Origin: Alkalispirillum mobile
GTDB lineage: Bacteria > Pseudomonadota > Gammaproteobacteria > Nitrococcales > Halorhodospiraceae
NCBI RefSeq assembly: GCF_003664325.1
Contig: NZ_RCDA01000001.1
Span: forward strand, 992,001 to 1,056,000
DNA: 64,000 nucleotides
Direction of reading: 5' to 3'
Numbering within the stretch: the stretch's first letter is position 1; every line of letters starts with the position of its first letter. Below, piece after piece: positions 1 to 64,000 of this stretch. The notes beneath the pieces are model-generated. The model worked only from the letters and a program-made list of their open reading frames with translations. It did no database searches and was not told where the DNA came from. Made by a program: the position numbers and the translations under genes.

Positions 1-8
1 CCGGACGC

Positions 9-305
9 ATGAAGATTGAGTTTCACCCCGCCACAATCGACGAAGTCAACAAGGCCACAGCTTTTTACAACAAGCGAGAGCCTGGCTTGGGTGACGCATT
101 CCGCGAAGAGGTCTATGCGGCCATAGACAAACTGACGATCCAACCCCGTCAGTGGCCGGTGCTCAGTGGGGATATCAGGTAATGCCTGGTGGGTCGATTT
201 CCCTGGGCCATCCTGTACCGTATCCGCGGTGGCGGGCGGGTGATCCGAATTCTCACGATCCGTCACCAACGCAGGCATCCGCGCTATGGGACGCGGCGCA
301 GGTAG
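9..305 (+). pseudogene. ParE/RelE-type toxin gene interrupted by an in-frame stop
   Basis: Translation from the ATG at 9 gives a ParE/RelE superfamily start (FHPATIDEVNKATAFY, then GLGDAFREEVYAAID) that stops at TAA 180-182 after 57 residues. The same frame continues past that stop with the family's C-terminal half (FPWAILYRI, then IRILTIRHQRRHPRYG) and ends at TAG 303-305. Two halves in one frame indicate a nonsense mutation, not a frameshift. A whole protein would be about 98 residues, normal for ParE. Such toxins inhibit gyrase or cleave mRNA and are encoded with an antitoxin, which would lie upstream of this window. Only eight bases precede the start, so neither the antitoxin nor the ribosome site can be judged. 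A sequencing error at the stop cannot be excluded. Confidence 0.75.
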
Positions 306-362
306 ATCGCCGCGGCGCTCGCGATGACGGTTTTCGCCCAAGGGGGATGCCGAAGTGGGAAG

Positions 363-698
363 TCAGTCGTTGCGGAAGCGCTGGTAGGCGCGGTGGCCGG
401 CGGCGCCTTTGCGGGCGTTGATGAGGGTATGGCCGAGCGCTTCCAGCCGGGCCTCCAGCAGGGGCCGGAGGCGGTTGTCCAATTCGAGGATGCGCTCCAG
501 GCGGGTGACCAGGGCCTGGTAGCGGTCCGGGTCTTCAACGGCGCTGCTGTCGATGGCGCGGGCCAGCTCGCCGCGACGGGTCTCGCTGGCCACTACCTCG
601 TCCCACTCCCCGGCCTCGGCGAGCGCAAGGCGGCGGCGAGCCAGGTGTTCCAGCTCCACCGCCGCCTCCAGCATGGCCTCATCGCGGGACAGGGGCAT
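363..698 (-). CDS. fliT: FliT-like flagellar export chaperone
   Basis: This 111-residue, almost wholly helical, charged protein follows fliS by 8 bases at the end of the flaG-fliD-fliS run. FliT-family proteins are small cytoplasmic chaperones that bind the filament cap FliD before export and, in enteric bacteria, also restrain FlhDC. The sequence has leucine and arginine heptad patterning (LVTRLERILELDNRLRPLLE) like FliT, but the family is weakly conserved. The assignment therefore rests on size, helical character and position. No terminator is visible in the 57 bases between its stop and the broken toxin gene. A generic coiled-coil flagellar protein is the alternative. Confidence 0.7.
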   Translation of the reverse strand: MPLSRDEAMLEAAVELEHLARRRLALAEAGEWDEVVASETRRGELARAIDSSAVEDPDRYQALVTRLERILELDNRLRPLLEARLEALGHTLINARKGAAGHRAYQRFRND

Positions 699-706
699 GG
701 GTGCGT

Positions 707-1144
707 TCAGCCCTCGTTGGCCGCGGCGCGTTTCGCCGCTTCCTTGTCGCGCAGTTCCTTGGGGATGGCCTGCCAGGCCTCACGGATCTGCTTCAGCAGG
801 TCCGACACCTCGTCCAGCATGGCCTCGTCGTTCCGCGCATTGGCACTGACCAGGCGGCGCTGCATGTAGTCGTAAAGGTTGTCCAGATTGGCGGCCAGAT
901 CGCCGCCGGTGTCCTGGTCCAGCCCGCCGCGCAGCCCGTCGATAATGGCGATGGCCTTGCCGATGAGCTGGCTCTTGGTGCCGCGGTCGCCCTGCAGGAG
1001 GGCGCCCTTGGCCTGGGCGATCCGGTCAATGCCACCGTCGAGCAGCATCTCGATGAGCCGGTGCGGGTCGGCGTAGGCCGCACCGCTGTAGGCACCCACC
1101 TGCTGGTACTGGTCGATTCCGCTGTTCATGGCTGCGTAACTCAT
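707..1144 (-). CDS. fliS: Flagellin export chaperone FliS
   Basis: FliS is a cytoplasmic four-helix chaperone that holds the C-terminal D0 segment of flagellin and delivers it to the flagellar export gate. The 145-residue product is of usual length and carries the family's N-terminal pattern (YQQVGAYSGAAYADPHRLIE) and the central LLDGGIDRIAQAKGAL and NLDNLYDYMQRRLVSAN segments. It lies between fliD and fliT, the normal order, and is read leftward with them. The last residues are lysine, arginine and alanine rich. Confidence is high from both sequence and context. Confidence 0.95.
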   Translation of the reverse strand: MSYAAMNSGIDQYQQVGAYSGAAYADPHRLIEMLLDGGIDRIAQAKGALLQGDRGTKSQLIGKAIAIIDGLRGGLDQDTGGDLAANLDNLYDYMQRRLVSANARNDEAMLDEVSDLLKQIREAWQAIPKELRDKEAAKRAAANEG

Positions 1145-1226
1145 TCCCGCTGCCCTCTCCCTAGTGGATGATTGTCACCCATAATTAACGGCAATTCATC
1201 CCCGAACTTGAGAGCATTTAGGCCGG

Positions 1227-2669
1227 TTACTGCTGGTTCAGCAGGCCCAGCTGATTGTCCAGGAACTCACTCGTCTGGTTCATCTGGGCGATCATCGAAT
1301 CCATGGCCGAGAACTGCCGGATCAGCCGCGCCTCCAGCCGGTCCATGCGCATGTCCAGCCGCTCCTGCTGGGGCGCCAGCGCCGCCAGCCGGTCCTGCAG
1401 GGACTCGGTGCGGTTGTTGATCACGCTGTCCCGACCGGTGAACTCGTCCACGGCATCCTGTAGCCGGGCAGTTATCCCGTTCTCGCTGTCCGTGAACAGT
1501 CGGACCACGTCCAGTCGGTTCTCGTTCAACGCATCTTCCAGCCGGCTGTCGTTGATCTCCAGGGTGCCGTCGCGCTGGGTGGTGATGCCCAGGTCGGCCA
1601 GGGTGCGCACCGCGCCCTCGGCGCCGGGAACCGGCTCGCTGATGAGCTGGCGCATGCGGGACTGCACCGAGCGCAGGGTGGAATCACCCTTCAGCTCCCC
1701 GGCCTCGCCGGACTCCGGGTCGAAGGCGTTCAGATCACCGAGGGTGCGCTGCAGGCTGTTGTAGGCCTCGACGAAATCGCGCACTGCCGACTCCGCCGCC
1801 CCCGGCTCCTGGGTGACGTTGACGCGCGCCTGGTCCACCGCGTTGAGGGTCAGGGTCACCCCGTCGATCACGCCGCTGATCTCGTTGGTGGGGCGGGTGA
1901 TGCGCAGACCGTCCACGAACAGCTCGGCGTTCTGTGCCTCGCGCAGTTGGGAGAAGTTATCGCCGGCGCGCACACCATCCTCGTCCGGGTCGTCAAGGCT
2001 CGCCGCGTCAAAGGCCAGTCGCTCGAGCAGGGCATCGCCCTCGTCGTCATCCGCGTCCACCTCGATGGCCGTGACCGCATTGGCCTGCCCCGGCTCCCGG
2101 CTGGTGAACACCAGCCGCGGCCCCTCGCCATCATCCACCACCGAGGCACGCAGGAACTCGCTCTCGTTGTTGATGGCAGAACGCACGTCCTGAAGGGTGT
2201 CGGCGCCCTCTTCCAGGCGGAAGGTCTCGGTGACGGCGTCATCGCCCTCGCCCAGGGTGATGGTGAAGGTGCCGGTGCCCAGCGAGGTGGTGCCGGCGGA
2301 GAAATCCTCCACATCCTCGAACAGGTCGGAGTTGGTGGCGATGCGCTGGGCCTGCGCCAGTTGGGTAACGTTCACGTCGTAGCTGCCGGGCGGGGCGTCA
2401 CGGTTGGCCGAAACGGTGACCGCCGACTCATTATTGCTGGCCGCCTCGACACTGCGAAAATCGCTCTCGCCGGAGACATTGCCCAGCGCACTACCGAAAT
2501 CGCTGACCGCGCCCTGGAGCTTGCCCAGGCCGGAGACCTGCGCCTCCAGCCGCGACTCCTGGCGGTCGATGCGCTGCTGGCCAGGCTCGCGCTCAGCGGC
2601 CACCAGCTGATCCACCAGATCCCGGATATCCAGCCCGGAACCCACACCGAGAGAACTGATGCTCGCCAT
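1227..2669 (-). CDS. fliD: Flagellar filament cap protein FliD
   Basis: FliD (HAP2) caps the growing filament and folds incoming flagellin subunits. The 480-residue product opens with the FliD_N signature (ISSLGVGSGLDIRDLVDQLV) and an N-terminal coiled coil. It has acidic central domains and closes with the typical FliD_C heptads, ending in LDNQLGLLNQQ. The frame opens three codons earlier at a GTG, but the ATG at 2669 has AGGAAGG at 8 bases and is preferred. Its flaG neighbour upstream and fliS downstream form the usual late flagellar cluster, transcribed from the sigma-28 promoter at 3191-3217. The Asp/Glu-rich central domain fits a salt-adapted surface protein. Confidence 0.95.
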   Translation of the reverse strand: MASISSLGVGSGLDIRDLVDQLVAAEREPGQQRIDRQESRLEAQVSGLGKLQGAVSDFGSALGNVSGESDFRSVEAASNNESAVTVSANRDAPPGSYDVNVTQLAQAQRIATNSDLFEDVEDFSAGTTSLGTGTFTITLGEGDDAVTETFRLEEGADTLQDVRSAINNESEFLRASVVDDGEGPRLVFTSREPGQANAVTAIEVDADDDEGDALLERLAFDAASLDDPDEDGVRAGDNFSQLREAQNAELFVDGLRITRPTNEISGVIDGVTLTLNAVDQARVNVTQEPGAAESAVRDFVEAYNSLQRTLGDLNAFDPESGEAGELKGDSTLRSVQSRMRQLISEPVPGAEGAVRTLADLGITTQRDGTLEINDSRLEDALNENRLDVVRLFTDSENGITARLQDAVDEFTGRDSVINNRTESLQDRLAALAPQQERLDMRMDRLEARLIRQFSAMDSMIAQMNQTSEFLDNQLGLLNQQ

Positions 2670-2724
2670 CTCGCCCACCTTCCTGTTTCAGTTAGAGGCG
2701 CCTCACGCCTCGTGACACGCCGTG

Positions 2725-3150
2725 CTACGCCTGTTCCCGCACCAGCAGGCCGCGTAACTCTTCCAGCTGCTCGGCGATGGCCAGGATCTCCTCCGGCGGA
2801 AACTGCCGGATCAGCTCCTCGTTCTTCGAGTCGAACACCTTCACCACCGTGCGCCCGGTGTCCTCGTCGATGCTGAACTCCAGGTCGCGCTGGACCACCT
2901 GCACGAACTCATTGATCCGGTCCACTGCATCGCTGACCGATTCACCGGTCGGGTCGCCGGCGGCCCGCGCCTGCTCCGGCCGGGCGGCGTCGAGTGTCGG
3001 GTCCACCGGCCGTGCCGAATCCGGCTGGGGCGGGCGTGACGCGGCCTCGCTCTGGCGGACGCCCTCGCCCGCCGGCGCACCCTGGCTGCCGGTGACCGCC
3101 GGGCGCATGCCCTCGACGTTGGACGTTGTCACGGTGTTGTTGGTATCCAT
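2725..3150 (-). CDS. flaG: FlaG family flagellar protein (copy 1, next to fliD)
   Basis: FlaG proteins influence filament length and sit with flagellin and fliD in many polar flagellar systems; their mechanism is unsettled. This 141-residue product has a low-complexity Pro/Ala/Glu N-terminal half and a conserved C-terminal domain, about residues 70-141 (AVDRINEFVQVVQRDLEFS, then GRTVVKVFD, then PPEEILAIAEQLEELRGLL). The ribosome site AGGAGGGATTAG precedes the ATG. A near-consensus sigma-28 promoter lies just upstream, so this is probably the first gene of flaG-fliD-fliS-fliT. A paralogue lies about 180 bases upstream and is nearly identical over the C-terminal domain. Confidence 0.9.
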   Translation of the reverse strand: MDTNNTVTTSNVEGMRPAVTGSQGAPAGEGVRQSEAASRPPQPDSARPVDPTLDAARPEQARAAGDPTGESVSDAVDRINEFVQVVQRDLEFSIDEDTGRTVVKVFDSKNEELIRQFPPEEILAIAEQLEELRGLLVREQA

Positions 3151-3190
3151 CTAATCCCTCCTGCCACCGGCCGCATGCTCCCTAAAAGAA

Positions 3191-3217
3191 ATATCGGCAG
3201 CATTTAGGAGAACTTTA
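3191..3217 (-). promoter_or_regulatory. Sigma-28 (FliA) promoter for flaG-fliD-fliS-fliT
   Basis: On the minus strand TAAAGTTC, an 11-base spacer and GCCGATAT match the sigma-28 consensus TAAAGTTT-N11-GCCGATAA at 7 of 8 bases in each element. It lies 41 bases upstream of the flaG start, downstream of the terminator that ends the second flaG gene. This places the flaG-fliD-fliS-fliT set in the late flagellar gene class. Confidence 0.88.
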
Positions 3218-3252
3218 GCCCCGCGCGCAATGAAAGCCCACACCCCGGACAG

Positions 3253-3286
3253 AAAAAGGCCCGGAGTGGCATCGCCGCCCCGGGCC
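3253..3286 (-). terminator. Rho-independent terminator after the flagellin A-flaG transcript
   Basis: Read leftward, a GGCCCGG...CCGGGCC hairpin with a further inner GGC/GCC pairing is followed directly by five T residues. It lies between the two flaG genes, just after the stop of copy 2, and separates the flagellin A unit from the fliD unit. Confidence 0.85.
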
Positions 3287-3330
3287 GGAGAAACGCAGAA
3301 ATTGTGAAAACCGACAATCCGGACAGCGCC

Positions 3331-3720
3331 TCAGGCCTGATCCCTCACCAACAGCCCGCGGACCTCGTCGAGTTGCTCCGCGATGGCCAGGATCTCGTCG
3401 GCGGGAAACTGGCGGACCAGCTCCTCGCTGCCGGAGTCGAACACCCGCACCACGGTGCGGCCGGTATCGTCGTGTACGCTGAACTCCAGATCGCGCTGGA
3501 CCACCTGGACAAAGTCGTTGATGCGATCCACGGCGTCGGCGACCTTCTCGGCGTTGCGCTGCGCCTGCTGGGCCGCCTCGGCCGCCCCGCCACCCTGGCG
3601 GGTGCCGGAAACGGCTTCGGCCCCCGAAGGCGCGGGCGAGGCCTTCCCCTGGCTCTCACCCGTCCCCGAGGGCCGTAGCATCTGAACGTTCAGCGTAGAC
3701 ACCTTCATGCTGGTATCCAT
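3331..3720 (-). CDS. flaG: FlaG family flagellar protein (copy 2, next to flagellin A)
   Basis: This 129-residue second FlaG follows flagellin A by 89 bases and starts with a strong ribosome site (GGGGGAGGAGGATCAG before ATG). Its C-terminal domain (AVDRINDFVQVVQRDLEFS, then EILAIAEQLDEVRGLLVRD) is nearly the same as in copy 1, while the N-terminal half differs. It appears to be co-transcribed with flagellin A and is followed by its own terminator. Tandem FlaG copies, one per transcription unit, suggest local duplication. Its role should be as for copy 1, in filament length or assembly; specialisation for one flagellin is possible but not shown. Confidence 0.9.
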   Translation of the reverse strand: MDTSMKVSTLNVQMLRPSGTGESQGKASPAPSGAEAVSGTRQGGGAAEAAQQAQRNAEKVADAVDRINDFVQVVQRDLEFSVHDDTGRTVVRVFDSGSEELVRQFPADEILAIAEQLDEVRGLLVRDQA

Positions 3721-3756
3721 CTGATCCTCCTCCCCCGATGGCGGGGTCAGAGGCGA

Positions 3757-3778
3757 CCCGGGGCCATCCTGCCCCGGG
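3757..3778 (-). other. Hairpin between flagellin A and flaG copy 2
   Basis: CCCGGGGC and GCCCCGGG form a perfect 8-base stem around a six-base loop just after the flagellin A stop. No T run follows on the minus strand, so a full terminator is unlikely. It may stabilise or trim the abundant flagellin message so that flaG is made in smaller amounts. Confidence 0.5.
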
Positions 3779-3809
3779 CCACCCCGCTACTCAGTTCCCG
3801 AAGGCCCGA

Positions 3810-5051
3810 TTACTGGAGCAGGCCCAGCACGTTGTTCGGGATCTGGTTGGCCTGCGCCAGGACGGAGGTACCAGCCTGCTGCAGGATCTGACCCCGGGTC
3901 AGGGCCGCGGTCTCGGCCGCGAAGTCAGCGTCTACGATGCGGCTGCGGGAAGCCTCCAAGTTTTCCGAGGTGACATTCAGGTTCGCCACCGTGGACTCGA
4001 ACCGGTTCTGCACCGCACCGAGGTCGGCTCGCAAGCTGTTGATCTGGTCCAATGCCCCGTCGGCGATGGCGATCGCCTCGCTTGCGCCATTCCGGGTACC
4101 AATATCAACGTCAGTTAGATTGCGTTGCTCTGCCTCAACTCCGGTCTCACCGTTGAACACATCAATCGTGTCTTCACCTTCCAAGGTGATTTCGCCGCCC
4201 TCAACCTCGAATTCAGCAGCGAAGGCACCACGAATGGAAACAGTCGTTTCCGTGCCGTCCTCCCCATCAATGGTAGTCAAAGCTGCACTCAGACCCGCAC
4301 TCCTGACAGCCTGCGTCTCTTCCTCAGTCTCTCCTTCAAAGGATGCGATTGCGCTGTTGATCTCGCGGACCATGCCCTCTAGTGAAGTAACGTCTTCACC
4401 GAAATCAACTTCAATTTCAATACCCTCACCAACGTCAAAGCCCTCCAGATCGGTCAGTTCGATAGTGACTTCGCCAATCCCATCGATGCCCTCACTGATC
4501 TGATCCTGAGTCAGACCCGCTTCACCCTCAGCGATCGAACGCCCAAGTTCGGCGGACCTCGCATCCACACCATCTACTGCGATGGTCTGACCCTGATTGG
4601 CGCCGACCTGGAAGAAAAGATCACTCAGGGCTCCATCGAGCACTGTCTGATCGTTAAACTCGGTAGACTCAGCAATACGACCGGCCTCGTCCACCAGCTG
4701 TTCAACCTCCTGATTCAGCGCAGCACGATCGGACGCCGAGTTACTGTCGTTGGCGGACTGAACGGCCAGCTCGCGGACACGCTGTGCGATGTTGCCGATC
4801 TCCTCAAGCGCACCCTCGGCGGTCTGTGCCAGGGAGACGCCGTCGTTGGCGTTACGTGCTGCCTGGTTGTTGCCGTTGATCTGCGCGGTGAAGCGCTCGG
4901 AAATCGCCAGCCCTGCCGCGTCGTCCTTGGCGCTGTTGATCCGCAGGCCCGAGGACAGGCGCTCCAGAGACACGTTCAGCTGGCTCTGGGAGCTGTTGAG
5001 GTTCCTCTGGGCGTTCAGGGAGGCAATATTCGTGTTGATTACCTGTGACAT
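3810..5051 (-). CDS. fliC: Flagellin A
   Basis: This is a filament subunit exported through the flagellar type III apparatus. The 413-residue protein begins MSQVINTNIASLNAQRN and carries the conserved D0/D1 helices (SLERLSSGLRINSAKDDAAG) over about residues 1-140. Residues about 165-320 form a variable, strongly acidic central domain with little similarity to ordinary flagellins. The C-terminal D1/D0 ends QQAGTSVLAQANQIPNNVLG. The open frame extends 54 codons upstream, but the ATG at 5051 has AAGGAG at good spacing and starts at the flagellin consensus. Its ends closely resemble flagellin B, located beyond the ligase gene. A sigma-28 promoter lies about 100 bases upstream, and flaG copy 2 follows. 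Confidence 0.96.
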   Translation of the reverse strand: MSQVINTNIASLNAQRNLNSSQSQLNVSLERLSSGLRINSAKDDAAGLAISERFTAQINGNNQAARNANDGVSLAQTAEGALEEIGNIAQRVRELAVQSANDSNSASDRAALNQEVEQLVDEAGRIAESTEFNDQTVLDGALSDLFFQVGANQGQTIAVDGVDARSAELGRSIAEGEAGLTQDQISEGIDGIGEVTIELTDLEGFDVGEGIEIEVDFGEDVTSLEGMVREINSAIASFEGETEEETQAVRSAGLSAALTTIDGEDGTETTVSIRGAFAAEFEVEGGEITLEGEDTIDVFNGETGVEAEQRNLTDVDIGTRNGASEAIAIADGALDQINSLRADLGAVQNRFESTVANLNVTSENLEASRSRIVDADFAAETAALTRGQILQQAGTSVLAQANQIPNNVLGLLQ

Positions 5052-5149
5052 GACTCTTCTCCTTACCGCTTTCCGGGTTCGGCGAGGAACCCCTGGGTTT
5101 GTTTCCGGTGGGAGGCGCGGTGTTGCCGCTTTTCCTCCCTGCGCCCCCT

Positions 5150-5176
5150 GTAACGACCCATGAGCGGCAAACTTTA
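5150..5176 (-). promoter_or_regulatory. Probable sigma-28 promoter of flagellin A
   Basis: The minus strand shows a perfect TAAAGTTT -35 element, an 11-base spacer and GTCGTTAC, which matches GCCGATAA at five of eight positions. It would give a leader of roughly 90 bases before the flagellin A start. The strong -35 and exact spacing support it despite the weaker -10. Confidence 0.65.
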
Positions 5177-5306
5177 GGCCTGACCGGAAATTTTTTTCCG
5201 CCTGGCGGCACAAGCAAAGAGAAGAATCAAAACAATCGAATAGTCAGTAGGTTAAGGTCACACCACACATGCAGATGCACCCGGTCTCAACACAACCTCC
5301 TGCTGT

Positions 5307-7460
5307 TCAGGCTTCAGCCAACACATCCACAGGCTGACCCATGCCAACAGACACCGCCACGGCAAAGGCCACGGCCTTCCGGTCCAATCCTCCAACCTCC
5401 GCATCTCCGTTAGTCAGGTGCGCAGCCAAGCGAAGATGCTGAGTGCCCTTTTCTGTTACTACACGCATCGCGTCATCGCCATTGCTCCCCCAAACGACCG
5501 CCTTATCGCTTGGACGAAGCAGCGCGGTGTCGAAATTGGAGCCTGTGGACACCCAGATCACCGGCAAGCTGGAAACCTGCCGTACCAGGGCAACGCAGGC
5601 AGCATCGTCAGCGTTGGCGACAACACCACCAGTGGCCCGGGCAACGGCCTGGGCCCGAAGCAGCATTCGTTGATCCGACGACAGCCCTTGGCTGTCGCCC
5701 CCCTCGTTCAAGTCTGTAATTACGACCCACTGGTAGTAATCGCAGGGATGGCCTTGAGCCAATAGCGTCGGGTCAGGCAGTGCGAATACAGCCCGGGTCA
5801 CCGTGGGGTCAGATAGAATCATCCGAGCGCGCTTGAATGGGTCCGCGCCAGTACCGCCTACCGACTCAACGCCCACGCGAGCCTCCGCCTCACTTGCCAG
5901 CCCGCATACGTGGTTTTCCGCACCGAGTAGAACGTGGGCAATGGCCGCCACATGAGTACGACGGTCACCACCGACCACCGCTGCGACAGGGATCCTAAGG
6001 TCCTCGCCTTGGAGGAGGTAATTCAATATTTCTCCGCTGACATCGTGATCCGGAGTCCCCAACCAGTGTGGTCTCAATCCCGGTTGCGCGTTGACCTCAC
6101 AAATTACGCCACCGACTTCTCGCCACGAGCGATGGGCGTCCGGACAAATCAAATCTATTCCAGCGATATCGAGTCCGATAATCCGAGCGGCTCGCTCTGC
6201 CAGCCGAACGTTATCCGGGTGAATCGCGCTGGTCAGGTCTTCCGCTGTCCCACCTGTGCTGATGTTCGCGGTTCGCCGTAGCCAGACTGTATCCCCTTCA
6301 GCAGGCACCGATTCGAGAGAAAGCCCTTGTTCATTCAACATCGCTTCGGCTTCATCATCGATCTTCACTTGCACCAGCATGCTCTTTCCATCCCCACGGC
6401 GGGGATCTGCATTCAAAGACCGCACAAGCTTTCCGATCGACGAATGGCCGTCCCCGACCACATGAGCCGGCACCCGCTTAGTGGCGACGCGTACTCTCCC
6501 ACCAACGACGAGTAGACGGTGGTCTTCGCCCGAAACATGCTTCTCCAAAAGGACCCCTTGAGGGCTATAACTAGCCGCACTTGAAAAGGCCTGCCGCAAG
6601 GTCTGCACGTCACGAATGCCAGGCACCACACCCACGCCTTGATCCTGATTCCCTGGCTTCACTACCACGGGCCAACCGAATCGCTCAGCCATGGCCTGAG
6701 CCTCTTTTTCAGTTCGGACCATGACCGCTGGAGCCACTGGGATGCCTGCGTCGGCGAGGATCTGTGATGCCCGGAATTTGTGCCGAGCCAAGCGTGTAGC
6801 GATGACACTGGTCTCATGACCAAAGGTTGATTCCATCCGTTTTCCATTCGCCCCCCAACCTAGACGCAACAACTGCCCACCTGCACGACGCACTGGCACG
6901 CCCCGCTCCATCGCGGCGCGGGCGAAACGCAGATTGGTGGGGTGCAGTCCGCCACTTTGCGCCGAGTTTACCCACTGAGCCACCTTCTTCTGCAGGTCAG
7001 GCAGACCGCTGTTGCCCGGGGACAGTGAAATCCCCAGGTACTGAACGGCCAGTTTCAAGGCGTCACTGGCGATATTCTGACGCTCCCAAGGCAGCACGAG
7101 TTCAAGCACCGACTCATCCTTCTTCGCCAGTCCACCGGCACCGACGGGGTCTCTGGCAATGCGCTGCAGTGCGATCTGGAACGCCACCAACCAGGCTGCG
7201 AACTGCTCCCGCGAGTCATCGGAGGGCGTGTTCAGCAAGAAAGCTCCCGGCCAGTCCTCCGGTTCAACGTTGTAGAGTGGCTCTGCTTCCCATAGGTGGC
7301 GCGCCATCGCCCGCAGCCGACCCTCCGCGTCCGGCCAGCGTTTGATGGGCTGCGGTAATTTCAAATCTACCGTAAGGGTTGGCCCCAACAGGCCCTCTCT
7401 TGCCCCGTCGGTAAACCTAAGGTTCTCGAACTTGACGTTGATCGCGTTCTTCTTGGCCAT
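5307..7460 (-). CDS. Cyanophycin-synthetase-like ATP-grasp ligase located between flagellin genes
   Basis: This 717-residue protein resembles cyanophycin synthetase (CphA) in architecture. An N-terminal domain (about 1-200) leads into the CphA ATP-grasp core (about 200-485), with QLLRLGWGANGKR, PVVVKPGNQDQGVGV, RVPAHVVGDGHSSIGKLV, ANISTGGTAEDLTSAIHPDN, GLDIAGIDL and ICEVNAQPGL. The C-terminal part (about 487-717) sits where CphA has its Mur-ligase domain, but the expected P-loop GTNGKTT reads GGDRRTH at 497-503, so that site is probably dead. CphA2 enzymes also lack this site. The ATP-grasp core should still make an ATP-dependent amide bond, perhaps adding an acidic or dipeptide residue. The start at MAKKN has GGAGAGG 11 bases upstream; an 18-codon TTG-started extension is less likely. 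No cyanophycinase is nearby, and the genes on both sides are flagellins. The substrate is unknown. Confidence 0.85.
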   Translation of the reverse strand: MAKKNAINVKFENLRFTDGAREGLLGPTLTVDLKLPQPIKRWPDAEGRLRAMARHLWEAEPLYNVEPEDWPGAFLLNTPSDDSREQFAAWLVAFQIALQRIARDPVGAGGLAKKDESVLELVLPWERQNIASDALKLAVQYLGISLSPGNSGLPDLQKKVAQWVNSAQSGGLHPTNLRFARAAMERGVPVRRAGGQLLRLGWGANGKRMESTFGHETSVIATRLARHKFRASQILADAGIPVAPAVMVRTEKEAQAMAERFGWPVVVKPGNQDQGVGVVPGIRDVQTLRQAFSSAASYSPQGVLLEKHVSGEDHRLLVVGGRVRVATKRVPAHVVGDGHSSIGKLVRSLNADPRRGDGKSMLVQVKIDDEAEAMLNEQGLSLESVPAEGDTVWLRRTANISTGGTAEDLTSAIHPDNVRLAERAARIIGLDIAGIDLICPDAHRSWREVGGVICEVNAQPGLRPHWLGTPDHDVSGEILNYLLQGEDLRIPVAAVVGGDRRTHVAAIAHVLLGAENHVCGLASEAEARVGVESVGGTGADPFKRARMILSDPTVTRAVFALPDPTLLAQGHPCDYYQWVVITDLNEGGDSQGLSSDQRMLLRAQAVARATGGVVANADDAACVALVRQVSSLPVIWVSTGSNFDTALLRPSDKAVVWGSNGDDAMRVVTEKGTQHLRLAAHLTNGDAEVGGLDRKAVAFAVAVSVGMGQPVDVLAEA

Positions 7461-7479
7461 TGCAGAACATGCCTCTCCG

Positions 7480-7501
7480 CTGACAGATCGTTGACTGTCA
7501 G
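7480..7501. other. Perfect inverted repeat upstream of the ligase gene
   Basis: CTGACAG and CTGTCAG form a perfect 7-base inverted repeat separated by 8 bases, ending about 20 bases before the ligase start at 7460. It could be an operator or a leader hairpin controlling the ligase separately from flagellin B. No T run follows, so it is not a terminator. Confidence 0.5.
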
Positions 7502-7566
7502 CGACATCTTGCAATGATTGCGCCAGCTGGAGTCTTGCGGATGGATAGATATCTGGCCCCGATACA

Positions 7567-7600
7567 GAAAAGGCCCGGGGAGGCTGACGCCACCCGGGCC
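7567..7600 (-). terminator. Rho-independent terminator after flagellin B
   Basis: Read leftward, GGCCCGGG and CCCGGGCC form an 8-base GC stem followed by TTTT. It stands about 35 bases after the flagellin B stop, so the ligase would depend on read-through or on its own promoter between 7460 and 7567. Confidence 0.8.
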
Positions 7601-7636
7601 AAGTACTGCCGCTTGAGGTTCGGTCTGGCTGTTCGA

Positions 7637-8869
7637 TTACTGCAGCAGGTTGAGCACGTTATTGGGGATCTGGTTGGCCTGCGAGAGGACGGAGGTGCCG
7701 GCCTGCTGCAGGATCTGACCCCTGGTCAGTGCTGCGGTCTCAGAAGCAAAGTCTGCATCCATGATCCGGGACCGGGAGGCGCTGAGGTTTTCCGAGGTGA
7801 TGCTGAGGTTAGCCACGGTTGCCTCGAAACGGTTCTGAACTGCACCGAGGTCTGCCCGGATACCACTCACCTGCTCCAACGCCCCATCCACGACTGCAAT
7901 GGTTTCATTGGCTCCACCTCGTGTGGCGACGTCGATTTCGGTCAGGTTTTTATTGACCGCATCTTCCCCGTCTCCAAATAATTCAACGGTTGTGTCCTCG
8001 CCATCCGCTAGTGTGATTTCCCCGCCTTCAACGCTGAAGTCGGAATCAAACGCCCCCCTGACCACAACAGTGCTTTCACCCGCATCATTTGTAGAGACGG
8101 CCGCGCTCAGTCCCGCATTACGAACCGCCTGAACCTGATCCGCAGCGTCGTCACCTTCTCCCGCGAAGTTTGTGATAGCGCTATTGATTTCCCGCACCAA
8201 ATCCTCGAGTGAGGTAACCTCACCTAGTTCATCATCCCCCAGTTCGATGGGAATTGCGTCATCTCCCTCACCTAGGGCAATGGTAATTTCTCCCACAGAT
8301 TCGATGCCTTCCGCGATGTCATCCTGAGTCAACCCCTCCTCACCTTGAACCAGGGCTCGCCCCAATTCTGTGCTCCTCGCGTCGACACCAGAGACCGCGA
8401 TGGTCTGACCTTGGTTGGCCCCAACCTGGAAGAAGAGGTCCCGCAACGTCCCATCCAGGATATTCTGGTCGTTGAACTGCGTATCTCGCGCAATTCGACC
8501 GATCTCGTCAATCGCTTGCTGAACCTCCTGATCCAGTGCTTCACGATCCGACGCAGAGTTGGTGTCGTTCGCTGACTGAACCGCAAGTTCGCGGACTCTT
8601 TGTAGCAGGTTACCTGCCTCATCCAACGCGCCCTCTGCAGTCTGGGCGTAACTGATCCCGTCATTCGAGTTACGTGCCGCCTGGTCCAGCCCGTTGATCT
8701 GCGAAGTAAACCGCTCGCTGATCGCCAGCCCCGCCGCATCATCCTTCGCGCTGTTGATCCGCAGCCCCGAGCTCAGGCGCTCTAGGGAGATGTTCAACTG
8801 CCCCTGGCTGGCGTTTAGATTCCGCTGGGCGTTCAGTGAAGCAATGTTGGTGTTGATGACCTGTGCCAT
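7637..8869 (-). CDS. fliC: Flagellin B
   Basis: This second flagellin has 410 residues, starting MAQVINTNIASLNAQRN. Its D0/D1 ends are nearly the same as flagellin A (SLERLSSGLRINSAKDDAAG; QQAGTSVLSQANQIPNNVLN), while the central domain (about 165-315) is acidic but diverged. The frame opens three codons earlier at a GTG; the ATG at 8869 has GAGGGG at suitable spacing and is preferred. Unlike flagellin A, I can find no convincing sigma-28 -35 element upstream; only a GCCGAAAA resembling the -10 is visible near 8998-9005. A terminator follows. It may be the minor or differently regulated subunit. Confidence 0.95.
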   Translation of the reverse strand: MAQVINTNIASLNAQRNLNASQGQLNISLERLSSGLRINSAKDDAAGLAISERFTSQINGLDQAARNSNDGISYAQTAEGALDEAGNLLQRVRELAVQSANDTNSASDREALDQEVQQAIDEIGRIARDTQFNDQNILDGTLRDLFFQVGANQGQTIAVSGVDARSTELGRALVQGEEGLTQDDIAEGIESVGEITIALGEGDDAIPIELGDDELGEVTSLEDLVREINSAITNFAGEGDDAADQVQAVRNAGLSAAVSTNDAGESTVVVRGAFDSDFSVEGGEITLADGEDTTVELFGDGEDAVNKNLTEIDVATRGGANETIAVVDGALEQVSGIRADLGAVQNRFEATVANLSITSENLSASRSRIMDADFASETAALTRGQILQQAGTSVLSQANQIPNNVLNLLQ

Positions 8870-9313
8870 GACGTTCACCCCTCAAGCATTGTCTGCGGCT
8901 GTGCCGCTTGTTTTCGGGTTCTGGACTCGCCGGTGGCGGCCCGACCTCTGTGCACCCAGGCTAACGGCGCAGTGCGGGAGTGCTTGATTGGGGGTGGTTT
9001 TTCGGCAAAAAGCGGCAAGCAGAGACCACTTTGGCGGGAAAAGCGGCAAGGGGTTGCCTGTTTTCCCTGTTGGGGTGCCTGGCGCAATGCCAATTGGGAG
9101 CTTTCTGTGACTGGAGGCTGGGCCGGGCATGTGGATTGCTTCGCTTTGCTCGCAATGACTGGGGGTGGGCCGTGCTCTATTGGCTCCCCTCGGTGCGGCA
9201 ATCTGCCCTGCCACGCCACTCGAAACCTTGCGCCAGATCAGCGTCCTGTCCCCAACCTTCTGGCATACTCGGAAATGAATACTTTTATACAAACCTTGCG
9301 GGGAAGTGACCTG
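8870..9313. other. Divergent intergenic region between flagellin B and korA
   Basis: These 444 bases lie between two divergently read genes. They hold the leader of flagellin B, two direct copies of AAAAGCGGCAAG at 9008-9019 and 9039-9050 (31-base period), and a dispersed-repeat-like element at 9132-9159. Open frames across it have no coding likeness. No strong promoter for either gene could be read with confidence. Confidence 0.6.
9132..9159 (-). repeat. Dispersed repetitive element of the GTCATTGCGAG...GCAATCC type
   Basis: The minus strand reads GTCATTGCGAGCAAAGCGAA followed by GCAATCCA. This closely resembles a short intergenic repeat found in many unrelated bacterial genomes, whose chance translation yields strings such as HCEQSEAIH. 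Only one copy is in this window, so the repeat status rests on resemblance. Confidence 0.5.
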
Positions 9314-11053
9314 ATGCAAGCGAACTCTCTCTCCCTGGCGCTCATCGGTAGCGGTGGCACCGGGGTGATGACAGCGGGGCAGATCCTGCTGGATGCGGCG
9401 GCGCAGGCCGGGTGGTACGGGCTGATGACGCGCTCGTTCGGGCCGCAGATCCGCGGTGGCGAGGCGGCGGCCATTCTGCGGCTGGCGCACCACCCCATTC
9501 AGGGGCAGGACGACCACCTGGATCTGTTCCTGGCGCTGGACTGGGGGAACATCGAGCGCTTTGCCGCCGAGCTACCGCTGGCCGAGCATAGCACTGTCAT
9601 AGCCGACCCGGCGCAGGGCGACGTGCCCCAGGTGATCGCCCGCACCGGCGCCCGGCAGGCCATGGTGCCGCTCAAGGAGGTCACCAAGTCAGTAAAGGGC
9701 GGTCGCGCCAACATGGTGGCACTGGGCTTGGTGGCCGAGCTGATCGGCTTGCCACGCGCGGCGCTGATGCAAACCCTCAACAAGGTGCTGGGCCGCAAGG
9801 GCGAGGATGTGCTGCAGACCGCCGAGGCCTGCCTGCAGGCCGGCGCCGAGCAGGCCAAAGCGGTCGACACCTCGCTGGCCCTGGAGGCCAAACCCACCCC
9901 CGAGGGCGAGCAACCGGAGCGCTGGGCGCTCACCGGCAACGAGGCGGCGGGCCTGGGTGCGCTGCGCGGCGGGGTGCGCTTCAGCGCTGCCTATCCCATC
10001 ACCCCGTCCACCGACATCGTGGAGTGGCTGGCGCCCGAGTTGCCCAAGCTGGGCGGCTGCCTGGTGCAGGCCGAGGATGAACTCTCGGCCATCAATATGT
10101 GCCTGGGCGCCAGCTTCGGCGGCACGCCGTCGATCACCGCCACCTCCGGCCCCGGTCTGGCGTTGATGATCGAGACCCTGGGTCTGGCGGTGGCCTCGGA
10201 GACCCCGGTCGTGGTGGTGGACGTGATGCGCGGCGGCCCCTCCACCGGCATCCCCACCAAGTCGGAGCAGTCCGACCTGAACATCGCCCTGTACGGGCTG
10301 CACGGCGATGCCCCGCACCTGGTGGTCGCGCCCAACAGCATCACCGACTGCCTGGCCGCCACCCAGTGGAGCGTGCACCTGGCCGAGGCGCTGCAAACGC
10401 CGGCGCTGGTGCTCAGCGATCAGGCCATGGGTCAGGCCCGGGCCATAGTGGACAAGCCGATCCCGATGGACTGGAAGGCCGAGCGCCGCACCGCCGATAA
10501 GCCGGGCGAGGATTACCTGCGCTACCGCATCACCGACGACGGTGTCTCGCCCATGGCCATTCCGGGCACGGTGGGCGGGGTGTACACCGCTGACGGGCTG
10601 GAGCACGCCGAGCGCGGTACCCCCTCCAGCCAGGCGGACCACCACCAGGGCCAGCTGGACAAGCGCCTGCACAAGCTGACCGGCTACGATTACGGTGAGT
10701 ACTGGGCGGATATCGAGGGTGAAGGCGAACTGGCGGTGATCACCTGGGGCAGCAGCACCGGCCCGGTGCGCGAGGCGCTGGACCGGGCGCGGGCCGAGGG
10801 CATTACCGCCCGGCTGATCTCGGTGCGCCTGCTGTCGCCGGTGCAACCCGAGGCCATGGCCGAGGCGCTGCGCGGGGTCAGTCGGGCACTGGTGGTGGAA
10901 CAGACCCACGGCGGGCAGTTCCACCACTACCTGCGTGCCCACTACGACCTGCCGGCCACCGTGCAGGCCTTTCACCACCCCGGGCCGCTGGCCATCCGCC
11001 CGGGCGAAGTACTGGAACAACTGCGCCAACTGGCGCAACAGGAGGCGGCATGA
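9314..11053 (+). CDS. korA: 2-oxoacid:ferredoxin oxidoreductase, fused gamma-alpha subunit (KorA)
   Basis: With KorB this enzyme interconverts a 2-oxoacid such as 2-oxoglutarate and its acyl-CoA plus CO2 using ferredoxin. The 579-residue chain has an N-terminal gamma domain (about 1-190; LIGSGGTGVMTAGQILLDAA, FGPQIRGGEA) and an alpha domain (about 205-579; AYPITPSTDIVEWLAPEL, ATSGPGLALMIE, DVMRGGPSTGIPTKSEQSD). I chose the ATG at 9314 (GGGGAAG upstream) because the gamma domain begins at once; an in-frame ATG at 9275 is possible, and the frame stays open still further upstream without likeness. The stop overlaps the korB start as ATGA. Substrate preference cannot be fixed from sequence; 2-oxoglutarate is the usual case for this two-subunit form. 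Confidence 0.92.
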   Translation: MQANSLSLALIGSGGTGVMTAGQILLDAAAQAGWYGLMTRSFGPQIRGGEAAAILRLAHHPIQGQDDHLDLFLALDWGNIERFAAELPLAEHSTVIADPAQGDVPQVIARTGARQAMVPLKEVTKSVKGGRANMVALGLVAELIGLPRAALMQTLNKVLGRKGEDVLQTAEACLQAGAEQAKAVDTSLALEAKPTPEGEQPERWALTGNEAAGLGALRGGVRFSAAYPITPSTDIVEWLAPELPKLGGCLVQAEDELSAINMCLGASFGGTPSITATSGPGLALMIETLGLAVASETPVVVVDVMRGGPSTGIPTKSEQSDLNIALYGLHGDAPHLVVAPNSITDCLAATQWSVHLAEALQTPALVLSDQAMGQARAIVDKPIPMDWKAERRTADKPGEDYLRYRITDDGVSPMAIPGTVGGVYTADGLEHAERGTPSSQADHHQGQLDKRLHKLTGYDYGEYWADIEGEGELAVITWGSSTGPVREALDRARAEGITARLISVRLLSPVQPEAMAEALRGVSRALVVEQTHGGQFHHYLRAHYDLPATVQAFHHPGPLAIRPGEVLEQLRQLAQQEAA

Positions 11054-11979
11054 GCACCTGTGCAGACCAGATCAAGACCACGGAGCTGAAGGCGAAGGAC
11101 TACAAGTCCGACACCAAGCCGGTGTGGTGCCCGGGCTGCGGCGACTTCGGCGTGCTCAACGCCATCACCAAGGCGCTGGCGGCCCTGCAACTGCCCCGCG
11201 AGGATGTGGCGTTTGTCTCCGGCATCGGCTGCTCGTCGCGCATCCCGGCCTACTCTGCCGTCTACGGCTTTCACGGGGTGCACGGTCGCGCCCTGCCGGT
11301 GGCCAGCGGGCTGGCGGTGAGTCGCCCCGACCTGACGGTGCTGGCCGCCGGCGGTGACGGCGATGGCTTCTCCATCGGCGGCAACCACTTCATGCACGCC
11401 TGCCGGCGCAACGTGAACCTGACCTACCTGGTCATGGACAACGCGGTGTACGGCATGACCAAGGGCCAGGCCTCACCCACCACCGAGTCGGACTGGGCCG
11501 GCAGCAAGCTCACCCCGGAGGGCCCGGGGCTGGCGCAGTTCCAGCCGCTGGAGATCGCCCTGTCCGCCGGCGCGCCCTACATCGCCCGCTGCTTCTCCGG
11601 CGACCCCAACGGGCTGGCGCAGCGGCTCACCGAGGCACTGGCTTTTCCGGGCTTTGCCTTTATTCAGGTGCTGAGCCCCTGCGTCACCTACCGGCCGGAG
11701 CAGAAGGAGTACAAGAAGCTGGTCCACCCGGGCTTCGAGCCCACGGCGGACCGGCGCGAGGCCTTCATGCAGCTGATGGACGACGACGGTTTCACTACCG
11801 GCGTGCTGTACAAGGCGGACATCCCCGCCTACCAGCCGGACCGGGCCGAGCCCAGCGACCTGGACACCATCGCCCGGCAATTCCGGGTGGGCGAGCACGG
11901 GCCGAAGCCCGTCACCAACCCCTACTACCCCTGCTCCGAGGCAGGTTGCGCGGTGGACCCGCCAGTGCCGGAGGACTGA
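11050..11979 (+). CDS. korB: 2-oxoacid:ferredoxin oxidoreductase beta subunit (KorB)
   Basis: The beta subunit binds thiamine diphosphate and an Fe-S cluster. The 309-residue product has the CPGCG motif (Cys27 and Cys30), the SGIGCSSRIP loop, and the diphosphate-binding GGDGDGFSIGGNH followed by MDNAVYGMTKGQ. The start overlaps the korA stop by 4 bases, indicating translational coupling. The C-terminal 55 coding bases overlap the end of the convergent DUF1295 gene. In aerobes of this group the pair can substitute for or supplement 2-oxoglutarate dehydrogenase, or run reductively for CO2 fixation; the window does not decide. Confidence 0.93.
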   Translation: MSTCADQIKTTELKAKDYKSDTKPVWCPGCGDFGVLNAITKALAALQLPREDVAFVSGIGCSSRIPAYSAVYGFHGVHGRALPVASGLAVSRPDLTVLAAGGDGDGFSIGGNHFMHACRRNVNLTYLVMDNAVYGMTKGQASPTTESDWAGSKLTPEGPGLAQFQPLEIALSAGAPYIARCFSGDPNGLAQRLTEALAFPGFAFIQVLSPCVTYRPEQKEYKKLVHPGFEPTADRREAFMQLMDDDGFTTGVLYKADIPAYQPDRAEPSDLDTIARQFRVGEHGPKPVTNPYYPCSEAGCAVDPPVPED

Positions 11980-12767
11980 CCGGCGCCTTGCGACTTCGGC
12001 TTGCCCGGGATGAAGGCGTTGGTGCGCGCCATGTAGTCCCGGTAGCCCTCGCGGGTCTCCCGCAGCCGCTCGTCCAGCAGGGTGACGCCGGAGAAGCGCA
12101 GCAGCGCCCAGGTCATGATCAGCGGCGAGAAGATCGTCCACCAGCCGCCCGCCGCGGCGGCCATCAGCCAGATACCCCACCACACCAGGCACTCGCCGAA
12201 GTAGTTCGGGTGGCGGCTGTAGCGCCACAGCCCCCGCTGCATGACCTTGCCCGCGTTGCCCGGACGGCCGAGGAAACGGGCCAGCTGGAAGTCGGCAATG
12301 CTCTCGTAGACCACGCCGAACAGGGCCAGCAGGGCACCCAGCCAGAGCAGCACGCTACCCATCGGCGCCGGGTCGCGCAGGGCCACCAGCAGGGGCAGCG
12401 CCACCAGCCACATGATGACCCCTTGCAGCAGGAAGACGTTGCGCAGGCTCAGCCAGCGGAAGCTGTCGCCGTGGTAGTTGCGCATGGCGGCGTAGCGGGG
12501 GTCCTCCCCTTTCCCCCAGTTCCGCCAGATGATGTAGGTGGTGTAGCGCGCCCCCCAGACCATCAGCACCAGCAACGGCAGCCAGGCGCCGGCCGGCGCC
12601 CCGGCCTCCAGGTACCAGAACAGCCCCAGCATCATGAAACCGATGCCCCAGAAGCGGTCCACCAGGCTCACGTCATCGTGGCTGAGGGTGTCCAGCCAGA
12701 TGGCCAGCATCATCGCCAGAACGAGCGGCAGGCCCGCCAGGGCGGCACCCAGCGTGGTTTCGAACAT
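11925..12767 (-). CDS. DUF1295 / steroid 5-alpha-reductase-like membrane protein
   Basis: This integral membrane protein of 280 residues has about seven hydrophobic segments. It carries the C-terminal signature of the DUF1295/isoprenylcysteine methyltransferase-like fold (GLWRYSRHPNYFGECLVWWG, then ETREGYRDYMARTNAFIPG). Relatives are annotated as 3-oxo-5-alpha-steroid 4-dehydrogenase-like; the bacterial substrate is generally unknown. The ATG at 12767 is placed 6 bases after GAGGA; an ATG two codons earlier abuts that site and is less likely. It converges on korB with a 55-base coding overlap, so the last residues (Gly/Ser/Gln rich) are probably unconstrained. Confidence 0.85.
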   Translation of the reverse strand: MFETTLGAALAGLPLVLAMMLAIWLDTLSHDDVSLVDRFWGIGFMMLGLFWYLEAGAPAGAWLPLLVLMVWGARYTTYIIWRNWGKGEDPRYAAMRNYHGDSFRWLSLRNVFLLQGVIMWLVALPLLVALRDPAPMGSVLLWLGALLALFGVVYESIADFQLARFLGRPGNAGKVMQRGLWRYSRHPNYFGECLVWWGIWLMAAAAGGWWTIFSPLIMTWALLRFSGVTLLDERLRETREGYRDYMARTNAFIPGKPKSQGAGQSSGTGGSTAQPASEQG

Positions 12768-12908
12768 GGTCATTCCTCGTGCACGGGATTTTTATGGCAG
12801 CGCCCCGGGGTTCATTCGATACAGCGCACACCGGGGCCCTTATTGTCTTTGCCCTAATTCAAGCGCAAGAGTTCCGCCAAGGCCAGTATCCGGGCTAACA
12901 TCCGTCTC

Positions 12909-14288
12909 ATGGTTACTTCTTCCGCACCCCAGGCACCGCGCACCGTCTACACCGTCAGTCAGCTCAACCAGGAGGTCCGCAGCCTGCTGGAGACCGCCCT
13001 GCCCCCGCTCTGGGTGGAGGGCGAGATCAGCAACCTGGCGCGGCCCCGCTCCGGGCACATGTACTTCACCCTGAAGGACGGCAACGCCCAGGTGCGGTGT
13101 GCGATGTTCCGCAACCGCAATATGCTGCTGCGCTTCCGCCCCGAGGACGGCCAGCGGGTGCTGGTCCGGGCCCGCGCCGGGCTCTATCCCGCCCGCGGCG
13201 AGTTCCAGCTGGTGGTGGACCACATGGAGGAGGCCGGCGAGGGGGCGCTGCGCCGCGCCTTCGAGGCGCTGAAGGCGCAACTGGAGCAGGAGGGGTTGTT
13301 CGACCCCGCGCACAAGCAGGCCCTGCCCCCCTTCCCGCGCCGACTCGGGGTGGTCACCTCGCCCACCGGCGCGGCCATCCGCGACGTGCTGACGGTGCTC
13401 AAGCGCCGCTTCCCCGCCCTGCCGGTGCTGATCTACCCGGTGCCGGTACAGGGCGAGGGCGCCGGCCGGCAGATCGCCGACGCCATAGCCGAGGCGGACC
13501 GCCGGCGCGACGTGGACGTGCTGCTGGTGACCCGGGGTGGCGGCTCGCTGGAGGATCTGTGGGCCTTCAACGAGGAGGTGGTAGCCCGCGCCATTCACGC
13601 CTGCGGCCTCCCGGTGGTCAGCGCCGTGGGCCACGAGGTGGACGTGACCATCTCCGATCTCGTGGCGGACCAGCGCGCGCCCACCCCGTCGGCCGCCGCC
13701 GAACTGATCTCGCCGGACGGCCCCGCCCTGCTGCGCCAGGTTCAGGCGCTGGGTGACCGCCTGGCACAACTCAACGCCCAGCACCGCCGCCAGGCAGGTG
13801 AACGGCTGCACGCCCTGACCCGGCGACTGCAGGCGCGACACCCCGGGCAACTGCTGCGCGACCGCAGCCAACGGCTGGACGAGCTGGACCAGCGCCTTCG
13901 ACACGCCGTGCGCCAGCGCCTGAACCAGCCGGCGCAGCGGTTCGCCGACCTGCGCGGCCGGCTGCAACGGAGCGACCCGCGCCTGACCATCCGCCAGCGC
14001 GAGGAGCAGCGCCAGGCGCTGGCGCGCCGCCTGAGCGCGGCGGTGCAGCAGCACCTGGAGCGGGCCCGCCACCGCCTGGGCAGCATCGGGCGGGAGCTGA
14101 ATGCGGTCAGCCCGCTGGCCACCCTTTCCCGCGGCTACGCCATCGCCCGCCAGGGTGAAGACGGCCCGGTGATCCGCGATGTCACCCAGGTGGCCGCCGG
14201 CGACGCGGTGCGGGTGCGGGTCCACCAGGGCGCGATGGACTGCACTGTCACGCGGGTTTATTCCGGGGCGCAGAGCAAGGATAATTAA
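12909..14288 (+). CDS. xseA: Exodeoxyribonuclease VII large subunit
   Basis: XseA with XseB degrades single-stranded DNA in both directions and acts in repair. The 459-residue product has the N-terminal OB fold (LPPLWVEGEISNLARPRSGH, YFTLKDGNAQVRCAMFRN) and the catalytic exonuclease domain (RRLGVVTSPTGAAIRDVL, LLVTRGGGSLEDLWAFNEE, VVSAVGHEVDVTISDLVAD, RAPTPSAAAEL). A long arginine-rich coiled coil and the conserved end NPLATLSRGYAI (here SPLATLSRGYAI) follow. Length is normal. There is no clear ribosome site before the ATG. The next gene, a sensor protein, starts 57 bases downstream and may be co-transcribed. xseB is not in the window. Confidence 0.96.
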   Translation: MVTSSAPQAPRTVYTVSQLNQEVRSLLETALPPLWVEGEISNLARPRSGHMYFTLKDGNAQVRCAMFRNRNMLLRFRPEDGQRVLVRARAGLYPARGEFQLVVDHMEEAGEGALRRAFEALKAQLEQEGLFDPAHKQALPPFPRRLGVVTSPTGAAIRDVLTVLKRRFPALPVLIYPVPVQGEGAGRQIADAIAEADRRRDVDVLLVTRGGGSLEDLWAFNEEVVARAIHACGLPVVSAVGHEVDVTISDLVADQRAPTPSAAAELISPDGPALLRQVQALGDRLAQLNAQHRRQAGERLHALTRRLQARHPGQLLRDRSQRLDELDQRLRHAVRQRLNQPAQRFADLRGRLQRSDPRLTIRQREEQRQALARRLSAAVQQHLERARHRLGSIGRELNAVSPLATLSRGYAIARQGEDGPVIRDVTQVAAGDAVRVRVHQGAMDCTVTRVYSGAQSKDN

Positions 14289-14345
14289 CCCCACTGACCG
14301 CACCCCGATCTGCCCGCGACGGCGGCTCAAAGGATAAGGAGACCC

Positions 14346-17204
14346 ATGGACAAGCCCTCAGCCGTCCGCCGACTCGTTCCCCTGGCCGCCGGCCTGACCG
14401 TGGCCGCCGGCCTCGGCGCCGCCACCCTGGCGGCCCACGACCTTTACCAAGCGCACCAGCAGCAGCAGGCCGAGTCCCGGGCCCTGTCCTCGCTGCATGC
14501 GCTGCGCGCCGAGTTGGAGGCGGAACTGGCCACCGCCGGCCGTGTGGCCAGCGGCCTGGCCGCCTGGCTGGGCGTGGAGCCCGAACCGGACGAGGAGCAC
14601 TTCTCCCGGGTGGCGGACCAGCTCATGGGTCTCTCCGTGCCCGTCCGCCGCGCCGCCCTGGCCCCGGACAGCCGCGTTGCCCTGGTCCATCCGCTCTCCG
14701 ACAACCTCGGCCTGATCGGCCGCGACCTGCGCGGCGACAGCTCACAGACGCTGATCCTGCAGGCCCTGGCGGAGGGGCGCGGGGGCGTGAAGCTCGGGCC
14801 GGTGACGCGCATGGATGGCAGCACGGTGCTGCCCCTGTATGCCGCCGTCCGGCCCTTCGAGCAGGACAACGGGAGCACCGAGCATCTGGGCGAGGTGCTG
14901 GTAGCGCTGGACGTGGAGCTGCTGGCCCGAGAGACCGGCCTGGCGCCGGCCAGCCACGGGGTGGACGCCCAGCTGACCCTGACCCAGAACGACGAGGAGA
15001 GCACCATCGGTCCCGAGCCGGATGCAGCCGGCGCGGCGCTGCGGGTGCCGGTCCAGATTCCGGGCGGCGAGGGCCAACTGAGAGCGACCCTGCCAGAAAC
15101 CGGCGGCGGCTGGCTGCTGCCCGCCGGTGGCGGCACCAGCCTGGCGCTGGGCCTGCTGACCGCCTTCGGGTTGCGTCGGCATATGGCGCTGAAGGCGGCG
15201 GAGCAGGATGCCCGGGCGGTGCTGGACCAGTTGAGCGATGGCGCCTGCCTGATCCAGGAGGGGCGGGTTCGCTACGCCAACCACCGTTTCCGCGATATCA
15301 CCGGCTATCCGGAGTACGAACTCATCGGGCGGGATTTCCCGGAGCTGCTCGACCCGGCCGACCGCAAACGGGTGCAGACCCACACCGGTGAGCTGGAGGC
15401 GGGTCTGCCACCGATGGGCGAGTTCAACCTGCGGCTGCGCCACAGTGCCGGGCGCAGTGTCTACGTGCGGCTGAACATCGCCCCTGCCGAGTGGCACGGA
15501 CAGCCGGCCGCGGTGGCCACTGTGGCCGATATGGACCAGCGCCTGCGCGATGCCGCCCGGCTGGCGGAGAGCGAACGCATCTACCGAGAGATCGTGGAAT
15601 CGGCCACGGCGGTGGTCATGCGCTGGCGCCCCGGGGGCGAACTGCTCTCTCTGAACGAGGCCGGCCAGACCCTGTTCGGTGACAGGGCGGAGTTCAGCGA
15701 AGCCGAACCGCTCTGGGCGCGGCTGGAGCCGGAACAGGACGCCCCGGATGCCCTGTCCCTGGCGCGGGTGGGCAGCGAACCGGAGAGCTACCCCACCAGC
15801 GAGGGCAGCTGCCTGGACCATACGGGCGAGCCGCGCTGGCTGGTCTGGAACCACTGCCCGCTCTACCACGAGGACGGCCGCCTGCGGGAGATCCTCAGCG
15901 TCGGCACCGACTGCACCCGCCAGCGCAACGCCGCCGGCAGCCTGCGCCACCGCGAGCAGCGGCTGCGCGCCATCACCGACCACGCCCCGGAACCGATGGT
16001 GCTGATCCGGGCGGACGGGACCATCGGCTGGCTGTCCCCCGCCTGGGCGCGCACCCTGGGCCAGGATCCGGAGGGCCTGCGCGGCCGCCCCTGGACACAA
16101 TTGCTGGACGAGGCGGAGCGCCCGCGCGCCGAGCGCCTCGCCCGCGCCATCCTCGAGGGCGAGCGCGAGTCGCTGCGCGAGACCTTCCGCAGCCGCGACG
16201 CCCGGGACAAGCAGCGCTGGCTGCTGGTGCACCTGGCCCCGGCCATGGGCGACCCGGACGGTCCGGCACTCACCGGCATGCTCACCGACATCACCGATCA
16301 GAAGGCGGCGGTGCGCGAGCTGGAGCTGGCCGGCCTGGCCTACCAGCACAGCCCCCTGGGGCTGTACGTGGCCGACCCGGAGGGCCGTATCATCAGCGCC
16401 AACCCCGCCTTCCAGGCCCTGGTGGGCGGTGGCGCCGAGGGCCGGCGCCTGGAACACCTGACCTCCGGGCGCGAACGCCACGACTTCCACCAACGCCTGA
16501 CCGACACCCTGTCCGACGGTCGCCCCTGGAGCGGCGATCTGGAGTGCCGCCGCGGCGAAGGTCCGGACGACCTCTGGATCCAGCACACCTGGCTGGCCCC
16601 GGTGATCGATCCGGACGACGGCCTGACCCATCGCGTGGGCATCGCCGAGGACGCCACCGAGCAGCGCGCCAGCGAGGCCGCCGCCCGCGAGCGCACCCTG
16701 CGCGACCCGCTGACCGGCCTGGCCAGCGCCGATCTGTTGCAGGACCGCCTGGTCCACGCCATCGAGCGCGCCCGCGCCGAGCAGGGCCAACTCGCCGTGC
16801 TCTGCCTGGACCTGGACGACTTCGGCGCCCTCAACCAGCGCCTGGGCGAACGGGAGACCGACGCGGTGCTGGCACGGGTGGCGGGCCGGGTAAAGCAGCA
16901 GGTGCCGGACTGCGAGACCCTGGCCCGACTGGAGGACGACACCCTGGTGGTGGTACTGGAGCGCCTCGGCGACCCGGCCGAGGCGGGCAGCCTGGCCGGG
17001 CGCCTGCTGCAGGCCATCGCCGAGCCCATGCTGATCGGCGCCGACGAGGTGCAGGTGACCGCCAGCCTGGGGCTGAGCCTCTATCCCGACCACGGCGTGC
17101 GCCCGGAGGACCTCATCGACGCGGCCAACCAGTGCATCCCCGAGGCCAAGGCGGCCGGCAAGAACACCTGGCGACAGTTCCGCAGCCGCGGCCCGACACT
17201 ATAA
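14346..17204 (+). CDS. CHASE-PAS-PAS-PAS-PAS sensor with a degenerate GGDEF domain
   Basis: This 952-residue membrane sensor has TM1 (about 10-30), a periplasmic CHASE-like domain (about 40-245, with IGRDLRGDSSQTLILQAL) and TM2 (about 258-275). Four PAS-type repeats follow (about 285-400, 410-530, 540-655, 665-780), then a GGDEF-fold domain (about 785-945). The catalytic GGDEF motif is replaced by LEDDT at 862-866, so cyclase activity is improbable. The flanking fold (RDPLTGLASADLLQDRL, LDLDDFGALNQRLGE) is retained, suggesting a GTP or partner-binding role. It probably acts as a signal receiver or scaffold in a cyclic-di-GMP network. It is read after xseA and precedes an AT-rich gap. Confidence 0.85.
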   Translation: MDKPSAVRRLVPLAAGLTVAAGLGAATLAAHDLYQAHQQQQAESRALSSLHALRAELEAELATAGRVASGLAAWLGVEPEPDEEHFSRVADQLMGLSVPVRRAALAPDSRVALVHPLSDNLGLIGRDLRGDSSQTLILQALAEGRGGVKLGPVTRMDGSTVLPLYAAVRPFEQDNGSTEHLGEVLVALDVELLARETGLAPASHGVDAQLTLTQNDEESTIGPEPDAAGAALRVPVQIPGGEGQLRATLPETGGGWLLPAGGGTSLALGLLTAFGLRRHMALKAAEQDARAVLDQLSDGACLIQEGRVRYANHRFRDITGYPEYELIGRDFPELLDPADRKRVQTHTGELEAGLPPMGEFNLRLRHSAGRSVYVRLNIAPAEWHGQPAAVATVADMDQRLRDAARLAESERIYREIVESATAVVMRWRPGGELLSLNEAGQTLFGDRAEFSEAEPLWARLEPEQDAPDALSLARVGSEPESYPTSEGSCLDHTGEPRWLVWNHCPLYHEDGRLREILSVGTDCTRQRNAAGSLRHREQRLRAITDHAPEPMVLIRADGTIGWLSPAWARTLGQDPEGLRGRPWTQLLDEAERPRAERLARAILEGERESLRETFRSRDARDKQRWLLVHLAPAMGDPDGPALTGMLTDITDQKAAVRELELAGLAYQHSPLGLYVADPEGRIISANPAFQALVGGGAEGRRLEHLTSGRERHDFHQRLTDTLSDGRPWSGDLECRRGEGPDDLWIQHTWLAPVIDPDDGLTHRVGIAEDATEQRASEAAARERTLRDPLTGLASADLLQDRLVHAIERARAEQGQLAVLCLDLDDFGALNQRLGERETDAVLARVAGRVKQQVPDCETLARLEDDTLVVVLERLGDPAEAGSLAGRLLQAIAEPMLIGADEVQVTASLGLSLYPDHGVRPEDLIDAANQCIPEAKAAGKNTWRQFRSRGPTL

Positions 17205-17284
17205 GCAGCAGTCGGTATAACCGATCGGGTCCATCGGAATAATTTATTTAATTCTAAGGAAGGGATGGGATAAGTTCGTTGTCC

Positions 17285-17301
17285 AAGCCTTGTAAAGGCT
17301 T
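17285..17301. other. Short perfect hairpin in an AT-rich gap
   Basis: AAGCCTT-GTA-AAGGCTT is a perfect 7-base inverted repeat in the 133-base gap between the sensor gene and the 67-residue ORF. It follows an AT-rich tract (17239-17262) unusual for this genome. Without a following T run it is not a standard terminator; an operator or leader structure for the small gene is possible. Confidence 0.45.
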
Positions 17302-17337
17302 TGCCGACCCGGCCACTTCTGGAATGCGGAGGGCAGT

Positions 17338-17541
17338 ATGGGCAACGAAATCAACTACCAGGAACTCATCGACCGGATCACCGACCGGGACACGGAACGC
17401 GTGGACGAGGTCGGCGGCGACAAGAACGCCAAGGGCGCCGACACCCGCCGGGTGATCGAGCAGATCTGGGAAGAGAAGCGGCTGCAGCGCGAGATCAGCG
17501 AGCTGGACTTCGACTTCGACGACCTGGACGAAGCGGAGTAG
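17338..17541 (+). CDS. Small acidic hypothetical protein (67 residues)
   Basis: I do not recognise a function. The 67-residue product is charged and predicted helical, with a conserved-looking central helix (RRVIEQIWEEKRLQREISEL) and a very acidic tail (DFDFDDLDEAE). A strong ribosome site (GGAGGG) precedes the ATG, and the reading frame keeps the genome's codon bias, so it is probably real. It lies between two sensor genes, is followed at once by the convergent diguanylate cyclase gene (18-base gap), and is preceded by an AT-rich stretch and a hairpin that may hold its own promoter. Confidence 0.7.
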   Translation: MGNEINYQELIDRITDRDTERVDEVGGDKNAKGADTRRVIEQIWEEKRLQREISELDFDFDDLDEAE

Positions 17542-17559
17542 CCGGCCTCCGGCACCCGA

Positions 17560-19617
17560 TCAGGAGCGGGCCGCAGTGCCGCCGGCCGACCCGGCCGATG
17601 GCACGGCCCGCCGGCTTTGGTTGCGGCCCGCCCGCTTGGCGGCGTAGAGCGCCTCGTCCACCCGCTTGAACAGCTCATCGACGTTCTCCGTGGCGGAGGC
17701 CTCGGCGTAACCCACGCTCACGGTGACACGCCCAACCGTCGGGAATTCGCACCCCTCCACCTTCTGGCGCAGGGTCTCCGCGACCTGCTCCGCCCCGGCA
17801 TCATCGGTGCCAGGCAGCACCAGCATGAACTCCTCACCCCCCCAGCGGCCCGCGATGTCCGTATCCCGCACGCGTGCCCGCACCAGTTCCGCCAGCCGCT
17901 TGAGCACTCGGTCGCCCGCAGCGTGCCCGTGGGTGTCATTGACCCGCTTGAAATGGTCCAGGTCAAAGAGCACCGCCGAGACCGGCTGACCGGTGCGCTG
18001 GCCCAGTTGAAGCTCGCGCTGCAGCGCCCGCTGGGTGTAGCGCCGGTTGTAGAGGCCGGTCAGCGCGTCATGGCTGGCCTGGAACCGCAACGCCCGCTCC
18101 TGGCGCTTACGGTCGCTGATGTCCTGCGCCACGGTGGAGAAGCGCTCCACCCGCCCCGCCTCGTCCCGGTGGGCAATCACCACCTGGTAGAGGCTGAGCT
18201 CCTCTCCCCCGTTGGCGAGCAGCGCGGTCTCCCCCTCCCAGTGACCGTCCCGCGCCGCCGCCGGCATGGCCTCCTCGACCAGGCGCTTCACCGCCCACTC
18301 CGGGTGGACCCAGTAGAGGGCATCCGGGAACCGGGGTGGCTCACCGGTATCCGGGTCGGTCTCGGGCAGCCGGTCACCTACCATTTCCCGCCCCTTGCGG
18401 TTGACGTAGGTGACCCGGCCGTTGGCCTCGGACATGGAGATGAACTGCGGAGCGGCTTCCAGGATTTCCACCAGCTGCCGCCGGTTTCGGGCCAGTTCCT
18501 GCCGCTCGGTGATATCGTGGATGATCGAGTGCAGGTACTCCCGGCCGCCCACGTTCACGCTGCCCGAGTGCACCTCCACTTCGCGGACCTCGCCGCTGGC
18601 CAGCCGGTGGGGGAAGTACAACGCCGCTTGCTGACCGCTGCGGACCCGTTCCATGGCAGCGGCCACCTCGTCCGGCGGCAACATGTTGATACGGGTGACC
18701 CGCATGCCCCGCATCTCGGTCCGACTGTAGCCGTAGAACCGGGCAGCCGCTGCGTTGACGTCCACCAGTACACCCTCCCGCGGGTCCACCAACCACTGGA
18801 CGGCATCGTGGCGTTCGAAGATCTGCTGATAGAGCCCCAGGTGCCGGTCCTCCTGGTCCAGCAGACGGTCCAGGCTGCGGCCCAATCGACCCAGTTCGTC
18901 GTCACGGGTCAGGCTCGAGCGTGATTCGCGATCCCCGGCCTTGCGGGCCCGCATAGTGCGCTCCAGCGTCCAGACGGGATTCAGCACGTAGCGCCGGACC
19001 ACCCAGCCGGTGAGCAGCCCGTACACAAGCAGAGCCAGCACGGCCCCGGACAGCGAGACGATCACCGAGCGCTGGAACAGCCCCATGGAGCCATCGCTTT
19101 TCATGGAGAGCAGGATGTAGGCCTCACCGGAACCCCGGTCTACCAGGTTGACCCGGCCCGCCTCCATGCGGCGCATCGCATGGAGCGTGTCATCGGTGGC
19201 CAGGCGCACCGGCCCGTTGGCCTCCATCAGGGCCTGGTAATGCTCTGCGGGGAAACTGGACTGAACCAGCGTCGCCCAATCCTGGTCCCGCAGCGCCGGG
19301 TCGTGGGCGGCAAGGATGCGCCCCCGATCCGGCCGACCGACCACCAGCTGTTCTACGCCCGGGTTGGCTGCCAGCGCCTCTACCACGCGCTGCAACTGGT
19401 GACTGGAGCTGCTGCCGGCAACCCCAACCTCGGTGGCCTGCAGCAGCTGGTCGGCAAGGCTGTGGGCCTTGTCACGCACCAGTTCGGTGCTCTGCCAATA
19501 GGAAAACGCACCGGAAACCACCGACAGCACGATGGCCGCGATGATAATGGGCAGAAAAACCCGACGCGCTAGCTTGGTTTTTACGACAGGCTTCATGGGA
19601 GAGCTGCCGGCCACCAT
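17560..19617 (-). CDS. Membrane diguanylate cyclase with HAMP, two PAS and an intact GGDEF domain
   Basis: This 685-residue inner-membrane sensor has TM1 (about 22-44), a periplasmic domain (about 45-185), TM2 (about 186-208), a HAMP linker and PAS domains at about 262-375 and 380-510. The C-terminal GGDEF domain (about 515-675) has RDPLTG-like SHDALTGLYNRRYTQRAL, LFDLDHFKRVNDTHGHAAGD and an intact GGEEF active site (RWGGEEFMLVLPG). It should make cyclic-di-GMP from two GTP in response to a periplasmic or PAS-borne signal. It is the only intact cyclase motif in the window. The ATG at 19617 has a weak ribosome site; a second ATG 7 codons in is possible. Confidence 0.9.
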   Translation of the reverse strand: MVAGSSPMKPVVKTKLARRVFLPIIIAAIVLSVVSGAFSYWQSTELVRDKAHSLADQLLQATEVGVAGSSSSHQLQRVVEALAANPGVEQLVVGRPDRGRILAAHDPALRDQDWATLVQSSFPAEHYQALMEANGPVRLATDDTLHAMRRMEAGRVNLVDRGSGEAYILLSMKSDGSMGLFQRSVIVSLSGAVLALLVYGLLTGWVVRRYVLNPVWTLERTMRARKAGDRESRSSLTRDDELGRLGRSLDRLLDQEDRHLGLYQQIFERHDAVQWLVDPREGVLVDVNAAAARFYGYSRTEMRGMRVTRINMLPPDEVAAAMERVRSGQQAALYFPHRLASGEVREVEVHSGSVNVGGREYLHSIIHDITERQELARNRRQLVEILEAAPQFISMSEANGRVTYVNRKGREMVGDRLPETDPDTGEPPRFPDALYWVHPEWAVKRLVEEAMPAAARDGHWEGETALLANGGEELSLYQVVIAHRDEAGRVERFSTVAQDISDRKRQERALRFQASHDALTGLYNRRYTQRALQRELQLGQRTGQPVSAVLFDLDHFKRVNDTHGHAAGDRVLKRLAELVRARVRDTDIAGRWGGEEFMLVLPGTDDAGAEQVAETLRQKVEGCEFPTVGRVTVSVGYAEASATENVDELFKRVDEALYAAKRAGRNQSRRAVPSAGSAGGTAARS

Positions 19618-19741
19618 GCGGCCTGTTCAGGAGGGATCATGCACTTACTTCACTGAGAATTTGCGGGGATTTTAACCAGAAAAACCCGCAACAACAATTC
19701 GGTTATAACAATTAACCCAATTGTTATGCCTCTTTATCCTG

Positions 19742-19778
19742 AAAAAAGGGCCCTGCCACATTACGCCGGCAGGGCCCT
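19742..19778 (-). terminator. Rho-independent terminator after the thiolase gene
   Basis: Leftward, AGGGCCCTGCC and GGCAGGGCCCT form a perfect 11-base stem followed directly by six T residues. It lies about 55 bases after the acetyl-CoA acetyltransferase stop and is one of the clearest terminators in the window. Confidence 0.95.
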
Positions 19779-19833
19779 CTCTAACACGCCCTGTCGCCGG
19801 CCACGGGGGCCGGCCTGGGCGGCAATTTGCGAC

Positions 19834-21021
19834 TTACATGCGCTCGAAAATGGCGGTGATGCCCTGACCGCCACCGATGCACATGGTCACCAGGGCGTAC
19901 TTGCCCTGAACACGCTGCAGCTCGTGCAGCGCCTTGACCGCCAGGATGGTGCCGGTGGCACCCACCGGGTGGCCCAGGGCGATGGCACCGCCGTTGGGGT
20001 TGGTCTTCTCCGGGTCGAGGCCCAGCCCCTTCATCACGGTCAGCGCCTGCGCGGCGAACGCCTCGTTGGACTCGACCACGTCCATGTCACCCAGGCTCAG
20101 GCCGGCCTTGTCCAGCGCCACCTTGGAGGACGGGATCGGGCCCTCGCCCATCACGTCGTTGGGCACACCGGCGATGCCGTAGGCCACCAGGCGGGCCATG
20201 GGCTTGTAACCGGCCTTCTCGGCGGCGGCGCGATCGGCCAGCACCAGGGCGGCGGCGGCGTCGTTGATGCCGGAGGCATTACCGGCGGTGACGGTGCCAC
20301 CCTCCTTCTTGAAGGCCGGACGCATCTTGGCCAGGTCGTCCACCGTGACGCCGAAGCGCGGGTGCTCGTCGGTGTCGAAGACCTTCTCGCCCTTGCGGCT
20401 CTTGATGGTCACCGGGACGATCTGGTCCTTGAAATAGCCACCCTCGATGGCCGCCTGGGCGCGCCGCTGGGACTCGGCCGCGAACTGGTCCTGCTCCTCG
20501 CGGGAGATGTTCCACTTCTCGGCCAGGTTCTCGGCGGTGATGCCCATGTGACCGACACCGAAGGGGTCGGTCAGCGTGGAGACCATCATGTCCACCAGCT
20601 TGGTGTCACCCATGCGGGCACCGAAGCGCATGGCGGGGCTCAGGTAGCCGCCCTTGGACATGACCTCGCTGCCGGCACCCACGCCGAAATCGGCATCGCC
20701 GAGCAGGATGGACTGCGCGGTGGAAACGATGGACTGCATGCCGGAGCCACAGAGGCGGTTGACGGTGACCGCGGTGGAGCTGTGCGGCAGCCCCCCCTGG
20801 ATGGCGGCCACGCGCGCCACGTAGGGCGAACGGGATTCGGTGGGGATGCAGTTGCCCAGGGTCAGGTAGCTGATCTGCTCGGGATCGGCGCCGGAGCGGG
20901 CCACGGCCTCCTTGATGATCAGGCCACCCAGGTCCGCGGGCTCGAACCCGGCCAGGGTGCCGCTGTAGGTGCCAATGGCGGAACGTGCTGCGCTCAGGAC
21001 AACCACTTCTCTATCGGACAT
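19834..21021 (-). CDS. phaA: Acetyl-CoA C-acetyltransferase (thiolase II)
   Basis: This thiolase joins two acetyl-CoA to acetoacetyl-CoA or runs in reverse in fatty-acid and ketone use. The 395-residue protein has all thiolase II motifs: nucleophile Cys91 in [10 protein letters not shown], His351 in [14 protein letters not shown] and Cys381 in CIGGGQG, plus NEAFAAQ. Length is typical. It stands alone, with its own terminator and no polyhydroxybutyrate or beta-oxidation neighbours, so the symbol phaA is a convenience; atoB would fit equally. The ribosome site is GGAGGAGTTGT before ATG. Confidence 0.92.
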
Positions 21022-21186
21022 ACAACTCCTCCTGCTTCGTTCGGCAACTTTGCCGGTACCGCCCCCCGGACAATGCCCGCGGCGCCAGTCGGTTTGGTTT
21101 GTTGTTCAACCTGCCTGCGAGACTAACGCAATTCAGTATAACCAAGCATCCCCGATTTACCCGTCCGGGGAAACCCCGGGCCGGAC

Positions 21187-22041
21187 TCAGGATGCTGCAT
21201 TGCACAGTGAAGGGTGATTCCAGACCGGCGTCAAGTCCTGGGGCAACGGCGGCAGGCGCCCGAGCTCCAGCCAGGGATTATCCGGGTGGTGAAAATCCGA
21301 CCCCTGCGAGGCCAGCAGTTGGTAGCGCCGGGCCCACTCTGCCAGTCGCGCCACGTCCACGGATTGCGGGCGGGTACCGCAGGCCACTTCCATGGCCTCG
21401 CCGCCGGCCTCGCGGAAGGCGCCCAGCACCCGGCGCATCCAGGCCCCGGTGAGCTTGTAGGCCAGCGGGTGGGCCAGCACCGCCACCCCGCCCGCCTCGC
21501 GGATGCGCGCCACCGCCTCGCCCATATCCAGCCAGCGCACGCTCACCCCGGCCGGCTTGCTCTTGCGCAACCACTTGTGGAAGGCCTCGTTGGGGGTGTC
21601 GACGTACCCCTGGGCCACCAGCCAGCTGGCGTAATGGGCGCGGGTGACCGCCGCATCGCCGGCCAGGGCCGAGGCGCCGGCGTGGGCGCCGGGCATGCCG
21701 TGGCGCGCCAGCTTGTCACCGATAGCCCGCGCCCGCTGATCGCGCAGCGCGCGGATCTCCGCCAGCGCCGCCTGCAACCCGGAGTGGTCGGTATCCACGC
21801 CGAGGCCGACGATGTGGAAGTCGCGCCGCGCCCAGGTGGTGGAGATCTCCACCCCGGGCACCAGGCGGATGCCCGCCTCCCGGGCGGCCGCCGCGGCCTC
21901 GGGCACGCCGGCCGTGGTGTCGTGATCGGTCAGCGCCAGGGTGGTCACCCCTTGCGCTGCGGCGCGCGCCACCAGGGCTGCCGGGCTCAGGCGGCCGTCG
22001 GACGCGGTGGAGTGGCTGTGCAGGTCGATACTGGCGCTCAT
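21187..22041 (-). CDS. rnm: PHP-domain phosphoesterase (RNase AM / YciV type)
   Basis: Members of this family remove 5' nucleotides from short RNA and mature 5S rRNA (RNase AM) or hydrolyse 3',5'-nucleoside bisphosphates. The 284-residue protein keeps the metal ligands of the polymerase/histidinol-phosphatase fold: DLHSHSTASDG (His8, His10), LTDHDT, PGVEIS, FHIVGLG, VLAHPLAYK and GSDFHHP. Length is close to E. coli YciV. It is divergent from the small DUF3301 gene across about 100 bases. Which substrate dominates cannot be read from sequence. Confidence 0.88.
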   Translation of the reverse strand: MSASIDLHSHSTASDGRLSPAALVARAAAQGVTTLALTDHDTTAGVPEAAAAAREAGIRLVPGVEISTTWARRDFHIVGLGVDTDHSGLQAALAEIRALRDQRARAIGDKLARHGMPGAHAGASALAGDAAVTRAHYASWLVAQGYVDTPNEAFHKWLRKSKPAGVSVRWLDMGEAVARIREAGGVAVLAHPLAYKLTGAWMRRVLGAFREAGGEAMEVACGTRPQSVDVARLAEWARRYQLLASQGSDFHHPDNPWLELGRLPPLPQDLTPVWNHPSLCNAAS

Positions 22042-22138
22042 GAGCGGGGCTTCACCTCGGCGGGTCTGACTTTTCCGGCAGGCAGCGTATCATTGGCGGC
22101 ACCCTTGTTACGCCCGCGAACCCCGGACCCGCCTGCTG

Positions 22139-22504
22139 ATGGAAACCGCGCTCGTCACCCTGATCATCGTTGTCGCCCTGGGGCTCTACTGGTCGGACGC
22201 ACTGCGCGCCCGCAGCCAGGCGGTGCGCGCCGCCCGCCGGGCCTGCCGGGCGCTGAACGTGCAGTTGCTGGACGTCACCGTGGCGCTGGCGCGGATACGC
22301 CCTGCCCGCGGCCCCTCCGGGCGGCTGACCTGGCGCCGCGAGTACCGCTTCGAATTCAGCGTGGACGGGGCGGACCGCCGGCCCGGCTACGTGCAGTTGC
22401 TCGGCCCCCGGTGCCGCGGCGTGCAACTGGAGATGCCCGAGGGGCGCACGCTGATGGGGCCGGATAACCGGGTGCAGTCCCCCGAAGAGCTCGGCCAGGG
22501 CTGA
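22139..22504 (+). CDS. DUF3301 family membrane-anchored protein
   Basis: This 121-residue protein has one N-terminal membrane helix (about 3-20, LVTLIIVVALGLYWSDALR). A basic cytoplasmic domain follows with the family pattern RACRALNVQLLDVTVALARI and RREYRFEFSVDG. DUF3301 proteins are found in gammaproteobacteria and have no known function. It is divergent from the PHP gene and convergent with epmA (36-base gap). The start is the first ATG in frame, without a strong ribosome site. Confidence 0.85.
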   Translation: METALVTLIIVVALGLYWSDALRARSQAVRAARRACRALNVQLLDVTVALARIRPARGPSGRLTWRREYRFEFSVDGADRRPGYVQLLGPRCRGVQLEMPEGRTLMGPDNRVQSPEELGQG

Positions 22505-22540
22505 TGGGCGGCGACGGCCGCCTCCGGCACGCCGGCCGCT

Positions 22541-23485
22541 TCAGGCGTGTTCGTCGGGGAAGGCCCAGACCCGGTCGATGCGCTCCAGCCCCAGGGCCAC
22601 CATCAGCAACCGGTCCACCCCCAGCGCCACGCCGGCGCAGGGCGGCATGCCCGCCTCCAGCGCCGCCAGCAGCCGCTCGTCCACCGGCAGAGCCGCGCCG
22701 GCCGGGCCCCGGGCATCGCGCTCGGCGAGGAAGCGGCGCCGCTGCTCCCGGGGGTCGGCCAGCTCGTGGTAGCCGTTGGCGATCTCCAGCCCGTCCATGA
22801 ACAGCTCGAAACGCTCGGCCACCGGCGGCTCGCCCGGTCGCAGGCGCGCCAGCGCGGCCTGGCTGGCGGGAAAGTCGGTGACAAAGCTCATCCGGCCCTG
22901 CCCCAGCCGCGGCGACACCTCGCGGGAGAGGATCAGGTCCAGCCAGGCATCCCGGTCGTCCCCCAGAACCGGCACCAGCGCGGGGTCGCTGGCGTGGGCC
23001 TGCAGTTCCGCCAGCGGGGCGTCGAAAGGGTCAACCCCGGCGAAGGTGAGAAAGGCGTCGCGGTAGGTCCAGTGCTCCACCGGGCGCGCGCCGGCCACCT
23101 CGGCGGCCAGTTCCGCCACCTCCTGCATCAGTGCGTGGTGGTCCCAGCCCACCCGGTACCACTCCAGCAGCGTGAACTCCGGGTTGTGGTGGCGGCCGCG
23201 CTCGCCCCCGCGAAAGGCGCGGGTCAGCTGCCAGATATCGCCACTGCCGGCGGCCAGCAGCCGCTTCATGGCGTATTCCGGCGAGGTCTGCAGCCAGGCG
23301 GGACGGCCGTCCGGGCGGCGCACGCCGAGGCTGTCCAGGTTGGGGTCCATGGCCGGGGCGCCGGCCATCAGGGGGGTCTCCACCTCCAGCAGCCCGCGCC
23401 CATCAAAAAAGGCGCGGACCTGCCGGATCAGGGCCGCCCGGCGCCGCAGCACCGGCAGCCCCGCGGTGGGGTGCCAATCGGTCAA
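22541..23485 (-). CDS. epmA: EF-P--(R)-beta-lysine ligase EpmA
   Basis: EpmA, a truncated lysyl-tRNA-synthetase paralogue, attaches (R)-beta-lysine to a lysine of elongation factor P. The 314-residue product has class II motifs (VETPLMAGAPAMDPNLDSLG, LQTSPEYAMKRLLAAG, IWQLTRAFRGGERGRHHNPE, FTLLEWYRVGWDHH, ELFMDGLEIANGYHELAD, CAGVALGVDRLLMVALG) and lacks the tRNA anticodon domain, as expected. It follows efp by 13 bases in the same direction, so efp-epmA is an operon, and epmB is divergent from efp. Together these supply the modification pathway. Confidence 0.95.
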   Translation of the reverse strand: MTDWHPTAGLPVLRRRAALIRQVRAFFDGRGLLEVETPLMAGAPAMDPNLDSLGVRRPDGRPAWLQTSPEYAMKRLLAAGSGDIWQLTRAFRGGERGRHHNPEFTLLEWYRVGWDHHALMQEVAELAAEVAGARPVEHWTYRDAFLTFAGVDPFDAPLAELQAHASDPALVPVLGDDRDAWLDLILSREVSPRLGQGRMSFVTDFPASQAALARLRPGEPPVAERFELFMDGLEIANGYHELADPREQRRRFLAERDARGPAGAALPVDERLLAALEAGMPPCAGVALGVDRLLMVALGLERIDRVWAFPDEHA

Positions 23486-23498
23486 GGCGGTGCCGGTC

Positions 23499-24068
23499 TC
23501 AACTCTTGACCCGGCCCACGTACTCGCCGGAGCGGGTGTCCACCTTCAGCAGCTCACCCTCTTCGATGAACAGCGGCACGCGGACCACGGCGCCGGTCTC
23601 CAGGGTGGCCGGCTTGCCGCCGCCGCTGGAGGTATCGCCCCGCACGCCCGGGTCGGTCTCGGTGACGCGCAGCTCGACGAAGCTCGGCGGCTCCACCGTG
23701 AGCGGCTCGTCGTTCCACAGGATCACGGTGCACATGTCCTGCTCTTTCAGCCACTTGGCCGCATCACCCACGGCAGAGGCCGGCGCCGCCTTCTGCTCGA
23801 AGCTCTGCGGGTCCATCATGTGGAAGAACTCGCCGTCGGAGTAGAGATACTGCATCTCCGTCTCCATCACGTCGGCGGCCTCCACGGACTCGCCGGACTT
23901 GAAGGTGCGGTCGATGACCTTGCCGGTCTTCAGGTTGCGCACCTTCACGCGGTTGAAGGCCTGCCCCTTGCCCGGCTTGACGAACTCGTTCTCGACGATG
24001 GTGTAGGGGTCACCGTCGAGCATGATCTTGAGACCACCCTTGAACTCGTTGGTACTGTATTGCGCCAT
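23499..24068 (-). CDS. efp: Translation elongation factor P
   Basis: EF-P binds between the P and E sites of the ribosome and relieves stalling at polyproline. The 189-residue protein has the KOW-like N domain with the modified loop [12 protein letters not shown], where Lys34 is the expected beta-lysylation site, and the two OB domains with the C-terminal GEYVGRV signature. The frame is open 24 codons further upstream, but MAQYST at 24068 with AGGTG upstream is the family start. A lysine (not arginine) at the loop tip agrees with the adjacent epmA and epmB genes. Confidence 0.97.
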
Positions 24069-24195
24069 TCGACACCTGTTGTCCGGTTGCGGTTGCACGC
24101 GGGGAGCCGGCCGCTGCCCCCTCCCCGAGCCTCGATTCATGTAAAGTGTCGCCGAATCTTAACGGAAAACCGGCTTGTTTAGAACACGGGCTGCC

Positions 24196-25218
24196 ATGCC
24201 GATACCCTCGCCGCAACCCCAGACCCCACCGGACTGGCGCCGTCAGCTGGCGCAGGCCGAGCGCGACCCCCAGGCGCTGCTGCAACGCCTGCGGCTGCCG
24301 CTGAGCCTGCTGCCGGCGGCCGAGTCCGCCGCCCGGCTGTTCCCGCTGCGGGCCCCCGAGCCCTGGGTCCGGCGGATCCGCCCCGGCGACCCCGATGACC
24401 CGCTCCTGCTGCAGGTCCTGCCGCTGTACGCCGAGCACGAGACGCCGGCGGGCTTCAGCACGGACCCGGTGGGCGACGGCCCGGCACAGAGCGGGCCCGG
24501 CATTCTGCACAAGTACCACGGCCGGGTGCTGATGATCACCACCGGCGCCTGCGCCATCCACTGCCGCTACTGCTTCCGCCGCCACTTCCCCTACAGCGAA
24601 TCGCAGGCCGGTCGCAACGACTGGGCCGATAGCCTGGCCTGGCTGGACGGCCACCCGGAGGTGGACGAGGTCATCCTGAGCGGCGGGGACCCGCTCACCC
24701 TCAGCGACCGGCGCCTGGGCACGCTCACTCGGGCCCTGCGCCAGCGCCCCCAGGTGCGCCGCCTGCGCCTGCACACCCGGCTGCCCGTGGTGTTGCCGGA
24801 TCGCGTCACCGCCGAGCTTCTGGCATTGCTGGATGGCCCCTGGGAGGTGGTCTGGGTGATCCACAGCAACCACGCGCAGGAGCTGGACGAAGCCGTGGCG
24901 GCCGCGCTGGGCCGGCTGCGCTCCGCCGGTCACTGGCTGCTCAACCAGGCGGTGCTGCTGCGGCGGGTCAACGACAGCGCGGACGCCCTGGAGGCGCTGA
25001 GCCGCCGGCTGTTCCAGGTGGGCGTGCTGCCCTACTACCTCCACCTGCTCGACCGGGTGCAGGGGGCGGCCCACTTCGAGGTGCCCGAGGCCCGCGGCCA
25101 GGCGCTGGCCGCCGAGCTGGGCGCCCGCCTGCCCGGCTACCTGGTGCCGCGCCTGGCCCGTGAGGAGGCCGGCGAACCCGCCAAGACCCTCGTCGCCCCC
25201 GCCCCCGACGCCGACTGA
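24196..25218 (+). CDS. epmB: EF-P beta-lysylation protein EpmB (lysine 2,3-aminomutase family)
   Basis: EpmB is a radical-SAM, PLP enzyme that converts lysine to beta-lysine for EpmA. The 340-residue product carries the radical-SAM cysteines in CAIHCRYCFRRHFPY (Cys119, Cys123, Cys126), the VILSGGDPLTLSD motif, RLPVVLPDRVT and a C-terminal GEPAKT. It is short, like other EpmB enzymes, lacking the extensions of catabolic aminomutases. A TTG seven codons upstream opens the frame; I use the ATG at 24196, though neither has a good ribosome site. It is divergent from efp across 127 bases. Confidence 0.93.
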   Translation: MPIPSPQPQTPPDWRRQLAQAERDPQALLQRLRLPLSLLPAAESAARLFPLRAPEPWVRRIRPGDPDDPLLLQVLPLYAEHETPAGFSTDPVGDGPAQSGPGILHKYHGRVLMITTGACAIHCRYCFRRHFPYSESQAGRNDWADSLAWLDGHPEVDEVILSGGDPLTLSDRRLGTLTRALRQRPQVRRLRLHTRLPVVLPDRVTAELLALLDGPWEVVWVIHSNHAQELDEAVAAALGRLRSAGHWLLNQAVLLRRVNDSADALEALSRRLFQVGVLPYYLHLLDRVQGAAHFEVPEARGQALAAELGARLPGYLVPRLAREEAGEPAKTLVAPAPDAD

Positions 25219-25297
25219 GGCCCCGGGGCGAGGGGGCCACCCGCCCCGCTGCGCATTCTGATAGCATCAGGGCATTGCATGGAAAGGGACCACCGGC

Positions 25298-27376
25298 ATG
25301 AAACAAAACCCCCTGGTCAGGCTCCTGATCACCGAGGAATCACCCAACGACGCGGAGATCTACGTGAGCGTGCTGCGCAACAGCGGCTACGCCGTGCGGG
25401 CGCGTCGTATCGAGAGCATCGATAACCTGCGCGATACCCTGCAGGAGAAACCCGCCGACATGATGCTCTGCTCGCTGGTGCTGCGCGAGGTCCCGGTGGA
25501 CACGGCGTACCAGCTGATCCAGCAGTGGGGCAAGGACATCCCCATCATCGCCTCCAGCCACGAGCAGAGCCAGGACCAGCGCCGCTACGCCATGCAGATG
25601 GGGGCCCAGGACCTGGTCAGCAAGAATGACCTGGAGCACCTCAAACTGGTGGTGGAGCGCGAGCTGCGCCACCTGCATGAGCGCCGCCGCCTGCGCCGGC
25701 TGGAGTCCTCGGTGCGCGAGACCGAGCGCCGCTGCCGGGCACTGCTGGACAGCTCCCGCGACCCCATCGCCTACGTGCACGAGGGCATGCACATCTACGC
25801 CAACCCCGCCTACCTGGAGATGTTCGGCCACCAGGAGCTGGCCGACATCGAGGGCATGCCGATCCTGGACATGGTGGTGGACGACGATCAGGGCGCGTGC
25901 AAGGAGGCGCTGCGCCGCTTCAGCCGGGGCGACCTGACCAGCCACGAGGTCAATCTCGGGTTCGTCACCACCGAGGGGCCGGAGGAGGTGACCATGGTGC
26001 TCACCCCGGCCACCGTGGACGACGAGCCCTGCACCCAGGTGCTGCTGCAGCTCAGCGAGCCGGAGGCGGACCTGGAGCTGCTCAACCGCCAGGACGTCAC
26101 CACGGGGCTGTACAACCGCAGCTACTTCCTGGAGCAGCTGGACAACCTGATCGCGCGCAACCTGGATTCGGACGGCCGCAACAGCCACGCGCTGCTTTAC
26201 ATCCAGCTGGAGAAGTTGAGCCACATCCGCGACCGGATCGGCCTGGCCGCCGTGGACCAGGTGGTGGCGCACGTGGCCAAGCGCATCACCAACCTCGTGG
26301 GCGAGCACGACATTCCCTGCCGGCTGGCCGACGAGGAGTTCACCATCCTGCTCCAGCACAGCAAGATCGACCACGCCATGGAGGTGGCCGAGAAGCTGCG
26401 CCAGGACATCGAGGAGCAGCTGATCGAGGTGGACGACCGCACCCTGGCCATCACCTGCGCCATCGGTGCGGCCATGGTGGGCACCAACGCCGACAACGCC
26501 CAGGCCGCCGTGGACATGGCCTACGCCGCCTCGGAGACGGCGCTGCGCGCCGGCGGCAACCAGGTGCAGCTGCACGCCTCCGGCCAGGAGATCATGGAAA
26601 CACAACAGCGCGAGGCCCACTGGCGCGAGCGCATCCATCAGTGCCTGCAGAACGACGAGTTTTACCTGGTCTACCAGCCGGTGATCGCCCTGGCCGAAAA
26701 CGCCGATTGGGACGAGCTCTACGAGGTGCGCATCCGCATGGAGGAGGACGGCAAGGAGGTGGAACCGCTCGCCTTCCTGCCCTACGCGGAGCAGGCCGGG
26801 CTGATGCGCGACATCGACCGCTGGGTGGCCCGACGCACGGTGGCGCTGGCCGGCGAGCGCAAGCGCATGGGCAAGCGCTCCCGGCTGTTCGTGAAACTCG
26901 ACGGCGCCACCCTGGGGGACACGGGCTTCCTGGACCTGCTGCGCGAGGAGATCGAGCAGCACCAGGTCGACCCGGCCTCACTGGTCTTCCAGGTGAACGA
27001 GCCGGTGGTGGTCACTCAGCTCAACCAGGCCAAGGCCCTGCAGGAGGGGCTGGAAGCCCTGGGCTGCAAACTGTCGCTGGACCACTTCGGCAGCGCGCTC
27101 AACCCCTTCCAGCTACTCAAGCACCTGCGCTCCGACCAGGTGAAACTGGACGACTCCCTTACGGCCGACATCGAGCAGACCGAGGAGAACCAGAAGCTGG
27201 TCAAGCAGATCATCGACACCGCGCACGAGATGGGCCAGCAGGTGGTGGCCGGCTACCTGGGCCACCCGGGGGCGCTGGCGCTGATGTGGGAGTACGGCGC
27301 GGACTACGTGCAGGGGGATTTCCTGCAGGAGCCGGGCCGGGAGATGAACTACGACTTCTCCGAGATGGTGTTCTGA
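25298..27376 (+). CDS. fimX: FimX-like cyclic-di-GMP effector (degenerate REC-PAS-GGDEF-EAL)
   Basis: FimX is a polar c-di-GMP-binding protein that promotes type IV pilus assembly. This 692-residue protein has the same length and order as Pseudomonas FimX: a receiver fold lacking the phospho-Asp (about 8-125), PAS (about 140-255), GGDEF with ADEEF in place of the motif (about 265-425), and EAL (about 440-690). The EAL domain reads YEVRIRM where EAL is expected, and SLDHFGSALNPF replaces DDFGTG, so it should bind but not cut c-di-GMP. No pilus genes are in the window. Nearby cyclase and phosphodiesterase genes could supply its ligand. Confidence 0.85.
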   Translation: MKQNPLVRLLITEESPNDAEIYVSVLRNSGYAVRARRIESIDNLRDTLQEKPADMMLCSLVLREVPVDTAYQLIQQWGKDIPIIASSHEQSQDQRRYAMQMGAQDLVSKNDLEHLKLVVERELRHLHERRRLRRLESSVRETERRCRALLDSSRDPIAYVHEGMHIYANPAYLEMFGHQELADIEGMPILDMVVDDDQGACKEALRRFSRGDLTSHEVNLGFVTTEGPEEVTMVLTPATVDDEPCTQVLLQLSEPEADLELLNRQDVTTGLYNRSYFLEQLDNLIARNLDSDGRNSHALLYIQLEKLSHIRDRIGLAAVDQVVAHVAKRITNLVGEHDIPCRLADEEFTILLQHSKIDHAMEVAEKLRQDIEEQLIEVDDRTLAITCAIGAAMVGTNADNAQAAVDMAYAASETALRAGGNQVQLHASGQEIMETQQREAHWRERIHQCLQNDEFYLVYQPVIALAENADWDELYEVRIRMEEDGKEVEPLAFLPYAEQAGLMRDIDRWVARRTVALAGERKRMGKRSRLFVKLDGATLGDTGFLDLLREEIEQHQVDPASLVFQVNEPVVVTQLNQAKALQEGLEALGCKLSLDHFGSALNPFQLLKHLRSDQVKLDDSLTADIEQTEENQKLVKQIIDTAHEMGQQVVAGYLGHPGALALMWEYGADYVQGDFLQEPGREMNYDFSEMVF

Positions 27377-27391
27377 ACCCTCGGGGCGGGT

Positions 27392-30519
<3,128 letters not shown>

Positions 30520-30637
30520 GAGTGCATCCGCGCGATTGGTCGGGCCTGCCGGCGGGCCCGGCTGGCGGGCCGCAGCTGTCCGGGCAGGCACCTGGGCATG
30601 GGTTTCAGCGCCTTGCGGCGCCTATTTCAAATGACAC

Positions 30638-30666
30638 TTTATACGCTGCCGCGGCGTCTTTGAACC
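30638..30666 (-). promoter_or_regulatory. Possible sigma-70 promoter for zipA-ligA
   Basis: On the minus strand GGTTCA, a 17-base spacer and TATAAA lie in the smc-zipA gap, about 120 bases before zipA. A GCTGCCG/CGGCAGC hairpin overlaps the spacer region. The -10 is good and the -35 weak, so this is tentative. Confidence 0.35.
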
Positions 30667-30690
30667 GGCAGCGAGCGGGGAATTAAAGCA

Positions 30691-33600
30691 TCAGACCTCG
30701 GCCAGTTCCACCGCCTCGGCCACGTCCACCGCCACCAGGCGCGAGACGCCGGGCTCGTGCATGGTCACCCCTACCAGGTGCGAGACCGCCTCCATGGTGG
30801 TCTTGTTGTGGGTAATGACGATGAACTGGACCTGCTGCGACATCTCCTTGACCATCTCGCAGAAGCGCCCCACGTTGGCCTCGTCCAGCGGCGCATCCAC
30901 CTCGTCGAGCATGCAGAACGGCGCCGGGTTGAGGTTGAAGATGGCGAAGACCAGCGCCACGGCGGTGAGCGCCTTCTCGCCGCCGGAGAGCAGGTGGATG
31001 TTGGTGACCCGCTTGCCCGGGGGCTGGGCCATGACCGCCACGCCGGTGGCCAGCAGGTCGTCGTCGGTGAGCTCCAGGTAGGCGCGACCGCCCCCGAACA
31101 GTCGCGGGAAGAGGCGCTGCACCCCCTGATTGACCTGCTCAAAGGTGTCGCGGAAGCGCGCCCGGGTCTCCCGGTCAATGCGGCGGATGGCGCTCTCCAG
31201 GGTCTCCAGCGCCTCGACCAGGTCGTCGTACTGGGCGTCGAGGTACTGCTGGCGCTCCTCCAGGGCGGCGCACTCGTCGATGGCGGCCAGGTTGACGGTG
31301 CCCAGCCGGGCGATGCGCCGCCCCAGCTGCTCCAGGCGCTTCTCCCAGTCCGCCACCTCGGCGCCCTCGGGCAGGCGCGAGGCGACCACCTCCAGGTGCT
31401 CGCCCAGTTGTTCCAGCTCGGCGGCCTCCCGGCGCTGCAGCACGCGGTACTCCTGGGCGGTGATCCGCAGCCCCTCAAGCTCTTCGCGCAGGGTCTCGGT
31501 CTCCTGGGCGGCGGTCTGGCGGCGTTCGCTCCACTCGCGCAGTTTCTGCTCCAGGTTGGCCACGTGGTTGCGCGCCTCGGCCAGTTCCTGTTCCAGCTGG
31601 TGGCGGCGGTCCAGCAATTTGTCGCGCTCCCCCTCCAGGTCCTCGCCCGGGTCGTCCAGCCCCTCCAGGCCCTCGGCCAGTTCCTCGCGCCGGTCCAGCA
31701 GCCGCTGGTGCTGGGCCTGCAGCCGCTCCAGCCCCTCGCGCAGGGCCTGACGGGCGGTGGTGGCATTCTCCAGCTTCAGGGAAATCTCGTGGCGGGCCTC
31801 GCGGCACTGGCGCAGTTGCTCCTGGGCATCGTCCACCGCCGCCTCCAGGGCGTGGCGCTCATCGTCCAGCGCCGCGCCCCGCTCCGCCTGGGCCTCCACC
31901 CGGGCGGCGGCCTCGGCCAGGCGCGCCTGGGCGCCGTCCATCTCCTCGACGACGGTCTCGCGCTCCTCGCGCAGTTCAATCTGTTGCTGGTGCAGGGCCT
32001 CGCGCCGTTCCCGGGCCGCCTCCAGGGCGTCGCGGCGGTGCTCGACGCGCGCCTGCAGGTCCGCCTGGCGGCGCTGCAGGGGGGCGCTGCGCTGCTGCAG
32101 CGCCTCGCGCTCCTCCTCCAGGCTCTGGATGGCCACCTTGACCCGCTCGTGCGCTTCTTCCTGTTCCGCCAGCCGTGCCTCGCCCTCGGCCACCTGCTCG
32201 CGCAGCTGGTGGATCTCCCGCTCGCGGGCGATCACGCCCCGCTCCGCATCGTCCCCGGCGCGCAGGCGCAGCCAGTTGGGCCCCAGCCAGACGCCGTCCG
32301 GGGTGATGAAGGACTCGCCGGGGCCCAGTTCAGCGCGCCGGGCCAGGGCGGCAGGCAGGTCGTCGGCGCAGCGGATCCCGGCCAGGAGGGCCACGGCGCG
32401 GCCGTCATCGCGCACCTGGTCGCTCAACCAGGGGCCGGCCGCCCCGCCGGCGGTTGCCGAAACCGCACTGACCAGGGTCAGGTCGCCCTGCTCCGGCAAC
32501 TCGCGGGCGGCGGCGTCCAGTTCTTCGGGCGCCACGCAGACCGCCTGCAGCCCTTCGGCCAGCACCGTCTCCACCGCCCGTTCCCAGCCCGGGGTGACGG
32601 TGAGCTGCTGGGCCAGCCGGGGCCGCTCCTGCCACTCGCGCGCACCCAGCCAGTCGTCCAGCGGGCCGCCGTCCTCGCCCAGGGCGGACTGCTGCAGGGT
32701 CTCCAGCGAGGCGAGCCGGGCGCGCTGCTGGTGCAGCTCACCGCGCAGCCGCTCTACCTGTTCGGCCAGTTCCGCGGCCTGGGCCCGGTCGTGGTCCAGG
32801 CGCTCGGCCACGTCGGCCTGGGCCTCATCCATGCCGGCCAGCTCCTCGGCCAGCTCGGTCTCTTCCTCTTCCAGTTCGACAATGGCCCGCTCCAGGCTGT
32901 AGAGGTCCTCGGCCTCGTACTCCTCGTCAAGCCGCTCCAGCCGGCGGGCCAGCTCGTCCGCGCGGCGCTCCAGGCCCTCGACCCGCACCTTCTCCACCTG
33001 CTCGGCGCGCTGGGCCTCGGCGCTCTCCCGCTGGAAGCCCTCGCGCGCCTCGCGCCAGGCCTCCAGCCGCTCGCGGGCGGTCTCCAGCGCCTCCTGGGCA
33101 AAGGCCTCGGACTGCGCCTGCTCCTCCTGCTCCGGCTCCAGGTCGGCCAGGCGCTCCTCCAGCAGTTCGAGCTTCTCCCGGTCCTGGGTCAGGCTGTCCT
33201 CCAGTTCCTGGACCTGGGCTTCGCTGTCGCGCAGTTCCCGCAACTGCTTGTCGCGCAGTTCCCGGCGGTGGCTGATCTGCTGCTCGATGCGGGCGATCTC
33301 GCTGCCCACGCCATAGTAATCCGCCTGGATCGAGTTGAGCCGATCGCCGGCCTCGCCTTGGGTAGCGCGCACCGCCTCGATCTCCCGCTCGGCCTGGCGC
33401 TGGGTGGCCAGGGCGAACTCCCGGGCGTTGACCTTGGCCGAGATGACGGCTTCCTGCTCCTCCAGCTGGGCCTTGAGGCTGGCCTGGCGCAGGGTGATCA
33501 GCTCGGCCCGGGTATCCCGTTCTTCCTGCTTGAGCTCACGGTACCGGCGGGCCACCTCGGCCTGGCGACGCAGCTTGTCCAGCTGGCGGCGCACCTCCTC

Positions 33601-34194
33601 ACGCACGTCCTCCAGCCGCTCCAGGTTCTCGCGGGTGTCGCGGATGCGCCGCTCGGTCTCGCGCCGGCGCTCCTTGTAGATGGAGATGCCGGCCGCCTCC
33701 TCCAGGTAGACGCGGAGTTCCTCCGGCTTGGCCTCGATCACCCGGGAGATCATCCCCTGCTCGATGATGGTGTAGCCGCGCGGCCCCAGGCCGGTGCCCA
33801 GGAAGACGTCGGTGATGTCCTTGCGCCGGCAGCGGGTGCCGTTGAGGAAGTACTGGGACTGACCCTCGCGGTTGACCTGGCGGCGGACGGCGATCTCCGC
33901 GTACTGGGCGTACTGCCCGCCCAGACGGCCGTCGCTGTTGTCGAAGATCAGCTCCACGGAGGCGTGGCTGACCGGCTTGCGGCCGGTGGAGCCGTTGAAG
34001 ATGACGTCAGCCATGGACTGGCCGCGCAGGTGGCGGGCAGAGCTCTCGCCCATCACCCAGCGCACCGCATCAATGATGTTGGATTTGCCGCAGCCATTCG
34101 GCCCCACCACCGCCACCAGGTCGCCGGGCATGGCCACCTGGGTGGGGTCCACGAAGGACTTGAAGCCGGAGAGTTTGATCTTCTTCAGTCGCAT
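30691..34194 (-). CDS. smc: Chromosome segregation ATPase SMC
   Basis: SMC dimers organise and separate chromosomes. The 1167-residue protein has an N-terminal head with Walker [10 protein letters not shown] (31-39), a first coiled coil (about 170-500) and a hinge (about 520-640). A second coiled coil (about 650-1000) leads to a C-terminal head with signature [14 protein letters not shown] and Walker [16 protein letters not shown]. Size and layout are standard for bacterial SMC. Its presence instead of MukB is normal for gammaproteobacteria outside the enteric group. It is divergent from queF across 82 bases and followed by zipA and ligA. Confidence 0.98.
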
Positions 34195-34276
34195 CAGGCG
34201 ATCGGTGGCGGCTGCGGTTACAATGGGCGGCCATTATAGTCCTCCCATCGCATCTGAACAGGAGCCACCAGCGCCG

Positions 34277-34666
34277 ATGAGCACTCAGCCCAGCAAAGAA
34301 CTGGAGACCTTCCCCAACCCCCGGCCGGAGCGGGACTTCGTGCTGCACATGCGGGTGCCGGAGTTCACCTGCCTCTGCCCGAAGACCGGGCAGCCGGACT
34401 TCGCCACCATCTATCTGGACTACGTGCCGGACGAGCGTTGCGTGGAGTTGAAGTCGCTGAAGCTCTACATGTGGTCGTTCCGCGACCAGGGCGCGTTCCA
34501 CGAGGCCATCACCAACGAGATGCTGGATGACCTCGTGCGCGCCACCGCGCCTCGCTACATGAAGGTGACCGCCGAGTTCTACGTCCGTGGCGGCATCTAC
34601 ACCACGGTGGTCGCGGAACACCGCAAGCCGGGCTGGCAGCCCGAACCGAAGGTGGAGCTGGCCTGA
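34277..34666 (+). CDS. queF: NADPH-dependent 7-cyano-7-deazaguanine reductase QueF
   Basis: QueF reduces preQ0 to preQ1 in queuosine synthesis. The 129-residue product is the short, single-domain type, with nucleophile Cys34 in [10 protein letters not shown], Asp41 and the family motif [20 protein letters not shown] carrying the substrate glutamates and histidine. The frame is open far upstream over the smc antisense, but the ATG at 34277, with AGGAG about 12 bases before it, gives the family's normal start. It is divergent from smc and convergent with the host-attachment gene (4-base gap). Confidence 0.95.
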
Positions 34667-34670
34667 CGGC

Positions 34671-35108
34671 TCAGAGCAGCGCGTCCACGGTCCGGGTAAT
34701 GGCCTCCAACGGCTCCCGGGTGACGTTCTTGGTTACCTCGTGGGCGACCCGCTCCCGGGTCTCGTCGTCCAGGGCCTTGCGCAACAGCCCGAGGAACTTC
34801 GGCTCCGCCACCAGGATCAGCTCCTCGTAGCGGTGACCGGTGCGCCCCCGCTCCAGTACGTGGGCCACCTCCCGGGCAAAGACCTGGGCCTCGCGCACCT
34901 TCGGGTCGGTGGGCTCTTCCGCCTCGCTGCTGGTGGCCGAATAGGACTCATCAAGGCGACCGGGGCGGTCCGACGCCAGGTCGCGCCGGTGCAGGCGTGA
35001 CTCCGGGTGCGTCAGGGTCTCCACCTCCTGCAGCGCGCTGAATTTCTTCTCGCGGGCGAGAACGCGGGCGTTGCTGGCATCTGCTACGACGATCCAGTAG
35101 CGGGACAT
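34671..35108 (-). CDS. Host attachment / baeRF family protein
   Basis: The family was named for an Agrobacterium protein needed for attachment to plant cells and has since been placed in the archaeo-eukaryotic release-factor-like fold (baeRF). The 145-residue product begins YWIVVADASNARVLAREKK and has the family's ELILVAEPKFLGLLRKAL and C-terminal VTKNVTREPLEAI. A strong ribosome site (AAGGAGGGAGTGGAT) selects the ATG at 35108 over an in-frame start 20 codons earlier. In a free-living bacterium an attachment role is doubtful; ribosome-related or stress functions are possible but unproven. Confidence 0.85.
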   Translation of the reverse strand: MSRYWIVVADASNARVLAREKKFSALQEVETLTHPESRLHRRDLASDRPGRLDESYSATSSEAEEPTDPKVREAQVFAREVAHVLERGRTGHRYEELILVAEPKFLGLLRKALDDETRERVAHEVTKNVTREPLEAITRTVDALL

Positions 35109-35334
35109 ATCCACTCCCTCCTTGCTTGCCGCCCCGGAGTCGCCCGGGGCACTGAGTACGCTGCGCATCCCGGGCGCTTTGCTCTCGCGCCCGGTGCCAA
35201 CCCCTTACTTAATGAGCTGAGGCCCTGCCTCGCCCTTTTCAAGGGCCGTTGCAGTCAGTTTATGCGGCTACCGGCAATCGGCTATGGTATCGGCGGCAAA
35301 GGTGCCGATTCTGCCAGCCACCGCGAGGCCACCC

Positions 35335-36243
35335 GTGACCGACTCGACCACGCTCCGCTACCGCACCCGCTTTGCCCCCAGCCCCACCGGGCCGCTCCAC
35401 TTCGGCTCGCTGGTGGCGGCGCTGGGCAGCTACGTGCGGGCCCGGCGCCAGGGCGGCGAGTGGCACCTGCGCATCGACGACCTGGACCCGCCGCGGGAGC
35501 AACCCGGCGCGGCCGACGCCATCCAGCAGAGCCTGCAGGCGCACGGCCTGCACTGGGATGGACCGGTGGTCTTCCAGTCCACCCGTTCGGCCGCCTACGA
35601 GGCGGCCCTGGCGCAACTGCGCGCCGCGGACCGCGCCTACCCCTGCGGCTGTACCCGGCGCGAGATCATGGCGGTGGCGCGCAGAGGCCCCAATGGCCCG
35701 GTCTACCCCGGGACCTGCTCCGACGGCCTGCCGCCGGGCCGCGAAGCCCGCGCCTGGCGGCTGCGCTGCGACCACGCCCCGCTCCATTTCGATGACGCGC
35801 TGCAGGGGCCACAGAGCTGCGACCCGGCGGCGACCATCGGCGATTTCATCATCCGCCGGGCCGACGGCTACTGGGCCTACCACCTGGCCTGCGCCGTGGA
35901 TGACGGGGAATACGGCTTCACCGAGGTGGTCCGTGGCGCCGACCTGCTCTGGTGCACACCGCCGCAGATCCTGCTACAGCGGGCACTGGGACTACCCACC
36001 CCGCGCTACCTGCACCTGCCCGTGGCGGTGAACGCCGAGGGGCAGAAGCTGAGCAAGCAGAGCCACGCCCCGCCGCTGGACAATAACCGGGCCGCACACA
36101 ACCTGGTGCAGGCGGCCCGCTTTCTGGGCCAACAGCCGCCCGCGGACCTGGCCCGGACCGGGCCCGGCGCGGTGCTGACGTGGGCCCTGGAAACGTGGGA
36201 CGAGGCGCTGATCCCCCGCCAGCAGCACCAGGCACCGGCGTAG
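35335..36243 (+). CDS. gluQ: Glutamyl-Q tRNA(Asp) synthetase
   Basis: GluQ activates glutamate and transfers it to the queuosine base of tRNA(Asp). The 302-residue protein is a catalytic-domain-only GluRS paralogue with FAPSPTGPLHFGSLVAALG, IDDLDPPREQPGAADAI, a zinc-type Cys set (CGC and PGTC) and GQKLSKQSHAPP as the KMSKS equivalent. I choose the GTG at 35335, six bases after GAGG, because it matches the usual start MTDS before the catalytic core; an in-frame ATG at 35284 adds 17 residues without similarity. queF, whose product feeds queuosine, is 0.7 kb upstream. Confidence 0.92.
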   Translation: MTDSTTLRYRTRFAPSPTGPLHFGSLVAALGSYVRARRQGGEWHLRIDDLDPPREQPGAADAIQQSLQAHGLHWDGPVVFQSTRSAAYEAALAQLRAADRAYPCGCTRREIMAVARRGPNGPVYPGTCSDGLPPGREARAWRLRCDHAPLHFDDALQGPQSCDPAATIGDFIIRRADGYWAYHLACAVDDGEYGFTEVVRGADLLWCTPPQILLQRALGLPTPRYLHLPVAVNAEGQKLSKQSHAPPLDNNRAAHNLVQAARFLGQQPPADLARTGPGAVLTWALETWDEALIPRQQHQAPA

Positions 36244-36274
36244 GCCCGGCGCCCTTGGGCAAATCCGACGCGCC

Positions 36275-36291
36275 GTGCTACCTTAAGTAAC
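36275..36291. promoter_or_regulatory. Conserved 17-base motif upstream of the symporter-kinase module
   Basis: GTGCTACCTTAAGTAAC differs only at two central bases from GTGCTACCTTGGGTAAC at 46155-46171. Inside it, GCTAC and GTAAC form an imperfect inverted repeat around five bases. It lies about 45 bases before the small membrane protein that starts the first module. A regulator binding site is the simplest reading. Confidence 0.55.
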
Positions 36292-36337
36292 AAACGATGA
36301 GACGGGGTGACCCAACCCTGCCGCGGAGGAGGAGTAC

Positions 36338-36535
36338 ATGCCTGGGACGCTTGACCCGAGGGCGCGGGGAAACAGTGTGATACTCGGCCTGCTGGCCGTA
36401 TTCCTGTTGTGCACGCCGTTCGCCACCTGGTGGCTCAGCCAGACGCCACCGTGGTACCTGCCCTTCCTCGCCTGGGCGGTCGTCCTGGTGCTCTGCTGGC
36501 TGGTGGTCAGAAAGCTCAGACCGCATGGACTTTAA
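36338..36535 (+). CDS. Small two-helix membrane protein preceding the symporter-kinase
   Basis: This 65-residue protein has two predicted membrane helices (about 15-33 and 40-58) with a short WLSQTPPWYLP turn. A strong ribosome site (GGAGGAGGAG) precedes the ATG. Its stop overlaps the start of the symporter-fused histidine kinase by 11 bases, so the two are coupled. Small two-helix proteins accompany many sodium:solute symporters as accessory subunits, so this may be the partner of the kinase's transport-like domain. A 78-residue counterpart stands in the same position before the second such kinase at 51049. I know of no assigned function. Confidence 0.85.
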   Translation: MPGTLDPRARGNSVILGLLAVFLLCTPFATWWLSQTPPWYLPFLAWAVVLVLCWLVVRKLRPHGL

Positions 36536-39440
36536 CCTCAGCACGCTCTTTTTCAGCGCGGCGGCCTACCTGCTGTTGCTGTTCGTGATCGCCTACGGCA
36601 CGGAGCGCGGCTGGCTGCCGCGTGCCGTGGCGCACCACCCGGTGTTCTACGTGCTCGCACTGGGGGTTTACGCCACCACCTGGAGCTTTTACGGCAGCGT
36701 GGGCTTCGCCGAGCGCTACGGCATCGCCTACCTGCCCATCTACCTGGGCGCCACCATCGCGTTCCTGCTCACGCCGGTTCTGCTGATGCCGCTGCTGCGC
36801 CTGGCGCGTGACCAGCAGCTGACCTCGCTCTCGGACGTGTTCGCCTTCCGCTACCACAGCCAGGCGGCCGGGGTGCTGGTCACGCTGGTGATGCTGACCG
36901 GCATCCTGCCCTACATCGCCCTGCAGATCCGGGCGGTGGCCGAGTCCAGCCAGTGGTTGGCGGGGGGCGAGACAACGGTGCACTTCCTGGCGGTGGTGTT
37001 CTGCATCACCGTGGCGGTGTTCGCCATCATCTTCGGCGCCCGCCACGTCACCCCGCGGGAAAAGCACACCGGCCTGGTGGTGGCCATCGCTTTCGAGTCG
37101 CTGGTCAAACTGGCCGCCCTGCTGGTGATCGCCTGGGTGGCCATGAGCCTGGCCTTCGACGGCCCCATCGGCCTGAACCGCTGGCTGGCGGACAACCCGG
37201 AACGACTGGAGGCCTTCTACCAGCCGGCGCTGGACGGCCCCTGGATGAGCCTGCTGTTCCTGGCCTTCGCCGCGGCCTTCCTGCTGCCGCGCCAGTTCCA
37301 CATGATCTTCACCGAGAACCTCAAGCCGGGCAGCCTGCTCAAGGCCAGCTGGGGGTTCCCGGCCTACCTGCTGGCCCTGTCCATCTGCATCCCCCCGATC
37401 CTCTGGGCCGGCCAGGTGCTGCAGCCGGGGACGGGCCCCGAGTACTACGTGCTGGGCATCGCCGTGCTCAGCGACTCGCCGCTGCTGGTGATCATTACCT
37501 ACCTGGGCGGCATCTCGGCGGCCAGCGCCATGATCATTATCTCCACCCTGGCGCTCGCCTCGATGACGCTGAACCACCTGGTGCTGCCGCTGACCCGGGC
37601 TCGCCCGCGCCAGGACCTGGACCTGTACGCCACCCTGCGCTGGACCCGGCGGGCGCTAATCGCGCTGATGATCGCCGCCGGTTACTACTTCTTCCTGATG
37701 CTCGACCCGGGCGAGGGGCTGGTGGACTGGGGCCTGATCTCCTTTCTGGCCATGGCGCAGTTCATCCCGGGGGTGGTGGGCGTGCTCTGGTGGGCCCGGG
37801 CCAATGTCTGGGGGTTCATCGCCGGACTGCTCGGCGGCACGCTGGTCTGGCTGGACGCGCTGTTTCTGCCGGCGCTGGTGGGCACCGAGCCCTTCTTTTT
37901 GCTCGGCTTCCCCACGGCGCCGGAGTCACCGACCGACATCTACGGGCTGGCCACCTTCTGGTCGCTGTCGTTCAACGCCCTGCTGTTCGCCGCCGTCTCC
38001 ACCCTTACCCCACAGACCGGGCCGGAGCGCCAGGCTGCGGAGGCCTGCCGCGACCTGGGCCACCCGATGACCTTCGGCACCCTGGTGGCCGACTCGCCGG
38101 CGCAGTTCGTGGTGCAGCTGGCCCCGGTCACCGGCGACGAGGCCGCCCGCGCCGAGGTGGGCAAGGCGCTGAACGACCTGGGACTGGACTGGACCGAGAA
38201 CCGCCCGGACCGACTCAAGCACCTGCGCGATCAGATCGAGCGCAACCTCTCCGGCATGATGGGCCCGGTGCTGGCGCGCATGATCGTGGACGAGCGCCTG
38301 GAGCTGGACCACTCCGTCAGCCCCGCCCATACCCAGAACATCCGCCAGATCGAGGAGCGGCTGGAGTCCTCCAGCAGCCGCTTCCGCGGGCTGACCGCGG
38401 AGCTGGACCGGTTGCGCCGCTACCACCGGCAGATCCTCGAGGACCTGCCCCTGGGGGTAATCACGGTGACGGCCAACCAGCGCATCGTCCGCTGGAACAC
38501 CGCCATGCAACAACTCACCGGCATCCCCGCCGCCGACGCCCTGGGCAACCGGCTGGAGGACCTGCCGGAGCCCTGGGGTCGGCTGCTGGGCCGCTTCATC
38601 GCCTTCGGTCAGCCCCACGCCCACGACCAGGCGCAGGTGCCCGGCGACGGTACCCGCTGGCTGAGCCTGCACCGGACCCGCATCGGCGAGCCCGGCAAGG
38701 GCCGCACCAACGACAGCCTGATGCTGGTGGAGGACGTGACCGAGCTGCGGGTGCTGGAGCGGGAGCTGGCCCACAGTGAGCGGCTGGCCTCCATCGGCCG
38801 GCTGGCAGCCGGCGTGGCCCACGAGATAGGCAACCCGGTGACCGGCGTCGCCTCGCTGGCGCAGAACCTGCGCGAGGAGGACGACCCGGCGCTGGTGCGC
38901 GAGAGCGTGGAGCAGATCCTGGAGCAGACCCGCCGGATCAGTAACATCGTGCACACCCTGGTGAGCTATGCTCACGCCGGCGGCACCGAGGAGGCCCCGC
39001 CCGACCCGGTGAGCCTGCGCGAGGCCGCCGACGAAGCCCGCCAGGTGATGGTACTGAGCCGGCGCGGCAAGGAGATGGAATTCGACAACCGCATCCCCGA
39101 GCACCTGGAGGTACTGGGGGACGGCCAGCGGCTGGTGCAGGTGTTCGTCAACCTCTTCTCCAACGCCGCCGACGCCTGCGAACAGCAGGGCCGGCTGGTG
39201 CTCACCGCTCGCGAGCGCGGCGACCGGATCATCGTGCGGGTGGCGGACAACGGGCCGGGCATCCCCGCCTCGGCCCTGAAGAAGGTGCTGGACCCCTTCT
39301 ACACCACCAAGCCGGCGGGCCAGGGCACGGGCCTCGGCCTGCCGCTGGTCTACAACATCATCACGGATCACGGCGGCACCCTGGACATCGAGTCCGATGT
39401 GGGCGGGACCACCGTCACCCTGGAGTTCCCGTCGCCGTAG
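36525..39440 (+). CDS. cbrA: Symporter-fused sensor histidine kinase (CbrA-like)
   Basis: This 971-residue kinase joins a sodium:solute-symporter domain of about 13 membrane helices (about 5-480) to a PAS domain (about 635-750), a HisKA domain with the phospho-acceptor His766 in GVAHEIGNP, and an ATPase domain (NLFSNAADA, DNGPGIP, GTGLGLPL). CbrA of pseudomonads has this order and, with the sigma-54 activator CbrB, governs carbon source use; the domain can sense or carry a substrate such as histidine. The response regulator 40 bases downstream is the cognate partner. Its start overlaps the small membrane protein. The ligand here is not determinable from sequence. Confidence 0.88.
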   Translation: MDFNLSTLFFSAAAYLLLLFVIAYGTERGWLPRAVAHHPVFYVLALGVYATTWSFYGSVGFAERYGIAYLPIYLGATIAFLLTPVLLMPLLRLARDQQLTSLSDVFAFRYHSQAAGVLVTLVMLTGILPYIALQIRAVAESSQWLAGGETTVHFLAVVFCITVAVFAIIFGARHVTPREKHTGLVVAIAFESLVKLAALLVIAWVAMSLAFDGPIGLNRWLADNPERLEAFYQPALDGPWMSLLFLAFAAAFLLPRQFHMIFTENLKPGSLLKASWGFPAYLLALSICIPPILWAGQVLQPGTGPEYYVLGIAVLSDSPLLVIITYLGGISAASAMIIISTLALASMTLNHLVLPLTRARPRQDLDLYATLRWTRRALIALMIAAGYYFFLMLDPGEGLVDWGLISFLAMAQFIPGVVGVLWWARANVWGFIAGLLGGTLVWLDALFLPALVGTEPFFLLGFPTAPESPTDIYGLATFWSLSFNALLFAAVSTLTPQTGPERQAAEACRDLGHPMTFGTLVADSPAQFVVQLAPVTGDEAARAEVGKALNDLGLDWTENRPDRLKHLRDQIERNLSGMMGPVLARMIVDERLELDHSVSPAHTQNIRQIEERLESSSSRFRGLTAELDRLRRYHRQILEDLPLGVITVTANQRIVRWNTAMQQLTGIPAADALGNRLEDLPEPWGRLLGRFIAFGQPHAHDQAQVPGDGTRWLSLHRTRIGEPGKGRTNDSLMLVEDVTELRVLERELAHSERLASIGRLAAGVAHEIGNPVTGVASLAQNLREEDDPALVRESVEQILEQTRRISNIVHTLVSYAHAGGTEEAPPDPVSLREAADEARQVMVLSRRGKEMEFDNRIPEHLEVLGDGQRLVQVFVNLFSNAADACEQQGRLVLTARERGDRIIVRVADNGPGIPASALKKVLDPFYTTKPAGQGTGLGLPLVYNIITDHGGTLDIESDVGGTTVTLEFPSP

Positions 39441-39480
39441 GGGCGATCAGCGACGCCCGGGACACAATGGAGGTAATCAG

Positions 39481-40842
<1,362 letters not shown>

Positions 40843-41179
40843 TGTTTTATAATGTTAGGGTTAGGAGATCGGCGGCACTGCGCCATTTCAAAACATGGCG
40901 TGGAAAGCGTTACCATAATGCCGCCAGCGGGCAGCAGGCCCGCACAGAGCAGAAAGAAGTACGGCTGAGCCCACGAGGGGCTGCGCGCTCGACGGTCACC
41001 CGGCCGCTCCGACAGACGAATTGGGCGGCATTGAGCCGGTCAATTGGTCAGTCCAAAAGGGGGCGTAATACCAGGGCGCCGCGCAGTGCTCGGCCATAAC
41101 CACGAATCAGGCTGTAAGCCGGTGTTTTTCGGCCCCGACGGGCCATCAGCAACAATTCAAAACTGGGAGGAGATCCAGT
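40843..41179. other. Regulatory gap upstream of acs
   Basis: The 337 bases between the CbrB-like gene and acs contain no gene. A GCGGGC-AGCAG-GCCCGC hairpin lies at 40927-40943 without a T run. A possible sigma-70 promoter (TTGGTC at 41044, 16-base spacer, TAATAC at 41066) lies about 110 bases before acs. I found neither a good RpoN site nor the 17-base motif seen elsewhere. Confidence 0.45.
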
Positions 41180-43117
41180 ATGTCCAACGCGAAGGTCTAC
41201 CCCGTACCCGACGATATCCGCAAGAACGCGCACATCACCAAAGAGACCTACCAGGAGATGTACCAGCGTTCCCTGGACGACCCGGAGGGTTTCTGGGGTG
41301 AGCAGGCCGAGAAGTTCCTCGACTGGTTCAGCAAGTGGGACAAGGTTTACCACTCCGACCTGAAGAACGGCGACATCCGCTTCTTCGAGGGCGGCAAGAT
41401 GAACGTCGCGCACAACTGCCTGGACCGCCACCTGGAGAAGCGCGGCGACCAGACCGCCATCATCTGGGAAGGCGACGACCCCAACAACTCCGAGCACATC
41501 ACCTACAAGGACCTGCACGAGCGGGTCTGCCGCCTGGCCAACGCCATGAAGGCCCGCGGCGTCAAGAAGGGTGACCGCGTCTGCATCTACCTCCCGATGA
41601 TCCCCGAGGCGGCCGTGGCCATGCTGGCCTGCGCCCGCATCGGCGCCATCCACTCCATCGTGTTCGGCGGCTTCTCCCCGGACGCGCTGAAGGACCGCAT
41701 CCAGAACGCCGACTGCGAGACCGTCATCACCGCCGACGAGGGCGTGCGCGGCGGCCGCAACGTGGCCCTGAAGTCCAACGCCGACAAGGCCCTGGAGAGC
41801 TGCCCCGACGTCAAGAACGTCTTCGTGGTCAAGCGCACCGGCGGCGACATCGACTGGAAGGACGGCCGCGACATCTGGTACCACGAGGCCGTGGCCGACG
41901 TCTCCGCCGACTGCCCCGCCGAGCAGATGGACTCGGAGGATCCGCTGTTCATCCTCTACACCTCCGGCTCCACCGGTAAGCCCAAGGGCGTGCAGCACTG
42001 CTCCGCCGGCTACCTGCTGGGCGCGGCCATGACCCACAAGTACGTCTTCGACTACCAGGAAGGCGAGGTCTACTGGTGCACCGCCGACGTGGGCTGGGTC
42101 ACCGGCCACAGCTACATCGTCTACGGCCCGCTGGCCAACGGCGCCACCACCCTGATGTTCGAGGGCGTGCCCACCTACCCGGACGCCTCCCGCTGCTGGG
42201 ACGTGGTGGACAAGCACAACGTCTCCATCTTCTACACCGCCCCCACCGCGCTCCGCGCACTGATGGGCCAGGGCGACGAGTACGTCACCAAGACCAGCCG
42301 CAAGAGCCTGCGCATCCTGGGCACGGTCGGTGAGCCCATCAACCCGGAGGCCTGGGAGTGGTACTACAAGGTGGTCGGCGACAGCCGCTGCCCGATCGTG
42401 GACACCTGGTGGCAGACCGAGACCGGCTCCATCCTGATCGCGCCGCTGCCAGGCGCGACCGACCTGAAGCCGGGTTCCGCCACCCTGCCCTTCTTCGGCG
42501 TGGAGCCGGCCCTGGTGGACGCCGAGGGCAAGGAGCTGGAAGGCGCCTGCGACGGCAACCTGGTCATCAAGCGCGCCTGGCCGAGCATGATGCGTACGGT
42601 CTACGGTGACCACAAGCGCTTCATGGAGACCTACCTGTCGGCCTACCCGGGCATGTACTTCACCGGTGACGGCGCCCGTCGGGACGAGGACGGCTACTAC
42701 TGGATCACCGGCCGTGTGGACGACGTCATCAACGTCTCCGGTCACCGCATGGGCACCGCCGAGGTGGAGAGCGCCCTGGTGCTGCACGACTCGGTGGCCG
42801 AGGCCGCGGTGGTCGGCTATCCGCACGACATCAAGGGGCAGGGCATCTACGCCTACGTCACCCTGATGGCCGGCGTGGAACCCACCGACGAGCTCAAGAA
42901 GGAGCTGGTGAAGCTGGTCTCCAACGAGATCGGCCCGATCGCCAAGCCCGACGTCATCCAGTGGGCCCCGGGCCTGCCCAAGACCCGCTCCGGCAAGATC
43001 ATGCGCCGCATCCTGCGCAAGGTCGCCGCCAACGAGCTGGACAGCCTGGGCGACACCAGCACCCTGGCCGACCCGACCGTGGTCGACAACCTGATCGAGG
43101 ATCGGGAAACCAAGTAA
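41180..43117 (+). CDS. acs: Acetyl-CoA synthetase
   Basis: Acs converts acetate, ATP and CoA to acetyl-CoA by way of acetyl-AMP, letting the cell scavenge acetate. The 645-residue protein has the usual length and motifs: [12 protein letters not shown] (ATP/AMP loop), [28 protein letters not shown] and the C-terminal [11 protein letters not shown], whose lysine is the regulatory acetylation site. The ribosome site is GGGAGGAG. It is preceded by the CbrA/B-like pair and followed by a strong terminator. A symporter and a symporter-kinase operon lie nearby, as in acetate-switch regions of other gammaproteobacteria. Confidence 0.97.
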
Positions 43118-43150
43118 GCCTGCGCCCCTCAGGGGCCAGCTTACTGGCAG

Positions 43151-43183
43151 AACCGGCCGCCCCCAGGGGCGGCCGGTTTTTTT
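43151..43183 (+). terminator. Rho-independent terminator after acs
   Basis: AACCGGCCGCCCC and GGGGCGGCCGGTT form a 13-base stem with a very tight loop, running into a seven-T tract. It is 33 bases downstream of the acs stop and separates acs from the convergent TPR gene. Confidence 0.95.
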
Positions 43184-43236
43184 GTGCCCGCATCAGCAGC
43201 GCCGTCCGGGCGGAGCGGGCACCGGGGTACCACCCG

Positions 43237-43818
43237 TCACTGGCGCCAGGGGCGTTGTGCGCCGTCCTCCTCGGGCTGCAGGAGCTGGCGCTCCTCCTCC
43301 GGCAACTCGAACTGGTGGCGCAGGTAGTCGGCCCGGTCGGCGATGGTGGGGGGCGGGTCCGCCTGCAGGCGGATGAAGCGGGTGAACCAGCCGGGGCCAT
43401 CGGCAAGGTCCGGGTTCATGACCAGGGCGCGCTCGTAGTCGTGCAAAGCGGCCAGGTGCTCGCCCATGCGATCGTGAAGGATACCCCGGTTGGCGTAGTT
43501 ACCGGCGAAGTCCGGCTCCCGCTCGATGGCCTGGTTGAGCTTGGCCAGCGCCTGTTCGTGCTCCCCCTGCTCCAACAGCGCCAGGGCCAGGCCGCGCAGG
43601 GCGTGCACGTGCCCGGACTCGGCGTCCAGCGCCTCGCGGTAGCGCTGCTCGGCCCGCTCCAGGTGGCCGTCGGAGAAGGCCCGGTCCCCGGCGAGCGCGG
43701 CGTTATCCCCCGGCCCACGCTGGCTGAGCACGCCGTCGTAGACCGTCCAGCCAACCCACAGCAGGGCCAGCAGCACCGCTGTCCACTTGAAGAACCGGTA
43801 ATGACGCTCGTCGATCAC
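43237..43818 (-). CDS. Membrane-anchored TPR protein
   Basis: This 193-residue protein has one N-terminal membrane helix (about 12-30, WTAVLLALLWVGWTVYDGVL). About three tetratricopeptide repeats follow (about 42-145; AEQRYREALDAESGHVHAL, ALAKLNQAIEREPDFAGNY, ALHDYERALVMNPD). TPR domains mediate protein contacts. It follows the sodium:solute symporter by 10 bases in the same direction and may be its operon partner, perhaps assisting assembly or linking it to other proteins. The specific role is not known. Confidence 0.85.
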   Translation of the reverse strand: MIDERHYRFFKWTAVLLALLWVGWTVYDGVLSQRGPGDNAALAGDRAFSDGHLERAEQRYREALDAESGHVHALRGLALALLEQGEHEQALAKLNQAIEREPDFAGNYANRGILHDRMGEHLAALHDYERALVMNPDLADGPGWFTRFIRLQADPPPTIADRADYLRHQFELPEEERQLLQPEEDGAQRPWRQ

Positions 43819-43828
43819 GGGGCAGCCC

Positions 43829-45934
43829 TCAGGACGGGCGGTGGACGTCCAGGCGGATGTCCTCGTCCTCTTCCTCGGCCAGCACCTCCACCTCCTTGCG
43901 CGGGACGGTGCTCAGTTCCATCCGGTAGGCCAGGAAGTAGAGCAGCAGACAGCCGGCCGCCCAGAAGAGGAGCTGCCAGACCCAGATGGAGGGCAGCCCG
44001 AACACCGGCGACTGGGGATAACCGAACAGTGTGTTGCCGATGATCGTGCCCGGCCCCACCGCGAAGAAGAACCAGCCGATGGTCAGGATCCAGGCCACCG
44101 GAACCAGATGGCGCTTTTCCGCCGGCAGGCCCGCGTGCTCCTGCAGGAACTGGTGGTAGACCATGCGGTGCTCGGTCTCGGCGCGGTTCTGGGTCAATGC
44201 CGAGACGATGATCGCGGTGCCCAGGTTGAAAAGGATCCCCCAGCCGGCGGAGTGCAGCGTCCAGGGCCAGCGCCCCCAGAGATCCATCCCCAGGGCGCCC
44301 AGCAACTGCACCCCTATGTTCTCGGTGAGCGTGACCACCACCAGACCGACGATCAGACCGGCCACCACCCCCTGCCGGGTCAGCCAGGGCCAGAAACACA
44401 ACCCGATCAGTGCCGGCCACATCTGGAAGCCGTAGGCCACCGCCAGCCCACCCAGCAGCACCAGGGCATCCGTGGCCAGGGTGGCGGTGAGCAGGGCCGC
44501 GGCGACGATCAGCAGCACGAAGACCCGCCCCCAGAACTTCTGCGTAGCGTGGTCCGCCTCCGGCATCAGGTAGCGGCGCAGGATATCTCGGGTGATCATC
44601 CCCCCGGAGGTGGACATGTAGGCCGCGCCGGTGGACTGCATAGCGGCCAGGGCGCAGACCGCCAGAAGTCCCACCAGCCAGGGCGCCCCCACCTCGAGCA
44701 GGCTGATCATCTGGGGGACCAGCGCGGGGTCACCGCCACCGTGATCCCTCAGGTCCACCCAACCGTGGTCGCCGGCCAGATCCACCGTCTCCCCCGGGCC
44801 GGTGGCCTGCAGCGCCGCCAGCCCCGATTCGATGCGCGCCTCCACCGCCTCGCGGGAGAGTTCCGGCTCGGCGGTGGCGATCAGCCCCCGCTGCAGCACC
44901 ACCCGGTCGCGGCTGTCGAACAGGTCCGGGTTGTCAGCGGTAAACCCCAGGTTCGCCCCCAGCATGTGCCCGCCCATGCCCTGGAAGGCGGTAAAGGTAA
45001 ACAGGATCAGCCCGATGCCCACCGCGGAGGCCCACACCTGCTGCGGAGCGAAGGGACGCGGGTTGGCGTTGGAGAAGGCCCACATGGTGAAGGCGGGGCT
45101 GGACTGGATGCCCATCAGCGCGAACATGTAGGTGAGGATCATCAGCCCGGTCCAGGCGCCGCCGCTGGCCGAGGGCCCGTCACTGACGAACTGGATCACC
45201 CCGGGCACCGCCACGTAACCGCTCAACCCGGCCGGGGTGACGTACTCGCCCCGTTCCACGGACTGCTCGCTGAGCCGGGCGATCCCCTCCATGAACACAC
45301 CCCAACTGCCGATGAAGTAGATGGCCACCCCGCCAACGATGACGATGCCCCCGGCCAACAGCACCGCCTGCAGCGCATCCACGTAGGCCACCGCCCGCAG
45401 CCCGCCGGAGGCCACGTAGAAGACGATGATGGCCGAGAGCAGCCACATGCCCACTTCCACGCCCAGCATGCCGTCGGTGAGCACGTTGAACAGGAAGCCG
45501 GAGGCGCGCAGCTGCACCCCCAGGTAGGGGATGGCGAAGATCAACGCCACCAGCACGATGAGGATGCGCAGGGTGTCGGACTTGTAATAGGTGGCGAACA
45601 TCTCGCCGGGGGTCACGAAGCCCCAGCGCTTGCCAATCATCCACTGCCGTTTCAGGAACAGCAGCCCGGTGAAGGGGATGGTAATGGCGTAAAAGGAGGC
45701 GTAGGCGTATTGCAGCCCGTCCTGGTAGATCAGCCCGGGATGGCCGATGAAGGTCCAGCCGGAGAAGGAGGTGGCCGTGGCGGCCAGGATGAACACCCAC
45801 ATGGACACGCTGCGCCCGGCCACGAAGTAATCGGTAGCCGTGCGCGCCTCCATGGCGCCGCGGACGCCCCAGAACACGCAGTAACCCCAGTAGAGGGCCA
45901 CGAAGATGAACAGCCATACTGCCTTCGCCTCCAT
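43829..45934 (-). CDS. Sodium:solute symporter family transporter
   Basis: This 701-residue transporter of the SSF family has about 13 membrane helices. Recognisable family segments are DYFVAGRSVSMWVFILAATA, TSFSGWTFIGHPGLIYQDG, QLRASGFLFNVLTDG and the core helix AMQSTGAAYMSTSGGMITRD. An insertion of about 80 residues near 330-410, acidic and non-hydrophobic, lengthens it over typical 500-600 residue members. Substrate is not readable; acetate or another monocarboxylate is plausible because acs and a symporter-kinase operon adjoin, and this gene is divergent from the cNMP/CBS protein often found beside acetate permeases. A TPR gene follows. The ribosome site is GGGGGGAG. Confidence 0.85.
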   Translation of the reverse strand: MEAKAVWLFIFVALYWGYCVFWGVRGAMEARTATDYFVAGRSVSMWVFILAATATSFSGWTFIGHPGLIYQDGLQYAYASFYAITIPFTGLLFLKRQWMIGKRWGFVTPGEMFATYYKSDTLRILIVLVALIFAIPYLGVQLRASGFLFNVLTDGMLGVEVGMWLLSAIIVFYVASGGLRAVAYVDALQAVLLAGGIVIVGGVAIYFIGSWGVFMEGIARLSEQSVERGEYVTPAGLSGYVAVPGVIQFVSDGPSASGGAWTGLMILTYMFALMGIQSSPAFTMWAFSNANPRPFAPQQVWASAVGIGLILFTFTAFQGMGGHMLGANLGFTADNPDLFDSRDRVVLQRGLIATAEPELSREAVEARIESGLAALQATGPGETVDLAGDHGWVDLRDHGGGDPALVPQMISLLEVGAPWLVGLLAVCALAAMQSTGAAYMSTSGGMITRDILRRYLMPEADHATQKFWGRVFVLLIVAAALLTATLATDALVLLGGLAVAYGFQMWPALIGLCFWPWLTRQGVVAGLIVGLVVVTLTENIGVQLLGALGMDLWGRWPWTLHSAGWGILFNLGTAIIVSALTQNRAETEHRMVYHQFLQEHAGLPAEKRHLVPVAWILTIGWFFFAVGPGTIIGNTLFGYPQSPVFGLPSIWVWQLLFWAAGCLLLYFLAYRMELSTVPRKEVEVLAEEEDEDIRLDVHRPS

Positions 45935-46266
45935 CTACGGGTGCTCCCCCCACTGGCGCTGTCCGGCTCCCTCTGCCTGCATGCTCCGCTTCATCTGTGG
46001 GCACGGGCCGCCGGACATCCGGCAGTACCCGCAAAAAGTGGCTACCCTTTAGGGGAGCGAGAATCATGCCACCGGCCGTGCGGGATTGATCCCTTTCACT
46101 TTCAGCTTGTTAGCGCCGCCTGGCTGCCCATCCACCGGCCTCCCGTTGGCGCAAGTGCTACCTTGGGTAACGATGCCTTGTGTACCCGCGTAACGCGGCG
46201 TGCTTTGGACAAAACCGGGCGAGAATGCGATATTTTCCAAACGGCTCAACCAACGCGGAGACCAGC
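45935..46266. promoter_or_regulatory. Divergent control region between symporter and cNMP/CBS protein
   Basis: These 332 bases hold the promoters of two divergent genes. They contain the inverted repeat GCTACCC-TTTA-GGGGAGC (46041-46058, one mismatch) and the motif GTGCTACCTTGGGTAAC (46155-46171). A related half TACCCGCGTAAC follows about 15 bases later. This density of TACC-type sites suggests operator sites for a response regulator, but core promoter elements were not identified. Confidence 0.5.
46155..46171. promoter_or_regulatory. Conserved 17-base motif, second copy
   Basis: GTGCTACCTTGGGTAAC matches the copy at 36275-36291 at 15 of 17 bases. It stands about 95 bases before the cNMP/CBS/nucleotidyltransferase gene and about 220 bases before the divergent symporter gene. 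Confidence 0.55.
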
Positions 46267-48144
46267 ATGGCCGAGCGCGCCATCGAACCCACGCCGCCCG
46301 ACATCCACGAACTGGCCCGGAGCCGCCCGCTGCACCACATGGATCCGGCGGCGCTGTCCACGCTGATCCAGGGCGCCGAGATTCGCCGCGCCGAGCCCGG
46401 CGACACCCTGTTCCGCCTCGGTGACACCGACCCCAAGGCGCTGTTCGTGCTGTTGGAGGGGGCCGCCGACCTGGTCTACCCCAGCGGCGAGACCGCACTG
46501 CGGGAGGCCATCTGCCTGCTGGGCATCTCCAGCTACCTGGACAACCAGCCCTATTCCGCCACGGCCGTGGTAACACGGCCGGCACAGTTGGCGGTGGTCC
46601 CGTTCGAGCGCATCCACACCCTGAGTGCCAAGCATCCCGGCCTGCACGATGCGCTGGAGCAGGTCATCACCCAGCGCATCCGGGCACGCAGCTACGCCAA
46701 CCAGGCCCCCACCGGCGCACTGGCACGCCCGGCCCGCACGGCCATGAACAGCCCCCTGGCCACCTGCCGGGGCAGCGACACCCTGATGGCCGTGCACAGC
46801 GAAATGCAGGCCCGCTGCATCGGCTCCATGGGCGTCATGGACGACCAGGGCGGGTTGCTCGGGCTGGTCACCGCGCCCGACATGGCCCACGCCGTGCTGG
46901 GCACCGGCTACCCGCCCTCGGCGCCGGTCAGTAGCATCACCCGGCCCACCATCCCGATCACCCCGGACACCCCGCTCTGGCGCGCCGAGGCCCTGCAGTC
47001 CGAGCTGCGCCAGAAGTACCTGGTGGTGATGGACGAAGGCAAACCGGCCGGCATGCTCTCGCAGACCAACATCCTGCGTGCGCTGCTGATGCAGGAGAGC
47101 ACGGCCCTGGAGTTGGCCTGGAATGCGGCCAACCTCAAGCAGCTGCAACGGCTCTACCGGGATATCGGCAAGGTGGTGCGCGATGCCTTCGAGAGCCACC
47201 GCGATGCCAGCCAGGCGGCCTGGGTGATCAGCGAGTTCCACCTGGCCCTGCAGCGCCGCTGCATCGACCTCACGCTGGAGGAGATCCAGCGCGAGGGCCA
47301 CGGCACCGCACCGCGCGCCTACGCCCTGGTCATCATGGGTTCCGGGGGCCGGCGGGAGATGCTGTTCGAGCCGGACCAGGACAACGGCATCATCATCGAT
47401 GATGCCCCGGGCCCCCTCTCCGACGAGGAGAAGCAGTGGTTCCAGACCTTCTGCGACCGGGTCAACGTCAATCTCGGCGAGGTGGGCTACGCGATCTGCC
47501 CCGGCGAGATCATGGCCCGCAACCCGGCCTACCAGAAGACCCTGTCCGAGTGGCAGGCCAGTTTCAGCCGGGCCGCCCAGTACCCGGGCAGCAAGGCGGC
47601 CCGCTGGTGCAATATCGTGCTGGACTTCGAGCTGCTGTACGGCGAGGACCGGCTGGTGGATGCGCTCTGGCGCCACGTGCTGGAGGCCCTGCCGGCCCAC
47701 CCCCGGGCGCTCCGGGCCCTGGCCATGGATGACGCCGAGGGGCGGCCACCGCTGGGGCTGTTCAACCGGCTGGTGACGCCCGACCGGGGCCCCAACCGCG
47801 GCAAGATCGACATCAAGCGCCAGGGGCTGCGGATTATCGCCAACTGCGCCCGGGTGCACGCGGTGGGCTCCGGCATCCAGGAGACCAATACCCGGGGCCG
47901 GGTACAAGCGCTGGTCCGTCAGGGCGTACTCAGCCCGGACGCCGCCGAGTCGGTCATTGCCGCCCACGAGGACCTGCTGGACCTGCTGCTGGCCCACCAG
48001 CTGTCCCAGTGCGAGGCCGGCACGCCATTGGACAAAGAGGTGGCCGTGGACGATCTGCATCCGCTGGCCCGACGGAGCCTCACCCTGACCATGCGGGTGG
48101 TCAAACGTTTTCAGGAGAACATGCACGCCCGGTTCGGGGCCTGA
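46267..48144 (+). CDS. cNMP-binding / CBS / DUF294 nucleotidyltransferase protein
   Basis: The 625-residue protein has a cyclic-nucleotide-binding fold (about 20-140), a pair of CBS domains (about 155-280) and a DUF294 nucleotidyltransferase domain (about 300-430). The last has GSGGRREMLFEPDQDNGIII at about 358-377 (catalytic acidic pair near Asp370 and Asp372). A DUF294 C-terminal helical domain follows. Such GlnD-like proteins sense nucleotides and may modify a partner; the target is unknown. They commonly sit beside acetate permease, acs and a small DnaQ-type exonuclease. The ATG at 46267 has GGAG six bases upstream, which selects it over an in-frame ATG at 46180. It is divergent from the symporter and precedes the receiver gene by 146 bases. 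Confidence 0.88.
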   Translation: MAERAIEPTPPDIHELARSRPLHHMDPAALSTLIQGAEIRRAEPGDTLFRLGDTDPKALFVLLEGAADLVYPSGETALREAICLLGISSYLDNQPYSATAVVTRPAQLAVVPFERIHTLSAKHPGLHDALEQVITQRIRARSYANQAPTGALARPARTAMNSPLATCRGSDTLMAVHSEMQARCIGSMGVMDDQGGLLGLVTAPDMAHAVLGTGYPPSAPVSSITRPTIPITPDTPLWRAEALQSELRQKYLVVMDEGKPAGMLSQTNILRALLMQESTALELAWNAANLKQLQRLYRDIGKVVRDAFESHRDASQAAWVISEFHLALQRRCIDLTLEEIQREGHGTAPRAYALVIMGSGGRREMLFEPDQDNGIIIDDAPGPLSDEEKQWFQTFCDRVNVNLGEVGYAICPGEIMARNPAYQKTLSEWQASFSRAAQYPGSKAARWCNIVLDFELLYGEDRLVDALWRHVLEALPAHPRALRALAMDDAEGRPPLGLFNRLVTPDRGPNRGKIDIKRQGLRIIANCARVHAVGSGIQETNTRGRVQALVRQGVLSPDAAESVIAAHEDLLDLLLAHQLSQCEAGTPLDKEVAVDDLHPLARRSLTLTMRVVKRFQENMHARFGA

Positions 48145-48290
48145 TCCGCCCCCTCGGGGGCACCCGCATTTTCATGTCGAAAAAGCCAGGTACAATTAAA
48201 GGGTACGGGCCCACCGCCAGAGCGCTTTCGTCTATCGGGACGACCATAGCCGAACAAAACAACTGGGCCGTGACCGGAGGAGCTGCACAC

Positions 48291-48662
48291 ATGCCGAAAC
48301 GCATTCTCATCGTCGACGACGAGGCCAACATCGTCCTGTCGCTTGAATTCCTCATGAAGCAGGCCGGGTACGAGGTCGAGACCGCGACCGACGGTGACGA
48401 AGCGCTGGAGGCCCTGAAGGAGCAGAAGCCGGACCTGGTGCTGCTGGACGTCATGATGCCGCGCAAGAACGGCTACGAGGTCTGCGAGGCCATCCGTGCC
48501 GATGACGACTGGAAGGACGTTCTGGTGATCATGCTCACCGCCAAGGGGCGTGACGTAGAGCGCGAGAAAGGCCTGTCCCTGGGCGCCGACGATTACATCA
48601 CCAAGCCGTTTTCCACCCAGGAGGTCATCGACAAGGTGCGCGAACTCCTGGGCGAAGGCTGA
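48291..48662 (+). CDS. Single-domain response regulator
   Basis: This 123-residue receiver domain has no output domain. Asp9-Asp10, the phosphorylation Asp53 in LLDVMMPRKNGYE, Thr in MLTAKGRD and Lys in YITKPFS are all present, so phosphorylation should be possible. The ribosome site GGAGGAG selects the ATG at 48291. The exonuclease-fusion gene begins 24 bases downstream, and the symporter-kinase with an intact histidine is three genes on, the likely phosphate donor. CheY-like regulators act by protein contact, so a partner within this operon is plausible. Confidence 0.93.
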   Translation: MPKRILIVDDEANIVLSLEFLMKQAGYEVETATDGDEALEALKEQKPDLVLLDVMMPRKNGYEVCEAIRADDDWKDVLVIMLTAKGRDVEREKGLSLGADDYITKPFSTQEVIDKVRELLGEG

Positions 48663-48686
48663 GCCTTTCCGGTCGCGGCCCGCGTC

Positions 48687-50807
48687 GTGCCCCGTTCGCC
48701 CCGTCCGGTCCGCCCGCGCGCCCGGTTCTGGCTGTTCCTGCTGGTCCCGCTGGGCGTGCTGCTCGGCGCCCTGCTGGCGCTGGGCCACTACCTGTTGCCG
48801 CAACTCCCCGACGACCTGCAGCGCGGACGCGCCATCCTGGCGCTGGGCGCTTTCGGGCTCGGCTTCGGGGGGCTGCTGGCACTGATCTGGCTGGTGCTGG
48901 ACCAGCGGCTGACCGCCGCCGTGGCCGCGGTCAGCCACGGGGCGGCCATCATGCGCCACAGCAATCCGGCCCATCGCATCGAGCTGAACGGCCCCCACCT
49001 GCTGGGTACGCTGCCCCACCGGGTCGAGGCCCTGGGTCGGGCCCTGTATGAATGCCGACTGGAGGTAGCCAAGGCGGTCACCGGCGACCCCCGCGGGCTG
49101 GAGGCGCAGAAGACCCGCCTGGAGGTGGTGCTGCAGGGGCTGCGCCAGGGGGTGATCGTCTGTGACGACCACGGCCGGATCATGCTCTACAACCCGGCCG
49201 CCCGGGCCATTCTCGACGACCCCCCGGAACTGGGGCTCTGCCGCCCCATCGGCGACCTGCTCGCCCCCGCTCCGCTGGAACACAGCCTGGAGCAACTGCG
49301 CCACAGCCGTGCCACCCCCGGCGACGGCAGCGAGAGCACCGAGTTCGTCTGCGCGACCCGCGACCAGGACCGCCTGCTCCACTGCAAGCTCGCCCTGCTG
49401 CCCGCCAGCGGGCCGCTGCAGTCCGCCTTCGTGCTCACCCTCGACGACATCACCCACGAGTTGCGCGGCATGGCCGAGCGCGAGCAGCGGTTGAACGCGG
49501 CGCTGGAGGCCATGCGCACCCCCCTGGCCAGCCTGCTCGCCGCCGCCGACAGCCTCGACCAGGTGGCGTCGATGACCGGCGACCAACGCCGGGCCTTCGA
49601 GCAGCTGTTACGGGGAGAGAGCCACACCCTGAATGAGCAGTTCCAGCAACTGGCGGAGGAGGCCCAACGCTTCGTCTCGCCCCCCTGGGTGATGGCGGAC
49701 CTCTACACCAGCGACCTGCTGGGCAGTGTGACGCGACGGGCCGGCCACCGGCTGCCCCGGGTGCGGGAGATCGGACTGCCGCTCTGGGTGCACGCCGAGG
49801 GCCACGCCATCGGCCTGGTACTGGAGCACCTGCTGGCGCGCCTGGCTGCGGAACAGGGGGTGGAGGACATCACGGTAGAGGCCCTGATGGGGGACCAGCG
49901 GGTCTACCTGGACCTGAGCTGGACCGGCGAACCGGTCAGCAGCGAACGGCTGGATCAGTGGCTGGACGCCCCCCAACCGGAACTGGCCGGCGAGCTGCCC
50001 GCCCGGGCCGTGCTCGAGCGCCATCACAGTGTGGCGTGGAGCCGCTCGCTGGATCACGGCCGGGCCTGCCTGCGCCTGCCCTTGCCCGCCTCTACCCGGC
50101 AATGGTGCCCGCCAGCCCCGCCGGAAACCGGCACGGATGCCTTTTACGACTTCTCGGTGGCGGAGCAGCCCGCCGATCTCGGCGCCTGGGCCGACCGGCC
50201 GCTGGACCAGCTCAACTGCGTCGTTTTCGACACCGAGACCACGGGGCTGTCACCGGCGCGGGGCCACGAAATCATCGCCATCGGGGCGGTGCGCCTGGTG
50301 AACGGTCGGGTAGTGCAGCACGAGTACTTCGAGGAACTGGTCCGGCCGCGCCGGGCCATCCCCGCCAGCGCCACCCGCATCCACGGCATCAGCGACGAGG
50401 ACGTGGCCAGGGCGGCGGAGATCGGGCCGGTGCTGCAGCGCTTTCAGCGCTTTGTCGGCGAGGACACCGTCCTGGCCGCGCATAATGCGGCCTTTGACAT
50501 GGGCTTTCTGCGCCGCGCCGAGGCGCGCGCCGACGTGTGTTTCCGCCAGCCGGTACTGGATACGCTACTCTTGTCGGTGTATTTGCACGACCATACCCCG
50601 GACCATACGCTGGAGGGTGTCGCCGAGCGCCTCGGGGTAGAAGTACAAAAGCGCCACAGCGCGCTGGCCGACGCGCGGGTCACCGCCGACATCCTCGCCC
50701 GGATGATCACCCTGCTACAGGAGCGGGGCATCCACACCCTGGGGCAGGCGGTGCGCGCCTCGGAACAGGTGGTGGCCGTGCGCAAACAGCAGGCCCGATT
50801 CCGATAG
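48687..50807 (+). CDS. Membrane PAS/pseudo-histidine-kinase fused to a DnaQ-family 3'-5' exonuclease
   Basis: This 706-residue fusion has two membrane helices (about 14-36 and 48-71), a HAMP-like segment and a PAS domain (about 142-255). A HisKA-like helix pair follows with EAMRTPL at 274-280, where kinases have HELRTPL, so the phospho-histidine is Glu274. A worn ATPase-like region (about 340-468) comes next. The C-terminal 200 residues are a complete DEDDh exonuclease: Asp515 and Glu517 in FDTETTG, Asp604 in NAAFDMGFL, His657 and Asp662 in HSALADA. It likely degrades nucleic acid or small nucleotides at the membrane under control of the sensor part. It starts at GTG with a poor ribosome site, 24 bases after the receiver gene, suggesting coupling. 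The substrate is unknown. Confidence 0.88.
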   Translation: MPRSPRPVRPRARFWLFLLVPLGVLLGALLALGHYLLPQLPDDLQRGRAILALGAFGLGFGGLLALIWLVLDQRLTAAVAAVSHGAAIMRHSNPAHRIELNGPHLLGTLPHRVEALGRALYECRLEVAKAVTGDPRGLEAQKTRLEVVLQGLRQGVIVCDDHGRIMLYNPAARAILDDPPELGLCRPIGDLLAPAPLEHSLEQLRHSRATPGDGSESTEFVCATRDQDRLLHCKLALLPASGPLQSAFVLTLDDITHELRGMAEREQRLNAALEAMRTPLASLLAAADSLDQVASMTGDQRRAFEQLLRGESHTLNEQFQQLAEEAQRFVSPPWVMADLYTSDLLGSVTRRAGHRLPRVREIGLPLWVHAEGHAIGLVLEHLLARLAAEQGVEDITVEALMGDQRVYLDLSWTGEPVSSERLDQWLDAPQPELAGELPARAVLERHHSVAWSRSLDHGRACLRLPLPASTRQWCPPAPPETGTDAFYDFSVAEQPADLGAWADRPLDQLNCVVFDTETTGLSPARGHEIIAIGAVRLVNGRVVQHEYFEELVRPRRAIPASATRIHGISDEDVARAAEIGPVLQRFQRFVGEDTVLAAHNAAFDMGFLRRAEARADVCFRQPVLDTLLLSVYLHDHTPDHTLEGVAERLGVEVQKRHSALADARVTADILARMITLLQERGIHTLGQAVRASEQVVAVRKQQARFR

Positions 50808-50819
50808 CAGGGAGCCCTC

Positions 50820-51056
50820 ATGCAACGTACTGAGCGTATCGTGGCCTTGGCGCTGTTGGCCGCGCTGCTGTTCAACTACCCGCTGCTGTCGTTGTTCGCG
50901 CGGGACGGCTGGGTGTTCGGCCTGCCCGTGCTCTACGTCTACCTGTTCAGCTGCTGGCTGCTGGTGCTCCTCCTCACCGGGCTGGTGCTCAGGCGCCGGC
51001 GGCACGCCGCTGTGCCACCTCGCCAGGGCAATGGCAAGGACAGTGGGCATGTCTGA
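50820..51056 (+). CDS. Small two-helix membrane protein preceding the second symporter-kinase
   Basis: This 78-residue protein has two hydrophobic helices (about 7-24 and 33-57), the second containing YVYLFSCWLLVLLLTGLVL, and a basic tail. It starts at ATG after AGGGAG, 12 bases beyond the exonuclease fusion, and its stop overlaps the kinase start by 8 bases. The arrangement repeats that at 36338-36535. It is probably an accessory subunit for the symporter-like domain of the kinase; no function is assigned. Confidence 0.85.
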   Translation: MQRTERIVALALLAALLFNYPLLSLFARDGWVFGLPVLYVYLFSCWLLVLLLTGLVLRRRRHAAVPPRQGNGKDSGHV

Positions 51057-53805
51057 ATGGCTGCTGGTCATCACCTCGTTCGGTTACGTCGGCCTGCTGT
51101 TCGCCATCGCCTACTCGGCGGACAAGCTCGGCGATACCGGCCGCTCCCTGGTCAACAACCCCTACGTCTACACCCTGTCCATCGCCGTCTACTGCACCGC
51201 CTGGACCTTCTACGGCAGCGTCGGCCGCGCCACCGAGACCGGGGTCTCGTTCCTGACCATCTACCTCGGTCCCACCCTGATGGCGGTGCTCTGGTGGCTG
51301 ATCCTGCGTCGGATCATACGCATCAGCAAGCTGTACCGGATCACCTCCATCGCCGATTTCATCGCCTCGCGCTACGGCAAGTCCATGGCGTTGGGCGGGC
51401 TGGCCACCTTCATCGCCGTGGTGGGCATCACGCCCTACATCGCGCTGCAGCTCAAGGCGGTGTCCGACAGCTTCGTGGTGATGCTGAGCTTCCCCGACCC
51501 GGAGGTGGCCACCACGCCGCTGCGCTTCTGGGACGACAAGGCCTTCTGGGTGGCCGGGCTGCTGGCCATCTTCGCCATCCTCTTCGGCACCCGGCACATC
51601 GACGCCACCGAGCGGCTGGAAGGCATGGTGGTGGCCGTGGCCTTCGAGTCGGTCATCAAGCTGCTGGCCTTCCTTGCGGCCGGTTTCTTTGTCACCTTCA
51701 TGCTCTTCGACGGCCCGCAGGCACTGTTCGAACAGGCCGCCGAGGTGGACCAGATCCGCGACCTGATGCTGCTCTCCAGCCTCCCCGGTGGTTACGTGAA
51801 CTGGATGACGCTGACCGTGCTCTCGATGCTGGCCATCGTATTCCTGCCCCGGCAGTGGCAGGTCACGGTGGTGGAGAACGTCAACGAGGACCACCTGCGC
51901 ACCGCGGCCTGGCTGTTCCCGCTCTACCTGCTGGTGATCAACCTGTTCGTGCTGCCCATCGCCTTTGCCGGCATGATCTACTTCGGCGAGGGCACGGTGA
52001 ACCCGGACAGCTTCGTCCTGGCCCTGCCCCTGGCCGAGGGCTACGACTGGCTGGCGCTGTTCATCTACATCGGGGGCTTCTCGGCGGCCACCGGCATGGT
52101 CATCGTCGCCACCATCGCCCTGGCCATCATGGTCAGCAACGACCTGGTGGTGCCCGCGCTGCTGCGCATGCGCGGCTTTCAGCTGTCCGCCAACGCCGAC
52201 CTGTCGCGATTTATCGTCAACCTCCGCCGGGTAATCATTTGCCTGATCCTGCTGCTCGGTTACGGCTACTACCTGCTGATCGCGGACACCTACGCGCTGG
52301 TCTCCATCGGCCTGATCTCCTTTGTCGCCGTGGCCCAGTTCGCCCCGCCGATCCTTATCGGGATCTTCTGGAAGGGGGCGAGCCGCAAGGGGGCCATGGC
52401 GGGGCTGATCGCCGGCTTCATCCTCTGGGGCTACACCCTGCTGCTGCCCTCCTTCGTGGACGCCGGGCTGATCTCCCGCGCACTGCTCGAGCACGGCCCG
52501 CTGGGCGTGGGGTGGCTGAACCCCTACGGCCTGTTCGGCCTCACCGACCTGGACCCGATCACCCACGCGGTGTTCTGGAGCCTGTTCGCCAACATCGGGT
52601 TGCTGGTGGGGGTCTCGCTCTTCGCCCGCCAGTCGGATATCGAACGCATCCAGGGCGCGCTGTTCGTGGACGTCTTCCTGCGCTCCGAGCGCGACACCCG
52701 CTTCTGGGAGGGGACCGCCACGGTGGGCGACCTGCAGGACCTGCTGGGCCGGTTCATCGGCCAGGAGCGGGCGCGCCAGACCTTCGCCAGCTACGCCGAA
52801 GAGCACGGCATCGCGCTCAGCGAGAGGGATCACGCCCGCCCCGAACTGGTCGGCTACGCCGAGCGCCTGCTCTCGGGCAGCATCGGCTCCGCCTCGGCGC
52901 GGGTCATGGTTTCGTCCATCATCAAGGGCGAGGCGCTCTCCTTCGAGGGGGTGATGGAAATCCTCGACGCCACCTCCCGCGCCATCGAGTACTCCCGGCG
53001 GCTGGAGCAGAAATCGCGGGAGCTGGAAAAGGCCACCGATGAGCTGCGCCGGGCCAACGAACGGCTGAAGGAGCTGGACCACCTGAAGGACGAGTTCGTC
53101 TCCATGGTCAGCCACGAGCTGCGGACTCCGCTCACCTCCATCCGCGCCTTCGGCGAGATACTGCTCAGCAACCCGGAGCTCGATGCCGAGCAGCGCAAGG
53201 AGTTCCTGCAGGTGGTGGTCAAGGAGAGCGAGCGGCTGACGCGGCTGATCAACCAGGTGCTGGATCTGTCCAAGATCGAGAGCGGCGCGGCCGAATGGCA
53301 CCTGGAGACCCTGGACCTCAACCAGGTGGTGCACGAGGCCGCCGACGCCACCCGCCAGATCTTCAACGACACCCGGGTCGACCTGCAGGTGCACCTGCCC
53401 GATGAACCGATGATCATCAAGGGCGATCACGACCGGCTGATCCAGCTGGTCATCAATCTGCTGTCCAACGCGGCCAAGTTCACCGACGCGGATGACGGCC
53501 GGGTGGACCTGGTGGTCAAACCCGTTGACAATGAGTGGTTGGAACTTCGGGTGCAGGACAACGGCCCGGGCATCAGCGACGCGGAGCAGCGCAAGATCTT
53601 CGACAAGTTCCACCAGGTCAGCAGCCAACAGGCCGGCAAGCCCAAGGGCAGTGGTCTGGGGCTGGCCATCTGCAAACTGATCATGGACGCCCATTGGGGT
53701 GATATCCGGGTGGAGAGCCAGCCTGGCGAGGGCGCGACCTTCATCTGCGAGTTCCCCACCGCGGGCGGCGAACACTGCAACCTGGACCCCGAGGAGAAGT
53801 CCTGA
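51049..53805 (+). CDS. Symporter-fused sensor histidine kinase (CrbS-like)
   Basis: This 918-residue kinase has a sodium:solute-symporter domain (about 1-490) and a coiled-coil linker (about 640-675) but no PAS. Its HisKA domain has His689 in VSHELRTPL, and an ATPase domain follows (LLSNAAKFTD, DNGPGIS, GSGLGLAICKLI). It resembles CrbS/MxtR-type kinases that sense acetate or related acids and control acs in other bacteria, but the usual LuxR-type partner is not here; the only nearby receiver is the single-domain protein at 48291. The ATG at 51049 has AAGGA at 8 bases; an in-frame ATG six codons earlier is possible. It is coupled to the small membrane protein before it and to the phosphodiesterase after it. 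Confidence 0.87.
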   Translation: MSEWLLVITSFGYVGLLFAIAYSADKLGDTGRSLVNNPYVYTLSIAVYCTAWTFYGSVGRATETGVSFLTIYLGPTLMAVLWWLILRRIIRISKLYRITSIADFIASRYGKSMALGGLATFIAVVGITPYIALQLKAVSDSFVVMLSFPDPEVATTPLRFWDDKAFWVAGLLAIFAILFGTRHIDATERLEGMVVAVAFESVIKLLAFLAAGFFVTFMLFDGPQALFEQAAEVDQIRDLMLLSSLPGGYVNWMTLTVLSMLAIVFLPRQWQVTVVENVNEDHLRTAAWLFPLYLLVINLFVLPIAFAGMIYFGEGTVNPDSFVLALPLAEGYDWLALFIYIGGFSAATGMVIVATIALAIMVSNDLVVPALLRMRGFQLSANADLSRFIVNLRRVIICLILLLGYGYYLLIADTYALVSIGLISFVAVAQFAPPILIGIFWKGASRKGAMAGLIAGFILWGYTLLLPSFVDAGLISRALLEHGPLGVGWLNPYGLFGLTDLDPITHAVFWSLFANIGLLVGVSLFARQSDIERIQGALFVDVFLRSERDTRFWEGTATVGDLQDLLGRFIGQERARQTFASYAEEHGIALSERDHARPELVGYAERLLSGSIGSASARVMVSSIIKGEALSFEGVMEILDATSRAIEYSRRLEQKSRELEKATDELRRANERLKELDHLKDEFVSMVSHELRTPLTSIRAFGEILLSNPELDAEQRKEFLQVVVKESERLTRLINQVLDLSKIESGAAEWHLETLDLNQVVHEAADATRQIFNDTRVDLQVHLPDEPMIIKGDHDRLIQLVINLLSNAAKFTDADDGRVDLVVKPVDNEWLELRVQDNGPGISDAEQRKIFDKFHQVSSQQAGKPKGSGLGLAICKLIMDAHWGDIRVESQPGEGATFICEFPTAGGEHCNLDPEEKS

Positions 53806-53816
53806 CTGGACGCCCC

Positions 53817-56800
53817 ATGCCTCAGGCACGCAGTACATCGGGCCACGGCCCGGCCATCACCATCTGCATCGTCTACGCGGTGCTGGGAGCGCTTTGGATC
53901 TTCGGCTCGGACCGGCTGCTGCTGGCGATCACCGAGGATGCCGAACTGGTCAGTCGGCTGCAGACCGCCAAAGGCTGGTTCTACGTCCTGATGACGACCG
54001 GACTGCTCTACCTGGTGATCCGCTTCACCATGAGCGTGGCCCGGCACCAGGAGCAGGCGCAGCGCGCCAGCACTGATGCCCTTGCCCACCCGTCTGCCCA
54101 GACCGGCTACTGGATTCCCGTCGCCATCCTGGTGGGTCTCGGGCTGGCACTGGCCGCCATCGCGCTACTCTACTACCAGCAGGCGATCGCCCCCGGACCA
54201 GACGCAGGTGCCCCGGCCAGGCAGGCCGCGATCTGGAGTCTTGCCACCGGGGTGCTGCTGCTGATCGGTGCCGGTTTCGGCATCCTGATCTGGTGGCGAA
54301 GCCATCTGCTGGCTTTCGAAGCCCGCAGCCTACAGGCAGAACTGGTCAGTCAGGCAGATTTAGCGGAACGCCAGCGCGCCTACGAGGCGCTGGCCGAGAA
54401 CTCACCCGACATGATCGTGCGGGTGGACCGCCAGCTGCGCCACCTTTACGTCAACCGGGCGCTGGAGGCCTTTACCGGCGTCTCCCGCGACACGTTCCTG
54501 GGCAAGACCCACGCCGAGATCGGCTTCAGCGGCGAGACGGTCTCCCGCTGGGAGGACGAGTTCCGCCGGGTCGGCGAGACCGGCGAGCCCTCCAAGCTGC
54601 GCTTCTCCTTTCCCGACCAGCACGGCCGGACCCGCCACTTCGAGTCGCTGGTCATCCCGGAGAAGAATGCCGAGGGCCACGTCGAACACATCCTCTCGAT
54701 CAGCCACGACCTGACCGATCACGTGAAGGCCCAGGAGGAGATCCTCCGGCTGCGTGATCTCTACGCCGCGCTCAGCCAGGCGAACCAGAGCATCATCCGC
54801 ATCGATGACCCCTACGAGCTGTTCCAGCGCACCTGCGAGATCGTGGTGGAGTACGGGCGCCTGGACATGGCGTGGATCGGCCTGCTGGACCCGGCGAGCC
54901 AGATCGTCAGCCCGGTCAGCCGGGCCGGCTCGGAAGTGGCCTACCTGGACGAGATCGAGGTGAGCGCAAACCCGGCCCGGGCGGAGAGCCACGGCCCGGT
55001 GGGCCGGGCCATCCGCCAGGGGCGGGCCAGCGTGTTTGAGGATTTTCTGCACCACCCGGACACCCGCCCCTGGCAGGAAGCGGCGGCCCGCTACGGGTTC
55101 CGCGCCGTGGCGGCCTTCCCGCTCCGCCGGGGCGGGGAGTGCATCGGGGCCCTGGCGGTCTATTCCCGCCATATGCACTTTTTCAAATCGGACATCGTGC
55201 AGCTCATGGAGGAGATGGCCTCCGATATCTCCTTTGCCCTGGACAATATCCAGCGCGAAGAGGCGCGCCAGGCCGCCGAGGCGGAGATGCGCCTGGCCGA
55301 GGAGGTCTTCGAGCACAGCGCGGAGAGCATCATCATCACCGATGCCGCGCAACGGATCCTGCGGGTCAACCGCGCCTTCACCGACCGCACCGGCTACACC
55401 CCGGACGAGGTGGTGGGCCGCCGGCCGCACATGCTGCGCTCCACCCGCCACCCCGACCACTTCTACCGCCATATCCTCTCACGCCTCCACCGGGACGGCT
55501 TCTGGGAGGGGGAACTCTGGAACCGCCGCCGCAATGGCCAGGTATACCCGCAGTGGCTGACGTTGTCGGTGGTCCGCGATGGTGAAGGCGCCATCACCCA
55601 CTACATCGCCGTCGGCCTGGACCTGACCGAAACCAAGCACCGCGAGGAGCGCATCCGCTACCTGGCCCAGCACGACCCGGTGACCGGCCTGCCCAACCGC
55701 GGGCTGTTGGCGGACCGCGTGGACCAGGCCCTGCACCGGGCGTCGCAGGACAAGCATCGGTTGGCGCTGCTGTCGCTGGACCTGGACCGGTTCAAGATCA
55801 TCAACGAATCGTTGGGCCATCAGACCGGCGATGAGTTGCTGCGCGTCGTGGGCGATCGGCTGAACCAGGCGGTAGGCGAGTCCGGCACGGTCTGCCGCAT
55901 CGGCAGTGACCAGTACCTGGTGCTCCTGCCGCAGATCGAGCGCCCGTCCGAGGCCGCCCAGACCGCCACGGACCTGATGACCCAGGTAGCACAGCCCTTC
56001 ACCCTCGCCGGGCAGGAGATCACCCTCTCCAGCACGGTGGGCATCGCCGTCTTTCCGGAAGACGGCCGTGACCGGGAGGCGCTGCTCAGCCACGCCGATG
56101 CCGCCATGTCCATGGCCAAGAGCAACACCCCGGGTGGCTACCAGTTCTTCACCGCGGACATGACCGAGCGGGCGCAGCGGCGCCTGTCCATCGAGAACCG
56201 CCTGCACCGTGCGCTGGACCAGGGGGAGTTCCAGCTTCACTACCAGCCACTCGTGGGTCTGGACGACGGCCGTATCACCGGCGTGGAGGCCCTGCTTCGC
56301 TGGCACCCGCCCGGGGGCGATCCTGTCCCGCCGGCCGAGTTCATCCCCGTCGCCGAGGAGACCGGCCTGATCATTCCGCTGGGCCGCTGGGTGTTGCAGG
56401 AGGCCTGCCGCCAGGCCCAGGCCTGGCGTGATGCGGGGCTGCCCGCTCTCCCGGTCTCGGTAAACCTCTCTGTGGTGCAGCTGCGCCGCACCGACATCAC
56501 CGTTGATGTGAAGGAGGCGCTCGCCGCAACCGGCCTGCCGGCCGCCGACCTGCACCTGGAGATCACCGAAAGCGTCTTCCTGGACGGGGAGGAGCACGAT
56601 GCGGGTATACGGACCTTCGAAGCCCTGCAGGCGCTCGGCGTGAGACTGGTTATCGACGATTTCGGCACCGGTTATTCCAACCTCGGCTACCTGAAGAAAC
56701 TGCCGGTGGCCAAACTGAAGATCGACAAGACCTTCGTTCGCGGTCTCGGTCAGAGCGCGAACGATGCGGCCATCAACGCCGCCATCATCAACATGGCGCG

Positions 56801-56984
56801 CAGCCTGCGCCTGCGGGTAGTGGCCGAGGGCGTGGAGACCGAGGCGGAGTTGAACGCGCTGAAACGCCTCGGTTGTGACGAGATCCAGGGCTACCTCTAC
56901 AGCCACCCCCTGCCGGCGGACCAGGCCGGGGCGGTGCTGCGGGACCCGCCGGTTCTGCCGGGCGTTGCCTCCCGACCCGACTGA
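53817..56984 (+). CDS. Membrane PAS-GAF-PAS-GGDEF-EAL protein, probable c-di-GMP phosphodiesterase
   Basis: The 1055-residue protein has four membrane helices (about 12-34, 53-73, 97-121, 135-157). They are followed by PAS (about 185-305), GAF (about 320-470), PAS (about 485-600), GGDEF (about 620-780) and EAL (about 790-1040) domains. The GGDEF site reads GSDQY and is probably inactive as a cyclase. The EAL domain is complete: GVEALLRWHPPGG, LEITES, DDFGTGYSNLGYLKKLPVAK, KIDKTFV, AEGVETEAEL and IQGYLYSHPL. It should hydrolyse cyclic-di-GMP. It begins 11 bases after the symporter-kinase and ends the operon, tying that sensory system to second-messenger control. Confidence 0.9.
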   Translation: MPQARSTSGHGPAITICIVYAVLGALWIFGSDRLLLAITEDAELVSRLQTAKGWFYVLMTTGLLYLVIRFTMSVARHQEQAQRASTDALAHPSAQTGYWIPVAILVGLGLALAAIALLYYQQAIAPGPDAGAPARQAAIWSLATGVLLLIGAGFGILIWWRSHLLAFEARSLQAELVSQADLAERQRAYEALAENSPDMIVRVDRQLRHLYVNRALEAFTGVSRDTFLGKTHAEIGFSGETVSRWEDEFRRVGETGEPSKLRFSFPDQHGRTRHFESLVIPEKNAEGHVEHILSISHDLTDHVKAQEEILRLRDLYAALSQANQSIIRIDDPYELFQRTCEIVVEYGRLDMAWIGLLDPASQIVSPVSRAGSEVAYLDEIEVSANPARAESHGPVGRAIRQGRASVFEDFLHHPDTRPWQEAAARYGFRAVAAFPLRRGGECIGALAVYSRHMHFFKSDIVQLMEEMASDISFALDNIQREEARQAAEAEMRLAEEVFEHSAESIIITDAAQRILRVNRAFTDRTGYTPDEVVGRRPHMLRSTRHPDHFYRHILSRLHRDGFWEGELWNRRRNGQVYPQWLTLSVVRDGEGAITHYIAVGLDLTETKHREERIRYLAQHDPVTGLPNRGLLADRVDQALHRASQDKHRLALLSLDLDRFKIINESLGHQTGDELLRVVGDRLNQAVGESGTVCRIGSDQYLVLLPQIERPSEAAQTATDLMTQVAQPFTLAGQEITLSSTVGIAVFPEDGRDREALLSHADAAMSMAKSNTPGGYQFFTADMTERAQRRLSIENRLHRALDQGEFQLHYQPLVGLDDGRITGVEALLRWHPPGGDPVPPAEFIPVAEETGLIIPLGRWVLQEACRQAQAWRDAGLPALPVSVNLSVVQLRRTDITVDVKEALAATGLPAADLHLEITESVFLDGEEHDAGIRTFEALQALGVRLVIDDFGTGYSNLGYLKKLPVAKLKIDKTFVRGLGQSANDAAINAAIINMARSLRLRVVAEGVETEAELNALKRLGCDEIQGYLYSHPLPADQAGAVLRDPPVLPGVASRPD

Positions 56985-57059
56985 GCCAAGCCCCCTTCCA
57001 CACGGTTTGATCAACGGTGCGTCCAGCGCCGGACAAGGCTGCCTCCTGGCCACTTGGGG

Positions 57060-57067
57060 TGTAGAAT
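57060..57067 (+). promoter_or_regulatory. Possible extended -10 promoter of isocitrate dehydrogenase
   Basis: TGTAGAAT is an extended -10 element about 90 bases before the icd start; the sequence 17 bases upstream (CTGCCT) is a poor -35. It is the best candidate in the 174-base gap. Confidence 0.3.
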
Positions 57068-57158
57068 ACGGGTCATCGCGGGTTCTGTTTCCCCGGTGGC
57101 GCAAGGCCACGCCCGAACCCCGTTAAAAACCATTACAACCCGACATGGAGGCACCCGA

Positions 57159-58166
57159 ATGGCAAGCCGTAAAATCACCGTTCTGCCCGGCGACGGCATA
57201 GGCCCGGACATCGTCGAGGCCACGATTCGTGTTCTCGACCGGCTCGGCTGCGGCCTGGAATACGAATACGCCGACGTGGGGCTGACCGCACTCGAACAGG
57301 GCAGGGAACTCATCCCGCAAGAGGCCCTGGACACTATCGAGCGCAACGGCATTGTCCTGAAGGGTCCCATCACCACCCCCGTGGGTGAGGGTTTCACCTC
57401 CGTCAACGTCAGCCTCCGCAAGCACTTCCAGCTCTTCGCCAACGTCCGCCCCGTCATCACCATCCCCGGCACCCGCGCCCGCTACGAAAACATCGACATC
57501 ATTACCGTGCGCGAAAACACCGAGGGCATGTACTCCGGCGTGGGCCAGACCCTGAGCGAGGATGGGAACACCGCCGAGGCCCGCTCGGTGATCACCCGGG
57601 AAGAGTCCCTGCGGCTGGTCCGGTTCGCCTTCGACATGGCCCGCCGGCTGGGCCGGCAACAGGTCACGGTGGTGCACAAGGCGAACATCCTGAAGACCAC
57701 CTCCGGGCTGTTCCTCAAGTGCGCCCGTGAAGTGGCCGAGCAGTACCCGGACATCGAGATGAACGAGATGATCGTCGACGCCTGCTGCATGAAGCTGGTG
57801 ATGAACCCGGAGCAGTTCGACGTCATTGTCACCACCAACCTGTTCGGTGACATCATCTCCGACCTGTGCGCCGGGCTGGTGGGCGGTCTGGGCATGGCGC
57901 CGGGCGCCAACATCGGCGAGGACAAGGCCCTGTTCGAGGCGGTTCACGGCAGCGCCCCCGACATCGCCGGGCAGAACATCGCCAACCCCACCGCCATGAT
58001 GCTGGCCGCGGCGCTGATGCTGGACCACATGGAGATGCACGAGCCGGCCAGCCGCATGCGCACCGCCATCCGCAACACCATCTTCGCCGGGGACCGGGTG
58101 ACCCCCGACCTGGGCGGCCACGGCTCCACCAGCGGGTTCACTGACGCGGTCATCGAGCGCGTCTAA
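57159..58166 (+). CDS. icd: Isocitrate dehydrogenase, NAD-dependent type
   Basis: The enzyme oxidises isocitrate to 2-oxoglutarate in the citric acid cycle. The 335-residue protein belongs to the beta-decarboxylating dehydrogenase family: LPGDGIGPDIVEATIRVLD, FTSVNVSLRKHFQLFANVRP (the Ser-x-Asn substrate motif), TVRENTEGMYSG, TTNLFGDIISDLCAGLVGG and EAVHGSAPDIAGQNIANP. The Asp in HGSAPD favours NAD over NADP. Its small size fits the short NAD-type form. The ATG at 57159 follows GGAGG; an in-frame extension of 35 codons is rejected. 3-isopropylmalate or homoisocitrate dehydrogenase are the alternatives, less likely given the substrate motif. Confidence 0.88.
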   Translation: MASRKITVLPGDGIGPDIVEATIRVLDRLGCGLEYEYADVGLTALEQGRELIPQEALDTIERNGIVLKGPITTPVGEGFTSVNVSLRKHFQLFANVRPVITIPGTRARYENIDIITVRENTEGMYSGVGQTLSEDGNTAEARSVITREESLRLVRFAFDMARRLGRQQVTVVHKANILKTTSGLFLKCAREVAEQYPDIEMNEMIVDACCMKLVMNPEQFDVIVTTNLFGDIISDLCAGLVGGLGMAPGANIGEDKALFEAVHGSAPDIAGQNIANPTAMMLAAALMLDHMEMHEPASRMRTAIRNTIFAGDRVTPDLGGHGSTSGFTDAVIERV

Positions 58167-58179
58167 GTCGGCCGGCACT

Positions 58180-58224
58180 GTGCAGGGGCGCGCGCAACCG
58201 GCGCTCCTGCACCACCGCTTTTTT
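58180..58224 (+). terminator. Terminator after isocitrate dehydrogenase
   Basis: GTGCAGGGGCGC and GCGCTCCTGCAC pair over 12 bases with one G-U, and six T residues follow after a six-base gap. It lies just after the icd stop and before the aminotransferase. Confidence 0.65.
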
Positions 58225-58281
58225 GCGTGGCTCCGGCGCTTTCCATTAAGCTTTGCGCCAAACCCGCTGACGGAGCCCCCA

Positions 58282-59406
58282 ATGAGCGACCAGCCCTTCA
58301 TCCCCATCTACAACCCCCGCCCGCAGTACGAGCAACTGCGCGCCCCGCTGGAAGAGACCGCCCTGCGGGTGCTGGCCTCCGGTGGCTACGTGCTGGGTCC
58401 GGAGGTTCAGGGCCTGGAGGAGGAGGTGGCCGACTTTCTGGGAGTGGAGCACGCCATCGGCTGCAACAGCGGCACCGATGCGCTGATCATCGCCTTGGCC
58501 GCCCTGGGCATCGGGCCCGGCGACGAGGTGATCACCTCCCCCTTCACCTTCTTCGCCAGCAGTGAGTCGGTGGACCTGGTGGGCGCCCACCCGGTCTTTG
58601 CCGAGATCGACCCCGCCACCTTCAACATCACCGCCGAGACCATTGAAGCGGTGATCACCGAGCGCACCCGGGCCATCATCCCGGTGCACCTCTACGGCCA
58701 GGGGCCGGACATGGCGGCCATCAACGCCCTGGCGGAAAAGCATGGGCTGAAGGTGCTGGAAGACGTGGCCCAGGCCTTCGGCGCCCGGCAAGGCGACCGT
58801 CGCCTGGGCAGCCTGGGTGATATCGCCGCCCACAGCTTCTACCCCACCAAGAACCTGGGCGCGGCCGGCGATGCCGGCATGATCACCACCAACGACGCCG
58901 AGCTGGCCGAGCGCTGCCGCTTACTGCGCGTGCACGGCTCCACACGTCGCGACCACCACACCGCCATCGGTTACAACTCACGGCTGGACGCCCTGCAGGC
59001 CGCGCTGCTGCGGGTCAAACTGCCCCACCTGGACGACTGGAACGCCGGCCGCCAGGCCGCAGCCGCCCGCTACAACGAGCTGCTGGCCCCGCTGCCGGAG
59101 GTCACTCCGCCGCTGGTCTCCCCCCACGGTGACCACGTCTTCCACCAGTACACTATCCGGGTACCCGCCGAGCGGCGCGACGCCATCCGGCAGCACATGA
59201 ACGATCTCGGCGTGGGCGCCAACAGCTACTACTCGGCGCCGCTGCACACCCAGCCGGTCTACCGGGACAAGGGGTACACCGTGAGCCTGCCGGAGGCCGA
59301 GCGCGCCGCCCGGGAAGTGATCAGCCTGCCCATGTGGCCGGCCATCGACCGCGACACCCAGGTGCGGGTGGTGGACGCGCTGAAGGAGGCGTTGAGCAAG
59401 GCCTGA
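58282..59406 (+). CDS. DegT/DnrJ/EryC1 family PLP aminotransferase
   Basis: This 374-residue PLP enzyme is of the sugar-aminotransferase family. It has the family start YNPRPQYEQLRAPLEETALR and segments GCNSGTDALIIALAALGIGP, PVHLYGQGPDMAAI, LEDVAQAFGA and the PLP-lysine region FYPTKNLGAAGDAGM. Members transfer amino groups to nucleotide-linked keto sugars for surface polysaccharide or glycan. The ATG at 58282 has GGAG upstream; a 34-codon extension is ignored. No sugar-nucleotide genes adjoin, so the substrate is open. A link to flagellin glycosylation is possible in principle, but the flagellar genes lie 50 kb away. Confidence 0.9.
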   Translation: MSDQPFIPIYNPRPQYEQLRAPLEETALRVLASGGYVLGPEVQGLEEEVADFLGVEHAIGCNSGTDALIIALAALGIGPGDEVITSPFTFFASSESVDLVGAHPVFAEIDPATFNITAETIEAVITERTRAIIPVHLYGQGPDMAAINALAEKHGLKVLEDVAQAFGARQGDRRLGSLGDIAAHSFYPTKNLGAAGDAGMITTNDAELAERCRLLRVHGSTRRDHHTAIGYNSRLDALQAALLRVKLPHLDDWNAGRQAAAARYNELLAPLPEVTPPLVSPHGDHVFHQYTIRVPAERRDAIRQHMNDLGVGANSYYSAPLHTQPVYRDKGYTVSLPEAERAAREVISLPMWPAIDRDTQVRVVDALKEALSKA

Positions 59407-59449
59407 CTGGGATGGTGGTGGATCCGCCGGCGCCCGGCAGCTGGCGGGT

Positions 59450-60262
59450 TTACCGGTCAGCGCGCCCCATGAATTCCATGAGCGTCCCCTGGAAGCGATT
59501 CCAGTCACGGACGTGGCGATTGGTGCGGTAGCGGGCGGCGGCCGCAATCAGTCGGGCGCGGTCGTCTCGATGCGTCAGCCCGTAGGCCTGGAGCAGATCG
59601 TCTAGGCCCACTTCGCCGAGGCGTTGCAGTGGGCGGCGGCAGAAATCCAGCAGGTCGATGCGCGCCAGTCTGCTGCCGACCAGGCTCTTTGAGAGCACCA
59701 CGGCCTTGGGCATGTCGATCAGGTAGAGCGGCGCCTCGGCACTGGGCTCGCGTGTATCGATCAGGATATTACGCAGATACATCGCACCATGGTGTACCCC
59801 TGCCTCGTGCATCTGCCGGATCAGCCGGCAGGCACGGCGCAGACAGGGCATCGCCTCGTCGTTTTCCGTTTCCTGCAACCAGCTACGTAACGGCACCACC
59901 CCGGGCAGTTCCCGGGTGACCAGCAATTCAAAGCGCTGCCCGTATTGCGACGCCCGTCCCTTGCTCCAGTAAAGCGGTGGGCTACAGGGCACGCCACGCT
60001 CGTGGAGGTGCGCAAGGGCGTCGTACTCCCGCTGCACGCGGAACCTGAACCAGTGTTCACGGGCCCAGCTCACCGGACCCCGATGGTGATAAAGCTTGCA
60101 GACCACCGGGCCCTCTTCACCGGCATCGGCGGCCCAAATCATCACGTTCTTGCGCGCCTTGATGACCCTGTAGCCCTGTCCGCGCGCACCATCCTGCTGA
60201 TTAACCGAGGGGGGCCAGCCTTGGTAGTCGGGCGGGCGAAAGCCGGGGGCCATATTGGACAT
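59450..60262 (-). CDS. Lipopolysaccharide kinase (WaaP/InaA)-like protein with altered catalytic loop
   Basis: The 270-residue protein has the small-kinase fold of the Kdo/WaaP/InaA group: VVCKLYHHRG (Lys56), an E-rich helix QREYDALAHLHERGVP, LVTRELPGVVPLRSWL and IRQMHEAGVHHGAMYLRNIL. The catalytic loop reads HGA (158-160) where HRD is expected, so the base aspartate is Ala160; Asn165 and the metal Asp183 (LIDMPKA) remain. It may be a weak kinase or a binding protein for lipid A core or another glycolipid. It ends the leftward run that starts near 63578; the frame is open upstream, but the ATG at 60262 gives the family start. Confidence 0.78.
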   Translation of the reverse strand: MSNMAPGFRPPDYQGWPPSVNQQDGARGQGYRVIKARKNVMIWAADAGEEGPVVCKLYHHRGPVSWAREHWFRFRVQREYDALAHLHERGVPCSPPLYWSKGRASQYGQRFELLVTRELPGVVPLRSWLQETENDEAMPCLRRACRLIRQMHEAGVHHGAMYLRNILIDTREPSAEAPLYLIDMPKAVVLSKSLVGSRLARIDLLDFCRRPLQRLGEVGLDDLLQAYGLTHRDDRARLIAAAARYRTNRHVRDWNRFQGTLMEFMGRADR

Positions 60263-60291
60263 GGATGGTTCCTGGTCGCGATGGAGCACGG

Positions 60292-60876
60292 TCAGCGCCG
60301 GCGGGCGATGAGTTGGGCAATATCGCGCAGCCCACGGCGGGTGTCGCCCTGGTCGCTCTCCTCGCGGTAGAGGAGCGGCTGCAGGTCGGCAAAGAGGGTC
60401 AGCAGTTCGCCCTCGGCCAGGCGGAAGTCCGGGTTGGAGGGGCCCGCGTCCGAGACCCGGGCGCGGCTCCAGGTCTGGTAGAAGAGCACGCCGCCCGGGC
60501 GCAGGGCGCGGACCAGGTCGGGGGCGGTGGGCCGGTGGAGGAAGTTGGCCACCACGATCACGTCGAAGCTGTGCGGCTCCGGCGGGGCCTGCTCCACATC
60601 CCGCTCGCGCGGCGTGATGTTCAGCCCCTGGCGTCGGGCCCGCTCGCCCAACCGTTCCAAGGCCACCGGCGAGTAATCCCACGCCTCGGTCTCCAGCCCG
60701 GCGCCGGCCAGCAACATGGCATTGCTGCCCAACCCGCAGGCCAGATCCAGGGCAAGACCCCGGGCCGGCAACAGGTGGGTGTTGTCCGCCAGCACCGCCG
60801 CGGCCGAGCCGGCCTCAGCCTCCCGGTAGCGATTGTCCCAGCCCGCCCGCCGTGCATCCCCCTGCCCTGAGGCCAT
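60292..60876 (-). CDS. SAM-dependent methyltransferase
   Basis: This 194-residue class I methyltransferase has motif I LALDLACGLGSNAMLL (about 41-56), the acidic WDYSPVALE after strand 2, DVIVVANFLHRP and LRPGGVLFYQTW. It resembles TehB-type small-molecule methyltransferases. The ATG at 60876 with GGGAG upstream is chosen over a 54-codon open extension. It lies 29 bases after the CBS gene and 29 before the kinase-like gene, all read leftward. The substrate is unknown. Confidence 0.85.
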   Translation of the reverse strand: MASGQGDARRAGWDNRYREAEAGSAAAVLADNTHLLPARGLALDLACGLGSNAMLLAGAGLETEAWDYSPVALERLGERARRQGLNITPRERDVEQAPPEPHSFDVIVVANFLHRPTAPDLVRALRPGGVLFYQTWSRARVSDAGPSNPDFRLAEGELLTLFADLQPLLYREESDQGDTRRGLRDIAQLIARRR

Positions 60877-60905
60877 GACACTGTCTCCCGGCAATGGAGT
60901 GAAAG

Positions 60906-61295
60906 CTACTCTTCGGCCAGTTCCAGAATCGGCCGGACGATATCGTTGCGGGTGATGATTCCCTGCAGTTCGTTGTCCTTGAGCACCACCACCCGGCGAA
61001 ACTTCTGGTTCACCATCAACTGGGCCACGTGCTTGCACTCCAGTTCGGCGCTCACCGAGATGGCGGGCTTGGTGCAGACGTCGTAGACGTTGATCAGGTC
61101 GATATCACCCTCTTCCGCCACGATGGTCCGCAGGATGGTCGTGTAGGTGATGATGCCGTAAGCATCATGCGGCCCCTGCTTCTCCACCACCAGGGATTTC
61201 ACCCCGTGGTCCTTCATCAGCCGCATCGCCTCGCGGATGGTGGCCAGCGGCGAGATGGTGACCACATCCTTCTTCATGATGTCCTTGACCAGCAT
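60906..61295 (-). CDS. CBS-pair regulatory protein
   Basis: This 129-residue protein consists only of two CBS domains (about 6-62, KDIMKKDVVTISPLATIREA; and about 73-128, RRVVVLKDNELQGIITRNDI). CBS pairs bind adenosyl nucleotides and report energy state to enzymes or transporters. It follows a PII-like gene by 25 bases and is read with the DUF1538 membrane protein, so it may gate that transporter. The ATG at 61295 has GGGAG upstream; a 32-codon extension is ignored. Confidence 0.92.
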   Translation of the reverse strand: MLVKDIMKKDVVTISPLATIREAMRLMKDHGVKSLVVEKQGPHDAYGIITYTTILRTIVAEEGDIDLINVYDVCTKPAISVSAELECKHVAQLMVNQKFRRVVVLKDNELQGIITRNDIVRPILELAEE

Positions 61296-61320
61296 ATCGG
61301 CTCCCGTCGTCTTGGGCGGC

Positions 61321-61668
61321 TTAAAGGTCGTCCTTGATCTGTGACTCGAACTTCTGCACCTGCGCGGTATCGATGCCGGCAATGTGCTCAAGCGGTATGG
61401 TGAACACCACGCCCTTGCTGTGCGAGTTCAGATCCAAATCGTGGGTCAGCTGCTTGAGCACCTTGACCGACAGCTTCTTCTCCAGCACAAAAACCAGGGC
61501 GGACTGGCTGCCCTCGTAGGTCAGACCGAAAAAGGTCTTCTTCTCCTTGGTGCCGATACCCCGGCCGTCCAGGATGGTGACACCGCCTGCCCCGGCCTTT
61601 TTCGCCGAGTCGATGGCCCGCTCCTCCAGGTCCTCGGCCAGAATGGCCACCAGCACTGCGAATTTCAT
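61321..61668 (-). CDS. PII-like signalling protein, copy A
   Basis: This 115-residue protein has the PII/ferredoxin-like fold: AVLVAILAEDLEERAIDSAK, GVTILDGRGIG, then a T-loop-like span and LVFVLEKKLSVKVLKQLT. It lacks the uridylylated Tyr motif of GlnB, so it belongs to the wider PII-like group that binds nucleotides and controls neighbouring transporters. Its ATG overlaps the DUF1538 stop (ATGA), which implies translational coupling to that membrane protein. A paralogue with the same GVTIL-GRGIG and TFFGLTY segments stands on the other side of the DUF1538 gene. Confidence 0.9.
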   Translation of the reverse strand: MKFAVLVAILAEDLEERAIDSAKKAGAGGVTILDGRGIGTKEKKTFFGLTYEGSQSALVFVLEKKLSVKVLKQLTHDLDLNSHSKGVVFTIPLEHIAGIDTAQVQKFESQIKDDL

Positions 61669-63176
61669 GTCTGCACTCCTCTCGCCTTGGCGACCTGCTC
61701 CACGATGATGGCGTAGAGCATTACCGTGATGATGGGGAAAATGGATGCGAATGCAATCAGCCCGAAACCGTCAATAAGCACGCTCCGGCCCTCGATATGG
61801 GTGGCCAGCCCGATACCCAGGGCGGTCACCAGGGGTACCGTGACCTCCGAGGTGGTCACCCCGCCCAGATCGAAGGCCAGGGCCACGATGTACTTGGGCG
61901 ACAACCAGGTCAGCAGGATCACCAGCGTGTACCCGGCCATGATGTAGTAGTGGATGGAGTCCCCGGTGATGATCCGGTGCACCCCGATGGTGATCCCGAT
62001 GGCAACCCCCGCCGCCACCAGCAGTCGGATGATGTGCCCCTTGAGCTTGCCCTTGGCGGCCTCCTCGGCCTTGTCGCCGATGGCGATCAGGGCCGGCTCG
62101 GCCATGGTGGTGGCGAAACCGATGCTGAAGGCGAACAGGTAGAGCCAGAAGAAGCCTTCCAGGGCGATCAACTGCTCGGCCATGCGCTCGCCGATGGGGA
62201 ACAGGCCCAGCTTGAGGCCCACCACGAAGGCGTACAGGCCGACGATGACCAGCAGGAAGCCCACCATCACCTTGTGCAGGTGGGCGATGCGCTTGCGGAT
62301 CACCAGGTACTGGAAGATCAGGATGACCCCGATGATAGGCAGCACGTCGCGCACCATCATCCCCAGATCCTTGAGCATGCCGAGCAGGACACTGCCCGCC
62401 ACCGGGTCGGTCACCCCCTCGGTCTCGGCCTCCACCTGCAGGCCGTTGGCGGCCACATCGCCGGCCTCGCCGAAGGTGTACACCATGATCCCGTAGAGCT
62501 GGACAGTGATCATGGGCACCATCACCGCCAACGCCACCAGCCCGAAGCCGTGGGTGAGCGCATTACGGCCCCGGATGGAGACCGCCAGGCCGATACCCAA
62601 GGCGGCGATCAGCGGGACGGTGACGATATTGGTGGTCACCCCGCCGGAGTCGTAGGCCAGGCCGACGATCTCCTCGGGCGAGAAGAAGGTGACGATGACC
62701 ACGGTGATGTAACCGATGATCATGTACCAGTGCAGACTGTGGCCGAGGATAATCCGCACTACGCCGAGGGCCACCACCGCCCCGACGGAGCCGGCTACCA
62801 ACAGGCGCAGGGTGAAGGCGTTGACCCGCCCTTCACTGATCACCTCGGCCTGCTCGGCCACGGCAATCAGCGCCGGCTCGGCGATCACGGCGGCGAAGCC
62901 AAGACAGAAGCCGAACACCATCAACAGGGGTAACGAACCGCGCTTGGCGAACTCGTTGGAGATATTCTTGCCGATGGGGAAGATGCCCAGCTCCAGGCCC
63001 TGCAGGAAGAGCGCCACGCCCAGCACGACGATGCCCAGGCCCATGACCATGGACATCATGCCCTCGGGCACCTCCTGCATCACCACGAACTGGAAGAACG
63101 CCACCACCGCGATGATGGGCAGCAGGTTGCGGAAGGCGTGCTTGAGTATCCCGTAGAATTCCTTGAGCTGATTCAC
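61665..63176 (-). CDS. DUF1538 membrane protein with internal duplication
   Basis: This 503-residue integral membrane protein is made of two similar halves, each with about six helices. Repeated segments include LGIFPIG/LGLFPIG, AEPALIAVAEQAE/AEPALIAIGDKAE, DSGGVTTNIVTVPLIAALGIG/DLGGVTTSEVTVPLVTALGIG and HGFGLVALAVMVPMITV/DGFGLIAFASIFPIITV. The two-repeat form is that of a secondary transporter or channel, but to my knowledge DUF1538 has no proven substrate. It starts at GTG with a weak ribosome site and overlaps the next PII-like gene. Being flanked by two PII-like genes and followed by a CBS gene, it is probably nucleotide-regulated; an ion or small inorganic solute is a guess. Confidence 0.9.
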   Translation of the reverse strand: MNQLKEFYGILKHAFRNLLPIIAVVAFFQFVVMQEVPEGMMSMVMGLGIVVLGVALFLQGLELGIFPIGKNISNEFAKRGSLPLLMVFGFCLGFAAVIAEPALIAVAEQAEVISEGRVNAFTLRLLVAGSVGAVVALGVVRIILGHSLHWYMIIGYITVVIVTFFSPEEIVGLAYDSGGVTTNIVTVPLIAALGIGLAVSIRGRNALTHGFGLVALAVMVPMITVQLYGIMVYTFGEAGDVAANGLQVEAETEGVTDPVAGSVLLGMLKDLGMMVRDVLPIIGVILIFQYLVIRKRIAHLHKVMVGFLLVIVGLYAFVVGLKLGLFPIGERMAEQLIALEGFFWLYLFAFSIGFATTMAEPALIAIGDKAEEAAKGKLKGHIIRLLVAAGVAIGITIGVHRIITGDSIHYYIMAGYTLVILLTWLSPKYIVALAFDLGGVTTSEVTVPLVTALGIGLATHIEGRSVLIDGFGLIAFASIFPIITVMLYAIIVEQVAKARGVQT

Positions 63177-63227
63177 TGATTCGTTTTCTTGGTCGCTCGT
63201 GATGGGATGGGGTGGTCGCCTTTACGA

Positions 63228-63578
63228 TCAGTCGTTGGCCCGCATGCCAGCGGCGATTTCCCGGCGGATTGCCTCAACATCAACACCGCCGGTCTCGCTT
63301 ACCGGCAGGACGAAGGCCAGCCCCTGGTCCGGCCGGAGCAGGTCCAGCTCCCGGTTGAGCCGCTCGGCAATGAGGTCGGCGGCCGCCTCGGGGAGCACCC
63401 ACAGCAAAATCTTGGTAAGCCCCCGGTAGGTAAGACCGAAGAAGGTGATCCGCTCGGGAAAGCCGATACCGCGCCCCGAGAGGATCGTGACCCCCCGGGC
63501 ACCCTCCTCTCGCGCGATCTTGATAGCACGCTCTTCCAGTTCATCGGCGATGACCGCCACCAGGAGTTTTGCCGTCAC
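63228..63578 (-). CDS. PII-like signalling protein, copy B
   Basis: This 116-residue protein, LLVAVIADELEERAIKIARE then GVTILSGRGIGFPERITFFG, is a paralogue of copy A with a more Ala/Arg/Leu-rich second half. It starts at GTG five bases after GGGGAGGCTGAT. It is first in the run PII-B, DUF1538, PII-A, CBS, 51 bases before DUF1538. Two unlike PII proteins around one transporter may form hetero-oligomers or give opposing control. Confidence 0.88.
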   Translation of the reverse strand: MTAKLLVAVIADELEERAIKIAREEGARGVTILSGRGIGFPERITFFGLTYRGLTKILLWVLPEAAADLIAERLNRELDLLRPDQGLAFVLPVSETGGVDVEAIRREIAAGMRAND

Positions 63579-63623
63579 ATCAGCCTCCCCTTATGGTTAT
63601 GACGCCGAGCTTAGCATGGAAGC

Positions 63624-64000
63624 TCAGTGACTCGGGACATGGCGCGGAGCCGCCCCCGATGTGCCATTGCCTGTATCCACCCAAGGGGTTCGGCGCAGCA
63701 CCCACTTCTCCAGCTCGACGATCAGGAACACCGCCAGCCCGAAGACCAGGATGCGACCCCAATCCGCCAGGCTGATGGGCTCCAGCCCGAACAGGGTGTT
63801 CATGAAAGGCAGGTAGGTGAAGCTCAATTGCAGCACTACCAGCACACCCAGCGCGGCCCACATGGCCTTGGATCGGAACACCTCCCAGCCCTTCAACACC
63901 GGCTGGTAGATCAGCCGCAGGTTGAGCAGATAGAAGGCCTGCCCGGCCACCAGCGTGTTGATGGCCACGGCCCGGGCCAGCTCGTCGGAGGCGCCCACCA
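63624..64000 (-). CDS. P-type cation-transporting ATPase, C-terminal end (partial)
   Basis: Only the last ~125 residues lie in the window; the gene continues past 64000. The segment has the cation-ATPase C-terminal membrane domain: RAVAINTLVAGQAFYLLNLR, AMWAALGVLVVLQLSFTYLP, GLEPISLADWGRILVFGLA and ELEKWVLRR. This is typical of type II pumps for Ca2+, Na+ or K+/H+. Its stop is 45 bases before the PII-B start, so it may be the first gene of the same leftward run. Confidence 0.85.
   Translation of the reverse strand, partial: VGASDELARAVAINTLVAGQAFYLLNLRLIYQPVLKGWEVFRSKAMWAALGVLVVLQLSFTYLPFMNTLFGLEPISLADWGRILVFGLAVFLIVELEKWVLRRTPWVDTGNGTSGAAPRHVPSH

Follow-up and report, generated by a model that had tools for sequence, protein, structure and literature searches.

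A CphA-like ligase encoded between two flagellin genes of Alkalispirillum mobile and its possible role in flagellin modification

Analysis of a 64,000-nucleotide stretch of the Alkalispirillum mobile genome (the window) revealed a CphA-like ligase of 717 aa (P0001; positions 5307–7460, minus strand) encoded between two flagellin genes. Judged from its sequence, the protein belongs to the CphA family yet is not a cyanophycin synthetase. We regard it as somewhat probable that it is a flagellin-modification ligase recruited from this family, which would attach an aspartate-like residue to a carboxylate borne by flagellin or by a flagellin glycan. This reading is based on where the gene lies, on the state of its domains and the residues they conserve, on its place in the tree and on a relative, fused to TPR repeats, that lies in another flagellar cluster.

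The ligase gene and its flagellar neighbourhood

The open reading frame starts with an ATG at 7460 and its stop codon ends at 5307, on the minus strand, as is the case for the other genes of the block; an alternative TTG start is found at 7514. The sequence-only reading had placed the gene between two flagellin paralogues, and this holds: the ORF is real and both neighbours are full-length flagellins (Pfam E-values of 1e-45 to 1e-46), fliC upstream (410 aa; 7637–8869) and a flagellin gene downstream (413 aa; 3810–5051), whose product is 73% identical to the former. These are followed by two FlaG paralogues identified through Pfam (3331–3720 and 2725–3150), the filament cap FliD (1227–2678; N-terminal start uncertain) and the flagellin chaperone FliS (707–1144), the last two recognized as ORFs with tblastn matches in the flagellar clusters of relatives. 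In the order fliC, ligase, fliC, flaG, flaG, fliD, fliS, the ligase is the sole non-structural gene. Further downstream, beyond the window, are ORFs that we take, on reading by eye, to be flagellar regulators, fliE, fliF, fliG, fliH, fliI and fliJ, and the block is presumably the downstream end of a flagellar cluster of the fleQ/fliE/fliF/fliG type (ORF names again read by eye). The central regions of the flagellins are very acidic, with 22–24% Asp and Glu and 4% Lys and Arg.

A motif scan located sigma-28-like sites with one mismatch before the upstream (8962–8987, minus strand) and the downstream (5151–5176, minus strand) flagellin genes, and such sites also precede one flaG and fliS. The downstream of the two adjacent flaG paralogues (2725–3720) has a perfect sigma-28-like site at 3192–3217. 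No site with up to two mismatches was found directly before the ligase gene, and folding predicts an intrinsic terminator between it and the upstream flagellin gene (7568–7600, minus strand; the region 7556–7640 folds at −33.9 kcal/mol, with a GC stem followed by TTTT). Our guess would be that the ligase is expressed through read-through of this predicted terminator. A REP-like palindromic element, CATTGCGAGCAAAGCGAAGCAATC, is present once in the window, at 9134–9157 upstream of the first flagellin gene.

The fliC–ligase–fliC block (3810–8878) has a GC3 of 0.62–0.66, versus a median of 0.87 for 119 sampled ORFs (window plus ∼120 kb of genome samples) and 0.87–0.89 for flaG, fliD and fliS. The low GC3 suggests a transfer of the three genes as one cassette, with the caveat that flagellins can have a codon bias of their own. 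In the other genomes of the family and in genome G039, tandem flagellin genes are directly adjacent, separated by gaps of ∼200–430 bp with no ligase between them; it therefore appears that the ligase was gained, or the block imported, in the source lineage.

Family assignment and state of the active sites

The ligase matched the Pfam RimK/ATP-grasp domain (E 2e-15) and the NCBIfam cyanophycin synthetase model NF010623 (E 2e-126), although its score of 423 bits is below the cut-off of 877; the 390 bits obtained with TIGR02068 likewise fall short of the cut-off of 850 bits. Among the PDB entries, 7lgm was matched at E 3e-88. The AlphaFold model, calculated from 34 aligned sequences, has a mean pLDDT of 87, and its first-ranking structural matches are CphA1 (7wae and 7wac), which is expected for a model whose alignment is made of CphA homologues; CphA2 (7ta5) was matched as well. 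Two other identities were considered and rejected, NAGGN synthetase (TIGR03103; 169.7 bits, cut-off 569 bits) and the RimK protein ligase (TIGR00768; 69 bits, cut-off 143.4); in the latter case the match is limited to the broad Pfam domain for the RimK-type ATP-grasp fold.

Residues of TeCphA1, with roles taken from the literature (PMC9427784, PMC9262961), were mapped onto the ligase through an HMMER alignment and the 34-sequence alignment. The N-terminal domain (residues 1–164; 6969–7460, minus strand) is clade-specific, and the alignment showed it to be devoid of the HxxEH metallopeptidase motif, the primer-cutting site that makes primers and is reported in ∼80% of CphA1 proteins (PMC9262961). 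The ATP-grasp G domain (residues 165–490; 5991–6968, minus strand) retains the phosphate-binding K220 and K261, the Mg ligands D431 and E450, the aspartate-binding R323, N394, S396 and R458 (roles from PMC9427784), and R309. Two replacements were identified, E215 by R223 and H267 by Q274, both at the primer end of the G site, where E215 of TeCphA1 holds the arginine side chain (PMC9427784). Q274 is not diagnostic of a new reaction, because where CphA and CphA' occur as a tandem pair, the CphA protein likewise has Gln in place of H267. In the remaining part of the protein, the remnant of the Mur-like M core (residues 491–717; 5310–5990, minus strand), the P-loop GTNGKTT has become GGDRRTH (including G498R and K499R), E558 and H586 are replaced by A560 and S590, respectively, and the lid is deleted. 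These losses leave the Mur half as a structural remnant with a dead site, so the ligase no longer adds arginine. One usable site is kept, and the reaction predicted for it is the attachment of an Asp-like amino acid to a carboxylate; we infer the Asp-like nucleophile from the conservation of the G-site residues.

The 'complete' ATP-grasp core of cyanophycin-synthetase type in the sequence-only reading thus applies to the ATP-grasp half, whose site is intact apart from E215R and H267Q, but not to the Mur half, which is truncated and has lost its catalytic residues. Its statement that no cyanophycinase is present proved right, as a genome-wide search with PF03575 for an S51 cyanophycinase gave no match, whereas 10 of 14 control genomes were positive. 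Plain cyanophycin storage is rejected on the dead Mur site, the missing HxxEH motif, the absent cyanophycinase and a tree position outside the canonical CphAs, in agreement with the earlier view that storage does not explain the gene.

The ligase appears to share with CphA1 (7wac, 7lg5, 7lgm) the fold of the N, G and M-core domains, as modelled, and the ATP-, Mg- and aspartate-binding residues of the G site. Unlike CphA1, it has a dead Mur site, no lid, no HxxEH motif and the E215R and H267Q changes; it also scores below the NCBIfam cut-off, falls outside the canonical clade and is encoded in a genome without cyanophycinase. With CphA2 (7ta5, 8fxh) it has in common the single retained ATP-grasp site and the truncated M domain, but its G domain scores 254 bits against CphA1 and only 176 bits against CphA2, which branches elsewhere in the tree. 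The loss of the M site is apparently independent of that in CphA2.

Relatives of the ligase and a probable link to flagella

An order-level search of 54 genomes, with a threshold of E 1e-60, found matches to the ligase in four, the source genome included. Its closest relative in the order is that of Alkalilimnicola ehrlichii AK92 (41% identity, E 1e-147), a member of another family; the gene lies in a flagellar cluster, with flgL to one side and fliC to the other. The protein is fused to ∼300 residues with TPR repeats, a domain that the window ligase does not have, and the gene is adjoined by genes for an NTP-transferase, LicD and a class-V aminotransferase. In the AK92 contig (L016:5644-8260) the NTP transferase, LicD and PhnW-like aminotransferase genes lie between the ligase and fliC; they possibly encode a phospho-linked flagellin decoration pathway. 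A third member, as close to the ligase as that of AK92, is from an uncultured proteobacterium (L022), and its neighbours are presumably glmS, glmU and gltBD (ORFs read by eye). Searching the L022 genome for flagellin, a search run without a positive control, gave no match.

The three proteins come out as one clade in both maximum-likelihood trees calculated for the G domain (support 99/92 and 98/94), within which the ligase is nearest to the AK92 homologue (98/91 and 95/79). The clade stands apart from the canonical CphA1, CphA and CphA' sequences, with CphA2 placed elsewhere on a long branch; support for its deeper grouping with the short ligases linked to methyltransferases differs between the trees, being low in the first (78/32) and high in the second (100/98). 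The Mur site is intact in both the AK92 and L022 proteins, and since these full-length relatives have the same divergent N domain as the ligase, the clade diverged before the Mur half of the latter was lost. No further members were detected in ∼1,500 other genomes sampled from the order, class and phylum of the source and from the order and class of the third member (draws may overlap), among viral contigs or, at close level, among plasmids.

CphA-like ligases outside the clade were also noted. Short ones (606–756 aa) at L017:7680-11160, L068:1752-9947, L104:9211-11934 and L018:8621-15640 have no Mur P-loop and a changed aspartate-binding R458, with a methyltransferase-like ORF near each; the L017 ligase adjoins a 1669-aa RTX/S-layer-like ORF. 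At L024:8993-19755, three CphA-like matches are located within one biosynthetic-looking betaproteobacterial cluster.

A CphA-type ligase is thus encoded with flagellins in two families of one order, in two cases only, the window and AK92. The window copy was chosen for lying beside flagellins, so only the AK92 copy is an independent observation; we estimate the chance of hitting a ∼30 kb flagellar cluster in a 4.8-Mb genome at ∼1%. When ∼40 CphA-family loci with their flanks were probed with flagellar proteins, flagellar genes were found only at the AK92 locus. Relatives lying mostly away from flagellar loci, the outcome of a synteny scan that the sequence-only reading had named as adverse, is what canonical CphAs display, but not the AK92 homologue. 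With two loci as evidence, support for a link between the ligase and flagella is moderate. Nor is the clade exclusively flagellar: of its three members, one is from a genome that yielded no flagellin match.

The position next to flagellin is occupied by other enzymes elsewhere in the order. TPR-sulfotransferases, candidate enzymes of flagellin sulfation, are encoded beside flagellin in four other genomes (L080:4964-6712, L091:5983-7737, L082:5303-7456 and L088:5287-7389), and this slot therefore seems to house modification enzymes of varying kinds. A search of the literature for flagellin-adjacent TPR-sulfotransferase fusions returned no paper. In a domain-swap test, the TPR repeats of the AK92 homologue displayed only weak, generic TPR similarity to those of the sulfotransferases.

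Possible function of the ligase

Amino-acid ligation in flagellin decoration is known in outline from two systems. In C. difficile, the terminal peptidyl-amido sugar of flagellin depends on CDR20291_0245, an ATP-grasp gene of the type B flagellin locus (PMC5207246; PMC5207245), and loss of the ATP-grasp domain protein SfmE in Shewanella shifts the mass of flagellin (PMC3765264). These are ATP-grasp ligases encoded in flagellin-modification loci, as the ligase described here putatively is, and their mutants are altered in flagellin mass or glycan; they differ in belonging, according to the papers, to other ATP-grasp families (Pfam 13535; ATP-grasp_4), in being surrounded by glycan genes and in not being of the CphA type. 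The 'new filament modification' of the sequence-only reading was therefore too strong a claim (PMC5207246, PMC3765264), and what would be added to the known flagellin-modifying ATP-grasp ligases is the CphA type. No CphA-type enzyme in flagellin modification was found in the open-licence literature, nor any paper there combining 'flagellin', 'ATP-grasp' and 'cyanophycin synthetase'. A rationale for the TPR repeats of the AK92 protein comes from Caulobacter FlmG, which uses such repeats to bind flagellin (PMC7591256); like the AK92 relative, FlmG combines TPR repeats with a catalytic domain and is linked to flagellin, but it is a glycosyltransferase rather than a ligase, and the window ligase itself has no such repeats.

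For the amino-acid or peptide ligase acting on flagellin, FlaG or a surface polymer, as proposed by the sequence-only reading, the flagellar link is supported by the AK92 cluster, the TPR fusion and the TPR-sulfotransferase slot. The acceptor would most likely be a carboxylate carried by flagellin, belonging either to a side chain (Glu or Asp) or to an acidic sugar attached to the protein. Phosphorylation of this carboxylate by the ATP-grasp domain would be followed by its linkage to Asp, or to a similar amino acid, via the amino group; the reaction would take place in the cytoplasm, ahead of flagellin export. Flagellin or its glycan as acceptor, Asp as the added residue and action before export are what we infer. 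The flagellar block was found to contain no glycosyltransferase, and PF01973 had no match in the genome; a glycan acceptor would therefore depend on genes located elsewhere, and a protein acceptor is somewhat likelier here.

Flagellin modification is the best single reading. Counting against it are the small and not wholly flagellar clade, the lack of TPR repeats in the window ligase, the missing sigma-28-like site and the predicted terminator ahead of its gene, and the two changes at the primer end of the G site. Ranking next, and in our view improbable yet deserving weight, is that the product of the ligase is a small soluble compound, either a peptide or an amino-acid conjugate (an osmolyte or metabolite, for instance), and that the gene lies where it does incidentally, having arrived with a transferred flagellin cassette. 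The uniformly low GC3 of the three genes (0.62–0.66 vs 0.87) fits such a transferred block, divergent CphA-like ligases outside the clade occur in biosynthetic-type clusters with methyltransferases, and the genome of the third clade member gave no flagellin match. NAGGN synthetase is moreover a distant relative, but at 170 bits against a cut-off of 569, and an incidental position sits poorly with the AK92 relative, given its independent occurrence among flagellar genes and its TPR fusion. The same AK92 locus, with its LicD, nucleotidyltransferase and aminotransferase genes, could also indicate that the ligase modifies LPS, capsule or another shared polymer or glycan of the surface instead of flagellin or its specific decoration, and the more distant L017 ligase adjoins the large RTX or S-layer-like ORF. 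Such genes are absent from the flagellar block of the window, and with no PF01973 protein in the genome we consider this alternative doubtful.

The dead and truncated Mur half and the lost N-domain motif would also be compatible with a decaying, inactive relic of a cyanophycin synthetase. The frame is, however, intact, the fold is confidently predicted and all but two of the G-site residues are retained; the divergent N domain is common to two full-length relatives, in a clade older than the loss of the Mur half. We therefore hold a relic to be very unlikely. Polymerisation of dipeptides in the manner of cyanobacterial CphA2, to which the layout of one G site with a truncated M domain and the match to 7ta5 would point, is the least probable of all, given the higher score of the G domain against CphA1 (254 vs 176 bits) and the distant, long-branched position of CphA2.

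Beyond the flagellin-modification reading of the window ligase, it is conceivable, though rather unlikely, that a CphA-derived class puts amino acids directly on flagellin, the full-length relatives such as that of AK92 adding a branched Asp-Arg-like peptide and the TPR repeats choosing the target. If so, the filament would be decorated with peptides through protein-primed chemistry of the cyanophycin type.

Flagellin decoration is mostly known as glycosylation. If a CphA-type ligase modifies flagellin, a storage-polymer synthetase would have been turned into a modifying enzyme, by a route in which the arginine site was lost in the window ligase and TPR repeats were gained in that of AK92, and amino-acid ligation by the CphA family would join the means by which bacteria alter their filaments.
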